Positions 1 through 64,000 of a DNA stretch of 64,000 nucleotides are shown one piece after another; the first letter of the stretch is position 1; each line of letters opens with the position of its first letter. The notes beneath the pieces are model-generated. The model had not been told where the DNA came from and did no database searches. It saw only the letters and a list, made by a program, of their open reading frames with translations. Source of the DNA: Ascidia mentula (Eukaryota > Chordata > Ascidiacea > Phlebobranchia > Ascidiidae); NCBI GenBank assembly GCA_947561715.1, contig OX387205.1:14203001-14267000 (forward strand), read 5' to 3'. The position numbers and the translations under genes were made by a program.

Positions 1-1
1 T

Positions 2-900
2 ACGCTCCTGATATTTTCTGTGTGTTCGTAAAGGTTTTCCGTCATCGCTCAAACAAGTTGGGATTTGATTACATCTTTGTGCGCAATCTTCAATTTGTTG
101 TGATTAGTGAAGCATGACATTTTTCGTTCCCTGTGGTTATTCATTTCGCACCCTGCGACACGCATCAACGCTGAGGAATGTGATTGGCCGATTTCCCTAT
201 ATGACCGCGGTTGTTTTCTTTTATGACCAGTCTTATTTCACACGTGGTGTCGGTTTATGCTTTTGTGCAAAGAATCCAACGGTTTTACTGTTAAAGTATG
301 TTGGTTGTAAATCTAACAAGCTAACAGAATAACAAGGTTGGCAACTGACTAGAGATAATTCAACATTTAAAATATCATTTTAATGAAATGCAAATGCCAC
401 TGATTACGTATCTGCGTTAATTTCTGAACCCTGCGTTAAAACGTGCGAGCTTAGGTGTAATGCACGTTCCTGATATTTTCTGTGTGTTCGTAGTTTTCCC
501 ACGCATCGCTCAAATAAGTTGGGATTTGATTCAAACTTTGTGCGCCATCTTTATTTTGTTGTGATTGGTGAAGCGTGACATTTTTCGTGCCCTGCAATTT
601 AGTTATTTCGCACCCTGCGACACGCTGAGGAATGTAATTAGCCTATTTCCCCTAAATATGACCGCGGTTGTATTCTCTCATGGCCAGTCTCATTTTGTAC
701 GTGTGTCGGTTCATGCATTTTTGCAAAGATTACAGCAGTTTTACTGTTGAAAGCTCGTAGATACAACAAGCAAATTGAAATACAATACACCAAAAAACAA
801 ACAAAAACTGCTTGAGATAATCCCGCATTTAAAATAACATTTTAATCAAAATATGGCGCTCATGTAAATATTACGCATCTGCTTTGTTTTTTAATCTGAA
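2..900. repeat. Two diverged tandem copies of a ~460-bp unit
   Basis: Bases 2 to about 410 and 464 to about 890 align with an offset of 462. Shared stretches include CCTGATATTTTCTGTGTG, the run around AGTTGGGATTTGATT, TTTCGCACCCTGCGACACGC, and ATGACCGCGGTTGT. Copies differ by many substitutions and small indels, so the duplication is old. The short open frames at 114-332 and 565-750 are the same repeat read twice and I do not regard them as genes. Function unknown. Confidence 0.75.
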
Positions 901-1006
901 GTAAAATTGAAACATCCTCGATTATGCTGGTCTTTAGCAACTCTTTGGCGTCGTCAGCGAGAAAATTATTTTGAATTGGCATCCGCCAGGTAGCGTTTCG
1001 GAGTGT

Positions 1007-1110
1007 TTAAGGGGGGTCTCCAATAACGGTCAAGGCGTCTGGTCCAGATACCAAGCAGAAAACCTAATCGGATTCTTGACCAGGATATTCTGGGTTCGAA
1101 TCCCGTTAAA
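1007..1110 (+). repeat. tRNA-like relic or tRNA-derived SINE head
   Basis: GGTCAAGGCG (1028-1037) resembles the D-arm of a leucine-type tRNA, and GGGTTCGAATCCCG (1091-1104) is a near-perfect T-arm/B box. The first half of the D-arm and the anticodon stem do not fold properly and no 7-bp acceptor stem is apparent. This is therefore probably a tRNA pseudogene or the tRNA-derived head of a SINE rather than a working tRNA. The A-rich run that follows (1107-1113) fits a retroposed copy. Confidence 0.4.
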
Positions 1111-3141
1111 AAAATTATTGACTGTCACTCAATTAATATTAGGCGGTTATTTTTTCACCAAAACCGTTCGAATTGTTTCTAAATTTTAACTATCATATTC
1201 ACACACCGGTTTAAGGTAAGCAGTGAAAAGTTATTTGAAACAAAAAGCCGGTCAAGAACTTGTTTTTGTTTGTTTTGGGCAGCATTATTTTAACATTTCA
1301 GTTTTATTGTGTTTGCTTTTACTCAAACTGATTTGTTCGTAAATTACAATGTTTTTTTTGCAAAAAAAACTACCTGTAATTTTATCTGTGCCATATTTCG
1401 GGCGAATAACTTTATCAAACGTTTGCACAGGTTATAGTAGAAATGAATAGTTGTTGTACTTTTTGTGTCAAACTCAATTTATAACTCCATGACCTCAGTA
1501 ATTGGTTGATAGCTTTATAACCATCTGTAATATATTCTGCATGCGAAGTAGCCATATTTCGGATACGTATACTCTATGCGGCGAGCTAACTACCTTACAT
1601 AACACTAAATCCCTACAAAAATTGATAAGGAAATACCCAGAACTTTATCGACGAAATCGCTGCATGCCGGTTTACCCAAAACTTTATAAATCCGATCGTT
1701 TTACATCAGCGGTTTCATAGGAAATGTAATGCTGTTGCATAACTTTCCTCGTGTTTATTTAAGCCTTCTTGCTTATATAACTTGCGGTTTGGATGACATT
1801 GGCTTATGTAAGGTGACTTCGGTATAAAACAGGGAATCGCTCACTCATTTCATCGATCGTTTTGTCTGCAGGTTTGCTATAGTTTGCTCTTGCTGAAGAA
1901 TGAATAAGAGCAGGCTTGCGATTTAAGGAACTGGCGTATGGACGTGTCACTGGGTTTATTGGTCGTTTTTCGAGCTTGATGTTGGTTTAAATGTAATAAA
2001 GCTGGATATGTTTTGTTATTTTGTCTGATTTGCATTACAGAAAGGTGTTTCACCCACAATAGGATATTTAAATTGGATTTGGAATTTTCCGGTCTTCGTT
2101 GTAGAATGTCGCAGACCACTTTCAAGCGGTTAGTTTTTTTGTAATTAAAAGTCGCAGTGTTAGGTTAGGTGTGAATGTTAATAAATTGAACGCACAGTGC
2201 AAGTATGTTATAATGTCTGATATGTACAGATACCCCAACCTATAAAACATGGGTTAAAATTGGTCAACAGTTGATGCAAATTTTAAATGATGTTCCATGA
2301 CGAGCTCCAGACAAGACGGAACGCAACAAACAGACAAACAAAACATTCGCAAATATTTAATTACGCGACCATTGTTTTCGTTAGGAAATGCGTTCTGTTT
2401 TGACAAAGCGCCCTACAATGGTCCCTAATGACGTAACAGTGCTGTCAGTCATTACGCGTGGGTCTTTGAAGTAACGGGCGTTTCTAGAATGTCTTTAAGG
2501 AGTTCGATGCGTTCCCACGGACTAAATTGAGGGCCTTGACAAGAAATTGAGGATAATTGTTGCCAGGAATTGGGGAATTTGCCTAAATTGCGCACAGCTG
2601 ATAAATGTTCGTTGTAATCGTGTAATTAACGTAAAATCAAAGCCAAAATTTATAGATTAAAGTTTTGAGTTTTAAATGGTAAATTACTTGCAAAAAAACG
2701 CATAGATTTTGTTAATTTGCTGTTTTTGTTCAACATGAGTTCATGTAAGATATTTTCCAAGAATGTAGAAGATAATATTGAATCTATTACGAATAGTTTT
2801 AATTCCAGTTGCGTGTTAGAACCATGCAAGCCGGGCGGTTTGTTGCAGTGTCGCCTTACCTGTGCTGTAATGTTTTTTCGTTCCTTTTTAGCCAAGGTTG
2901 TTTTTGGAAACAGGTGGTAAGAGTTGAAGTTAGGTGTGCAGTGTTATCACAGTTAAGCAACATAGCCTACCTTGTGATTTGAATCTTTGTGGTGATCAGG
3001 TTTTGATGATCAGCATTTTATCCTCTTTGTTGGGGCATAGTTTTAAAAGCGCTACAAAGTTATTTTGTATAGTTTTGGTCGATCCGATTTTTGCTAAACA
3101 ACGTTCCTATGCTTCTAGGTCTATTTCACTTCACTTCGATT

Positions 3142-3240
3142 GAGGCAAGTTGTCGAAGAACATACCTAAGTCACTTGTCTTTCAGTTGCTTTAGATATAT
3201 ATATATTTCGCCCATAATTCTCCATCGTCAGTGTCACCTA
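3142..3240 (-). repeat. Dispersed repeat ending in a hammerhead-like CTGACGA...GAAA
   Basis: This segment is repeated, diverged, at 40530-40625. Both share AAGTTGTCGAAGA, a T/A-rich middle with TATATATTT, then CATAATTC or TATAATTC and CATCGTCAG. Read on the minus strand, each copy shows CTGACGA (3231-3225) followed about 15 bases later by GAAA (3209-3206), the spacing of a hammerhead core (CUGANGA...GAAA). In this copy the stem II bases do not pair well, so it is at best a decayed ribozyme. Confidence 0.5.
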
Positions 3241-5204
3241 TTCAAATAGAATTTTTTTAATGAAGTATTAAATTCCGAGCAAAAAATATTATTTGCCACA
3301 ATTTAAATATAAACAGAATGTGGTGTGTTGCATTTCAATGAATGCAAAAAGTTCGTGTATCGAAGTTCATTATATTACGGGTTTTTGATTCCGCTCTTTC
3401 AACCTTTGCCGCTATCAGTTATCTCCCGTCAAATAGAAAGTGGTTAATTTTTCGCACCCTCGTCTTCCGTTGTTCCGAAAACGCAGCGGAATTATCACTT
3501 GCACCAACTCACCGTGGTTTGTCGTAGAGACATTTTTAATAACCTCTCTATTGCAAACTTTCTGGACTTTTAATTGTAACCAGATGGATTGTCATAAAAA
3601 ACTGCACGAATCAGACAATGAAGGTTGGTGTCGACCTAACCGCCTTGTTTCGTATCAGTATTTCCAGGGAACCCTAAATGAGAGCCTTTCAATGGTACTT
3701 ACTTTTATAGATACCCAAATACATGGCATAAAACCTCATATCATGTAATAAAAAACGATTATTGCCCGTTATCTGAACTCAAAAAGGGTACAAAATTTTA
3801 TATTTTCATAATTACAGCACTGACTAATGGGTGGCCTGTTGAAAAAAAAACCTGTTTTAAAACATCTCGTTTTCGCGTGACATCAGCAAGTGGAGCATTG
3901 GACAAAAGTTGCTAGTCATGATCATTACTGTTTCAATCAGGATGCATTTCATTGAACTCGGCATAAGTCGCCATTCAATTTCATTCAACGGAGATTAATG
4001 GTTCAAACGCATAACGGCATCAAAGCCTAGCTAAGCCCCTTGAGGTGCATTGTCATAAAACGGATTACCTTTAATCAAACGTACCCGCTTCGACTTCCAC
4101 TTTGTGTCTCGGGCAATCGAATTGCAATCATCGCCGCGGGCACAATTCGCACCTAAGTCTTGTGCGCGCGAGTCGCGTGGCGTTCGATGGAAGTTTGTGC
4201 AGAAACGGATGTGGATGCTGGTGGTGTGAATCAAGCACTAAGCACTGGTATAAAAACAAGGTGTGTAGCTGGTGTAGAACTCAGTTGCCTTGTGTGCTTG
4301 GTAGGTCGATTGAAGGCGAATGTGGTGCTTAAATAAGACCCCATAAAGTTAAAGCAGGTGAAAAGTAGAGTGATTTTGGGAGAATATATCTTTTATGTGG
4401 AGAAAGCTTTGTGAAGCAGTTGTTTTTATAGAAGGAAGTTATAAAGAAAGGCTTAACAATACGACAACCCGATAGACCTTAGCCACCTTTTATATTTACG
4501 ACACAGAATTGTTTGAGTAAAATTGACATTAACAAGTTCACAACGGGAAGTATGTTAAGTTTCATCGGCAAATCAAACAGAAATGTAGTGAATGACCTTG
4601 AGTTTAAACCTCCAACCCTTCAGACATTGGTAAATATTTTCCACGATTGAAAAGTTCGAAACCAGCTGCCCTCGCGTTCAATATTTTTATAAGCGTCTCG
4701 GCATATTTACTCTACGGCGGGCCCTGATCCCTGGCGAAGTTTCTAAACTCGTCGCTGGAAGGGTTTCGACTCCTGTGGTCTCTGCGTTTCGACGCAACGT
4801 TGTTTATGCAAGGGGGCGACGGGAGTTAAACTAACACTAAAATGAGAAGATTTAAAGCGACGAAAACCCGACGTCGTCGACTAAAAACCTTTTGTTGGAC
4901 CGGCGTTTTCAAAATACAACATTATTTGTACAACCGCCGTGAAGTGTTTGGTTGAATCGGCAGGTGCTAAGTAGTTGGTGTTCAAGTAAAAGGATGTTTT
5001 GCAATGGTATGTATTGCGTAAAGTGCACGACAGGGCTTTAAACGAAACTGTTCTGGACAGGATAAGGCCGCCTTGCGCTGTATGTAACTTCGTTTGTTCA
5101 ATCGATTTCATATAAATTTAAACACTTTCGATGGTTAAACAGTTTGATGGAAAGGAAATGCTACTGACATTTGTTGTTCAAAGTATGTTAGCTAACCTTG
5201 AAGA

Positions 5205-5290
5205 AGTCTCGCCGGATGGTTGACGAAACGTCGGTTGTTATAAAAATCTCGTTACTTTATGCCAAAGGAATAACTCTTTTAAAAATAATG
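5205..5290 (+). repeat. Dispersed repeat with GACGAAACG motif
   Basis: Shares CCGGATGGTTGACGAAACG (5212-5230), then ATAAAAATCTCG and ACTTTATGCC, with 56818-56885 inside an ODF2 intron. Two copies some 51 kb apart in different contexts mark an interspersed element end. The GAAGTC...GACGAAAC arrangement (5201-5228) resembles a hammerhead right half, but the CUGANGA half reads TTGAAGA, so it would be a relic. Confidence 0.6.
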
Positions 5291-5384
5291 ATAACTATTT
5301 CTTTGTTTCTTGGCTTCTTTGAACAGTGTTTTCTGTTATCGCAGAATTTAGCATTAGCGAAATAGTCAAATCGAAAAGTAAATC

Positions 5385-8300
5385 ATGCCTGAAAGAGCGC
5401 TACGACTTATCACAAACGTTGATATGGCAACCGGAATAAAAACGCAAGACCTCAGGATGAAAACATTGAACAAGATCATGAAGAAAAAGCGGGATTCCTC
5501 TGAAAACGCAGATGCTAAACAGAAAGAGCAATGGTTGATGGCTGTTGAACGAGCCGCCTGGTGTCGCGGCCTTGCTTACAGCTCGAGCTCTACGTCGTCG
5601 TATACGTCAGAAGAAGATGACGTCACAAGAAAAGAAATGTTTTCAAGGATTAGAGCAAGGTAGGCGATCAATTTGTGTCGCATATGCAGACACATTAGCT
5701 TTTATCGTTCACTTATAATACGCATATATTCCATATTTAACTGATGTGATCAAAATGCCTTTGGACGTTAATCAAGGCGCAAATACTTAACAATTAAAGT
5801 TCCCCAGCTTGTTTGAAACCTGCCCAAAACCGGGCAAAGGGACAAAAATAGTCACGTTCGAGTGATTCTCTTCACGCTTCCATGTTAGGACACGTAATTA
5901 TAACAGAACTTTCATACCTGCGATTGCCTGTTAAATCCAGGTAGCTTTGCGAATGCCATGCGAACTTTAAGAGGCATTGTCGTTTAATTACCACTTTTAT
6001 GCTGGAAGAGAAGCGGTTTATTACCTCATTTTTCGACTCACCTTCCGAGAAAATCAATTTACAAAATGACAATGACTGGCTTCAGTGAGGTTACGAACTT
6101 TTAACAAGTGACGAAAGCATGTTTTGACCTTGGGTTGAAGCAATGACCTTGCTTACTTTGATCGAAGTCGAAAACCCAACAATTAGCGCTCAACACTTCG
6201 TCCCAGTTGACTCGTTTCTTGGTGCACTGTGACAAAGTTTAAGTTACAAATGTCAGTATTTTTGCAAATGCCAAACAAGCTTTTTATCGGAAATTATTGA
6301 AAAGTTTGCTTCATGTTTAAATATTTTTGTAACTGCTGGAATATTGCAAAACAAATCACATGTCACGCTTGGTAGGTTACAGCACGTGACTCGCCATCCA
6401 GCAACCTCAGCTGGCGATACGCGATAACGTTCATATCTTGTGTAAACTCGGCGATAATTTATCGCGTTTCCGAACACGCTCGGCGTCTCACAATGTTATC
6501 GCGTGCATATCGCGATATGCGGATCGCGCGGAAACAATGGACTTGGCTCAGAATTTGCAGGAAATTCGAAAGTAAATTTTTTCGATGTAATGTAAGCTAG
6601 TATATATGATACAATCCCACGCTATTCAACACTGTACATAAGCAACTGTAAACAGCACAAGACACGTATTGAGCTGAATAAATAGCAGTTTTAGGATAAT
6701 CATGACTTTATATGTCGCCTATGCATCATAAATACGATGCAATTCTTCTAGTTAGGGAGGAAAAGCAAGAATAAAGCAACAAGCATGAATCAAATGCATT
6801 ATTATTTAAAACTATTTTCATGTGTTTTACTGATTTTTGTCCATGACTTTACAGATTGAACAAGTTTGATTCTGATAGCGACTGCACAAGTAGTAGCGAA
6901 GACGAAACAATGAATTACGGCGGGGGTCCAGGAATAAGAATGCGCAAAATGCGAAGAGTTCATCAAATTCGCCGACAGTTGTCCACAGTGGATACGAATA
7001 CAGCCGAAGTTACCCAAACCGAAGACAACGCTTTTGACGCCCACTTGCGGACAGCGCTTTCTGTGCGTTCTTTACCACAGGGTAGCGCAAAAGATCGACT
7101 CCAAGAAGCTGGAATTGTGTCAGAGCACAGTGAGTACACAGCTTATTTTTGAAGTTGCATTAATTGGCGCATCATTCGCTTGCACATTTAAGACTGAAAT
7201 CAATTTTGTTCATATACAACACTTGGACAAAGGTAATGTAACATACACAACATCATCACTGAAACATGTTATTTTCTAATTTAATTAATACAAAGGTCTT
7301 GGTACAACAGCGAAGAAATATTGTGCTACTTCTGCTGCCAAACAGTGGAGACGTTCACACCACTTTAATGCACCCAACTAAACAAGTACAATTCAAATCC
7401 AAAATTAACTGCTCAAAGCGCTAAAACTTTCACCCGCAGTGGCACTTAATCGATGCGCTGGCGCTCAATCAAATGTACACGCCCTGCCAAATACGCCCGC
7501 CTGCCAAAGCAACCCTAATTTTCAGCAGCAGATGTTTTATTTCTAAACTGACAAGAGCCGCCATTTTGACTGCAACCCGCATAAAACGACTGACAGGTTT
7601 TACTGCTATTGTGCGTTGTGACGAAACAATCGGGTATTGTCCGCTGTAAAGATTTGGCGGTTTAATTTGTTTTGTGCGAGTAGGGATTGTATGTTGTTTT
7701 AAGAATTGATGTCATTCGGTGATATATGATTTTTTCACCGAATTAAGAGCTATAAACATCGGTCGATTAAATACACTAATCTATGTTTAGAGCAGGATCT
7801 TCTGTTTGTTTGCGAATAGACGTTTTAGCCCTTATTGCCTTGGAAAAAAACCACGCGCCCATATTGCCTAGCCTTGGAAAAAAACGACCAAGTTGCTTCA
7901 CAACGCAGATTCAAAATTTTGGCGCGTGGTGATTGGCCTTTGTTACGTCACAGAGTAGGTGAATGGTGTTTGTGAAGCAGAAAATCGGTGTCTTTCAACC
8001 CCCTGTCTTGTACAAATGACGCGTGCTCCTAATTGACGGCCGCCCGCGGAAAATCTGTTAATCCTGTCCCAGAGTTCTGTTTGTGGATTGCGAAAGTTAA
8101 TTGACTTTTCACTGTGCTTGCCAGAGTGGAAAGGTTTCGTTTTTCGACAGTTGGATTAAAGTTGAACGCCCGGTTTAAGATTTACAGACCCACATATTTG
8201 CGACGAAGACATACTTGGAAAAAACTTTTAGTTTAGGCCGAGTCAAATTCGCACAAATTGTTAACTTACTATTATTTTTATTTGTCTATTACTACCAATC

Positions 8301-11300
8301 CAAAACCTCTCAATTTTCATAAATTGATAACTTTTTCGGCAAATGGTTGCATTAAATAGTCCCATTGCTGTTTCGCTCATCACATGACCTTCAAATGACA
8401 TTCCGCCACCGCGGAAATGTCCCATAGACTTGTGGAATCATGGTTGGCGAGCTGTGAACCCTTTGCCTGACCCAAATTCAGCCGCTCGATGATCCGTCAT
8501 TTCCCGACATGACGTATTGACTTGTAGACGCGTTTTGATTATGACGAAACAAGTGAAATGGTCGGCGGAGCGCATCGCCTGTTATTCGGACAATACGAAA
8601 TAGGGTTTTGGTCTTGAATTGAAGTCGACAATGTGGAGAGATGCACCACAAAAAAATATTTTATTTAAAATATAATATATAATCATGTTTTTTTTTTTAA
8701 TCTTGGCCGAAAATTTAACGCCATAAGGTGCTAGTTTTCCTGCAACTGTTTTACGGGTGTGTAAACATAAACAATTAGCAGCAAATATAAGTGGACGCCC
8801 TTAAGTTGGTGCAATTAAAATCGCGCTTCTTAATCTTCACGCCTTTGAATGGAACCGCTTTGCTTGTTTTAATAACTCTTGGGGGATTAACGAACGCAGG
8901 TGCGAATCGTACCAACTCTTTCTCGAACGCGCGCATTTAGTCACAAATCGCGATTCGTGTTTCGTTTGTTTTACAACTTAAACAAGATCAAGTTGCAGAA
9001 TTTTGCTTCTTCGTTCAATGACAGCCACGTTTGCTTGGTATTCATTACACAACATTTAGAATAACTACCCGTAAATCACATGCAAAACCCGTTACACATA
9101 ATTATGTGATAAATTTAGAATCGCGTTTATGAAATTCATATTTTACGCGCATATTTCGTAATTCTCTAAATTATGAAACGCTTTTGGTAACTTGGCATCA
9201 AGCAACGGCACCTCCAGCCTTTAAATCGTTTCCCATCCTATCCTAAAACTAGAACCAAAGTGCCAAATGATTCTATTCCATTGTTTACGTCACTTATTCA
9301 CCTGCGGGATCGCTACATAAACGATACCCCAGGTATGGGTTCGCGAAATAGATGCTCATTGTCTCGCAGCGGCAGACATTGTTACGTCACAGTAGGGTGT
9401 AGCGTGAGAAAGTGACGCGCGACTTTTGACTTGGACGCGTGCGAAAAGTGGCATCACAAAAAGTGGTTCGCTTTTTTATGATTTCGTGAAACAATTGATG
9501 AAAGTGGGTTTTGATCTAGTTGTTGACTAAAATGATGTCTCATGGTTGCCAAGACAACAAATTCCAGTCAATATAATTGCGTTTTCGCCGTTGCACATCA
9601 AGTAAACATCTCATAAAATTGATGATAACTGTTGCCAGCAAACGCACGAAAACAGAGAACAATACGTTGCCAATCAATCTATAGAAAACATACAAATTGG
9701 TAAACTAACTGATTTGTTGGTTTCTTGTCCTTGTTACCTGTTTATACGGATTAGTGTAGATACAGGAAGGCTTTGCGCGCACACTGTTAGGTTTCGTTTT
9801 ACAACCTCAGCAGGTCTTGCATTTAAACCTACTATAGGTGATTGAAACAGGTTCCATTAATCCGGATTTGGTGCCGATTCCCTGGGAAATTCCACTTGTA
9901 TTTTGTGCAAAATTCGTAGACAAGTTTGCCCTTTTGTCAACAACGTGTTACCTAAAAACGAAGAACATTTGGTAGTTTAGCCACAAGCTTAACTTTTAAA
10001 TATATTCTTGGCCACAGCATGGCCACAAAATATCATTTTGAAATATTACAACACCAAAGAAAAGCCGAAACTGGCCTTACTTGATAAAACTTAAAACGGC
10101 CATAATTTAGATAGTTAAAATCCACATGCTTTGCGAACACGTGGATGTTGCTTGGCGACCTGGCGAGTTTCCATTGAAGGAATATGATAGTTGGTTTTCT
10201 TTTGTTTAAACTGAGCCGTGTGAAATTGATGGCTGCCTTCAAGGGGCCCGCTGCGTCTTTGTGTTAGCGAGAAGAAAAAAGAGTTGGGACGGTCGTAAAA
10301 TCGCTCGCCCGTCTTCTGGTCGTCGCAGTACCGTCGCGGGCAGCTCTGATGCGACAGTGCGTCGTCTAGGAGTTGTACATCGTCAGTTAGCTTTTACTTA
10401 GATTGTTTGTTGGGTGATAAAAATGCAGGAAAAAGACAATTCGAGCCTTTACATTGTAGCATTTACGTTAAGTGCTGAATGTGTCTGAAATAAGCATGTG
10501 ACCCGTTTAGTATCTATTAATGGCACCTTGTTTAGCCATCAACTAAACTAAAAGCCTGTGTTTTTGCAGCTGTTAATAGCGACGTTTTCTGTTTATTAAA
10601 GTTTTAAATATTCCGTGAAAATGCACGGCTTAAAGTTAAGAGGTAAGAAGGTTCAATTTTATGCGGCAATTTTTGCGTTTGGTGACATCATTGCTGACGT
10701 CATTATGTTTTGTGACGCAGGTCAACTGAAGCTGGTTGTGTGCGGGTCTTCGAAGAAACTCACCGTTACTTTTCTCGGCTTGAGGTCATTTACACAAGTT
10801 TGCAAAATGTCCGGGCTTCCCAATCACATCTTCCTAAAGGTGAGTGTGACACCTAGTGGTGCTTAAGACATGTTGTATCTTGCCGCCAGATGGTGATGTG
10901 GATGCGTCGCTGATAGTTTTTTTAATTTCGTCCATTCTGTTTGCAGCTTTCTCTTTCTCCCGATACGGATAGTCGTATACGTCACAAAACCAAGCCTGAG
11001 CGAGTCACTGATGACGTCACAATGCTTCACGACACTTTCACTTTGTAAGTTTTAATTTTTTCGTATGAAAATAGCAAATGTGTCAAAAAAAATTGCAAAT
11101 TTTCATCTGGAAAACAACATTTTTAAACGTAATATTTCCTTTAGTGACATCACCAACCGTGACGTCAGCAAGAGAATGCTTATTTCGGCGTGGAGCAAAA
11201 CCGGCGACTCCCAGCGTTCCGCTTTCATCGGTTGCATGAGTTTTGGAGTCCGGAATATCATCAGCAACCATGAGGTGGGAAAACAATTGTTGATAATATT

Positions 11301-14300
11301 AAGTTGTGGTTTAAAGGTAGTGAATGTAATGATCGCTTTGGGTTCGTTTCGGTCGAAAATCAAAAGGGAATCGAATCGTTTAAAAATCATTATTTTTGAA
11401 CAAGTTTTTTTTGCTATGGTGTGGTCTATGAAGTGTAATAATGACGTAATCTTCCAAAACTCACATTCCTTTTTCTATTCAGGTCATCCAGGGTTGGTAT
11501 TATTTCCTCCGTGAGAATCTAGGAAGGAGAAAACACCTGAAAGTGAAGACGCAACCTTCCGTTGACGGTAAGTTTCCTACAAACAGCTTCACTTCCATTC
11601 AGTGTAAACTCTTTTTGTGTGCGGGTTTGCAAAAACAATATTTAACGCAAACTTTGTTTGCAAAAACATCTCAATTTTCGTATATCCATGAATAAAAGCG
11701 TAGTAATCAGTTATGGCGTGGATTAGATGCATAACTTTTAAGTACATATTGGTTGGAATGCCTACTACTGTGTGACCCATTATTTAAAAGGGCTTAAGTT
11801 TCATTTGTATGGAGTTGATGGCCGGACGTAATTTGACAATATTACTTGGATTATTATGCGACGCTCGACTGTCAAAGTCAGTCGTATGATAAACTAGTTG
11901 GCAAAAGTTTTCCAATCGATCATAATCAGCCATTGGCTCGTATTGCGCCTTTTCTCAACGATCATGGCCACAATGACCTTGGCCGCGTGTAGACAAGGTG
12001 GTTTTTGTGAAAATTTTCTGTTGGCGCTTTATTTCCGTCAGTCGGGTTTCTTACTCAAGACAAAAAAAAACAGGCATTGTGTCATTGTCTTATTCAAATA
12101 GAACTTTCTTTTCAATTGTTGTTTTTTGCGGCTTTATTAATTTAAGTACGTACATGGCGTTGCCCAGTACTTCAAGTGGTTCAACCCACATTACCGAAAC
12201 ACTAAGAAACTGACCACCACTAAAATTATTTTCCATTCACAGCAAAGCGCAGACGAACGCCGCGACGTCAATGCCGGTCACGTGACAGTGAGAGCGGCGG
12301 AAGTCGTTCGAACAATTCAAGCCGAACCCGTTCGGTCCGCAGGAGGTTTTCAACCCGATCCGGAAGCAGTGACAGCTCCCTGGCCAGCGGTTATGCCAAG
12401 GTAATAACTTTGCCTTATGACGTAAAAATGCCCTTTTTCCGTCACGTGGGCGATGGAAGAGCGCGCGCTTTTCTTGAGCTCAGTTGGAACTAGATTTTAG
12501 TGTGAGGGTTGGTCGCATTGAAAAGAGAATTTATTTTTTTTCAACACTTTTTTCAACAAGTTTTTAAACTATCTCATCTATTTTGTTTAGTTTTAATTTA
12601 CCTATCACAGCCGTCATTTAAACAAACACCTTTCGTTCAATTTGTAGACTTGCGTTTACGACCAGTGTAGCTGCAATTGCTGCGTCATAGACGAAGAAGA
12701 TAGACAACGTCGTCGTCTTTCTAAACTCAGCAAGAGACGTCGCGTGTCTGTGGGCGTGTCCACACCTGGCGTGGTTTACTACGACCTGCAAGAGCGTATT
12801 CCAAACGAGAAGGAAAGCCCGATTGTTACGTCATCGGTAACGCGTCGTGACGTCGTCCAGGCGGTTGAGAAGCGATCTTGTGACGTCGTGAGTGGAGTGA
12901 TGCAGAAGAGGGGGACAAAGACTCCTTGCGGAAGGAGGAATTTGCAGAGGAAGAATTACTCCTCCGACGACCTCTTCATGTCGAGGATCAGCTACTGTAC
13001 TGACCCGGATCACGAAAAAGAAGATGATGACGTATTCGTCGGTGATGACGAGTTGAAGCAGGCATCCCTCCATCGCATGGAGACGAGGGCGGCTCGCATC
13101 GTGTCCCCAACATCCCTGGCAGGATCGGCCAAACATTCCTCATCCAAACTGGAGGAATTCACAAAACCATCCGACAGCGTCTCGAAACTCCGCAACCTCC
13201 GCATCCACAACATCCAACCAATCAAGTTCGACTTCGAGCCAGAAGCTCAACCTCCCTCACCCGGAGCCGACGACCGCGGTTACCATAGCGACACGGGAAG
13301 GTCGACGTCATCCACTACGTCAGAGGAGTCCGTTCCTTCCCAGCAATCCTCAACTGAATCTGATTACGTGTATTTGTCGTCTGGTGACGCCATTGCTACC
13401 TCATCGCAGTCGGAAGGGTGTAGGGTCATCGATGACCTCATCAAGTCGTGTGACGCAATTGGTGATGACGTCATTTGCAAAGAACCATTACCGGAAGAAA
13501 AATCGAAACCAGCGAAGTTGTAAGTGTTTTGAATATTTATTCCAAATTTGTGAATCAAAGAAACTTTCTCTTATGAAACTAATGATTTCATTTGTTTTAT
13601 TTATAAATCTTCCAAGATTTGTTACCAGGCATGTTTTATTTGAATTTCTAGTTTTTCGATCAAAACTTGGTTGCACCGAAAAGCTGGGGATGCCGACAGT
13701 TTGCACAGACCTGTTGTTTCGTTAAAAACCTCGCAAAGTCAACGAAGAAGCGAAACTGAAGCAACAAAATTGAGAAGAACTGCAAGTCTACGTAAACCTA
13801 AAAGGTAACAGTTTGTTGTTTGGCGTTGAATGTAATGTTTCCACCTATCATACGAATTTGTTAACATTTTCCTTTGCGTTTTACAGAAATGCCTGCGAAA
13901 ATTGCTTCATAAATGTACAGAATCTATCGGACCTGCTTGAGAAGAAAGGTAAATTCTTCATACGAGCTGTTTTGTCTAATTTATTCATGAATTGATGGAT
14001 CTACGTTAATGTAGAATGGAGTATATGTATGGATTAAATATACGCAATATTTTGTTGTTAATGCCTAAAACATTAAAGTTTAAAATAAATTTACATCGAT
14101 AATACGCGTATGGATCAATTGTCATCTACAATATATTTTGCCGCTTAAACCAGATCATGTGAACAAAATGAAAGCCAACACAAACATTTAAACACTGTTC
14201 ACTTTGCAGGAGGTGTGGTTGCTTTTCGGGCGTTTCTCCAGCGCGAATACAGCGAAGAAAACCTTGATTTTTGGATCGATTGCCAAAATTTCAAACTCAC

Positions 14301-14710
14301 CAAGCCAAGCAAAGCGCGCAAGGTGGCGCTAAAGATATACGAACGATACGTGACGACTGGCTCTCCAAATGAGGTTGGTCATTTATCTCTACTCTATATA
14401 TTGTTAGGATTTGTTCATGAAAGTAATCACGTTTTGCGCACTGCAGCAAAACTATTACGAACTTCACATGCGTATTTTTGCCCTAAACTAATTTTTATAA
14501 ACCACTTACTTTTATAAATAACCTAATTTATTTTTCTTTCGTGTGCAGATAAACATTGACGGCCACATACGCGAAGAAACGAAGCAAAAGCTGAACCAAG
14601 CGACAAGCGACACATTCGACGCCGCACAAATCCGTATTTTCAAACTTATGGAACGCGATTCCTTCCGTCGTTTCCTCGTTTCCGATTTATCGCACAAATG
14701 CAAGGCCTAA
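5385..14710 (+). CDS. RGS3-like: RGS3-like protein: C2 domain, disordered linker, C-terminal RGS domain (gene 1)
   Basis: Exons 5385-5659, 6855-7129, 10721-10839, 10947-11044, 11145-11274, 11483-11567, 12243-12400, 12648-13519, 13652-13804, 13887-13948, 14210-14373 and 14549-14710 join in frame at GT-AG sites to give 850 aa. Residues 1-183 are Ser/acidic rich. About 184-320 form a C2 domain whose end (IGCMSFGV, GWYYFLRENLGRRKHLKV) closely matches vertebrate RGS3. A long Ser/Arg/Asp-rich linker starts with a Cys cluster (QCSCNCC). Residues about 722-850 are an R4-type RGS domain (SEENLDFW, FKLMERDSFRRFL), keeping the Asn, Asp and Arg that contact G-alpha. The family accelerates GTP hydrolysis on Gi/Gq alpha subunits at membranes. 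No PDZ domain is visible between C2 and RGS, unlike long mammalian RGS3. Exons upstream of 5385 and other isoforms are possible. A tail-to-tail paralogue lies at 15567-23176. Confidence 0.88.
7130..10620 (+). other. Long intron of RGS gene 1, likely holding an internal promoter
   Basis: 3.6-kb intron between coding exons 2 and 3 of the long transcript. I see no coding exon joining the frame. It has several mixed-composition stretches (about 7440-8060, 8370-8600, 8850-9000 and 9300-9480) that look unlike the AT-rich spacers elsewhere and could be regulatory. An alternative start exon at its far end (10621) implies a promoter somewhere here. Confidence 0.4.
10621..10642 (+). CDS. RGS3-like: Alternative first coding exon of RGS gene 1
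   Basis: ATG at 10621 opens MHGLKLR plus one base, then a good donor (GAG|GTAAGA). The next acceptor (GACGCAG at 10714-10720) begins the C2 exon, which needs exactly one carried base. Splicing out the 78-base intron gives MHGLKLRG followed by QLKLVVCG. This C2-first isoform would lack the 183-residue N-terminus of the long form. The phase match and donor are read directly; use in vivo is inferred. Confidence 0.5.
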
Positions 14711-15566
14711 GTGTGTTGATTGTGACGTCACATGATGATGAGGAGATGCTAAATTGTCCCAATTGGATGACGCAATGTAGTGCAATAGGTAAGCCTTCCT
14801 CATATATAGCAGAATGAATATGTTTATTGTAGATTAAGGGAACTTTGTTTACAATGTTGTATAAACTTGTCTTAGATGTAGCTTTTAGTATTTATCGGCG
14901 TATTGATTGTTTGTTAATATTCCATTTTTTATTATTCACAGATTTATTTCTGATTCTCGGACGCGATTTGCACAGTTTTGATGTCGACGCTTCAAAGTTC
15001 CACGTTCTTTTCTTTTTTGTGTTTGTTTTTTCCAAATTTCACCGTCTTTAGGCAATAAACATATTATCTATAAACGCTGTTGTTCGTGTTGAAAAGTTGG
15101 TTGCACGTACTGTGGCTCGTTGGGAAGTTGGTCCGGGTCGTTCGTTCATTCAGACCATTCTTTTCTCATGACCATTCACCACTCCAAATAAGGAGGCACA
15201 GAACAGCTGCGAGATTTCCGATTTAAGCAAGTTGAGAATATTTCTCAAGGGGAAAAACACGATATTAAAATAAACTGTTACGTTCGTGACTACATGGAAA
15301 TTTCCTGTTTTTAAATTTCCTTTTTGGTGAAATTTCTGTCATACAGTTTCGCATGGCGATATTTTGCTTTCAACTTGGTTTTCGAACTACAATAGATTAA
15401 ATACCTCACACCTACGTTGTCAGACTTTATCCAGATATCAATGCAAAGCCACTGACTATAGACATAATACACAAGAAGATCAGACTTTTCATCTAGCACA
15501 CCCTCAACATACAGCACATACACAAACAAAAATTTTGTATTGAAATGAAAAATTCCACAAAACAGA
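14711..15566. other. Shared 3' region between the two convergent RGS genes
   Basis: 856 bases separate the stop codons of the tail-to-tail genes. Gene 1 has an AATAAA at 15054-15059, about 345 bases after its stop. A possible 3' UTR intron runs from 14789 (AATAG|GTAAGC) to 14941 (TTATTCACAG). No equally clear minus-strand polyadenylation signal was found for gene 2. No further coding region seen. Confidence 0.45.
15054..15059 (+). terminator. Polyadenylation signal for RGS gene 1
   Basis: AATAAA in GGCAATAAACATATT, downstream of the gene 1 stop and followed by the T/G-rich stretch GCTGTTGTTCGTGTTG (15075-15090), the usual layout of a cleavage and polyadenylation site. Confidence 0.55.
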
Positions 15567-18500
15567 TCATAAGTGTGCGCTTGTTTTACACCTGTGAGCA
15601 AATTCTGAAACTAAAAATCGTCGGAACGAGTCTTGCGACATTAGCTTGAAAATACGATCTTGAGCCTGATCGAACATATCGACACTGGGACAATCGAGAC
15701 TCGATTTCACTTCCTCGCGCGTTGAAGAATCCAAGTTTATCTGTGACGCAACAAACACGTTTGTTAAGACGGAATGAGTTGACTTTTGCATCATTAAATA
15801 AGCTTTGACAGGTGAATAGTCGGCATTAACTGCCACGTGCCAGCGGTTTGATATTTAAAAGCTTTAAATAAGTGACTTCATAAAATCTAAACAAAAATGT
15901 ATTCGATAAACCCAATATAATACTTATTTGTGACGTCATTATAAATGTGAAGCCTATAATCTCCGAACATTGTTATATTCTATCATTTTTGGAAAGTGCC
16001 ACTTGAACTTGGTTTCACCTCTGATGGCGAATCCACAACGAGAAACTGGCTGTAAATCTTTGTCGCCATCTTGTGGATTTTTGAGCTTCCCTTGACACGT
16101 TTGAACGACTCGCACTCGAGCCAGAACTCGAGATTCTCTTCACTGAACTCGCTCTGTAGGAATCCTCGAAATGCGTTGGTGCCGCCTGCAAATCATACAT
16201 AGATTCATAAAAGCTGGTGGTAGAGACCCTCTACGCATATGTGGAGGTTGCCTGGCAAGTTGTGCGCTTGCGCACCAGTGTACCTTGGCTAGAATATACC
16301 CCGTTAGACCGCTGAGTTCAAACCTCACTGGGTGCTTGATTTTTCAAATCTGGCTCCGACTTGTCGGGAAAAAGTGGCTGATCCAGCTAGGCTGCAGTGC
16401 CTGGACTGCGAAGCCTGTTAACCTAATGGTCGCGATACGATAGCTTTAATCGCAAAGTAATGACCTGCGCAGTGGGCGATACTGCACCCCCAGTATTTTG
16501 CATAAGGCGGTGCAACCTACGGCGCATGCGGCAAATGTGGTATATGGGACCATTTCTGGTAGCATACACTGAGGACAAATTTCGTGGTTTCGTGGTTCGT
16601 GATAGCGTATTTCAGAAATATATTCATATAATATTAAACTACTTTAAAATTAGGATGATACTAGATTATGCGCATTTGAGTTAAAAAAGACCCTGATTTA
16701 GCAACGTGATTGAACATTCAGATTAGGTCAGGATTCAACCGAATAATGACTTCAGGTATTCGGATTCGGATTCGGATTTAACCGAATCTTTTCCGTGTTG
16801 TTAAAAAGACATATGTTCTACAGTATAGTCAGATATCCCACCTTTCCGCGACAGCAAGTGCGCCAAACTTGAGGATGAACAAAAACAATTTTCACATGAG
16901 TCCCTGCAAACAATTTTCACGTTAATCGTTGAGTTGGTTACGGAGAAAAACTGTAATATTACCTTTTTGACCTTCTTAAGCTTGAAGATCGTTTAAAGTT
17001 TGATGGTGTTGGATTGTTGGCTTCTTGCTTCATGTCGGTTTTGCGTTGAATCCAAGACCTGAACGCGAATCTACAGACAGGCATTTGTTAGCTTAAAAAT
17101 AAGCAGAGAATAACCGCATTGAACGTTAAATGACTCAGGGCTGGTTAGGTCTGCTACAACCGGTGGTACACACGCCCCTGACATATACTTAAAAGGATTG
17201 TGCCTTAACTCGCCACTGCCACGCACATATTTGGACGACTTGAACGCATGGGCAAAAATAAACAGAAAATAATCGCATTTAGAACAAATCTGATTTTCTG
17301 TACCAAAAAGAAAATGTGTGTTGTTTTCTACCATTCCCATTAAAAATACATGAACGGGGGAAAATTAGCGCTACATGCGAACAATTTAATTCCTCAAACA
17401 AATTCCAACAAATGATTTAGGTCCACACCCTCTACTCACAATCTGCCAATTTTCGATTTCTCTTCGACTGCTTCTTCTCGAATTACGTCACTTCCTAGGG
17501 GAAGTCCCTCCGCGGCACTCCTAAACTCGTGTAGCGCATTCAAGCCTGCATCTAATGACAGTCGTCCTGCTTTTCTTCCTCTTGCTGAAGTGGGAAGGAT
17601 ATCCCATGCGGCAGGGTCGGTGCGAAACGCGTCATCTCTTTCGAAATCCGTCTGTACCTCTACGTTGTCGCGGTTTTCCTTTTCAGCTTCTTCGCTGTGG
17701 TAGCCCGTGTCTTCGGGCGTTGGGTGCGGTTGGTGCACGTCTTGCACGGTACGAAGTGCGCTTGGTGCGACGATCCTGGCGGATCGAAGTTCTGTTTTTC
17801 GCACAGATGCACATTTCAATTCCAACGGACTCTCCGGCTTGGCGTTGAACTGTTTCAGTTTCGGGGAAGCACCCACGCCAGGCATCGGCGCCGCGCTTCG
17901 TGTTTCCCGTCTCATGTTTACATTTCCAGTTTTTGCATCGCGCAGGATGGCGCCTCGCGACGTGGGCGCCTCTGTGACGTCACAATCTCCCGGCATCTTT
18001 TGTCGCTTCACGCCGTGCGATGCGGAGTACGGACTGTGGCGACGTTTTTGTTTGCTTTCCGCAGACAGTGCCGTGCGCTCATCCTCTTTCTTGCAGTACA
18101 TGCATTGGCAGCCCGCGTAAACCTAAACATGAGACCAAAGGTAATTCACACAACCTTTTTGATAGCTGGTTTATTACTCGTTATATACTCTCTGATGGTG
18201 TTCAAGGTTCCGCTTTTGCTACATTTTAACGATTCACTTTACTAACAACTGCACAGTAAATGCATAACTAACATCAGGTACGATACACAATGGATGCAGC
18301 TGCTTTTTTTATATATTATTGCGTAAATGTCGAGGTCGAAGAACACGAATTCTGGAACATGATGCATTTTAACTCTTATCACAAAACTATTCGCTGCATC
18401 AAACACCGGTCCCAAAGCCAGTGAACCAATGGCAGTTTTCTTGTCCATATAAAGGGCACCAAAACTCAATCAAGCTTAAACCACGAAACCGTTTCCGATC

Positions 18501-21500
18501 TGTTGTGTCAGCCCATGACAAACCTCCCCGTCTAACTCACAATGTCTACCTCACTGTGTTTTCTGTACTGCACAGACTGTACTGTAAGTACAAAGCTGAT
18601 ACATAGGGGAAAAACTCACTGCATGGAAATTGGAGAGAGTACTGCTTCTTTCAGTTAATTAACGACTGTATCACTTTCTTTGTCCCTCTCCTAACAATAG
18701 TGCGGGGATAATCCGCTTACAGACAAATAGAAAAAAACGCAGCTAGACTTCACAGAAACTGCGAAAGGCTGCAGACATTTCGAAACAGCTGAAGTTCAAG
18801 TGCAGGACTTTAATTGTTTTGTTTTTTTACCCGTTTTTCTGTCGGTAAAACACATTTCAACAACTTTGCATGTTTCATACAAATCTTGATCAATAAATTC
18901 ATTGAAAGTAACTTCTAATATCGAGAACTGCAAACGATGACCTGAAATACTGATACTGTTTGCGTTGCGTGTATCTTTCAATACATATATTCACCTTGTT
19001 TGTTCGGTGTAAAAACCACTGAACGATTCCCCCGCTTTTCTGTAAGCTAATCTACTCTAACATAAAATCAAACACGCTTACAACAAGCTGTAACCCACAA
19101 AACTGCAGACAGTTTCCAGACTGCTCACAACGGTTTTTATCGACTTCGTTGTTCCAGAACAGCGTATTATTCACCCTTCCCGTCGCTCGTCATAAGATTA
19201 TGACGTCATAACCTGTAAGCTGTCAAGTAACGCTTGTTCCCGAACGAAATGCTTGGCGGCTCCCGGCGGCTTAACCTTTGATTAATCGCGTTACAAATTA
19301 TTCACCAACCTTGTGTTGAAAGGTTTCGTTCTGTTGCGCCACCGCCAATTTCTTCAGCCTTGCGCTGTGACGTCCACGCGTGGGCAGTGTGCTGTATCGC
19401 AAGTCGTTTGGGTGGTTCCCCTGTTGCGCAGACAGGCGTGACGTGGTCGCCTTGTGAATGTGCGACCTTGTGGGCGAGAGAGCTGGAACTGTACAATATA
19501 AAAGTCCATCTTTAATAGACCTTCTTGCATTACACGCAGTTACAGCACCCAATAAAAGCTTGCCCCGTTACAGTTGGGTTTTAAAAACTTTGTAAGGTAC
19601 TGCCCGTCGTGAATATCCATAAAAAGCAATCGCTTACCTCCGCCGGGGTTTCCGAGTTTTACTTTCAGGTGTTTTCTTCGTCCGAGATTCTCCCGAAGGA
19701 AGTAGAACCAACCTTGCACAACCTACGTCATTACATATGTTTTCATTTATATTCTTGTATTTATGTTGGTTTTAAACCGTGTTGTTTTTGTGTTTTAGGG
19801 ATACTGATGATGCCCACAAGCATAGGTGAAACATACATAAAAAAAACCTTGTCAAACAAACGACTTAGGATTCTGTAGATGTTGCTTAAAAAATCGGTTA
19901 CTAAGTCCTTGTTTGTCGTAAAGCTCTCAAGATATTCCCACCATACAAACTTTCATTCAACAAATAAAAGTTTAATTTTAAAACTGACGCCGCCAAGCTC
20001 AACCAGCATACCTCTTGATTTGCGATGATTCCCCTTACGCCGAAACTCATGCAGCCAATAAAGGTGGTTTCGTTGGCAGAAACATTTCTACACCAAGCAG
20101 AGATGAGAATCCTTCGGTGAAAATCCACCTCGCCGATGTCGCTGTAACGAATACAAAGACGTTCAAAAACTTAGAATGTGACGACTATAACTTGTTGACA
20201 GAAGTTCTGGAAAGGTTTTTCGTGTACTGATTGGTGTGACAGGGCCTTTATGTGTGATTTGGAAATAGACTTGCTTGTAATCGCCTTCCAACAAGATTAA
20301 CTTGTGTTACTTCAGCATCGGGGGCAAGCTTTACTTTCTTTCACAAAATCTTTGTGGCATGTTAGAATATCTTTAACACATTTCATGTGCATATATAGCT
20401 ATTACGCTATGATAAATACTGGTAGGGATTTGCCCTGATAGAAACACTATACTGCACGGTACTTACAAGGCAAAGTTTTCGTGCAACGTCACACAACCGT
20501 TTATGACGTATTGCGATGTTGTTCTGTGACGTGTGCGCGTTTCCTCGTCCGGACACAAGGATATCTGCGTTGTAAATAAATGCGTTGTTATGTTGACTGA
20601 AGTCGAGAATTTGACTCTCGATGAAATGAACAAGTTGTCAACAAGGCTTACAAAAAGTTTCAGTCTTCTTGTATGTTTGTAACCTATTTAATTTTAAATT
20701 AGATTCCCGCTTATGGCCAGTAAACGTTTAGTGGACAAATTATATGGTGGTTACTGAAACCCCGCATAAACTTTTTGGCCATAGACCTCTTTTTTGTGAA
20801 CCTATTTTTTCTCGAACTCACAGCCTTAAGTCACATTACTGTTTCGCCCAATAGAAACAGAAACTAAAACCCAAGGAAAAATAACGTAACAACCAAGAAT
20901 TATCATCACAAAACCTTACGAAAGCAAGTTTATTATCGTCACGGACCCAGTTTTAAATAACCTGTGTCAGAACACGCAATATTTCCCGACCTTTTCTTAC
21001 GATAAACGCGTATTTTATGTAAAAAATGGTTGCCCACTAATTCGTTAGAGAAAGGCACTATACATTATACTTACTAAGCTCGGAACCGGAAAATGAGCGT
21101 TTTTAATCACCTTAACATAGGCTGTGGTGTTCAACGTAATGCTTGGTTCACTTTCTGTTGGCGGAAGAGACCGAAGTCCAAGAATGGTGAGAGTAATTTT
21201 GCTTGGAGTTCCACACAGGACCATTTTCATTTGGCCTGCGACATAAACATTTATAGTTAGAATCAAGAGAGATATTAACGTCATATTAACTTATCTAACT
21301 TGTGGGCAGGGTTTCTGTTTACATTTTCCAAGTTTGGCAATTTTTTTTGCATTACAGTAGCGCAAGACCCACCTTTTGATTTGTTTATAACCATGCTTTC
21401 GTTTAATGCTTTATGCAATTCTAAAACACCTATTTGACTGCATCAGTATCTTAAACAGGAATGAACAAATATAATAATAAGATTTTACCAAATATATGCT

Positions 21501-23176
21501 TAAGTCTGTCCAATTTTACATCGCCACAATCACACAGCAACCCTAAGACATGCTTTTTACCAGCCGGCGTCAAATAACACTATTTTTCCTGCCTAAGAAT
21601 TTGGGTAAAAGCTTCAAAATTATCGTATATTGTCCAGATCAACATCTAAGCAGATGACGACTGCCAGCTATATTGCTTAAAAACTGCACGTCTGCATTCA
21701 AATTACAGCTGAATTGAAATCAAGCCGTAACCCCATCAAGACGGGTGTTGTCTCAACGGATTAGGAAACTGTCACTTTCACACGCATTTAACAACGCGGC
21801 GCCTTTGATCGTGCGTTCCCAACAGCACAGTTTGATTCTTGGTGTCTTCAGCGAGGGTCGGGGTAGTTTTGTTTGATCTCGGTTACAAGCTGAGCTTTTC
21901 AGTCAACCCTTTGCAACACATTACGTTTTATAACTCGTAGTCGCATGGTGCTTGCTAGAGGGCATAAATTTAAATACTTTATTGTTTTTTTTTTCGCTTT
22001 GTCTAAAAGCTTGGCCAGAGTGTTTGAAAAAAGACCAAGGGAGACGCTTGGCACCGAAAACCTGAACTGCAGCGTTTCCCTGTCCATACTCTTACATTCT
22101 CTATTTGTTTTCATTACTGAAATACTTCGGGCAAAATAAACCAACGAATGAAAAAAAATATGAAAGACACCCATATATATAAATAAACTTATATGCTTAT
22201 AATGGTAAAGTAATAAAAGAAATATATTCTGCCAGAAAATGCGTTTTTATTTTACCGAAAAAGTACCACAATCAAAAAGCGTTGATACCTGACCATCGCA
22301 CAACATAAACCGCCCTTCCAAACTACTTCCAACTTCTTCCATAAAACTCTTAACAAACTATGCATTACTATCACAGTGCTTCCCGCCCTTATATGAAAGA
22401 GGATTGGGCCAGACGGTGCAGAAACGTTTCTCGCCTTTTCACCATTGCAGACGTTAGGCGACCTGCTCGCAAAACGAGAGATTGAACAATGCAGAAGTTC
22501 TTTGAAACGCCGAACCTGAATGGCACCTCTGTGACATCACAAAGTATCCCGACGAACCTTTGGACGTCTGGCGGTTATTTGCTAACTGACCGCTTCAGTC
22601 TGTTTCGGGTCAAAAAGTTCAAGGTTCCTAATTACTCGCCTTTGTCCAAACACGTTTCGTAATTCTCAAATGTTTGGTATACAGCAAGGCGCAGAATAGC
22701 AGACGCATTTATTACTACTAAAAACTTTATAGCAAAATGTAAACGATATTTGTCGTATGCGAAAGTCAACAGGTTTCAAAATTGGAAACACGTGTTTTAT
22801 AAATGTGGCCAAAAAAGACAGAAACCGTTGCGATCACAGGGCTAGAATGAGGATCGTTTAAACAGGAATTCATCAGCAAAAATATATTGAACAAAAAGCT
22901 TACAAAAGATGTGCAAAAAAAACCATATTATTGCAAGGTTAAAATAATTCTTAGCAATAGGCCTATATGAATTACAACACAGACATAGCTTTATCTTTTT
23001 ATTATTTTTGAGTTACCAAGTTGGGACAAATCTTCCATAGCGACGAGACGCTCTCTGCTGTCCACTAGCGGCACAATAAAATCCGACGCTCGGCAAACGC
23101 TTGAGTGGCATCTGGTAAGTACCTTTGGCAAAACGTGAAAATTGAAATTCGCCAAAGTGTTGTTTCTCTCCATCAT
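15567..23176 (-). CDS. RGS3-like: RGS3-like protein: C2 domain, linker, C-terminal RGS domain (gene 2)
   Basis: Minus-strand exons from the 5' end: 23176-23017 (start uncertain), 21235-21111 (or to 21075), 20564-20467, 20141-20012, 19722-19638, 19488-19310, 18122-17440, 17070-16963, 16903-16842, 16185-16019 and 15740-15567. They join in frame to about 656 aa (668 with the longer donor). The C2 domain (about 54-199) ends IGCMSFGV and GWFYFLRENLGRRKHLKV. The linker opens with GCQCMYC. The RGS domain (about 523-656) has FSEENLEFW, INLDSSTREE and FKLMSQDSFRRFLVS, so G-alpha contact residues are kept. Exons of 98, 130, 85 and 62 bases equal those of gene 1 and all phases agree. The first exon is weaker: its end (VDSRERLVAMEDLSQLG) aligns without gaps to the end of gene 1 exon 2, but its start could be a splice junction rather than the ATG. 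Likely role as gene 1: GTPase-activating protein for G-alpha. Confidence 0.85.
16186..16640 (+). repeat. Probable tRNA-derived or other interspersed repeat in an RGS gene 2 intron
   Basis: Within the intron between 16186 and 16841, bases 16205-16560 are clearly richer in G+C than the AT-rich flanks. They carry the B-box-like GAGTTCAAACCTCACTGG (16314-16331) and a self-complementary TTGTGCGCTTGCGCACCA (16259-16276). No splice-compatible coding frame fits the gene. An inserted repeat is the simplest reading; no second copy was seen in this window. Confidence 0.4.
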
Positions 23177-25430
23177 TAAATATACCTATGATGACACGGA
23201 ACAACTGCAAGAATTCGAATAATACTACGTAATGTGACTGTAGTGCAAAGGAGGGGCGATTGGGGCGACTAAATACATTAGAAAACAAATATATTATAAC
23301 ACTGAAAATAAAACACAGCAGTTGAAGTCAAAATTTTTTGAATAATTTATTTTCGTTCATTACACTGGTGTGGTAATTGTCTGGCGCATAGCTATCTCCT
23401 CAACTAGCTCCCAGTTTGCTTGACAAAGAATTTTGGATTATTCCCCTACAGAAAATGTCTGGATCCTCTGTGGTATTAACTCTCACTTCTTTCCTGCCAT
23501 AAAGTCAATTAAATTTCCCTTACCATTAGGATGCACCGCGCATAAAAGTAAGTAAAAAAACATAAATGCAGTTTTAACGTTGTTTCCACAGCAAACATAT
23601 CGTTGTTAAAGTCTGACAACATTTCAAGAAAGCTGTGTCATGCGAGCTGCTTTACCGCGACTTTTCGGAACACTTTACTTGGCGGTCCTTGTCACAGCAA
23701 AATAAAACACACTAGTTTAGAAGGGAAAATCGTGTTTTATACTTCTGGTGAAACTGCTTTCTTTTCGTATAGCTGAAGTTTCAAGCAGCTGTCTTCAGTT
23801 CTCCCAACAGTTGCTGAAGAGGAAACTCAACTTTGTCAACTTTTGAACGAGCCAAGTCACAATAATATCACGCTGTGCTTACGGATGCAGAGAGTGCGCC
23901 GACGGAAAGTGACAAAAAATCGATGAATGGGACGTATTGTTGGCGGTGAAACAATGTCATTTGCACGAAACAGATCCATTTCCTTTTTATCGACGATGCC
24001 ACGATGTCTTTTGGTGACAAATGGGTTTTAATTCAAGTTCTTCCCTAATGCGCGCGAAAGGTATTTTATATCCATCTCATGCGGCGCGGTTGAGTAAATT
24101 TGTCAAAAGGTTTACAAATATTTTAAAAAGAGACGTAAGACTGGTTCCTTAATTGTGCCAGGATCTATCCCTTCTAAGATACGTGGGCTATTTATTATTT
24201 AAACACTCTTAAACTTTACCTTTGTGATAAAACCAGCCAATGCAAAAAAAAACAAAAATTCTTGACTAGTGTTTAAAAAGATTTCTGCCAAAATGTCCAA
24301 TATAACGGTAAAGTATTTAAATCTTGTTTTTTTTTGTTAAGTGACATAGAGCGACATGCGGGATTAAAACACTGCATCAACAATAGTTGATTGAAGCGTT
24401 CCATTGAACGTTCCAGCAGCTCAGGAAGCGGCCACGTCGAGTGCATATAAAAGACTGCAGCAATGTTTGTGAATATTGTATCGGTAACTAGAAACAAAAT
24501 GGTTTACTTTGAAGTTAATTGTGGTTCTGGATATTCATGGTGGGTGAGGATGAGCTGAGCTTCCAGTGTTTTTGCTATAGTTTTTAGAAAACTAACCATA
24601 TCGAGCGAACAATAATGAAACTCTTCGACCTTGGTTTATTTGTGTATGCGGTTTTATGGATCACAAACCTAAACAAACGGTGGTTTCAAACAGCAGAATT
24701 GTTTGTCGAAAATATTTTTACTTTTTTACTTATGAACAGTTACAAGACCTATAAGACTATTTTGAAGATTAAAATAAATCCACTAAATCGCACTAACCAT
24801 TGTGAAGTTTTTTACCAGGGACTTTCCCTGATGGGAAAATTCGGCTTATATATTATTTTCAGTTGTTTGGGAAGTTGTACTTCCGCTTTAGTTGGTTGTA
24901 ATTTTGTTACGTCACCGGAAAAATGCGGTTTATAAACTTTAGATACGATGTAACAAATTACGAATTCATCAAAGACTTGCCTGTGTACTTTAATGCAATT
25001 GATGTGTAAATGTAATAATGGTTCAAACTTTGCATCAAAAATGGGTCTGATATAATAATGCTACAGATAAAGATTGGTTGAAAATGCATTGTTTTGAAAC
25101 ACACCGCCCGCCTGGTGTTTTTGTGCGGCCTGTGATGCACTTTTCAATAAAAGTCATGTGGCTCAGAAATGATAAAGCGAAGCAGGATATGAATAGCCTA
25201 CTTGTGCCAAGCACATAAACGAAGATTTATGTTTTGTTTAGACTGTACTATAAGTTGATTTTTTTTAAGCAAACCAAATTATAATTCCATTATTGCTTTG
25301 TTTCGTAAATTTATTGTGAAAAGTTATGTTATACAAAGTGGCATGCAAAATAATTTCTAACGGAAATATTTTTATGATATAAACAAACTATGCATTCTGC
25401 AGGTGTTTCACAAAAAACACTGTGTATAAA
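23177..25430. other. Intergenic region between RGS gene 2 and the serpin array
   Basis: AT-rich. Upstream exons and promoter of RGS gene 2 may lie in its first part. The longest open frame (24615-24935, plus) encodes a hydrophobic-patched 106 residues with no recognisable motif and no splice or repeat support, so it is not called a gene. No tRNA or large repeat recognised. Confidence 0.45.
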
Positions 25431-26564
25431 ATGGCGAAACCACTAAGAGAAGGAAATTTAAACTTTTGCTTGGACTTATACAAGCTTCTGTCGAAAGGTG
25501 AAGAAAATCTCTTCTTCTCTCCTTACAGCATTTCAGCTGTGATGTCCATGGTCTTGTTGGGTTCAAAGGAAAATACTGCAAAGCAATTAAAGGAAGGTCT
25601 TGGATTTGGAGAAATTTGTGATTCAAATCTGCATGAAGAAATTGGAAAAGTTTTAAAAGGAGTCAAAGCAATTAAAGGCAATGTTGTGTTAAATGTTGCC
25701 AACAAGTTATTTCCAGAAATTTCTTTTAACTTGGAATCCGATTTTCAAGAGAAATGCATGAAGTTTTATGGTGCTGATATCGAGGGTTTGGATTTTTCTG
25801 GAAATCCTGATAAATCTCGACTGATGATTAATGATTGGGCTCAAAGAGAAACAAAAGATAAAATTAAAAACCTTCTTCCTGATGGCTCCATTAATGGTCT
25901 CACCAAATTGGTTTTGGCAAATGCTGTTTATTTTAAAGGAGATTGGAAGGACAAGTTTAACATCAAATCAACTAAAAAGTCTGAGTTCTTTGTCAACCCC
26001 CAAAAATCAGTTTCAGTTGACATGATGTTTCGATCTGGAAAATACAACATTGCCTTCGACATGGATGTGAAAGCACAGATTGTTGAACTTCCATACCATG
26101 GTGACAGTGTGTCCATGATAATTATTCTTCCAAGTGACAAATTCGGTTTGGCTGAAGTAGAAAAAAGTGTGAACACAGAATGGCTTCTCAAGATGATTCA
26201 CCAGTTTTCAAATGAAAAAATAGAATTATCTCTTCCAAGAATGAAATTGGAACAAGAATTTGACTTGGTGTCCACAATGCAAAAGATGGGAATTAAGGAT
26301 GTTTTTAATGATAGTGAAGCCAACTTAAAAGGAATGTCTCCACAAGAAGGTTTATTTGTGTCAAAGGTTGCACACAAAGCCTTTATAGAAGTTAATGAAG
26401 AAGGGTCTGAAGCAGCAGCAGCTACTGCAGCGGTTATGATGTTGTGTGCAGCTGTAATGCCAGTTCGAGTTACCTGTGATCATCCATTCATGTTCTTTTT
26501 GATGCACAAACCATCACAGACAATTCTCTTCTGTGGTCGTCTAAACTCTCTGTCACCACAATAA
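25431..26564 (+). CDS. Serpin A (clade-B-like, intracellular type), single exon
   Basis: 377 aa in one uninterrupted exon. Serpin landmarks: NAVYFKGDW near residue 160, the breach/hinge EEGSEAAAAT at about 323-332, CDHPFMFFLMHKP and the final strand FCGRLNS. The start MAKPLREGNLNF has no signal peptide, as in ov-serpins (clade B) of the cytosol and nucleus. The Ala-rich hinge predicts an inhibitory serpin that traps proteases. Counting from the hinge, P1 is Cys339, as in human SERPINB1. The annotated ATG follows a splice acceptor (CTGCAG, 25397-25402) by 28 bases. Bases from 26002 onward are identical to serpin B, whereas the 5' half differs. The stop codon is directly followed by a foldback element. 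Confidence 0.93.
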   Translation: MAKPLREGNLNFCLDLYKLLSKGEENLFFSPYSISAVMSMVLLGSKENTAKQLKEGLGFGEICDSNLHEEIGKVLKGVKAIKGNVVLNVANKLFPEISFNLESDFQEKCMKFYGADIEGLDFSGNPDKSRLMINDWAQRETKDKIKNLLPDGSINGLTKLVLANAVYFKGDWKDKFNIKSTKKSEFFVNPQKSVSVDMMFRSGKYNIAFDMDVKAQIVELPYHGDSVSMIIILPSDKFGLAEVEKSVNTEWLLKMIHQFSNEKIELSLPRMKLEQEFDLVSTMQKMGIKDVFNDSEANLKGMSPQEGLFVSKVAHKAFIEVNEEGSEAAAATAAVMMLCAAVMPVRVTCDHPFMFFLMHKPSQTILFCGRLNSLSPQ

Positions 26565-26574
26565 TGCATGAAGT

Positions 26575-26878
26575 TGGCGAGCTGCAGACAGGTTGTGTAC
26601 ACGCACTGTTTCGAACTGTCAGGTCTCATCATTGCAGCTGTTAAAGTTGCACTGTGCTAGCTTCTACACCAGCAGGCACACTATTTTCCATATAGGGTAC
26701 CCAACAGATCGACGTTAACCGGAAAGGTACCACAAAGTGGAAAATAGTGTGTCTGCTGGTGTAGAAGCTAGCACAGTGCCACTTCAACAGCTGCCCTGAT
26801 GAGACATGACAGGTCGAAACAGTGCATGTACACAACCTGTCTGCAGCTCTCCAATATTATGGCTTTTTTGCACATACA
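26575..26878 (+). mobile_element. Foldback (inverted-repeat) insertion behind serpin A
   Basis: Arms 26574-26690 and 26738-26854 (117 bases each) are near-perfect reverse complements around a 47-base loop. Ends read TTGGCGAGCTGCAGACAGG and its complement. The 11-bp direct repeat ATGCATGAAGT flanks the insert at 26564-26574 and 26879-26889, and serpin E has one uninterrupted copy (ATGTATCAAGT, 36585-36595) in the matching place, so this is an insertion with target-site duplication. A 24-base unpaired tail (26855-26878) precedes the right repeat. No coding capacity, so it is non-autonomous: either a foldback MITE or a Penelope/retrozyme-like repeat pair. Confidence 0.85.
26796..26829 (+). ncRNA. 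Hammerhead-ribozyme-like core in right arm of foldback element
   Basis: CTGATGA (26796-26802), stem II GAC/GTC (26803-26805 with 26813-26815) closed by a 7-base loop, then GAAA (26816-26819). Next comes a possible 3-bp stem III ACA/TGT (26819-26821 with 26827-26829) and A26830 at the cleavage position. These are all the invariant core bases of a hammerhead. Against activity: the bases next to the core (AGCTGCC and CACAACC) do not pair as a stem I, and the opposite arm of the hairpin would compete. The left arm holds a mutated copy on the minus strand (ATGATGA, 26632-26608). Confidence 0.4.
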
Positions 26879-27511
26879 ATGCATGAAGTATTTTGATTGA
26901 ATAAGTTCACAAACCATGTAGTGCTTGAACTAAAATTTTTGTCGCACTTTTTGTGTTAACTATGCTTACTTTTGTCTTGCTCTGATTATTTTTTATTGAA
27001 ATTTACAAATGTGCGATTTGACAAGATTCTTGTAATACACATGCATTACATTTTCAAAGTATTTAAACTGTTTTTCTTTTCCAATCAATTGAAATTTTTT
27101 GACCGACTCAATTTGTTACAAGCGATGTAAACCATGTTCCTGCTTTAAACTGGTTTTAGTTTCGGAGTTACATTTTTTGCATCGTTTTGTTTTAGTAGTT
27201 TGTTTTTTGTAGCTGAGTTTTTAACTTGACATTTAAACATTTGGTAGAAAACTGAGTGTATGTGATGAGTTTTATATTTATTTGTTTTCTTTGCACTGGA
27301 GTGTGTGTAAATGATTTGAAAGTTGTTGACTTGTAACCATTGCAAAGTTCTTGTAAATTATAATATTTCCTGTGTAATGTTTTGATGCCTTTTGTGCAAA
27401 TATGATTTAAATGACATTATGACACAGGCACTTTGTTGCAATTTTTTCATTTGTGTTGACAAAAACCATGCATTTTTTAGGTCTTTTCCATGTGATTAGT
27501 TGTGCATAAAA

Positions 27512-28645
27512 ATGGCGAAACCACTAAGAGAAGGAAACTTAAACTTTTGTTTGGACTTATACAAGCTTCTGTCGAAAGGTGAAGAAAATCTCTTCTTCTC
27601 TCCTTACAGCATTTCAGCTGTGATGTCCATGGTCTTGTTGGGATCCAAGGAAAATACTACAAAGCAATTAAAGGAAGGTCTTGGATTTGGAGAAATTTCT
27701 GACTCAAATCTTCATGAAGATATTGGAAAAGTTTTGGAAGGAGTCAAATCAATCAAAGGCAATGTTGTGTTAAATATTGCCAACAAGTTATTTCCAGAAG
27801 TTTCTTTTGATTTGGAATCTGATTTTAAAGAGAAATGCATGAAGTTTTATGATGCTGATATCGAGGGTTTGGATTTTGCTGGAAATCCTGATAAATCTCG
27901 ACTGATGATAAACAATTGGGCACAAAAGGAAACAAAAGATAAAATTAAGAACCTTCTTCCTGATGGCTCAATTAATGGTCTCACCAAATTGGTTTTGGCA
28001 AATGCTGTTTATTTTAAAGGAGATTGGAAGGACAAGTTTAACATCAAAGCAACCAGAAAGTCTGAGTTCTTTGTCAACCCCAAAAAATCAGTTTCAGTTG
28101 ACATGATGTTTCGATCTGGAAAATACAACATTGCCTTCGACATGGATGTGAAAGCACAGATTGTTGAACTTCCATACCATGGTGACAGTGTGTCCATGAT
28201 AATTATTCTTCCAAGTGACAAATTCGGTTTGGCTGAAGTAGAAAAAAGTGTGAACACAGAATGGCTTCTCAAGATGATTCACCAGTTTTCAAATGAAAAA
28301 ATAGAATTATCTCTTCCAAGAATGAAATTGGAACAAGAATTTGACTTGGTGTCCACAATGCAAAAGATGGGAATTAAGGATGTTTTTAATGATAGTGAAG
28401 CCAACTTAAAAGGAATGTCTCCACAAGAAGGTTTATTTGTGTCAAAGGTTGCACACAAAGCCTTTATAGAAGTTAATGAAGAAGGGTCTGAAGCAGCAGC
28501 AGCTACTGCAGCGGTTATGATGTTGTGTGCAGCTGTAATGCCAGTTCGAGTTACCTGTGATCATCCATTCATGTTCTTTTTGATGCACAAACCATCACAG
28601 ACAATTCTCTTCTGTGGTCGTCTAAACTCTCTGTCACCACAATAA
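27512..28645 (+). CDS. Serpin B (clade-B-like), single exon
   Basis: 377 aa, no signal peptide. It has the same landmarks as serpin A, and its sequence from base 28083 to the stop is identical to A, including the reactive loop with predicted P1 Cys339. The N-terminal third instead matches serpin C, so B is a join of a C-like 5' end and an A-like 3' end. A splice acceptor (TTTTTTAG, ending 27480) lies 31 bases before the ATG. If transcribed into the spacer, its 3' UTR would carry the second foldback element. Expected role: inhibitory, intracellular serine or cysteine protease trap; the target is unknown. Confidence 0.92.
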   Translation: MAKPLREGNLNFCLDLYKLLSKGEENLFFSPYSISAVMSMVLLGSKENTTKQLKEGLGFGEISDSNLHEDIGKVLEGVKSIKGNVVLNIANKLFPEVSFDLESDFKEKCMKFYDADIEGLDFAGNPDKSRLMINNWAQKETKDKIKNLLPDGSINGLTKLVLANAVYFKGDWKDKFNIKATRKSEFFVNPKKSVSVDMMFRSGKYNIAFDMDVKAQIVELPYHGDSVSMIIILPSDKFGLAEVEKSVNTEWLLKMIHQFSNEKIELSLPRMKLEQEFDLVSTMQKMGIKDVFNDSEANLKGMSPQEGLFVSKVAHKAFIEVNEEGSEAAAATAAVMMLCAAVMPVRVTCDHPFMFFLMHKPSQTILFCGRLNSLSPQ

Positions 28646-29726
28646 TGCATGAAGTTGGCGAGCTGCAGACAGGTTGTGTACACGCACTGTTTCGAACTGT
28701 CAGGTCTCATCATTGCAGCTGTTAAAGTTGCACTGTGCTAGCTTCTACACCAGCAGGCACACTATTTTCCATATAGGGTACCCAACAGATCGACGTTAAC
28801 CGGAAAGGTACCACAAAGTGGAAAATAGTGTGTCTGCTGGTGTAGAAGCTAGCACAGTGCCACTTCAACAGCTGCCCTGATGAGACATGACAGGTCGAAA
28901 CAGTGCATGTACACAACCTGTCTGCAGCTCTCCAATATTATGGCTTTTTTGCACATACAATGCATGAAGTATTTTGATTGAATAAGTTCACAAACCATGT
29001 AGTGCTTGAACTAAAATTTTTGTCGCACTTTTTGTGTTAACTATGCTTACTTTTGTCTTGCTCTGATTATTTTTTATTGAAATTTACAAATGTGCGATTT
29101 GACAAGATTCTTGTAATACACATGCATTACATTTTCAAAGTATTTAAACTGTTTTTCTTTTCCAATCAATTGAAATTTTTTGACCGACTCAATTTGTTAC
29201 AAGCGATGTAAACCATGTTCCTGCTTTAAACTGGTTTTAGTTTCGGAGTTACATTTTTTGCATCGTTTTGTTTTAGTAGTTTGTTTTTTGTAGCTGAGTT
29301 TTTAACTTGACATTTAAACATTTGGTAGAAAACTGAGTGTATGTGATGAGTTTTATATTTATTTGTTTTCTTTGCACTGGAGTGTGTGTAAATGATTTGA
29401 AAGTTGTTGACTTGTAACCATTGCAAAGTTCTTGTAAATTATAATATTTCCTGTGTAATGTTTTGATGCCTTTTGTGCAAATATGATTTAAATGACATTA
29501 TGACACAGGCACTTTGTTGCAATTTTTTCATTTGTGTTGACAAAAACCATGCATTTTTTAGGTCTTTTCCATGTGATTAGTTGTGCATAAAAATGGCGAA
29601 ACCACTAAGAGAAGGAAACTTAAACTTTTGTTTGGACTTATACAAGCTTCTGTCGAAAGGTGAAGAAAATCTCTTCTTCTCTCCTTACAGCATTTCAGCT
29701 GTGATGTCCATGGTCTTGTTGGGATC
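28083..29726 (+). repeat. Tandem duplication, right copy (2,081-bp period)
   Basis: Partner of 26002-27645; no mismatch was seen between its ends. It covers the 3' half of serpin B, the second foldback element, the spacer and the first 134 bases of serpin C. Confidence 0.85.
28656..28959 (+). mobile_element. Foldback insertion behind serpin B
   Basis: Copy of the insertion at 26575-26878 created by the 2,081-bp tandem duplication rather than by a second insertion, since flanks and target duplication are the same. The hammerhead-like core lies at 28877-28910. Serpins C, D, E, F and G have no such element behind their stop codons. Confidence 0.85.
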
Positions 29727-30720
29727 AAAGGAAAAAACTGCAAAGCAATTAAAGGAAGGTCTTGGATTTGGAGAAATTTGTGACTCAAATCTTCATGAAG
29801 ATATTGGAAAAGTTTTGGAAGGAGTCAAATCAATCAAGGGCAATGTTGTGTTAAATATTGCCAACAAGTTATTTCCAGAAGTTTCTTTTGATTTGGAATC
29901 TGATTTTAAAGAGAAATGCATGAAGTTTTATGATGCTGATATCGAGGGTTTGGATTTTGCTGGAAATCCTGATAAATCTCGACTGATGATAAACAATTGG
30001 GCACAAAAGGAAACAAAAGATAAAATTAAGAACCTTCTTCCTGATGGCTCAATTAATGGTCTCACCAAATTGGTTTTGGCAAATGCTGTTTATTTTAAAG
30101 GAGATTGGAAGGACAAGTTTAACATCAAAGCAACCAGAAAGTCTGAGTTCTTTGTCAACCCCAAAAAATCAGTTTCAGTTGACATGATGTTTCGATCTGG
30201 AAAATACAACATTGCCTTCGACATGGATGTGAAAGCACAGATTGTTGAGCTTCCATACCACGGTGACAGTGTGTCCATGATAATTATTCTTCCAAGTGAC
30301 AAGTTTGGTTTGGCTAAAGTGGAAAAAAGTGTAAACACAGAATGGCTTCTCAAGATGATTCACCAGTTTTCAAATGAAAAAATAGAATTATCTCTTCCAA
30401 GAATGAAATTGGAACAAGAATTTGACTTGGTGTCCACAATGCAAAAGATGGGAATTAAGGATGTTTTTAATGATAGTGAAGCCAACTTAAAAGGAATGTC
30501 TCCACAAGAAGGCTTATTTGTGTCAAAGGTTGCACACAAAGCCTTTATAGAAGTTAATGAAGAAGGGTCTGAAGCAGCAGCAGCTACTGCAGCGATTGTG
30601 ATGTTGCGTGCAGCTGTAATGCCAGTTCGAGTTACCTGTGATCATCCATTCATGTTCTTTTTGATGCACAAACCATCACAAACAATTCTTTTTGGTGGCC
30701 GTCTTAATTCTCCACAGTAA
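29593..30720 (+). CDS. Serpin C (clade-B-like), predicted P1 arginine
   Basis: 375 aa, single exon, starting 31 bases after a TTTTTTAG acceptor (29561). The first third is almost identical to serpin B. The loop reads TAAIVMLR then AAVMP after the hinge, which puts Arg339 at P1. This pattern is strikingly like human SERPINB6 (TAAIMMMR) and predicts inhibition of trypsin-like proteases, whereas neighbours A, B and F have Cys there. It ends FGGRLNSPQ rather than FCGRLNSLSPQ. The 3' flank (30721-32400) is of a different type from that behind A and B and is shared with serpin F. Confidence 0.93.
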   Translation: MAKPLREGNLNFCLDLYKLLSKGEENLFFSPYSISAVMSMVLLGSKEKTAKQLKEGLGFGEICDSNLHEDIGKVLEGVKSIKGNVVLNIANKLFPEVSFDLESDFKEKCMKFYDADIEGLDFAGNPDKSRLMINNWAQKETKDKIKNLLPDGSINGLTKLVLANAVYFKGDWKDKFNIKATRKSEFFVNPKKSVSVDMMFRSGKYNIAFDMDVKAQIVELPYHGDSVSMIIILPSDKFGLAKVEKSVNTEWLLKMIHQFSNEKIELSLPRMKLEQEFDLVSTMQKMGIKDVFNDSEANLKGMSPQEGLFVSKVAHKAFIEVNEEGSEAAAATAAIVMLRAAVMPVRVTCDHPFMFFLMHKPSQTILFGGRLNSPQ

Positions 30721-32902
30721 TTTACATGTATTTGTGAAGCAAGATTTCAAACTATTTAATTTGGCCTCTTTGGTACCAATTTTGACAAATCTCATCTTAG
30801 ATTAGACAGTTTTTATGCATTGACATGTATACATTCTCATGAATTATGTTTTGATTTGGTTTGGAATTTTTTTAACATATCCAGAGAGCATTTTTATGTA
30901 TTAATATGCATGTAAAGCTTAATTTTGTTATACTTGTGAATATCAGATGCAAAGTTTGTGTATTTAATACCAAGGTAGCCTTTATAACTATATTAAGTGC
31001 AGTGAAAATTATTCTATGTTTGGGTTCCTGTTGTAATTAAATCTTGTAGATATTTTGTAGTTACTTTGCACTTTACTTATGTATCACCGTTTTATGTGCA
31101 ACAAAATAATCGACTTAACTGATAGTGCCTTATAATTGCAAATTGAAATTAATTTTGTGCTAAAATCTTCAACTTGTTTCACATATAGTTCTGTGTTATT
31201 TCGTCTCTTATATATATACAGTGATCGCATAGTATGGCAACCTTGCTATGTCCTGTGGATTGATTCACAAGTAATAATTATCTTAATTTTCTGTTAAAGG
31301 TCTAAAAATGCTCCTAGTTTAAAATGTTAGCAAATGAATTTCTGCTTCAAAGTGATAAACACTAAAGATTCCTGGTGTCAAGTTTTGGAACCAAAATTAT
31401 GTTATATAAGAGGTAACATCTTAAATGTACTTAATTATTTGTTGAGGGTTTATGTAAACTGTTTTACTTAATACATGTGTCTGAGTCGGTGACTTTCTGA
31501 CACAATGCTGAGATTTCATTTTCCTAAGTTAAAGTAAGGTCCTTCATGCAATTTTGTTAGCTTGTGTGCAAAATTTTTTTTTAAGTGAAATGTGATTTAA
31601 TTACCTTATGAAGAGCATGACTTTGCATTTATTTTTAATTGCAATTCTTCTTAAATTGCAGCAAGAAATCTGTTGTATGCACCAACATTTTCTACAAACT
31701 GTTGTAAATGGAGTGAGGATCCAAAACTATCTTCTGGTAAAGTTGAGGCTGTTGGGAATATTGAAGAAATTCAAGGTAAAGTTTGGGTAATTGTGGGGTA
31801 CTGCTTTGTCACTAAATTCGTAGTTTTGCCGTCCATGTTTGCTTTAAAACATGGTTTACATTTACTTGTGCATTGTTGTATTAGTTCAATATATGGTGCT
31901 GCTCCTTATGTGTGTGTCATTAGTTGGCTGTTGAAAAGCCTGGTTATGATTTCGTCTTGAAATCTGTTGTGAGGGAGGCTGTATCATCATATATCTGAAT
32001 ACACACATTGCATGATGAATGCATTAAAGTCTGTGCAAAATACGTGTCTTATGCAATGCAAGTTTTAGTTGTGGAAGATGAATTTTGTCTAAAACTGGTG
32101 TTATTCCTGCTTTGTGCAGTTCCTGTAATTCATGTTCCAATCAACATTAAACCATGCAGTTAAATTATTTTATTTTATCTTTTTGCATCTTGAACTTGGG
32201 AAATAGGAAAAGTAATAAGGCAAGATATAAAAAACATTTATGATACTTCGACAAGTTGCTGACTAAATGTCTTCCTGTACATAAATTAAAAAACGTTTAT
32301 TGGATTCACTGCCATGACAAGCATTATGACTGAGAAACAACATTGCTGAAAATTATTAAGCATGGTTCCATGAAACAAGTTTGAAGAGTTTGCTGTCACA
32401 AACAACATATTATTGACCCCAACGCTTATGAAAACACTTCAATTAATTGCTTGCTGTAAGACCCCATATCTCTGTCAACACTTTGTTGTTTGTGAAGTGC
32501 AAACTGTTCAAAATGATTCCTTGGAACTGCAGTTAATATTTTACAACAATAGTGACACTCACCTATGACAATACATTCACAGTCAACTACAGTCTGTGAA
32601 TTGTGCAACAATATTTGAAATTGTGTAAAATATCAATATTTTTCATGATAAAAGGTTTCGGTGATAATGAGCGTTATTGCATTGGAATGAACTTGTGGTG
32701 CTTAGTATACCGCATGCATGGGGATGTTGGATCAAATGCTATGAACAGTTGGCAACCAAGATTGCATGAAGAATGTTATGTGCATTGAAATTTTGAGCTT
32801 AGTTGAGCCTCCATTGGTGGAAGAAATTATTTTATGACTAAAAATATAAACAAATGATACTCTTAAAATTTTGTGAAGGTTTTTCAGTAAGGTGTGTATA
32901 AA
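30721..32902. repeat. C-type serpin spacer
   Basis: Bases 30721 to about 32390 align with 39162 to about 40912 behind serpin F, with scattered differences, so the two serpins share 3' flanks. It contains an exon-like segment at 31662-31775 (listed separately). From about 32400 to 32880 the sequence has no partner that I recognised. An acceptor at 32881-32887 precedes serpin D. No independent gene is called. Confidence 0.6.
31662..31775 (+). pseudogene. Orphan exon-like segment, intact copy
   Basis: 114 bases between an excellent acceptor (pyrimidine-rich run then AAATTGCAG) and a donor (CAAG|GTAAAG). The frame that is open across it starts and ends in phase 1 and reads RNLLYAPTFSTNCC, then KWSEDPKLSSGKVEAV. 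A second, one-base-shorter copy is at 40125-40237. Its coding look, symmetrical phase and splice sites suggest a duplicated exon of some other gene, stranded in the array. I do not recognise the protein and saw no companion exon. Confidence 0.4.
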
Positions 32903-33996
32903 ATGGCGAAATCACTAAGAGAAGGAAATTTAAACTTTTGCTTGGACTTATACAAGCTTCTGTCGAAAGGTGAAGAAAATCTCTTCTTCTCTCCTTACAG
33001 CATTTCAGCTGTGATGTCCATGGTCTTGTTGGGATCAAAGGAAAATACTACAAAGCAATTAAAGGAAGGTCTTGGATTTGGGGAAATTTCTGACTCAAAT
33101 CTTCATGAAGATATTGGAAAAGTTTTAAAAGGAGTCAAGTCAATCAGAGGCAATGTTGTTTTAAATGTTGCCAACAAGTTATTTCCAGAAGTTTCTTTTG
33201 ATTTGGAATCTGATTTTCAAGAGAAATGCATGAAGTTTTATGGTGCTGATATCGAGGGTTTGGATTTTGCTGGAAATCCTGATACATCTCGACTGATGAT
33301 TAACAATTGGGCACAAAAGGAAACAAAAGATAAAATTAAGAACCTTCTTCCTGATGGCTCCATTAATAGTTTAACCAAATTGGTTTTGGCAAATGGTGTT
33401 TATTTTAAAGGAGATTGGAAGAACAAGTTTAACATTGAAGAAACCAGAAAGTCTAAGTTCTTTGTCAACCCAAAAAAATCCGTTTTAGTTGACATGATGT
33501 TTCAATTTGGAAAATACAACATTGCCTTCGACAAGAATGTGAAAGCAAAGATTGTTGAGCTTCCATACCATGGTGACAGTGTGTCCATGATAATTATTCT
33601 TCCAAGTGACAAGTTTGGTTTGGCTGAAGTAGAAAAAAGTGTGAACACAGAATGGCTTCTCAAGATGATTCACCAGTTTTCAATGAAAAGAATAGAATTA
33701 TCTCTTCCAAGAATGAAATTGGAACAAGAATTTGACTTGGTGTCCACAATGCAAAAGATGGGAATCAAAGATGTTTTTGATGATAGTGAAGCCAACTTAA
33801 AAGGAATGTGGTTGCACACAAAGCCTTTATAGAATTTAATGAAGAAGGGTCTGAAGCAGCAGCAGCTACTGCAGTAGATGTAATATTGGCTTCAGGTCCA
33901 GTTCGAGTTACCTGTGATCACCCATTCATGTTCCTTTTGATGCACAAACCATCACAGACAATGCTTTTTGGTGGCCGTCTTAATTCTCCACAGTAA
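32903..33996 (+). pseudogene. Serpin D, broken by a 28-bp deletion
   Basis: The start codon and first ~300 codons are intact and close to serpins B and C. After GGAATGT (ending 33809) 28 bases present in its relatives are missing, which shifts the frame and stops translation at 33832. The original frame continues from about 33809 to 33996 and still encodes the hinge, CDHPFMFLLMHKP and the C-terminus. The loop is two residues shorter (ILASGPVRVTC). Earlier, TCAATGAAAAGA replaces TCAAATGAAAAA, a one-base loss and gain that alters only three codons. A truncated 309-residue product would lack the reactive loop and cannot be a normal inhibitor. Confidence 0.85.
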
Positions 33997-35457
33997 TTTA
34001 CATGTATTTGCGACGCAAGATTTCAAACTATTTAACTTGGCCTTTTTGGTACCAATTTTGACAAGTCTTATCTTGGATTATACAGTTTTGTGCATTGTCA
34101 TGTATGAATTCTAATGAATTATGTTTTGTTCTGGTTATAATTTTTTCAACTTATCCAGAGAGCATTGTTATGTAATAATATACATGTAAAGCTTGTGTAA
34201 TTTATGCCAAAACAAAACTGTATATTCGTATCTTTCTAAAAAAAACTCAATTAAAAAATGACTAACTAATCTTGTATAAATTTAATTGTGATTTTGATTT
34301 AAACATTATTTTAACTGTTTTCACTTGATCTAATGATTGCTATTGTTTCTAAATATCTTATGGTTTTCTATTTTGGGCTTCCCAAAGTAGTGGGTGTAAT
34401 TTCTGTGTTTTAAGTTTTTGTCAAATTTTCCTTCTTTAAATCTTTGAACACAGTGTAATTGCAGAGCATTTTTTATGGGATGTGCATTGCTGTTACAACT
34501 CACATAAAACAAATTATGCTTTGACAGTTACATTTATGTTGTGATTGTTCTTTGCCACAGAACATCTTCAATCTGTTCATTTTAAATACATCTGTGCCAT
34601 CTCCTCATTATAACTTGTCGCAATTGCAACATACATGTGTTCTAATTTCCCTGCAATAAAATGTAGAAATTGAGTAAGTCTTGGTTGTAAAGGCATAAAT
34701 ACATTTTAATGGATGAAAATATATACAGGGGTTAGAACTGTTTGCTGGTTAAGCAAGCCAGTGTTCTTAATATTCGTTGTGTTATTGCGATTATTTGGAC
34801 GTGGTACAGGAAATTGCTTGATCAGTAATTCCGGCAAACATAACTCAAGGCAGGAAGTGACATAATAAAGTCAAAGTTTTGGAAATCCCGATGAGAGACA
34901 GGTCTTAAAAGTCAGGGGAATTATAAGTCTTGATCATGGAACGGTTCTAATTAGGGAATTTGAACACCACCCAAAATGTTGGACTGCTTTTTGCACAACT
35001 GGAGGCTATGTTGTTTGTTCTCTGCCAAGTGTCAACCATAAACGTGAGTGACATAATGGCTGACTTTAACTTTCAACATTTTGTGAGTTTAGTCCTACTG
35101 TAGTGGAGTAATATTTAAAAACTAATCTGCACTAGACCTCTGAGGATGGTGTACCAGTTTTTGAATAAAATTACTGCTGCCAAGTAACATTAAATTTTAA
35201 GAAGTAGCAAATGTGAATATAATAATTGCAATGTGTTGATTACGATGTAAAAATAAATTCTTTGACCAACCCAACATTCAATGCAAAATTTTAATTCTGT
35301 GTGTTTGTCATGTAATTTAATAACATTTAGTTTTGCAGCAAATAATAGCTGTACGTGTTATCATACTGGATTGTATTGGATGTTAGATTGTAGCAGTAAC
35401 AAATTAATGGTGTGCGTTATGTGTTAGGTATTTTCTGTCTGATAAACAAGTTTCAAA
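33997..35457. repeat. Spacer between serpins D and E
   Basis: The first ~200 bases are related to the start of the serpin C and F 3' flanks. From about 34530 the sequence aligns with 36720-38033 and, from about 34900, with 40913-42323, so each of serpins E, F and G is preceded by a copy of one upstream block. Shared strings include GACAGGAAGTGACATAAT-type sequence near 34850 and CTGACTTTAACTTTCAACAT at 35059-35078. This copy lacks about 120 bases present in the other two (for example 37307-37427). Acceptor at 35426-35427. No gene seen. Confidence 0.6.
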
Positions 35458-36585
35458 ATGGCAGAGGCTGTGAAAGAAGGGAATATGAAGTTTTCCTTGG
35501 ATTTGTACAAGCTTTTAACAAAGAATGAAGAAAATCTCTTCTTCTCTCCTTTCAGCATTTCGGTTGTGATGTCCATGGTCTTGTTGGGTTCGAAGGAAAA
35601 AACTGCAAAGCAAATAAAAAAATGTCTTGGATTTGAGGGCATTAATGAGAAAAATCTTCATGTGGAAATTGGAAAAGTTTTAAAAGGAATTAAATCAATT
35701 GAGGGCGATGTGGTGTTGAATATTGCCAACAAGTTATTTCCAGAAGTATCTTTGAAGTTAAAATCTGAATTTAAGAAGAAATGCATGAAGTTTTATGGAG
35801 CCAATATTGAGGGTTTGGATTTTGCTGGAAATCCTGATAAATCCCGACTGATGATTAACAATTGGGCTCAAAAAGAAACAAAAGATAAAATCAAAAATCT
35901 TCTTCCTGATGGCTCAATTAATGATCTCACCAAATTGGTTTTGGCAAATGCTGTTTATTTTAAAGGAGATTGGAAGGAAAAATTTAACATCAAGTCAACT
36001 AGAGAGTCTGAGTTCTTTGTCAACCCCCAAAAATCAGTTTCAGTTGACATGATGTTTCGATCTGGAAAATACGACATTGCCTTCGACATGGATGTGAAGG
36101 CACAGGTTGTTGGGCTTCCATACCATGGTGACAGTGTGTTCATGATAATTATTCTTCCAAGTGACAAGTTTGGTTTGGCTGAACTTGAGAGAAGTGTGAA
36201 CACAGAATGGCTTCTCAAGAAGATTCACCAGTTTTCAAATCAAAAAATAGAATTATCTCTTCCAAGAATGAAATTGGAGCAAGAATTTGACTTGGTGTCC
36301 ACAATGCAAAAGATGGGAATTAAAGATATCTTTAATGAAATTGATGCCGACTTGAATGAAATATCAACAAAAGAAGGCTTATATGTTTCTAATATGGCAC
36401 ATAAAGCAGTCATAGAGGTAAATGAGCAGGGGTCTGAAGCTGCTGCTGCAACAGGAGCACAATGCATACGAAAAAGCTATTGCATACCTATCAGAATAAC
36501 TTGTGATCATCCATTCATGTTCTTCTTAATGCACACATCATCACAAACAATGCTTTTCTGTGGTCGTCTAAACTCGCCGATATAA
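35458..36585 (+). CDS. Serpin E (clade-B-like), predicted P1 lysine
   Basis: 375 aa, single exon, ATG 30 bases after an acceptor (GTGTTAG). The N-terminal half (MAEAVKEGNMKF, KKCLGFEGINEKNL) defines a subtype shared with F and G, and the middle is nearly identical to F. Its C-terminal ~75 residues are unique. The hinge EQGSEAAAAT is followed by GAQCIRK then SYCIPIR, giving Lys339 at P1 with Arg at P2, so a trypsin-like or furin-like target is plausible. No signal peptide. The sequence just after the stop is the uninterrupted version of the site where the foldback element sits behind A and B. Confidence 0.93.
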   Translation: MAEAVKEGNMKFSLDLYKLLTKNEENLFFSPFSISVVMSMVLLGSKEKTAKQIKKCLGFEGINEKNLHVEIGKVLKGIKSIEGDVVLNIANKLFPEVSLKLKSEFKKKCMKFYGANIEGLDFAGNPDKSRLMINNWAQKETKDKIKNLLPDGSINDLTKLVLANAVYFKGDWKEKFNIKSTRESEFFVNPQKSVSVDMMFRSGKYDIAFDMDVKAQVVGLPYHGDSVFMIIILPSDKFGLAELERSVNTEWLLKKIHQFSNQKIELSLPRMKLEQEFDLVSTMQKMGIKDIFNEIDADLNEISTKEGLYVSNMAHKAVIEVNEQGSEAAAATGAQCIRKSYCIPIRITCDHPFMFFLMHTSSQTMLFCGRLNSPI

Positions 36586-38033
36586 TGTATCAAGTAATTT
36601 GGATTGAATCAATTCACAAAATACATATTGTCTTTAAATTAATTTTTTGGGTGTAAATCTTTAACCTCTGATTTGATGTGCATTGCTTTTGAAAGTTACA
36701 AAAAACACAGCATGTTTTAAATTTTACATTTATGTTGTGATTGTTCTTTACCACAGAACAACTTCAACCTGTTTCATATTAAATACCTCTGTGCCATCTT
36801 CTCATTTTAACTTGTTGCAATTGCAACATACATGTGTCCCTTAATTTCCCTGCAATAAAATGTAAAAATTGAGTAAATCTTGGTTGTGAAGGCACAAATA
36901 CATTTTAATGGATGCAAATAACCACAGGGGTTAGAACTTTTTGCTTCTAAAGCAAGCCAGTGTTCTTAATATTCGTTGTGTTAACGCGATTATTTGGAAT
37001 TGGTATGGGGGAAATTGCTTGATCAGGAATTCCGGCAAACGTGACTCAAGACAGGAAGTGACATAATTAAGTCAAAATTTTTGGAACTCCCGATGAAAGG
37101 CAGTTCTAATAAGTCAGGGGAATAATAAGTTGTGATCATGTGAACTGATCTATTTTAAGAATTTGAGCCCCACACAGAATATAGGACTGTGTTCCTTTTT
37201 GCCTTGAACACCACCCAAAATGTTGGGCTGTTTTTTGCAAAACTGGAGACTATGTTGTTTGTTCTTTGCCAAGTGTCGACCGTAAACATGAGTGGCATGA
37301 GGCTTCGCCGTTTCTTTGTGCATGCTATGACTGTGCTGTTCTGTGGAAGTTTGCATTAGAGAAGAATTTCGTTTTCTGTATTTGCATTCTCTGCCATACA
37401 TACTGGTGGTTTATTTGCCACTGCAAATGGCTGACTTTAACTTTCAACATTTTGTAAGTTTAGTCCTACTGTAGTGAGAATTTAGAAGTACTATTTAAAA
37501 ACTAATCTGCATACTAGACCTCTCAGGATGGTTTTACAGTTTTTGAATAAAATTGCCGCTGCCGAGTAACATTAAATTTTAAGAAGTAGCAAATGCGTAA
37601 TAATTGCAATGTGTTAAACAATATACACATCATTATAGTTAATTATGATGCATAATAGCCCAAAATAAGGATTGTTTGGATTTCTCGATTAATAATCAAT
37701 TCATGTAAAAATCACCTGAAAATGAAGGTGTATATTACACAATATACTTATGTCATATTTTTTAAATTATTAGGCCAGAAAAAAATTTCCCAAGAAATCA
37801 TTTGGATAGTGCTGGGATAACTAAATTAAAACTAAATTCTTTGACCAACCAAATACAATACAGAATTTTAATTCTGTGCATTTGTCATGTAATATGATTG
37901 AAATTAGTATTGCAGCAAAAAAAGCTGGACATGTTATCATACTAGATTGTATTGAATGTTAGATGGTAGCAGTAACAAATTACTAGTGTGCATCATGTGT
38001 TAGGTATTTTGTGTCTGATAGATAAGTTTCAAA
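36586..38033. repeat. Spacer between serpins E and F
   Basis: The first ~100 bases match the flank behind the foldback elements of A and B. The rest is the upstream block also found before E and G. A stretch of about 190 bases near 37610-37800 appears to be specific to this copy. Acceptor at 38002-38003, 30 bases before the serpin F ATG. No gene seen. Confidence 0.55.
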
Positions 38034-39161
38034 ATGGCAAAGGCTATGAAAGAAGGAAATATGAAGTTTTGCTTGGACTTGTACAAACTTTTGACAAAGG
38101 ATGAAGAAAATCTCTTCTTCTCTCCTTACAGCATTTCAGCTGTGATGTCCATGGTCTTGTTGGGTTCGAAGGAAAAAACTGCAAAGCAATTAAAAAAATG
38201 TCTTGGATTTGAGGGCATTAATGAGAAAAATCTTCATGCGGAAATTGGAAAAGTTTTAAAAGGAATCAAATCAATTGAGGGCGATGTGGTGTTAAATATT
38301 GCCAACAAGTTATTTCCAGAAGTATCTTTGAAGTTAAAATCTGACTTTAAGAAGAAATGCATGAAGTTTTATGATGTTGATATTGAGGGTTTGGATTTTA
38401 CTGGAAATCCTGATAAATCTCGACTGAGCATTAACGATTGGGCCCAAAAAGAAACAAAAGATAAAATCAAAAACCTTCTTCCTGATGGCTCAATTAATGA
38501 TCTCACCAAATTGGTTTTGGCAAATGCTGTTTATTTTAAAGGAGATTGGAAGGAAAAATTTAACATCAAGTCAACTAGAGAGTCTGAGTTCTTTGTCAAC
38601 CCCCAAAAATCAGTTTCAGTTGACATGATGTTTCGATCTGGAAAATACAACATTGCCTTTGACATGGATGTGAAGGCACAGGTTGTTGGGCTTCCATACC
38701 ATGGTGACAGTGTGTCCATGATAATTATTCTTCCAAGTGACAAGTATGGTTTGGCTGAACTTGAGAGAAGTGTGAACACAGAATGGCTTCTCAAGATGAT
38801 TCACCAGTTTTCAAATCAAAAAATAGAATTATCTCTTCCAAGAATGAAATTGGAACAAGAATTTGACTTGGTGTCCACAATGCAAAAGATGGGAATTAAA
38901 GATGTTTTTAATGATAGTGAAGCCAACTTAAAAGGAATGTCTCCACAAGAAGGCTTATTTGTGTCAAAGGTTGCACACAAAGCCTTTATAGAAGTTAATG
39001 AAGAAGGGTCTGAAGCAGCAGCATTTACTGCAGCAGTTGTGATGTTGTGTGCAGCTTTAATGCCAGTTCGAGTTACCTGTGATCATCCATTCATGTTCTT
39101 TTTGATGCACAAACCATCACAAACAATGCTTTTTGGTGGCCGTCTCAATTCTCCACAGTAA
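38034..39161 (+). CDS. Serpin F (clade-B-like), mosaic of E-type and C-type
   Basis: 375 aa, single exon. Through about residue 280 it is E-like (KKCLGFEGINEKNL, KSDFKKKCMKFY, QVVGLPYHGDS). From about base 38890 it switches to the C-type sequence (VFNDSEANLKGMSPQEGLFVSKV) and keeps that type through 1.7 kb of downstream flank. The loop after the hinge EEGSEAAAFT reads AAVVMLC then AALMP, so P1 is Cys339. One hinge Ala (P9) is Phe, a larger side chain where inhibitory serpins have a small one, which could slow loop insertion. Otherwise complete with no signal peptide. Confidence 0.92.
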   Translation: MAKAMKEGNMKFCLDLYKLLTKDEENLFFSPYSISAVMSMVLLGSKEKTAKQLKKCLGFEGINEKNLHAEIGKVLKGIKSIEGDVVLNIANKLFPEVSLKLKSDFKKKCMKFYDVDIEGLDFTGNPDKSRLSINDWAQKETKDKIKNLLPDGSINDLTKLVLANAVYFKGDWKEKFNIKSTRESEFFVNPQKSVSVDMMFRSGKYNIAFDMDVKAQVVGLPYHGDSVSMIIILPSDKYGLAELERSVNTEWLLKMIHQFSNQKIELSLPRMKLEQEFDLVSTMQKMGIKDVFNDSEANLKGMSPQEGLFVSKVAHKAFIEVNEEGSEAAAFTAAVVMLCAALMPVRVTCDHPFMFFLMHKPSQTMLFGGRLNSPQ

Positions 39162-40124
39162 TTTACATGTATTTGTGAAGCAAGATTTCAAACTATTTAA
39201 TTTGGCCTTTTTGGTACAAATTTCGACAAATCTTATCTTGCGTTAGGCAGTTTTTATGCATTGACACGTATACATTCTCATTAATTGTGTTTTGATTGGG
39301 TTTGGAATTTTTTCGCTAATTTTACTTAAAAGCTTAATTTTGTTGTACTTGTAAATACCAGATGCAAAAGTTTGTGTATTCAATACCCATGTAGCCTTTA
39401 AGACTATATTAAGTGCAGTGAAAATTATTCTATGTTTGGGTTCCTGTTGTAATTAAATTTTGTAGATATTTTGTAGTTACTGGAATCTTTGCACTTTAAT
39501 CATGTAGCACTGTTTTGTGTGCAGTATGCAGCAAAAGAATCAATAATTTATACATCTACGTTCTGATTTTCTCTCATTCACTGATAGTGCCTTATAATTG
39601 CAAACTGAAATTAATTGTGTTGTTAAAACATTCAACTTGTTTCACATGGAGTTCTGTATTATTCCATCTCTTATATATGTGTAGTTATCGCACAGTATGA
39701 TAACCTTGCAATGTCCTGTGGATTGATTCACAAGTAATAATTATCTTAATTTTATTTTAAAGGTCTTATAACACTTCTAGTTTGAAATGTTAGCTGCTTA
39801 AAAGTGACAAACACTAAAGATTTCTGGTGTCAAGTTTTGGAACTGAAATTATGTTTTATAAGAGGTATATAGCATCTGAAATTTACTTAATTGTTTGTTG
39901 AAGGTTTAATATGTTGTTTTACCTAATACATGTGTCAATTTCATTGACTTTCTGACACAATGCTGACATTGACTGAGATTATATTTCCTAAGATTAAATG
40001 AAATCTTTCATTATTTTTTTTCATCTTCTGTGCAAATTCTTTTTGATATTACCATGTGATTTAGTTACCTTATGGAGAGCATGAATTTGTGTTATTTTTT
40101 ATTGCAATTCTTCTTTAATTGCAG

Positions 40125-40237
40125 CAAGGTATCTGTTGTATGCACAAACATTTTCTACAAACTGTTGCAAATGGAGTGAGGATCCAAACTGTTTTCTGAT
40201 AAAGTTGAGGCTGTTTGGAATATTGGAGAAATTTAAG
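40125..40237 (+). pseudogene. Orphan exon-like segment, decayed copy
   Basis: Partner of 31662-31775 with the same acceptor (TTTAATTGCAG) and donor (TTTAAG|GTAAAG). It is one base shorter, so the conserved frame (ARYLLYAQTFSTNCCKWSED) breaks after the first half. The splice-site-like ends persist although the frame has gone. Confidence 0.4.
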
Positions 40238-40529
40238 GTAAAGTTTGGGTAATTGTGGGGGTTTTGCTTTGTCACTAAATTGATAGTTTTGTCATGCATG
40301 TTTGTTTTAACACTTGGTTTAGATTTAATTGTGCATTGTTGTATAAGTTCAGTATATGAATGCTGCTCCTAATGTGTGCATAGTATGGCAACCTTGACAA
40401 GTTCTGTGGACTGATTCACAAGTAATAATTATCTTAATTTTCTGTTTAAGGTTTTATAACGCTTAAAAACATGTATGGGAATCACCCAACAGTCTTATGG
40501 TAACAAGGACTTGGTATCTGATTTATTAG

Positions 40530-40625
40530 GAAGTTGTCGAAGAGCAAACCTGAGTCTCTTGTATTTTAGTTGTGTTAAACATATATATTTCACTATAATT
40601 CGGCATCGTCAGATTCACTTAAAGC
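40530..40625 (-). repeat. Dispersed repeat, second copy, hammerhead-like end
   Basis: Relative of 3142-3240. On the minus strand CTGACGA (40612-40606) and GAAA (40591-40588) flank TGCCGAATTATAGT. The first half of stem II here (GCC) is complementary to GGC present at that place in the other copy, so the two together suggest a GCC/GGC stem in the ancestor. This copy lies inside the C-type spacer and is absent from its partner behind serpin C, so it is a later insertion. Confidence 0.5.
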
Positions 40626-42323
40626 AACGCTGTTTAAAACAAAATAAGTAAAACAATACAAAAAAACTGACATGAAGTTCTAAGGTTTGTACACTGGTAT
40701 ACATTCAGTCTCTTTATTCTGAGAATTTACAAACATATTATGATAGGTCAAAAAGTCATGTTTGCATTATGTGTTGAATAAACGTCTTCCTGTAAATGAA
40801 TTAAAAAAACATGTATTGGCTTTACTGCCATGACAAGCATTGTGAGAAACAGCATTGCTAAAAATTATTAATCACAGTTCCAGGAATCAAGTTTGAAGAG
40901 TTTGCTCTGTTTTTCAGGGGAATAATAAGTCTTAATCATGTAAACGGATCTAATCAGGGAATTTGAACCCCACCCAGAATATAGGACTGTGTACCTTTTT
41001 GCCTTGAACACCACCCAAAATGTTGGACTTTTTTTGCGCAACTGGAGACTATGTTGTTTGTTCTCTGCCAAGTGTCGAACATAAACGTGAGTGACATAAG
41101 GCTTCGTGGCTTGTTTGTGCATGCTATGACTATGCAGTTGTGGGGAAGTTTGCATTAGTCAAGAAATTTCTTTTCTGTATCATCTGCCATACATACTGGT
41201 GGTTTATTTGCCACAGCAAATGGCTGACTTTAGCTTTCAACATTTTGTGAGTTAACTCCTACTGTGGTGAGAATTTAGAAGTTTTATTTAAGGGTAGCCT
41301 ATTGGTACGATAAACTGCAAAGGTATTTCTGTGTTTGTGTGACATTGAGATTGGATACTGATGGAAATTTGCATAGAACACTAGAGCTGTGCGCTCATAT
41401 TTACCTTATTCTACTTAGTTAAACAGAACAAATCAATTGAAGCACATTATGGATGATAGAAACCTTGCATGAAGAATTCCTGTGATAGTATTTCAATCAT
41501 TTTGTAAGCAATAACTTTTTCTGGAAAAAAAGTGAAAACTATTTGCACACTAGACCTATTAGGTTGGTTTACAAGTTTCCAAATAAAATTAACTCTGCCA
41601 AGCAACACATTGGAAAATAAATTCAGCTCCCATTCTACTGTTGGAAACCAGTTATTGAACTTAAGAAGTAATGCATGCGTAATATCTGCAACGTATTGAA
41701 CAACTGAACTAATTGGCTTTACACACAGGAAACCGCATGTCATTAAAACATCGTGACCGTAAACCTGCAACATGTTTGATAACTGTAACACAAGCTATAA
41801 TACAATGCTCCATGTTTGAAAACAATGCCTAGTTGCGGTGCGCTGTGGTGTGTAGGTGAGTTTTAAGTTTGCTTCCAAAACAGACAAATTTGGAGGATCT
41901 GGACCCCAATGGACACATCTATGCCTGTAGCTGTAAGAATGATTGTGAAAATACAAAATAATATCAATATTCGTCTGGTCAAACAACCCCCCACAAAGAA
42001 TGCCTTTCGGTAGTCTCCTGTACTAACATGACTATCACGTTTGTAATTTGGTTAAACCAATTAATGGTATTTACATAAAATATGCTTTTTTAAACACTTA
42101 ATGAGTGCAATTGAAGAAAATATTTGCATGTATATCAGAACCAACATACAATACAAAATTTTAATTCTGTGCATTTGTGATGTAATATGATGGCAATTAG
42201 TATTGCAGCAAAAATAGCTGTACATGTTATCATACTAGATTGTATTGAATGTTATATATCAGCAGTAGCAAATTAATAGTGTGCATTTGGCAGGTATTTT
42301 GTGTCTGATAGATAAGTTTCAAA

Positions 42324-43445
42324 ATGGCAAAGGCTGTGAAAGAAGGAAATATGAAGTTTTGCTTGGACTTGTACAAACTTTTGACAAAGGATGAAGAAAA
42401 TCTCTTCTTCTCTCCTTTCAGCATTTCAGTTGTGATGTCCATGGTCTTGTTGGGATCAAAGAAAAATACTGCGAAACAATTAAAAAAATGTCTTGGATTT
42501 CAGGGCATTAATGAGAAAAATCTTCTTGTGGAAATTGAAAAAGTTTTAAAAGGAATTAAAACAGTTGAGGGCGATGTTGTGTTAAATGTTGCCAACAAGT
42601 TATTTCCAGAAGCTTCATATGACTTGGAATCTGATTTTAAAGAGAAATGCATGAAGTTTTATGGAGCTGATATTAAGGGTTTGGATTTTGCTGGAAATCC
42701 TGATGAATCCCGACTGATGATTCACGATTGGGCTCAAAAAGAAACAAAAGATAAAATCAAAAACCTTCTTCCTGATGGCTCAATTAATCGTCTCACCAAA
42801 TTGGTTTTGGCAAATGCTGTTTATTTTAAAGGAGAGTGGAAGGACAAGTTTGATATAAGTGACACAAAAACTTGTGACTTTTATGTTAATCCAGAAATGA
42901 CTGTTACAGTTGACATGATGTATCAGTCTGAAGATTTCAGAGTAGCTTTTGACATGGATGTGAAAGCACAGATTGTTGAGCTTCCATACCATGGTGACAG
43001 TGTGTCCATGATAATTATTCTTCCAAACGACAAGTTTGGTTTGGCTGAAGTTGAAAGAAGTGTTAACAAAAAATGGCTTCTTAAAATTATTCGTAAGCTT
43101 TTGTATGAAGAAATCAAATTGTCTCTTCCAAGAATGAAATTGGAACAAGAATTTGACTTGGTGTCCACAATGCAAAAGATGGGAATTAAAGATGTGTTTG
43201 ATGAAAATAAAGCCAACTTAAAAGGAATGTCTCCACAAGAAGGCTTATTTGTGTCAAGTGTGGCACACAAAGCTATCATCGAAGTAAATGAAAAAGGGTC
43301 TGACGCAGCAGCTGCTGCTGGTACCGACTTATTTTTAAATTGTTTGCCGATCATTATTAAGTGTGATCACCCTTTCATGTTCTTCCTGATGCACAAACCA
43401 TCTGATGTAATCCTCTTCTGTGGTCGTTTTATTTCCCCACAATAA
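42324..43445 (+). CDS. Serpin G (clade-B-like), divergent loop
   Basis: 373 aa, single exon, ATG 30 bases after an acceptor. The N-terminal third is E/F-like, but the middle (DISDTKTCDFYVNPEMTV) and the C-terminal 100 residues are its own. The hinge is EKGSDAAAAAG (about 323-333). The loop TDLFLNCLPIII is two residues shorter than in A, C, E and F, so P1 is Asn339 if counted from the hinge and Phe337 if counted back from CDHPF. No signal peptide. Landmarks NAVYFKGEW, CDHPFMFFLMHKP and FCGRF are present, so the fold should be intact. Confidence 0.92.
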   Translation: MAKAVKEGNMKFCLDLYKLLTKDEENLFFSPFSISVVMSMVLLGSKKNTAKQLKKCLGFQGINEKNLLVEIEKVLKGIKTVEGDVVLNVANKLFPEASYDLESDFKEKCMKFYGADIKGLDFAGNPDESRLMIHDWAQKETKDKIKNLLPDGSINRLTKLVLANAVYFKGEWKDKFDISDTKTCDFYVNPEMTVTVDMMYQSEDFRVAFDMDVKAQIVELPYHGDSVSMIIILPNDKFGLAEVERSVNKKWLLKIIRKLLYEEIKLSLPRMKLEQEFDLVSTMQKMGIKDVFDENKANLKGMSPQEGLFVSSVAHKAIIEVNEKGSDAAAAAGTDLFLNCLPIIIKCDHPFMFFLMHKPSDVILFCGRFISPQ

Positions 43446-44601
43446 TAGTCAAGGGGCATTGTTCCGTCAGAATTATAGAAAAATTTATACGAAAAAAAGG
43501 TTTTGAGGAAAACTGAAATGTGTTTAAGAATGTGGTTGTACATTTATACATTCACTCCAAACTTTGTTCTGGGTTTCCACTGTGTCCATAAGGTCTCATT
43601 GTAACAAAATATCTGTTAAAGAGTAACACAGATGTACTAAGGTGAGCTCTAGCTTTCCATTTAAGAAAATGTCAAAAAAATAAATTGATACATGATCTAA
43701 ACAGAAGTGGATGGGAAATTTGTTTGTATGTTTATTTGCCACCTTGCTGTGTTTTAATGCACTGTTTAACATGTTCTACATCATCCACAGGACACTGCTG
43801 CATCTAAATCAGCATGTGTTGTGAAATTTTAATGTTTGTAATGGTATCTGAATTAAACCATTTACATATATATGTTGTACAGATATGTGACACATATAAG
43901 TTGTATAATAATAATAATCACTCAAAACAGTTATCACATATTGCTAAAACACCTTATCCCCTGGCAGTCACAAATCAGCCTTATGACTTAATTATTTTCT
44001 TTGTCATGTTTCTTGACCTGTTCATATTTTTTCCGTACAGCTTTGTTTAGTGCTGTAGTTTTGTGCCCTCCAGGTTGTGGTACTTCCCCAAGTATATCTT
44101 CCTTGTTGTTCCATCTCCAATCATACTGCATACCCCTTTCACTTTTTACTTGAAATTATTGCCAGAATAAAAGTACTGTGTTTTAATTGTGATAACCTTT
44201 TTTAGGCAATTGAGTCATTGCTTTGATCATTCTGGTACAACATTTCTTTATAAGACATGACAGACATGTATTAGTTTATTGTCAAGTTAAAAGGTTTCTG
44301 ATTTTTAACCAAATGCAATTCAAATTCAAAACATAATTTTTTATGTAAAGGGAATGATAAAAATAACTGTATTGCCAAGGTAGAGTTCTAAATTTACAAT
44401 TGTAAGAATGTCTGCACTTCTAGCAGAAACTCTACTAAGTTTGGTGATGTTTCATCTGTTAAATCCTTTATTTACCCAGCAGTTTAACAACTAAGCAATT
44501 GCGTTGCCTTTACTTTCTGGACAGTTTTATTATCATTGATTTGTTTGTTTTGCAGAAACCTGTGCTAAGCTGTACGTTAGTAACTGTTTAACCATTTTGC
44601 C
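43446..44601. other. Spacer between the two serpin subfamilies
   Basis: From about 43500 this spacer matches the upstream flanks of the other two H-type genes (about 46380-47270 and 49370-50377), for example around 43740-43800 and 44480-44560. The open frame at 43814-44050 is not conserved in the other copies. Acceptor TTTGCAG at 44549-44555. No gene seen. Confidence 0.5.
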
Positions 44602-45744
44602 ATGGACTCCTTGAAGATTGGAAGTGTCTCATTTGCCTTAGCTCTGCATAACTGCCATTTACGTGACAAAAACAACATATTTTTGTCGCCCTACAGTGTG
44701 TACACTTCCCTTTGTATGGTGTTAAATGGAGCTGCTGAATCAACTCAGATTCAGCTAAGAAAAGCTCTTAACATTGGTAGTGAAATTCCAATCGATCAAT
44801 TGTGTGAAGTTAACTTGAAGTTGATGGATGAAATAAACAATGCCAGGGAATCCATCACTCTGGAAGTAGCAAACAATGTGTTTCCAGATACTTCCTTTAC
44901 ACTTTGTGATGAGTTTATTGAGGCTTGCAAGAAATATTTCAAGTGCGATGTGATTGGACTGGATTTTCAATCCAATGCAGCAGATGCTAGAAACACAATT
45001 AACCAGTGGGTTGCTGAGAGAACTAGAGATAAAATAAAAGATTTGCTTTCCCTTGGTGATTTGCAAGGAGCAAAACTGGTTCTTGTCAATGCCGTTTACT
45101 TCAAAGGGGATTGGCTGAACCAGTTTGATTCAGGCAAGACGGAAGCAGGAAGATTTCAGATCAACCTTTTTCGGTCTGCATCTGTTCAAATGATGAAGAC
45201 ATTCAGTTATCAGCGATATCTGAAAGACAAAAGCTTTGGTGTTAAGGTGTTAGAGATTCCATACAGTGGAGATACTGTGTCTATGATTATCATTTTGCCA
45301 ATATCAAAGTTTGGATTAAACTCAGTTATGGAGAAAATGACTGGAACAAAATTGCTTGATCTTGTCTCAAGGATTGATAGCTGTAAGGTTATAGTTGCTG
45401 TTCCAAAATTTAAGTTGGAAGAAAAGTACGAATTGACCAATGCTTTACACAGACTTGGCATCAAAGACATGTTTACCACAAAGGCCGACTTAAGTGGAAT
45501 TTCTCCTGGCGGTGACCTTTTTGTATCTCAGGTTGTTCACCAATCCTATATAGATGTAAATGAAGAGGGTTCAGAAGCTGCTGCTGCAACTGCTGTTATT
45601 GGATTAGCAAAAGGATTCGGATTCGGTCGCCCACCAAAACCTCGGACATTTATTTGTGATCACCCTTTTTTCTTCATGATCTATCACAAGCCCAGCCAGG
45701 CTATCCTATTTTGTGGCAGCTACAGAAAACCACCAAAAGTCTAA
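44602..45744 (+). CDS. Serpin H (second subfamily), single exon
   Basis: 380 aa, start MDSLKIGSVSFALALHN, no signal peptide. Shares the serpin framework with A-G (NAVYFKGDW, CDHPFFFMIYHKPSQ, LFCGSY) but is only distantly similar, forming a separate subfamily with I and J. The hinge EEGSEAAAAT (about 321-330) is canonical. The loop is about five residues longer than in A: AVIGLAK then GFGFGRPPKPRTF. Counting from the hinge, P1 is Lys337. The C-terminus GSYRKPPKV is unusually basic for a serpin. ATG lies 46 bases after an acceptor, and AATAAA follows the stop by 14 bases (45759). Probably an inhibitor of trypsin-like proteases. Confidence 0.92.
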   Translation: MDSLKIGSVSFALALHNCHLRDKNNIFLSPYSVYTSLCMVLNGAAESTQIQLRKALNIGSEIPIDQLCEVNLKLMDEINNARESITLEVANNVFPDTSFTLCDEFIEACKKYFKCDVIGLDFQSNAADARNTINQWVAERTRDKIKDLLSLGDLQGAKLVLVNAVYFKGDWLNQFDSGKTEAGRFQINLFRSASVQMMKTFSYQRYLKDKSFGVKVLEIPYSGDTVSMIIILPISKFGLNSVMEKMTGTKLLDLVSRIDSCKVIVAVPKFKLEEKYELTNALHRLGIKDMFTTKADLSGISPGGDLFVSQVVHQSYIDVNEEGSEAAAATAVIGLAKGFGFGRPPKPRTFICDHPFFFMIYHKPSQAILFCGSYRKPPKV

Positions 45745-47682
45745 CCAGTATTAGTCAAAATAAACCTCAGTTTCTATTCATTGAAATGAATCATGTCAAC
45801 ATACAAAACAATTTGTTTTACTCAGTTGCTGTGGTCTTGTTTCCTATGGCTTTTCCACAGCCATAAAACAAAGTCAATTAATTGCACATAACAATTAAGT
45901 CAGACCCAAACCTCAAGTAGTGCCAAGTTTTTTGTCAAAGGTTTTTGACCCTTCCATAGTTTTTAGCTAAAAATCAATTGAGAACCATTCATATTGTTTT
46001 TCTCCACTGAATATTTTACATTGTTATGCTTTGCACTAAGGTTTCTGCTGTTAATGATTTACTAGTTCCTCTACCATTTCACACCATTCTGTATTTTACC
46101 TATACTATTTTGTATATCTATATCTGTGTAAAAGTGCCATGAAGTACAAAGAGTATGCATAACCAATAAACCAAAATACATGTTTCATGTTATGAATTTA
46201 ACATCAGATATTCTTTCATTTGTACTAATTGCTATATACTAAAACGTGTGTCATGATACTGGTTGTTATAATACTTGTTGCAATTCATTTTTACCATACA
46301 GATTTACAATTATCTGATACTTTCAGATTGAATTAAGGAAATTTTATACCAAAATATTGATAGATTATGGTTGTAGATTTTTATTCACTTTAAACTGTGT
46401 TCTGTGTTTCCACTGTATCCAAAAAGTTATATTTTATTGAAATTAAGACTGGCAATCAAGAGAAAAATAATTTAGATATTAAAAAAACACCTGAATTGTA
46501 TGTTGTATATATGTTTAATTGCAACCATGTTGTGTTTTAATGCAGTGTTTAACATTTTCTACATCATCCACAGGACACTGCTGCATCTAACTCAGCATAT
46601 GTTGTGAATTTTTGATGTTTGTCATGGTTTCTGAATTAAACAGAATACATGTATATGTTATGTAGATATATGACATATGTAAGTTAGATAATAATAAAAA
46701 ATATCATTTTGCTAAAACACAGTCACAAATCAGCGTTTTCATGTTTCTTGACCTGTTTATATTTCCACATACAGCTTGGACTCTTGTTGTTGTTTTGTAA
46801 ATGTGTGCCTCACACTGTAATACTTCTCCAAGTTCATATATTTTCCATTATGTTTTATCTCCTGCTGTATATTACATTTCACTTATTACTTAGAACTGCT
46901 TTTAAAATAAACGTACTGTGCTTCAAATTGATGAGGTACAACTTATTATAGGTAACTGATTATCATTATTTTTATCATTTCAGTACAACATTTTAGCATA
47001 GAAACATAGTTTTGAATTTCAACCAATTTAAAGTTTTTGTGAAGGGAATGATGAAAATAACTGTATTGCCAATGTGAAGTTGTAAATTTACAATTGTAAG
47101 AAGGACTGCACCACTTGCCAAAACTCTATTAAGTTTGGTAATGTATCATCTGGTGAATCCTTTGTTTACTCAGCAGTTAAAATTACAAAGCAATTGAATT
47201 GCCTATACTTTCTGGACAGTTTTATTATCATTGATTTGTTTGTTTTACAGAAACCTGTGTTAAGCTGTATTAAGCTCATTTTTTCCATACAGATTTACAA
47301 TTACCTGATACTTTCAGATTGAATTAAGGAAATTTTATACCAAAATATTGATAGATTATGGTTGTACATTTTTATTCACTTTAAACTGTGTTCTGTGTTT
47401 CCAATGTATCCAAAAAGTTATATTTTAATGAAATTGAGACTGGCATTCAAGAGAAAAATAATTTAGATATGTAAAAAAATCTGAATTGTATGTTGTATGT
47501 ATGTTTAATTGCAACCATGTTGTGTTTTAATGCAGTGTTTAACATTTTCCAGCAGTTAAAATTACAAAGCAATTGAATTGCCTATACTTTCTGGACAGTT
47601 TTATTATCATTGATTTGTTTGTTTTACAGAAACCTGTGTTAAGCTGTAGGCTGTACGTTAGTAACTGTTTAACTATTTTGCC
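45745..47682. repeat. Spacer between serpins H and I
   Basis: Nearly all of it recurs 3,081 bases downstream behind serpin I. The 80-codon open frame at 46709-46951 is repeated at 49790-50032 but is only a by-product of that duplication. Just before serpin I, 47270-47650 is an extra insertion made of two pieces copied from the neighbourhood (see findings). Confidence 0.7.
47270..47650 (+). repeat. Local duplication that doubles the serpin I splice acceptor
   Basis: A segment starting CATACAGATTTACAATTACC (47286) copies about 49377-49640. It is followed by a second copy of AGCAGTTAAAATTACAAAGC through the acceptor TTTTACAGAAACCTGTG. That acceptor-bearing piece therefore occurs at about 47171-47275 and again at 47551-47650, both upstream of serpin I. 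Confidence 0.75.
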
Positions 47683-48826
47683 ATGGACTCCCTAAAGATT
47701 GGAAGTGCTTCATTTGCATTAGCTCTGCATAACTGCCATTTACGTGACAAAAACAACATATTTTTGTCACCCTACAGTGTGTACACTCTCCTTTGTATGG
47801 TGTTAAATGGAGCTGCTGAATCCACTCAGATTCAGCTAAGAAAAGCTCTTAATATTGGTAGTGAAATTCCAATTGATCAATTGTGTAAAGCTAACTTGAA
47901 GTTGATGGATGAAATAAACAATGCCAGGGAATCCATCACTCTGGAAGTAGCAAACAATGTGTTTCCTGATACTTCCTTTACACTGTGTGATGAGTTTATT
48001 GAGGCTTGCAAGAAATATTTCAAGTGCGATGTGATTGGACTGGATTTTCAATCCAATGCAGCAGATGCTAGAAACACAATTAACCAGTGGGTTGCTGAGA
48101 GAACTAGAGATAAAATAAAAGATTTGTTTTCCCTTGGTGATTTGCAAGGAGCAAAACTGGTTCTTGTCAATGCCGTTTACTTCAAAAGGGGATTGGCTGA
48201 ACCAGTTTGATTCAGCCAAGACGGAAGCAGGAAGATTTCAGATCAACCTTTTTCAGTCTGCATCTGTTCAAATGATGAAGACATTCAGTTATCAGCGATA
48301 TCTGAAAGACAAAAGCTTTGGTGTTAAGGTGTTAGAGATTCCATACAGCGGAGATACTGTGTCTATGATTAACATTTTGCCAATATCCAAGTTTGGATTA
48401 AAGTCAGTTATGGAGAAAATGAGTGGAACAAAATTGCTTGATCTTGTATCAAGGATTGATAGTTTTGAAGTTAAAGTTGCTGTTCCAAAATTTAAGTTGG
48501 AAGAAAAGTACGAATTGAAGAATGCTTTGCACAGACTTGGCATCAAAGACATGTTCACCACAAAGGCCAACCTAAGTGGAATTTCTCCTGGCGGTGACCT
48601 TTTTGTATCTCAGGTTTTTCACAAATCCTATATAGAGGTAAATGAAGAGGGTTCAGAAGCTGCTGCTGCAACTGCAACTGCTATTACAACAAGTGGATTC
48701 CCATTCAGTCGCCCACCAAAATATCTGACATTTATTTGTGATCACCCTTTTTTCTTCATGATTTATCACAAGCCCAGCCAGGCTATCCTGTTTTGTGGCA
48801 GCTACAGAAAACCACCAAAAGTCTAA
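47683..48826 (+). pseudogene. Serpin I (second subfamily), one-base frameshift
   Basis: More than 90 percent identical to H and J by eye. At 48183-48191 it reads TTCAAAAGGGG where H and J read TTCAAAGGGG, and the extra A shifts the frame and ends translation at 48210 after 175 residues. The rest of the serpin is open to 48826 in the new frame and includes the hinge EEGSEAAAAT and a loop TATAITTSGFPFSRPP almost like that of J. It may be a pseudogene, an allelic null or a homopolymer sequencing error. The flanking coding sequence shows no other decay, so any loss is recent. Confidence 0.85.
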
Positions 48827-50377
48827 CCAGTATTAGTCAAAATACACCTCAGTTTCTACCCATTGAAATGAATGATGTCAACATACAAAACAATATGTTT
48901 ACTCAATTGCTGTGGTCTTGTTTCCTATGGCTTTTCCATAGCCATAAAACAAAGTCAATTAATTGCACATAACAATTAAGTCAGACCCAAACCTCAAGTA
49001 GTGCCAAGTTTTTGTCAAAGGTTTTTGACCCTTCCATAGTTTTTAGCTAAAAGTCAATTCAGAACCATTCATATTGTTTTTTTCCACTGAATATTTTACA
49101 TTGTTATGCTTTGCACTAAGGTTTCTGAGGTTAATGATTTACTAGTTCCTCTACCATTTCACACCATTTTGTATTTTACCTATATTATTTTGTATATCTA
49201 TATCTGTGTAAAAGTGCCATGAAGTACAAAGAGTATGCATAACCAATAAGCCAAAATACATGTTTCATGTTATGAATTTAACATCAGATATTCTTTCATT
49301 TGTACTAATTGCTCATGATACTAAAATGTGTGTTATGATACTGGTTATTATAATACTTGTTGCAATTCATTTTTTCCATACAGATTTACAATTACCTGAT
49401 ACTTTCAGATTGAATTAAGGAAATTTTATACCAAAATATTGATAGATTATGGTTGTACATTTTTATTCACTTTAAACTGTGTTCTGTGTTTCCAATGTAT
49501 CCAAAAAGTTATATTTTAATGAAATAGAGACTGGCATTCAAGAGAAAAATAATTTAGATATGTAAAAAAATCTGAATTGTATGTTGTATGTATGTTTAAT
49601 TGCAACCATGTTGTGTTTTAATGCAGTGTTTAACATTTTCTACATCATCCACAGGACACTGCTGCATCTAACTCAGCATATGTTGTGAATTTTTGATGTT
49701 TGTCATGATATCTGAATTAAACAGAATACACGTATATGTTACGTAGATATATGACATATGTAAGTTAGATAATAATAAAAAATATCATTTTGCTGAAACA
49801 CAGTCACAAATCAGCGTTTTCATGTTTCTTGACCTGTTTATATTTCCACATACAGATTGGACTCTTGTTATTGTTTTGTAAATGTGTGCCTCACACTGTA
49901 ATACTTCTTCAAGTTCATATATTTTCCATTGTGTTTTATCTCCTGCTGTATATTACATTTTACTTATTACTTGGAACTGCTTTTAAAATAAACGTACTGT
50001 GCTTCAAATTGATGAGGTACAATTTATTATAGTTAACTAATTATCATTATTTTTATCATCCCAGTACAACATTTTAGCATAGAAATATAGTTTTGAATTT
50101 CAACCAATTTAAAGTTTTTGTGAAGGGAATGATGAAAATAACTGTATTGCCAATGTGAAGTTGTAAATTTGCAATTGTAAAAATGACTGCACCACTTGCC
50201 AAAACTCTATTAAGTTTGGTGATGTGTCATCTGGTGAATCCTTTGTTTACTCAGCAGTTAAAATTACAAAGCAATTGCATTGCCTTTACTTTCTGGACAG
50301 TTTTATTATCATTGATTTGTTTGTTTTACAGAAACCTGTGCTAAGCTGTACGTTAGTAACTGTTTAACCATTTTGTC
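48827..50377. repeat. Spacer between serpins I and J
   Basis: A near copy of the H-I spacer (offset 3,081) without the extra insertion present before I. Ends with the acceptor TTTTACAG (50324-50331), 46 bases before the serpin J ATG. No gene seen. Confidence 0.7.
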
Positions 50378-51520
50378 ATGGACTCCCTAAAGATTGGAAG
50401 TGCTTCATTTGCATTAGCTCTGCATAACTGCCATTTACGTGACAAAAACAACATATTTTTGTCACCCTACAGTGTGTACACTCTCCTTTGTATGGTGTTA
50501 AATGGAGCTGCTGAATCCACTCAGATTCAGCTAAGAAAAGCTCTTAACATTGGTAGTGAAATTCCAATCGATCAATTGTGTGAAGCTAACTTGAAGTTGA
50601 TGGATGAAATAAACAATGCCAGGGAATCCATCACTCTGGAAGTAGCAAACAATGTGTTTCCAGATACTTCCTTTACACTGTGTGATGAGTTTATTGAGGC
50701 TTGCAAGAAATATTTCCAGTGCGATGTGATTGGACTGGATTTTCAATCCAATGCAGCAGATGCTAGAAACACAATTAACCAGTGGGTTGCTGAGAGAACT
50801 AGAGATAAAATAAAAGATTTGCTTTCCCTTGGTGATTTGCAAGGAGCAAAACTGGTTCTTGTCAATGCCGTTTACTTCAAAGGGGATTGGCTGAACCAGT
50901 TTGATTCAGCCAAGACGGAAGCAGGAAGATTTCAGATCAACCTTTTTCGGTCTGCATCTGTTCAAATGATGAAGACATTTAGTTATCAGCGATATCTGAT
51001 AGACAAAAGCTTTGGTGTTAAGTTGTTAGAGATTCCATACAGTGGAGATACTGTGTCTATGATCATCATTTTGCCAATATCAAAGTTTGGATTAAAGTCA
51101 GTTATGGAGAAAATGACTGGAACAAAATTGCTTGATCTTGTCTCAAGAATTGATAGCTTTAATGTTAAAGTTGCTGTTCCAAAATTTAAGTTGGAAGAAA
51201 AGTACAAATTGAAAAATGCTTTGCACAGACTTGGCATCAAAGACATGTTCACCACAAAGGCCGACCTAAGTGGAATTTCTCCTGGCGGTGACCTTTTTGT
51301 ATCCCAGGTTGTTCACAAATCCTATATAGAGGTAAATGAAGAGGGTTCAGAAGCTGCTGCTGCAACTGCAACTGCTCTTTTAACAAGTGGATTCCCATTC
51401 AGTCGCCCACCAAAATATCTGACATTTATTTGTGATCACCCTTTTTTCTTCATGATTTATCACAAGCCCAGCCAGGCTATCCTGTTTTGTGGCAGCTACA
51501 GAAAACCACCAAAAGTCTAA
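50378..51520 (+). CDS. Serpin J (second subfamily), single exon
   Basis: 380 aa, intact, very similar to H over the body with most differences in the reactive loop. The hinge EEGSEAAAAT is followed by ATALLTS and GFPFSRPPKYLTF, versus AVIGLAK and GFGFGRPPKPRTF in H. Counting from the hinge puts Ser337 at P1, while Arg343 in FSR-PP is an unlikely P1 because Pro follows. It therefore probably has a different target from H. No signal peptide. The AATAAA seen directly behind H is changed here (AACTACA). Confidence 0.92.
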   Translation: MDSLKIGSASFALALHNCHLRDKNNIFLSPYSVYTLLCMVLNGAAESTQIQLRKALNIGSEIPIDQLCEANLKLMDEINNARESITLEVANNVFPDTSFTLCDEFIEACKKYFQCDVIGLDFQSNAADARNTINQWVAERTRDKIKDLLSLGDLQGAKLVLVNAVYFKGDWLNQFDSAKTEAGRFQINLFRSASVQMMKTFSYQRYLIDKSFGVKLLEIPYSGDTVSMIIILPISKFGLKSVMEKMTGTKLLDLVSRIDSFNVKVAVPKFKLEEKYKLKNALHRLGIKDMFTTKADLSGISPGGDLFVSQVVHKSYIEVNEEGSEAAAATATALLTSGFPFSRPPKYLTFICDHPFFFMIYHKPSQAILFCGSYRKPPKV

Positions 51521-52059
51521 CCGGTATTAGTCAAACTACACCTCAGTTTCTATTCATTGAAATGAATGATGTCAACATGTAAAACAATATGTTTACTCAA
51601 TTGCTGTGGTCTTGTTTTCTATGGCTTTTCCACAGCCATAAAACAAAGTCAATTAATTGCACATAACAATTAAGTCAGACCCAAAAATATTGTTTTTTTA
51701 CATTGAATATTTTACATTGTTATGCTTTGCACTAAGGTTTCTGCTGTTAATGATTTACTAGTTCCTCTACCATTTCACACAAATTTTGTATTTTACCTAT
51801 ATTATTTTGTATATCTATATCTGTGTAAAAGTGCCATGAAGTACAATGAGTATAAATCACCAATAAGCCAAAATACATGTTTCATGTTATGAATTTACCA
51901 TCAGATATTCTTTTATTTGTACTATTTGCCACATACTAAAACGCGTGTGTGATACTGGTTATTATATTGCTTGTTGCAGTTCATTTTTCCTTGCAGATGT
52001 ACATTTACCTAATATTTATGTTTCTTCAGGTGCTTGAAATAAGTTAATGTGGTTTTATA
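51521..52059. other. Serpin J 3' flank and DXO 5' region
   Basis: 51521-51990 is the usual H-type 3' flank with a deletion of about 105 bases near 51685. The acceptor TTTCTTCAG (52021-52029) lies 30 bases before the DXO start, so either a 5' UTR intron or trans-splicing begins the DXO mRNA here. No promoter motif identified. Confidence 0.5.
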
Positions 52060-53498
52060 ATGTTGCCAAACCATTCATACGAACCATGCCATGGACGTTT
52101 TCCAGTAGCAGGACTTCTCACCAGCAATGACAAAAGCCATCAGTGCACTTTGCGTAAACCGACCGAAGTTGGACGCTTTTCTCTCGACGGAGAGCGAAAA
52201 TTTCATCACGATCGCAGTCAAATGACCTGTCTTGTTTTGCCAAAACCAACAGGAAACAAACGATTAAATTTCGATTTGAACGATGGCTTCGAAACAGAAC
52301 GCTTTGTTAAACGAGATGAGGAAGTCAAAGAAAGACTGGATCACCTTCTTATGTGGATGCAGTTAAACAAGTCTAGGTTTGCCGAATCGGGTCAGACCAA
52401 TGCTGGTTCCAGACAACAACAAATGATTGGAAGCTGTCCTGACTTTGTGCTTTGGCGTGGTCACCTCACTAAAATGATGTGCACTCCATATGAAAACCGC
52501 GAGGGTTGGATTATGGCAACTCAGCGACTCGGCAACACTATCTACATTAGTGAAGTTGAAACCGAAGCAGCCGCGCACAGAAAGGGGAATATGACCTACA
52601 GGGAAAAACAGATGACTTATTGGGGAGTTCGTTTCGAAGGTTACATGACAGGTCCCTTTCCGAAACCTGGTGCAGAACCCGAAATCTTAAAACCTGTTTG
52701 GGAAACTGTCGTCAACACAAATGAGGCATTCTGTTCTGTGTTGAGGAGTAGACTTAATGGAAGGCACTCACTGATTTACGGAGCGGAAGTAGATTGCTGT
52801 CATCCTGTGCAGGTTTTAAACCCACCAGACTGCTACGTGGAGCTGAAGACAAGTCGAATCTTTACTTCTTCGAGACAAGAGGACAACTTCTATAGATTCA
52901 AAGTATGCTATAATAATAAATTGTTGCCAACTACCCCGAAAGTGGGTGAATTTACAAAACTATATCTAGAACCAAATAAAATTTGAAGACATCATTGCTC
53001 ATATACATTGTGCTTATTCCTCGTTGCCTAAAAATACATATGTTTCCATTGCTTTATTACATGCAAGTGAAATGTAAGTACTTTACTTGACACTCAAACG
53101 CTTCTTGTTAAAACCACACGTTATAAAGGTTATCCTTACAGTAAATTTACGTATGTTTTTAGACACGGAAGTGGTGGGCGCAGTCGTACTTGGCTGGAAT
53201 TCCTCAAATTACCTGCGGTTTCCGCGACGACAATGGCTGTGTTTCCCACCTTAAAAATTTCTCCACAGAATCTTTGCCTCAATTTGCCGCAAACCTCCAC
53301 AATTCATGGAAGGCTGATACTTGCTTAATATTCCTCGACAATTTGCTGGAGCAAGTGAAAGGTTTTTACGAGAGGCAATCTACTTGTGATATGTGTATAT
53401 TCACCTGGGAACCAGGAAATCCAGATATTACGTACGAAGGAAGAAACTCCGATAAAGACGGGTTTCTACCGGCTTGGTATATTGCTGAAATGAAATGA
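52060..53498 (+). CDS. DXO: DXO/Rai1-family decapping exoribonuclease
   Basis: Two exons, 52060-52902 (donor AAA|GTATGC) and 53163-53498 (acceptor TTTTTAG), give 392 aa, close to the ~396 of human DXO. Catalytic motifs are in order: WRGH (about 132-135), WGVRFEGY with Glu193, GAEVDC with Glu243 and Asp245, VELKTS with Glu261 and Lys263, and WWAQSYLAGI with Gln288. These are the metal and RNA ligands of the family. DXO removes incompletely capped or NAD-capped 5' ends from RNA in the nucleus and degrades the body 5' to 3'. All active-site residues are present, so the enzyme should work. Coding G+C is higher than in the serpins next to it. It is unrelated in function to its neighbours. Confidence 0.95.
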
Positions 53499-53608
53499 TC
53501 TTTGTTAATCGATTATGGGAATCATTTCCGACCATTCTATTGCAACTGATGTGACGATTTCCACCTTGTATAATTTACACGTCAAACATGGAAATGTTAA
53601 TTTGAGTG

Positions 53609-53685
53609 GGTTAAAATCTGTCTGCTTTGTTATAAGACATAACATGTATTTGTCATAAATAACAGAGCAGACAGATTTTTAATCC
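53609..53685 (+). repeat. Short foldback hairpin behind DXO
   Basis: AAAATCTGTCTGCTTTGTTAT (53613-53633) is the reverse complement, bar one G:T-compatible position, of ATAACAGAGCAGACAGATTTT (53659-53679), and pairing continues outward (GGTTA with TAATCC). A loop of about 20-25 bases separates the arms. It lies about 110 bases after the DXO stop and so may be in its 3' UTR. It may be a tiny MITE or a pre-miRNA-like hairpin; no second copy seen here. Confidence 0.65.
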
Positions 53686-54630
53686 TCCATGTTCAGTGAT
53701 CTTGTTCGTGATGGTGCAAAGGTTTTGAGAATTTTATTCCATATTTTCGTTACCAATTTAATAAATTTTCATGAAAAATTAGGCCATGGCAGTGGATAAT
53801 CTGGTTAGTAATGGAAAACGTTGAATCATTGCAACTGAAATTGATCGTTTACCTGCCGGCTAAGATGTAAATCCTTTTGCAACTTTGCTTTGTCTCTGCA
53901 TTTGCAGCCCCAAAACTCACACAACAGACAATAGGATATCAAAATATATTTCTTCAGCAACTTGGTCTGAGCTGACGTAGATGCATAAAAACAACAGTAT
54001 CAGTTTCACAGGAAAAGCTTGCCAAATGTTTCACAAAATAATTTTATAGTTTTGGGACGGCTTTTTTGTTATGCTCGGTGTGGGAATGCAATATAAGCAT
54101 TTTTCAGTACAGCAACAAAACTGCATTAAACAATAGCTTGCTAGACTGTTACAATCGTACATTACTACCTAGCGGAATGTCTATGTATGCTAATTTACAA
54201 AGCAATGACGTGGTGCTTAAAACGTGGATATCAAGGACTTTGATTTTAACAAGCAAACGTATGGGACAAGGTGCCACAGGCAGGAATTATAGGAATGTGT
54301 TTTCATGAATAAGTTTGGTGTTTTAAACGGGCGTGCGGATGTAATTGGGGGTTTGTAACTGTGCAGCTTGCAGTACATTATGCAAAACACTTGTGCAACA
54401 ATTCCATACAAACATTTACGTCAATTGTAATTGGGTTTTACTAAAAATGTCCCAACCCAAATGCGCCTTATGCAGAAAAGACACAATTTACACAGAAAAT
54501 ATATTTTCGCTACACTTTTAGCCAACCATAGATACTGCAGAGATTCCTTGTTTAAAACAGTCACAGGAGACGCCACAGTGTCTCTCCAAACAGAATTTAA
54601 CACCTTTGGCTGCCATTCCACCAGTGTTTG
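53686..54630. other. Intergenic region between DXO and ODF2 (convergent ends)
   Basis: No gene recognised. Short open frames at 54066-54308 and 54431-54634 have no recognisable product. Holds the 3' UTRs of the two convergent genes. Confidence 0.45.
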
Positions 54631-57600
54631 TTAATAAGGAGACCGATCAGCTTGATGGCGCACCGGAGTCGATGTGAGTGACACGTCACCGCCAAACACG
54701 TTGTTGTACGAAGTTTTGAGGAAGTTGACGTAATTCCGCATGGATCTGTTTGTGGATTCCGCTTGCTCCAGACGGTCTTTAGCGTCCTGCAACTTGCTCT
54801 GGTTCCTTCTTTCAGCCTGAAAAAAGAAGTTTAAAAATAAATGCCAGAGCCATAAAATTGTTCGCTAACATTTTGCAAATGTTTCGAACACAACCGTTTT
54901 CATTGTCAGTGTAGCGAACAGTGGCAAATTTAAGTATTTCGCATCTATGTACGTTTACATTTGCTGTAATGGCATTTTTCAATTATGGGAAGCGTCGTCC
55001 TAACTGTGCAAGGCTTTCTTACGCAATCGGTACTTTTCGAAGTTAATTAGATAAACGTCGAATGTTTTTACATAAACTTACAACAAACGTGCTGCATAAA
55101 AACAGTTACTTACATCTTCTTTTGTTCGCTTTATGGAAGCAACATCGGTTTTAAGTCTCGTCACAGCGGTTTCCAAATCAATGATTCTAGCCTGCGCAGC
55201 GTGTTCCTGCGTGAAAAAAATTGCAATTCAGAACATTGTGCACAAAAGCTGCTCTAGTAGAAGTAACATGTTTCGTTGCGTGCACACATTTGTCTAAACA
55301 AGTATTGCGAGCAAGATATCTACTTATATTCCTCCATACAAGCTCTTACCCTCGCCGCCGCCTTTTCCACTTCACTTTCAACAGCTTTGCGTGAATCGGC
55401 GACTGAAGCTTCCAGCTGACGTTTAAAACTCAATTTCTCGTGATTTGCTTCCTCCAGTTTGAGCTGAAGCGAACACAGAGTTGTTATATAAAAGCAGCCC
55501 TGGCACTAAGGCAGTTTATTAGGATCTAAATTCCATACAATCGACACAGTGGTACCTCTTCTACCGAGTACAAGTTTTAATGACGTCATAAATACAAGGG
55601 GATAATGTGTTTTTTTTTTCATCTTCATTAATATTTAAAATGAAACTTTAACATCAACTTGTTACACACATAATTTCTCACGTGACCGCACTGTTACGTC
55701 ACAAACCTGCAATTGTTGTATCCTCTCATCTTTTCCCACGGTATCCAAGACCGTCTCCTTCACCCTGACGTCCCGGTCATCCAGTTTAACCTGCAGGATT
55801 TGCAGGCGTGCTTCTAACGCTCTGTTCTCGTCACTCAGGGCAGCGATCCGCTGACGTAATGATGACGTTTCATCCGCTCGATCTTCAGTCTGTGGTTCGA
55901 AAATATTTGATAGTTTTTGATAAAAAGGCCGAAGCTAATATGATGATTATTATGAGCAAACGTTTCCAACAATGCTGTGCTCATCATCAGTGCATATTGT
56001 GGACTAATTAAGCCATGCACACAGAAGCATGTTAAATTTTTTTTACATAAACATGTTTCGCTATGAAGATGAAAAACGGCATTCTGACGAACAGCTCCAC
56101 ATATATTTGAAAGAATACACTTGTGTGGAGTTGAGATACGTTTCGGCTAAAGTTATGTAAGTTTGTCTATTGATTTGGTTTTTCTTATCAGTGTGAAAGT
56201 AGGTAGAATACCTTGTTCGTGAGGTCTGCTATGATCCTGGTTTGTTCGGCCGACCTCTGTTCAAACACGTGAAGTTTGTCCTGGGCGTCTTGCAACTTCA
56301 TTTCAGTTTCCTGGTATGCGTAAATGTATTAAAATGTCAGCAACAAGATCGTGGTAAACAACAAAAAAGTTGCAATTTTGAATAAAGGTTGCCATGGTGA
56401 TTACATTTTCATGTTCAATACATTAAAGCAGCGATTCCTACAGAATCTGGTTTCAAGCAAATTGTGGGTTTTGCCGAGAAAAAGGCGGAATTTCATCAAA
56501 ACGCTTTCTTTCTTCCAAATCAATTTTCCTGTATTTGATGATGACTGAAACCCCATAAAGTCCAGATTCACCTTGAGGAGTTCGGGTAATGGCTGCAAGT
56601 CCCTCATTCTATCCAACATTTGTTCCTTAACTCGTTCGATTTCATTGTTTCCGTCATCACGCATTCGCCGCGAGCTCCTCTCCACCCTTTCCGCCGATAG
56701 AAGAGCCTGAATGACGCCAAAATTAATTTGATCGTCTTAAGTTTAGGTTGCGATACAGCACTGCAGTGTATGAACGCTTAATCATTGCCTAATTTGAACT
56801 TAAATTAGTAAGTATCACCGGATGGTTGACGAAACGCAGCCTTTAATAAAAAATCTCGTAACTTTATGCCGGAAAAACAGTTCTTTAAAATTACAATGTA
56901 AGGCAGCAAGAATAGCACTTTAAATGAAAAGATTTAATGCATTGCAAAATACCAACACAAAACAGTGTTAAGCATGTTTTTAAACACAAGAAATCGTCAT
57001 AAAATTAACGAAGGTTACAAGGACAGTAGTTTGTTTTTGAAACGTTTCATCACCGCAATGTTAAACAACAAATTTCCCACTTTTAAAGTTACAAGTTGGG
57101 AATAACTTTTCATAATACTTAATATTATGTTTCGAAGAATGTTTTAGCTGACAAATTTAACTTCAATCAATCAAAAGTAAAAGTACCTCTTCGGCTTCGT
57201 TCTTTGCTTTGCGCAGCTGTGTCCGAAGCTCCGACTCGACCGACTCCCTCTGCCGGATTTCGGCGCGCAAGTTCCCGGCTTCTTTCTCAGCCTCCTTCGA
57301 TCTATCTTCAGCAAGTGCGCAATCCTTCCTGTTACGTTCGGCGTCCGATCTCAAGGCACTGTTTTCTGACATCAGCCTAAAAAAAATAACAATCACAAGG
57401 AGTTGAGTGCTTATAGCGAGTTCAATCAGACCAAGTTGTCTACAGAATAAATCACTAAGACGGTGTGTTTATGCTTTTACAAATGAAAGTTTGTTTTGTT
57501 GGAATCTCCTGCTACTTTTATGGCCAGCAAAGACTTAGTAACAGATTTTTTGAACAACTCACGAATTCGGATTCTGTACAGGAGTTGTTTTCACATATTT

Positions 57601-60600
57601 TATTTAATTAAAAAAATACCCGATAATCTGTCTCTAAACCGGAACTCCCACCTGTCAATTTTGCTTCTGTAATCATCTTCTTTGGATTGCGTCATCAGTT
57701 CGTTCGTTCTCAGCATCGACTCGAGATCGGAAGCTTTCTGAGCCAAAGACTGAACGTGATCGTCCAACCTTCCTTTTTCATCTGAAGTACGTTGGTATCT
57801 ACAAGGAATGGATTAAATATTACATAAAGTGTGCATTTCGATAAAACCATGTACAAGCAAACACGTCAAAGCGTTGCAGACAGTGTACACTGTTTCGACC
57901 TATGAGGTATTATCCGTAAAGAATAGTCTTTGCCTGGCTAGCCGTCAGTCATAAGTTGCATTAAAACAGTGGCACAGTATGTAATTTTACAAAAGCAGTC
58001 AATGTGTAAAGGATGCACATGAAAGCATTTCAGCTTCCTTTTCAACATTACAAGAAAACGCACTTACTGTTTCTGACGAAGAGATTTGCGGTTTTAAGCA
58101 CACGTCTTTTTTTTCTCTTACGCTATCACATTGCACGCGCGCGGTTAATGGAGATTCATTGAACACCACCCACCTATCTCTCCATGCATCAGCCTGGGAT
58201 CTCGCTTCCTCCAACTTGCGTTCCCGATCTTCCAGACGACCTTCCAACCTCTTCATTTCATCCTCGGCCTTCTCCGCTCTGTTTCTCTGGGATCTCGTCG
58301 CTTTCTTGAGTCCTTCTTTCTCTCGCGCAATCATTTCTCGTTCATTCCGCGCGACTGCTGTGAGTTCTTCCGCTTCACGTCGCGTCGTCTCGCTCTCGCG
58401 TTCCATGTTCTGCCATAGAAATATAAAAACATGCAACTTTTCGTGGACAACAATCTGGATATTTTTGCTTTATGATCGGAATATTCCAGTGACACTGGAG
58501 ATGATATCAGGACGAATGTCCTATAAATGTATTCTAAAGAAAGGTAAAAATGTCATCTTGGAGAAATGTGGATATCAAGTTACATATTTCCAAGATGTTT
58601 TCCTTATTCAAACCTGTCTCACTCACAAACCAAAAGATCTGACCGAATATTTTTATTATCCACAACTTTGCACAATCAGGCAACAAAAACACAGGGTTTA
58701 CTGCTTGGCGCACGTGCTTCGTCGCAATCAATCTCTTCGCACGATGCTGCACTTATTCTCATGCGGTTTCGTATGCACGCAGTGCAGAATTAACTGCTGT
58801 GTTTCAAGTGGGCCAATAATCTAAACCTCTTTACTATGCCGTGGTATTTTCGGCGTATGAAACAAGCAACACATTTTCTGTTTTGGAAGATTTAGCCAAT
58901 AAGCAACGCACTTTGCAGCTACTTTTGAATCTCAGTCGTCACCGGGTTCGCAATTACGCACACAATTTTAAAAGTTTAACCATTCTGAGCATCTTTCTCC
59001 TGTGGTTTTGTAAAACATCAAACACCTGAGTGTAAAGAGACTGGCCCATATTGTTATTAACACTGTCATGTTTAAATAAGACGTTTCGACAAAAACTTAT
59101 GCCATCATCAGTTTGACTGACGCGATTGGTGTAGCTCCATCATTATAAGGAGCTGACCTGACCGACGTCACAGATATGGCTCGCGCGGGTGGTGACGTCA
59201 TTTTGCTATCGGCCACACACCACTGAGAGGCGGAAAATGCGCAGTAAGCGACGCAAAACGCAAAATACACATCAAACACCTGATACAATGATTACCATGT
59301 ATGTGTTTGTCAGATCGTGCAGTGACGTTGCAATCTGTGATAGAAGTTTATGTTTGGCTGGAAACGGAACATTCGCGATCGGACCTGAAGATATCAAATG
59401 ATATTAATCAGAATTGCAAAAACATTTAATTTTTTGTTGGTACTTTTTGGTTGTTGAGCTTCTTGGGGTAAAGTTCGGACCAGTGATTTTTCCCAACTGC
59501 TGCGTTCTCGTGTTGCCGATCGCGCAAACTTATGCTGTTTTGATTTCCGATGGTCTTCCAGCTGGGTAACTCGCCATCCCGTTGAAGTTGCTTTTTTCCC
59601 TTCCGCAAACTTATTTTTCAACTTTGCTTCCCGGCAAATATAGCAATGGGCAAGACCTGATGTTTGGTCATAACGAAGCCAGGAGAACATGCAGAGCCAC
59701 GCTTTTCTGAACGAACGTTTAGCTGACCTGGATGTGTATCAAAAATTGCTATACATTACTTTGATATTTTTGAGTCAATCGTGTTTTAGTGAACTCCATA
59801 CACTGCTACACACTAATAAGCCTCATCCTATAAACTGAAACAGTGGCTGTTTGCAGATCACTTAACAATATTTTTAATTGTACTTACGGTTTTTTATCGT
59901 TTAAACTTCCTTGTGATCCGGAACTTTCGGTTGTTATATTTCCCACCTCGTTATATCGACTACGCCCACTTACACCACTTGCCTGGTGCTGAGATAAAAA
60001 ACCAAACAAGGTAGACTGGATTATGTCTGACTCGACTTTAACTCTTTTTCTAGGCTGTTCTTCGAGCTCCATTATATTTTCCACGCAGTATTTTTGCTAT
60101 ACGATTACACGGCTTTGGTCACAAAAATATATCCACGCAGTGCAAGATTTCGAGCTGTTTGTATGCAGAATCACGCCTGTATGCCTAAGTTGCGAGTGAG
60201 CAACTGTGTCTGGACTGTTCACCAACAATGGACGATAATTCACATCCCGCTGGGCGTCGTGGACTGACGGGGGTCGAAAAAAAATGTAACGGAAATCGCG
60301 ATAACGATGTCGATGAGCAAAGCAATACAAAGTCTACTTGCACGATGCCCCTTGGGAGGTCACGTTCGACGTTATCTCCAATCCGCTTCCTATTCGGACA
60401 TTGTGTCCGAAGCATATTTTATTCTCCGACATTTAATGTCCAGCATAAAAGGTTTTAATTCCCGTACAGTACGCAGTTTTTCCTTACCTTGAGCTGAACG
60501 TGGAGTCGGTTATTTTCCATCTCCTTCGCCCTCAGTTCACGTTGCAGATGGGCTCGGGTCGCCTCCACAGACTTGTTCAGTTCGTTGAGAGTCCGGGCGT

Positions 60601-63600
60601 GGTTTTTCTCCTCTGAAACCTGGTCACAAAATATTGTGGGTTAAAATACAACGTGCTGCGCATCTTGTACGTCACAATGTGACGTCAATATCATCACGTC
60701 ACCGGGTCAATATACAGATGAATTTTAACACTGTTGTAATCAAATCTACAAAGATTTGTGCAGTCTTTCATAACCAATCAAGCACATTGTATTGTACTAA
60801 ATAACGAAAAAAATAGATTTTCAAAAACATGTTTTACTTGTGCTGTGAGCTGTTCCACGTCGTTCCTCTTCTGAATTAACTCCGATCTCATCCTTAGGAG
60901 TTCAGAATCGGAATCTGCCATTTTCTTCATCAGAATATCTCGCTGCTCTTCAAGACGTTGCACATCTCCTATCGTCTAAACAGGCGGAAACAAATAATAT
61001 CTTATATACGAGTTTCTATAATTTGAACACAATCAGAACTGATGAATACTAAGTTGTCCGTTTTTTCCGATGAAAAAACAACAAATACCAAAGAATAGTA
61101 GCGAATCCAAAGGCATGGAAATTACGCGACGAAACAGTACAAAAAGCGCCAAACAGTGGACAGTTTTTAAAGTCACTTTCTCTCGACAAGTCGAAAAAAT
61201 TAAACGTTTCATTAAAATATGAATAATCACCTTATGCTGTAATTGCAACAGACGTCGAACTTTTCTGTTTGAAACTTCGAATTGTTCGAGTTTCTGGAGC
61301 AAGAGATCGCGTTGTTTGCTCAGTTGGTTTACGTCCGATATCGCCAGGCGTTTTTCCTGTTAATAAACATGTTTGATGACATTCGTTTTAAATGAAGAAT
61401 ACAACGACTTAAGGAATAATTTGGTGCTTGACGTTTTAAGTTAAAGCAAATGAGCCAATAATGATTAGTGAGCTGAATTTTGTCTAGCTGTTACATCGTT
61501 TTCTGGGAAAAAACTGCCATTATCTTATGATTACAGAATGTTGTGTCTGCGTTTTACGTCAAATTTTGTGTCATTATAGCTACAAACAGCTTGAATTTGG
61601 TCAATTCTCTAAAATGTGTTTAAAGTGTGCATTCCAAGAGAGAGAGGAAATGTTATGAATTAAACACTTACATATTTCAATCTCGATGCAACATCCCTGA
61701 GAGCTGCCACTTGTTTTCCGGCCTCTGTCCCATTAACTTCCACCTCAACTAACTGATGCAGGAGAGAGTCTTTATCAGTTGGGAGATCGCCAACATCTTT
61801 TCTGTAAACCAAGGATACATAGAAATATACATTACATATGAAAGTATCCCTTATATATGTGGTTAGGTGGTTAAACAAGGACAACTTACAGACTAGTAGC
61901 CAGGTTGTCTTGGAAATTTTCAACACTCTTTCTCAATCTCAAATTCTCTTTTTCTGTTTCTTGATATTCACGAGAGAGAAAATTGAGTTCCTTGTCTTTG
62001 TCCTGAAGTGCCTGAAACCACACATTAGGTTAATACTATTTCTGTGTTTGTTACAAAAAAATCAGCAAAAGATGTCATGGTTACTATGCCTACAGAGAAC
62101 AATGAAGAGTTTATGCGCATCTTTTATTACAATTTGTCCTCAGTACTTTCGTAACAAAAATCTGTGTTAATTTCGGCACAAAACCCAACAAAAAAATATG
62201 TCTGATATTGTGGCAAACCCTATGTGTTCATTATCACACCATAGTTAAAACTAAATATGTTGGTTAAAATTAGGTAAAGTATGTTCATATCTTACAGCAT
62301 GAGATGCTTCCAATGCCTCATCCCTTCTCTCTAGTTCCCCTTCAATTTTCTTTAATTCCATCTGTTAGTTGCAAGAATAATTGACAACATAGTGATTAAT
62401 GCAGTTAATACAATTACTCTATTCATGGTCACATAATCAGGTATTTTTGAATCATAAGACAAGACAGTGTAACCGGGCATGAGAACAAATTATATTCTTC
62501 TCCGTATTGTATCAAATATCTCTCCTGTCTAATTTGTATTCAAAACATGTCAAGAGTAGTTACAGACAACAAGGTAATTGGTGCCCACAGTAAACTGATA
62601 CTTTCAAATCCTGGAACAAAGACAAGACACAGAAGAAGAATCAGCTTTATATAATCAGCTATGTTTGATTTACAAGCTAGCAGTGTATTAGTGTATGTAT
62701 AAAATTGTCAATTGTTTGCTGACTAAAACCTTTTTGTCCTTCCTAGGTGTGCTGCTGCACCTCTGCCAATCATCTACTGATATCACAGCACTGGTTTCTG
62801 CTTGTTTAGTTTCAATATGCGAGCAAAGCTGGTCTGTTAAGGGTGAACGAAATGATACCTAAAAACTTTGAATGTCATACGTAGCAAAAGGACTCAAGGG
62901 TTATTTGCTTGGCTAGGAACTTAAGCACACAAGAATTGACCACAGCCTTCTGATCCAACCATTACAGACCTAATTTTTCAAAAATATTTTCTTAAATTGG
63001 CTGTGATACACAAGTACAAAGTAACACAGACTTAAGTTCAGACAAAATATGTACCGCTGCTGTACCTTTTGGCATGCAGGCTGAGCACAATCGATCGGTC
63101 TGAAGTTTCTCTTTTCAAAATCTGTTCTATGAGACCTTGCACAAAATATGTTAACAATGGTCTACAAAAAGCTTTGATTTGTATTTTTACCTTTCTAGAA
63201 ACAGTAGTGGTTCACTCCTAGCAGAATTAGGTATTAATAAATTTTTGGGAATATATGCTTCTTTGTTGGTTGAAAGGTTTTCTGTACTTGACACCAATTT
63301 CTTGCCACTGCGTTTTTTGTCTGCTGTTGTTGGATTCTTATTTTTCTCAGCTGATTTAACCATCTTGGAGAATGCCCGATTTACTTTCCGTTCAACCTCG
63401 CTAACCTGATTTGGTTGTTTAAAACATTTGGTGTGCCTCACTTTCATTACTTGCTTTGGTTTTTCGCTGTCACCATGGCTGTAATAATTAAAAGTTATTG
63501 CAACCCAAAACTTCTAAATCCTAAAAACTGCTAAATTTGAATAAAACTATTCCAAATTCTTTTCTGAACAACTCTGTCTCAAATAGTCATTTATGGTTTG

Positions 63601-63683
63601 ACAAATGTTTACCACAAACTTATGCTGTTGGGTTTCGGGCTGGATCGTAAACACTGACTGTTCTGCGAAATCATCTTGCTCAT
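54631..63683 (-). CDS. ODF2: ODF2 (outer dense fibre protein 2 / cenexin), coiled-coil centriolar appendage protein
   Basis: Exons (5' to 3', minus): 63683-63613, 63478-63191, 62833-62730 (probable), 62361-62296, 62011-61890, 61801-61672, 61356-61231, 60975-60838, 60619-60488, 58409-58174, 57798-57652, 57376-57187, 56706-56572, 56310-56212, 55889-55707, 55463-55350, 55206-55114 and 54816-54631. From 62361 on they join in frame to 698 aa of heptad-rich coiled coil. Segments matching vertebrate ODF2 in order are HQLVEVEVNG...GKQV, QRDLLLQKLEQFE, TLNELNKSVEATRAHLQ, MRDLQPLPELLK and, near the C-terminus, DRLEQAESTNRSMRNYVNFL. The family builds mother-centriole distal/subdistal appendages and sperm tail fibres. 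The phase between the second and third listed exons does not match, so one small exon there is missing or wrong. Acceptor at 63693 suggests an upstream 5' UTR exon or trans-splicing. Confidence 0.92.
55963..55990 (-). repeat. Hammerhead-like relic in ODF2 intron
   Basis: Minus strand CTGATGA (55990-55984) and GAAA (55966-55963) are separated by 17 bases (TGAGCACAGCATTGTTG) without a clear stem II. Core motifs only; probably the end of a decayed repeat. Confidence 0.3.
56818..56890 (+). repeat. Dispersed repeat, second copy of the 5205-5290 type
   Basis: CCGGATGGTTGACGAAACG then AATAAAAAATCTCGTAACTTTATGCC-like sequence matches 5212-5271. Lies in the ODF2 intron between the exons at 56572-56706 and 57187-57376. 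Confidence 0.6.
57865..57960 (-). repeat. Relative of the foldback element in ODF2 intron
   Basis: GCAGACAGTGTACACTGTTTCGACC (with the 14-bp palindrome ACAGTGTACACTGT at 57880-57893) resembles the foldback arm at 26583-26625 (GCAGACAGG, TGTACACGCACTGTTTCGA). On the minus strand ACCT/AGGT forms a 4-bp stem directly before CGAAAC, as stem II of a hammerhead would. The CUGAUGA box has decayed to CGGATAA. Confidence 0.4.
59083..59111 (-). repeat. Hammerhead-like relic in ODF2 intron
   Basis: Minus strand CTGATGA (59111-59105), 17 bases with a possible GGCA/TGTC pairing, then GAAAC (59087-59083). The core words are intact; stem II is offset by one base and no stem III loop is evident (GAAACGTC). 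Likely the terminal piece of an interspersed repeat. Confidence 0.35.
59394..60072 (-). CDS. Nested two-exon gene: TTF/hAT-type zinc finger protein
   Basis: Lies in the 2.1-kb ODF2 intron 58410-60487, same strand. Exon 60072-59888 (ATG, MELEEQPRKRVKVES, a likely nuclear signal) ends at GTAAGT in phase 2. Exon 59727-59394 begins after CATCCAG and continues in frame to a stop; total 172 aa. The second exon encodes KRSFRKAWLCMFSWLRYDQ, CYIC, GW and HRKSKQH, the pattern of the TTF-type zinc finger found at the N-terminus of hAT-derived proteins (ZNF862/C17orf113 type). No transposase catalytic or dimerisation domain follows, so it is a truncated transposon product or a domesticated DNA-binding fragment. 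Intact splicing and frame favour recent function; expression is unproven. Confidence 0.6.
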
Positions 63684-64000
63684 ATTATTTGCCTGAAACA
63701 ACAGACTTATGTCACAAACCTAGTAATGCTTTGAAATAGAACAAAGCAACCAAAATACTACCAATCAATCAATCAATCAAAACAAATATTTTGTTTTGCC
63801 AAGAGTCAAGCCCACTACAACTACATAAGAGCATTAAAGTTGGAATGTATTTTTATTTGGGTGCAAAAAACTTGGAGTTTATTAAACCAAAAAGCCAAAG
63901 CTAATTTCAAACAGGACTGCGTCCATCAACGTTTGCACATAATGTATAGCAGCATATTAGCTTTGTTTTTTTGTTTAAACATTTTAATTTTATTCTCACA
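63684..64000. other. ODF2 5' flank
   Basis: A minus-strand acceptor (TTGTTTCAG, ending at 63693) precedes the ODF2 ATG by nine bases. Beyond it the sequence is AT-rich with a short (CAAT)n run (63762-63779). No further exon recognised before the window ends. Confidence 0.45.

Follow-up and report, generated by a model that had tools for sequence, protein, structure and literature searches.

A foldback behind two serpin genes of Ascidia mentula as a putative head-to-head retrozyme with Penelope-type insertion ends

Introduction

Metazoan non-LTR retrozymes are short tandem repeats of 170-400 bp with less than 50% G+C which carry a type I hammerhead ribozyme. They are present in many copies, occur as dimers to larger multimers and are associated with target duplications of more than 4 bp (Cervera and de la Pena 2020, PMC7229834). 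Penelope elements have been proposed to move retrozymes and even to be their ancestors, and LINEs are the other candidate named in print (PMC7229834; PMC11722881). The argument for Penelope mobilisation draws on shared type I hammerheads, tandem copies and co-existence (PMC7229834).

Penelope-like elements contain a frame of 800-900 codons. Typically, they show head-to-head inverted copies with an optional ‘tail’ at one end, AT-rich targets, short duplications, tandem copies and a type I hammerhead (PMC3846280, PMC11167929). In Adineta, one of the inverted pLTRs bears a 31-bp tail, and the duplications measure 8-10 bp (PMC3846280). The Penelope enzyme from Anolis acts on both strands, each of which it cuts and extends, and it uses two adjacent internal start sites; in vitro, the strands do not differ in start site. 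The tail resulting from two start sites was called unique to PLEs in the same 2024 paper (PMC11167929).

Our literature search found no paper joining retrozymes with head-to-head copies or twin priming, and none on target-primed reverse transcription with a hammerhead and circular RNA. Hammerheads within mRNAs are a further point of comparison: discontinuous hammerheads in Clec2 3′ UTRs were reportedly first described by Martick in 2008.

Here we analyse a window of 64,000 nucleotides from the ascidian Ascidia mentula (GenBank assembly GCA_947561715.1, contig OX387205.1, positions 14,203,001 to 14,267,000, forward strand), in which a foldback insertion lies behind tandem serpin genes. Judging from its sequence, this foldback would derive from a metazoan non-LTR retrozyme moved by Penelope-type machinery and would be an old head-to-head copy that has been truncated, a reading to which we assign a probability of about three in four. 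The Penelope role itself has already been proposed in print; the new contribution is the anatomy of the insertion ends.

The insertion behind the serpin genes

The window contains a tandem serpin cluster. The two frames scanned, 25383-26564 and 44584-45744, match Pfam Serpin with E-values of 5.6e-121 and 3.4e-103. The stop codon of serpin A, TAA, occupies 26562-26564, and 10 nt separate it from insertion A (26575-26877, plus strand, 303 bp). In this insertion, a minus-strand fragment (26575-26690) is joined head-to-head to a plus-strand fragment (26691-26877), and a 12-bp target-site duplication, AATGCATGAAGT, flanks it as a direct repeat at 26563-26574 and 26878-26889. Extension by a repeat finder gives inverted arms of 131 nt each (26560-26690 and 26738-26868) which are 89% complementary. 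Insertion A is likely located in the serpin 3′ UTR; among five poly(A)-signal-like words sought over 26565-27500, the sole match is AATACA at 27034.

Insertion B (28656-28958, plus strand) is identical to insertion A at an offset of 2081, with target-site duplications at 28644-28655 and 28959-28970. The serpin A and B stretches show zero mismatches over 26002-27500, insertion included. This identity suggests one insertion followed by duplication or conversion and not two independent insertions: the 3′ half of the serpin, together with the insertion, may have been converted or recently duplicated after the insertion event. When 25416-27500 is aligned with 27497-29581, the differences between the two genes are confined to the part upstream of 26002. 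Furthermore, an empty site is found in the window. When the two flanks are joined, the 3′ end of a sister serpin (35446-36585) can be aligned across the junction with a score of 81, versus 29-40 for the 3′ regions of four other serpins.

The hammerhead motif

The initial annotation, made from the letters alone, had noticed a hammerhead-like core on the serpin-sense strand close to the stop codon and had pointed out that serpin B carries it as well. Both observations hold, and so do the elements named for the core: the words CTGATGA (26796-26802) and GAAA (26816-26819), a 3-bp stem II (26803-26805 with 26813-26815) and a short stem III of 4 bp (26819-26822 with 26837-26840). The extent given for it, 26796-26829, is too short, since the full motif of the right arm covers 26786-26850 on the plus strand. 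Stem I had been described as not evident; it is formed by AGCUGC (26789-26794) and GCAGCU (26843-26848), with a single unpaired position, C26795.U26842, beside the predicted cut. Cleavage had been placed near 26830 and is now predicted after C26841, the last base of the GUC at 26839-26841. In this right-arm copy, stems I and II have each lost one pair. In addition, the left arm contains a second hammerhead, overlooked earlier, on its minus strand (26578-26642), where the core C3 is changed to A. The corresponding motifs of insertion B, located with the covariance model described below, are at 28659-28723 (minus strand) and 28867-28931 (plus strand).

The two-word match alone is weak evidence. 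CTGATGA followed by GAAA after 6-30 nt occurs 12 times in the window versus 1.67 times expected from shuffles (shuffle maximum 6), but six of these 12 occurrences are one recurring stretch within serpin reading frames. The full hammerhead motif is not a chance match, since a covariance model built from 12 copies outside the window matches both arms of both insertions. The left arm scores 80.5 bits (E 9e-20) and the right arm 74.1 bits (E 5.4e-18), these E-values being rough. A decayed fifth hammerhead of the same family, its core mostly gone, is detected at 57870-57924 on the minus strand (27.5 bits, E 3.8e-5); no inverted repeat is present around this relic within 57700-58100.

A scan with the Rfam hammerhead families had been suggested as a check, the lack of a match counting against the motif. 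The scan of the window indeed gives no match at the gathering threshold. However, copies from array L021 (see the next section) fail equally in spite of their perfect core: they reach just 24.9-28.8 bits, whereas the cut-offs are 48.5 and 56.3, so that a negative outcome is uninformative here. The minus-strand arm has its best Rfam match with RAGATH-1-hammerhead (RF03152; 30.0 bits, E 0.025 over 2.8 kb), yet this lies below the gathering score of 56.3, as do the 28.3-30.1 bits of the same family on many array copies, of which it is likewise the best match (eight loci tested). For RF00163, 73 of the 27659 genome candidates were scored, with 0 matches; the control went unmatched as well, and this outcome is uninformative. 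A scan of IMG/VR with the core pattern yielded 0 matches.

Energy folding does not favour the hammerhead: both for the window arm and for a perfect array unit, another structure is returned as the best. In the circular 291-nt unit, stems II and III form and stem I is absent. Folding programs omit the tertiary contacts of hammerheads, and these folds do not decide activity. Two-sided compensatory changes are seen in 0 of 15 helix pairs, no better than in shuffles; sliding the helix partners by 1-3 columns leads to far worse pairing, in a set of sequences too similar for this comparison to discriminate.

The retrozyme family in the genome

The genome searched comprises 195.8 Mb in 79 contigs. 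With the insertion as query, at least 161 matches are found, 40 candidates out of 1564 having been scored. If up to 2 mismatches are allowed, the core pattern gives 2533 matches (1281 forward, 1252 reverse), versus 0 for the reversed core pattern used as a control. In array L021, seven full minus-strand units stand head-to-head with four full plus-strand units, and two minus-strand and two plus-strand partial pieces are located at the join and the end. Nearly all these units are exactly 291 bp long and identical; one minus-strand unit has 293 bp and 99.3% identity.

The unit length of 291 bp, the G+C content of 47.8% and the high copy number fall within the ranges published for non-LTR retrozymes. 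CTGATGA and GTC are present in 81 of 84 distinct ribozyme sequences collected by a regular expression over the sampled loci and the window, which itself demanded TGATGA, GAAA, [TCG]TC and some pairing. In 16 chosen sequences, 94.6% of the stem I cells show pairing; the hammerhead is of type I, with stem I open, and most copies retain an intact core. Target duplications with a score of at least 10 are found in 37 of 68 groups versus 7 of 199 shuffled pairings, a count that includes some in-element matches later removed. The accepted duplications measure 10-16 bp, longer than the 4 bp above which those of described retrozymes lie.

As far as sequence can tell, the family thus fits the published description of metazoan non-LTR retrozymes, with which it shares the type I hammerhead, short tandem repeats, many copies, the duplications and arrangements from dimers to larger multimers. 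The full type I fold and the genome-wide family bear out the hammerhead identity and the earlier hint at retrozymes and Penelope-like elements. A difference is that about half of the sampled Ascidia insertions are head-to-head with two unlike preferred outer ends, a feature not described in the consulted parts of PMC7229834. In contrast to Penelope-like elements, the unit of 291 nt could not accommodate a frame of 800-900 codons, and its stem III measures 4 bp. Being too short for one long RT/GIY-YIG frame, the element itself is, on the evidence of its unit, not a Penelope element.

Five further loci (L089, L090 and L092-L094) contain hammerhead copies with a shorter stem III inside paralogous gene copies which are 85-92% alike. 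A second arm is found in four of these five foldbacks, which are apparently intronic. By eye, we take the host genes to be TRPM-like. The L089 foldback resembles miRNA precursor families, below their cut-offs.

Anatomy of the insertion ends

Unit positions are numbered from the predicted cut, u1 being the first base past GUC, and the ends of the element are defined by the flanking duplication. The loci surveyed, all from one genome, are not a random sample: they comprise the best matches, the first 30 pattern matches and ten loci added later. Twelve loci were dropped by eye as paralogous or repeated (L029, L041, L090, L093, L094, L100, L102, L106-L109 and L116). Before paralogue clustering, 67 groups (66/67 loci) include 33 head-to-head, 34 direct and 0 tail-to-tail insertions. 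Flank similarity removed five more groups, which leaves 31 of the 33 head-to-head and 31 of the 34 direct ones and does not change the end counts. The 62 independent insertions are therefore head-to-head in 31 cases, direct in 31 and tail-to-tail in none. The first 100 core matches listed include 11 pairs of neighbours on opposite strands less than 700 bp apart; all 11 run minus-then-plus, some of these places being paralogous.

At a duplication score of at least 10 (34 groups), outer 3′-type ends fall at u29-41 in 27 of 52 cases, at u2-14 in 20 and elsewhere in five, within zones fixed after viewing the first loci; the lower bound of the second zone was shifted from 3 to 2 during the analysis, with one locus reassigned. 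Together, these two preferred sites, about 26 nt apart, account for 47 of the 52 ends. Among the ten later loci, 10 of 12 3′-type ends (score at least 10) lie inside these zones. The 5′ ends are scattered, and only 1 of 16 is within u29-41 or u2-14 at the same score. No acceptable duplication was found at score 10 in 33 of the 67 groups. A rule against in-element matches excluded five groups with a score of at least 10 (L043, L051, L095, L105 and L112), of which L051 and L112 had shown one end of each kind.

Among 18 inverted insertions (score at least 10), 14 have one end of each kind; the remaining four combine an end elsewhere with u29-41 (one) or with u2-14 (three). Two like outer ends occur in 0 of 18, and in 1 of 22 at the looser score of at least 8. 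If ends were chosen independently, 14 unlike pairs out of 14 would have a probability of about 5e-5 by our own arithmetic. Insertion A, with u12 on the left and u37 on the right, also has one end at each preferred site. Direct insertions carry the u29-41 end in 12 of 16 cases. The inner ends are scattered. Of 32 junctions, 19 are either blunt or show an overlap of 1-4 nt, while 13 contain 1-42 extra nt, and in 31 of 32 the two inner ends are at unlike unit positions. An inverted retrozyme at L037:1-1201 has both outer ends at u39, and its flanks beyond the element are mutually inverted copies.

Head-to-head copies with two alternative outer 3′ ends, one of them with a ‘tail’, are characteristic of Penelope-type insertions, and the end pattern of the sampled insertions resembles this signature. 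The targets are AT-rich as well, with a G+C content of 23.6% in the duplications of 30 insertions versus 37.4% in the window, a sample which includes AT repeats such as the target duplication of L021 and the later-rejected L105 match. The spacing of the ends differs, 30-40 nt being reported for Penelope-like elements (PMC3846280, PMC11167929) versus about 26 nt here. Since the two outer-end sites are located beyond the position of ribozyme cleavage, the template would not be a linear monomer ending there, which implies circular or uncut RNA.

Candidate mobilising machinery

Among 382 GIY-YIG candidates in the genome, 150 were scored, which gives at least 121 matches. Their open frames reach 892 aa, and we infer them to be Penelope elements. 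In the 121 listed matches, opposite-strand neighbours within 6 kb are head-to-head in 17 of 17 cases, and a hand-picked set of 47 agrees. At C67:6134028-6146916, five GIY-YIG matches with frames of 559-892 aa follow a 2870-bp period with one head-to-head flip. This tandem arrangement resembles the retrozyme array L021.

LINEs also generate duplications of similar size, 5′ truncation and inverted copies. The retrozyme could hence have been moved by non-LTR machinery through ordinary twin priming and not by a Penelope-like enzyme, and at least 150 RVT_1 frames are present in the genome. We consider this unlikely. In ordinary twin priming, the inverted segment begins at variable internal sites, whereas both outer ends are fixed here. 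Furthermore, no RVT_1 head-to-head pair within 10 kb is found among the first 101 of 150 listed matches, where the neighbours are one tail-to-tail and three same-strand pairs; this is a weak control, the entries being single domains.

A less probable origin of the inverted copies is the self-priming, or snap-back, of one cDNA, which was proposed with an antisense template for the inverted repeats of Penelope (PMC3846280). It predicts two like outer ends, the combination that is absent or nearly so at either score threshold, and the unlike inner ends at almost all junctions also speak against it.

The serpin 3′ UTR

A self-cleaving motif in two tandem serpin 3′ UTRs had been put forward as a new layer of regulation. 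The right-arm ribozyme would then cut the serpin mRNA after 26841 and lower expression, as was proposed for Clec2, where hammerheads are reported in 3′ UTRs (PMC4041007). The sense orientation, the position 10 nt past the stop codon and the intact core CUGAUGA/GAAA/GUC are compatible with such a switch. We nevertheless regard it as very improbable, and the regulatory claim is not sustained: the element is a genome-wide repeat, and its ribozyme is predicted to be buried by the other arm. In folds of the transcript ending at successive stops, most ribozyme bases pair with the earlier arm at every stop tested (12/14, 27/31, 49/54 and 55/60), and the complete insertion can adopt the ribozyme pairs only at a cost of about 83 kcal/mol. 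Even if the left arm is omitted, the predicted ribozyme fold is 8 kcal/mol above the best one, although folding programs disregard tertiary contacts and do not return the hammerhead for a perfect array unit either. In addition, the right arm is short of one pair each in stems I and II, and the left arm has lost the core C3. In Clec2, the ribozyme consists of two parts and belongs to the UTR of the gene family itself (PMC4041007), whereas here it resides in a transposon copy whose second arm masks it in the predicted fold.

Because it is paired to the other arm in these models, the ribozyme of the right arm is probably silent behind the serpins, and their mRNA is not expected to be cleaved. The message could still be affected in other ways by a long double-stranded 3′ UTR.

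Lastly, a foldback or MITE-like DNA transposon, with the hammerhead words in its terminal inverted repeats by chance, would explain the long complementary arms and the direct repeat on both sides, but it is excluded by the direct copies (31 of 62 insertions, with scattered 5′ ends), the unlike outer ends of the inverted copies (both kinds present in 14 of 18, 0 alike), the variable duplication length of 10-16 bp and the 291-bp tandem arrays.

Model of insertion and implications

Analogy with Penelope-like elements supports the hypothesis that retrozymes are moved by Penelope-type machinery. In the proposed mechanism, the type I hammerhead would cut tandem transcripts into 291-nt monomers, and an RNA circle or an uncut multimer would serve as template for reverse transcription by a Penelope-like enzyme. 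The enzyme would cut both target strands and start at two internal sites of the RNA, about 6-12 nt and about 33-38 nt beyond the position of ribozyme cleavage. One copy would be primed by each of the cut strands, the copies would meet head-to-head, and repair would leave the duplication. Two separate starts, one per cut strand, would explain both the unlike outer ends and the head-to-head join.

More tentatively, and with slightly less than even confidence, we suggest that two Penelope subunits load two primers on one RNA circle and use one each of the neighbouring start sites. Both copies would run round the circle before meeting head-to-head. If true, such an arrangement would jointly explain the tandem arrays, the inversion and the one-sided tail, perhaps also for Penelope elements themselves, for which the head-to-head GIY-YIG array on C67 with its 2870-bp period offers a comparison.

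These results bear on the question of which enzyme spreads animal retrozymes. The quantified end signature makes the Penelope proposal testable in other species which carry retrozymes, and it can also be checked with the published in vitro Penelope assay.
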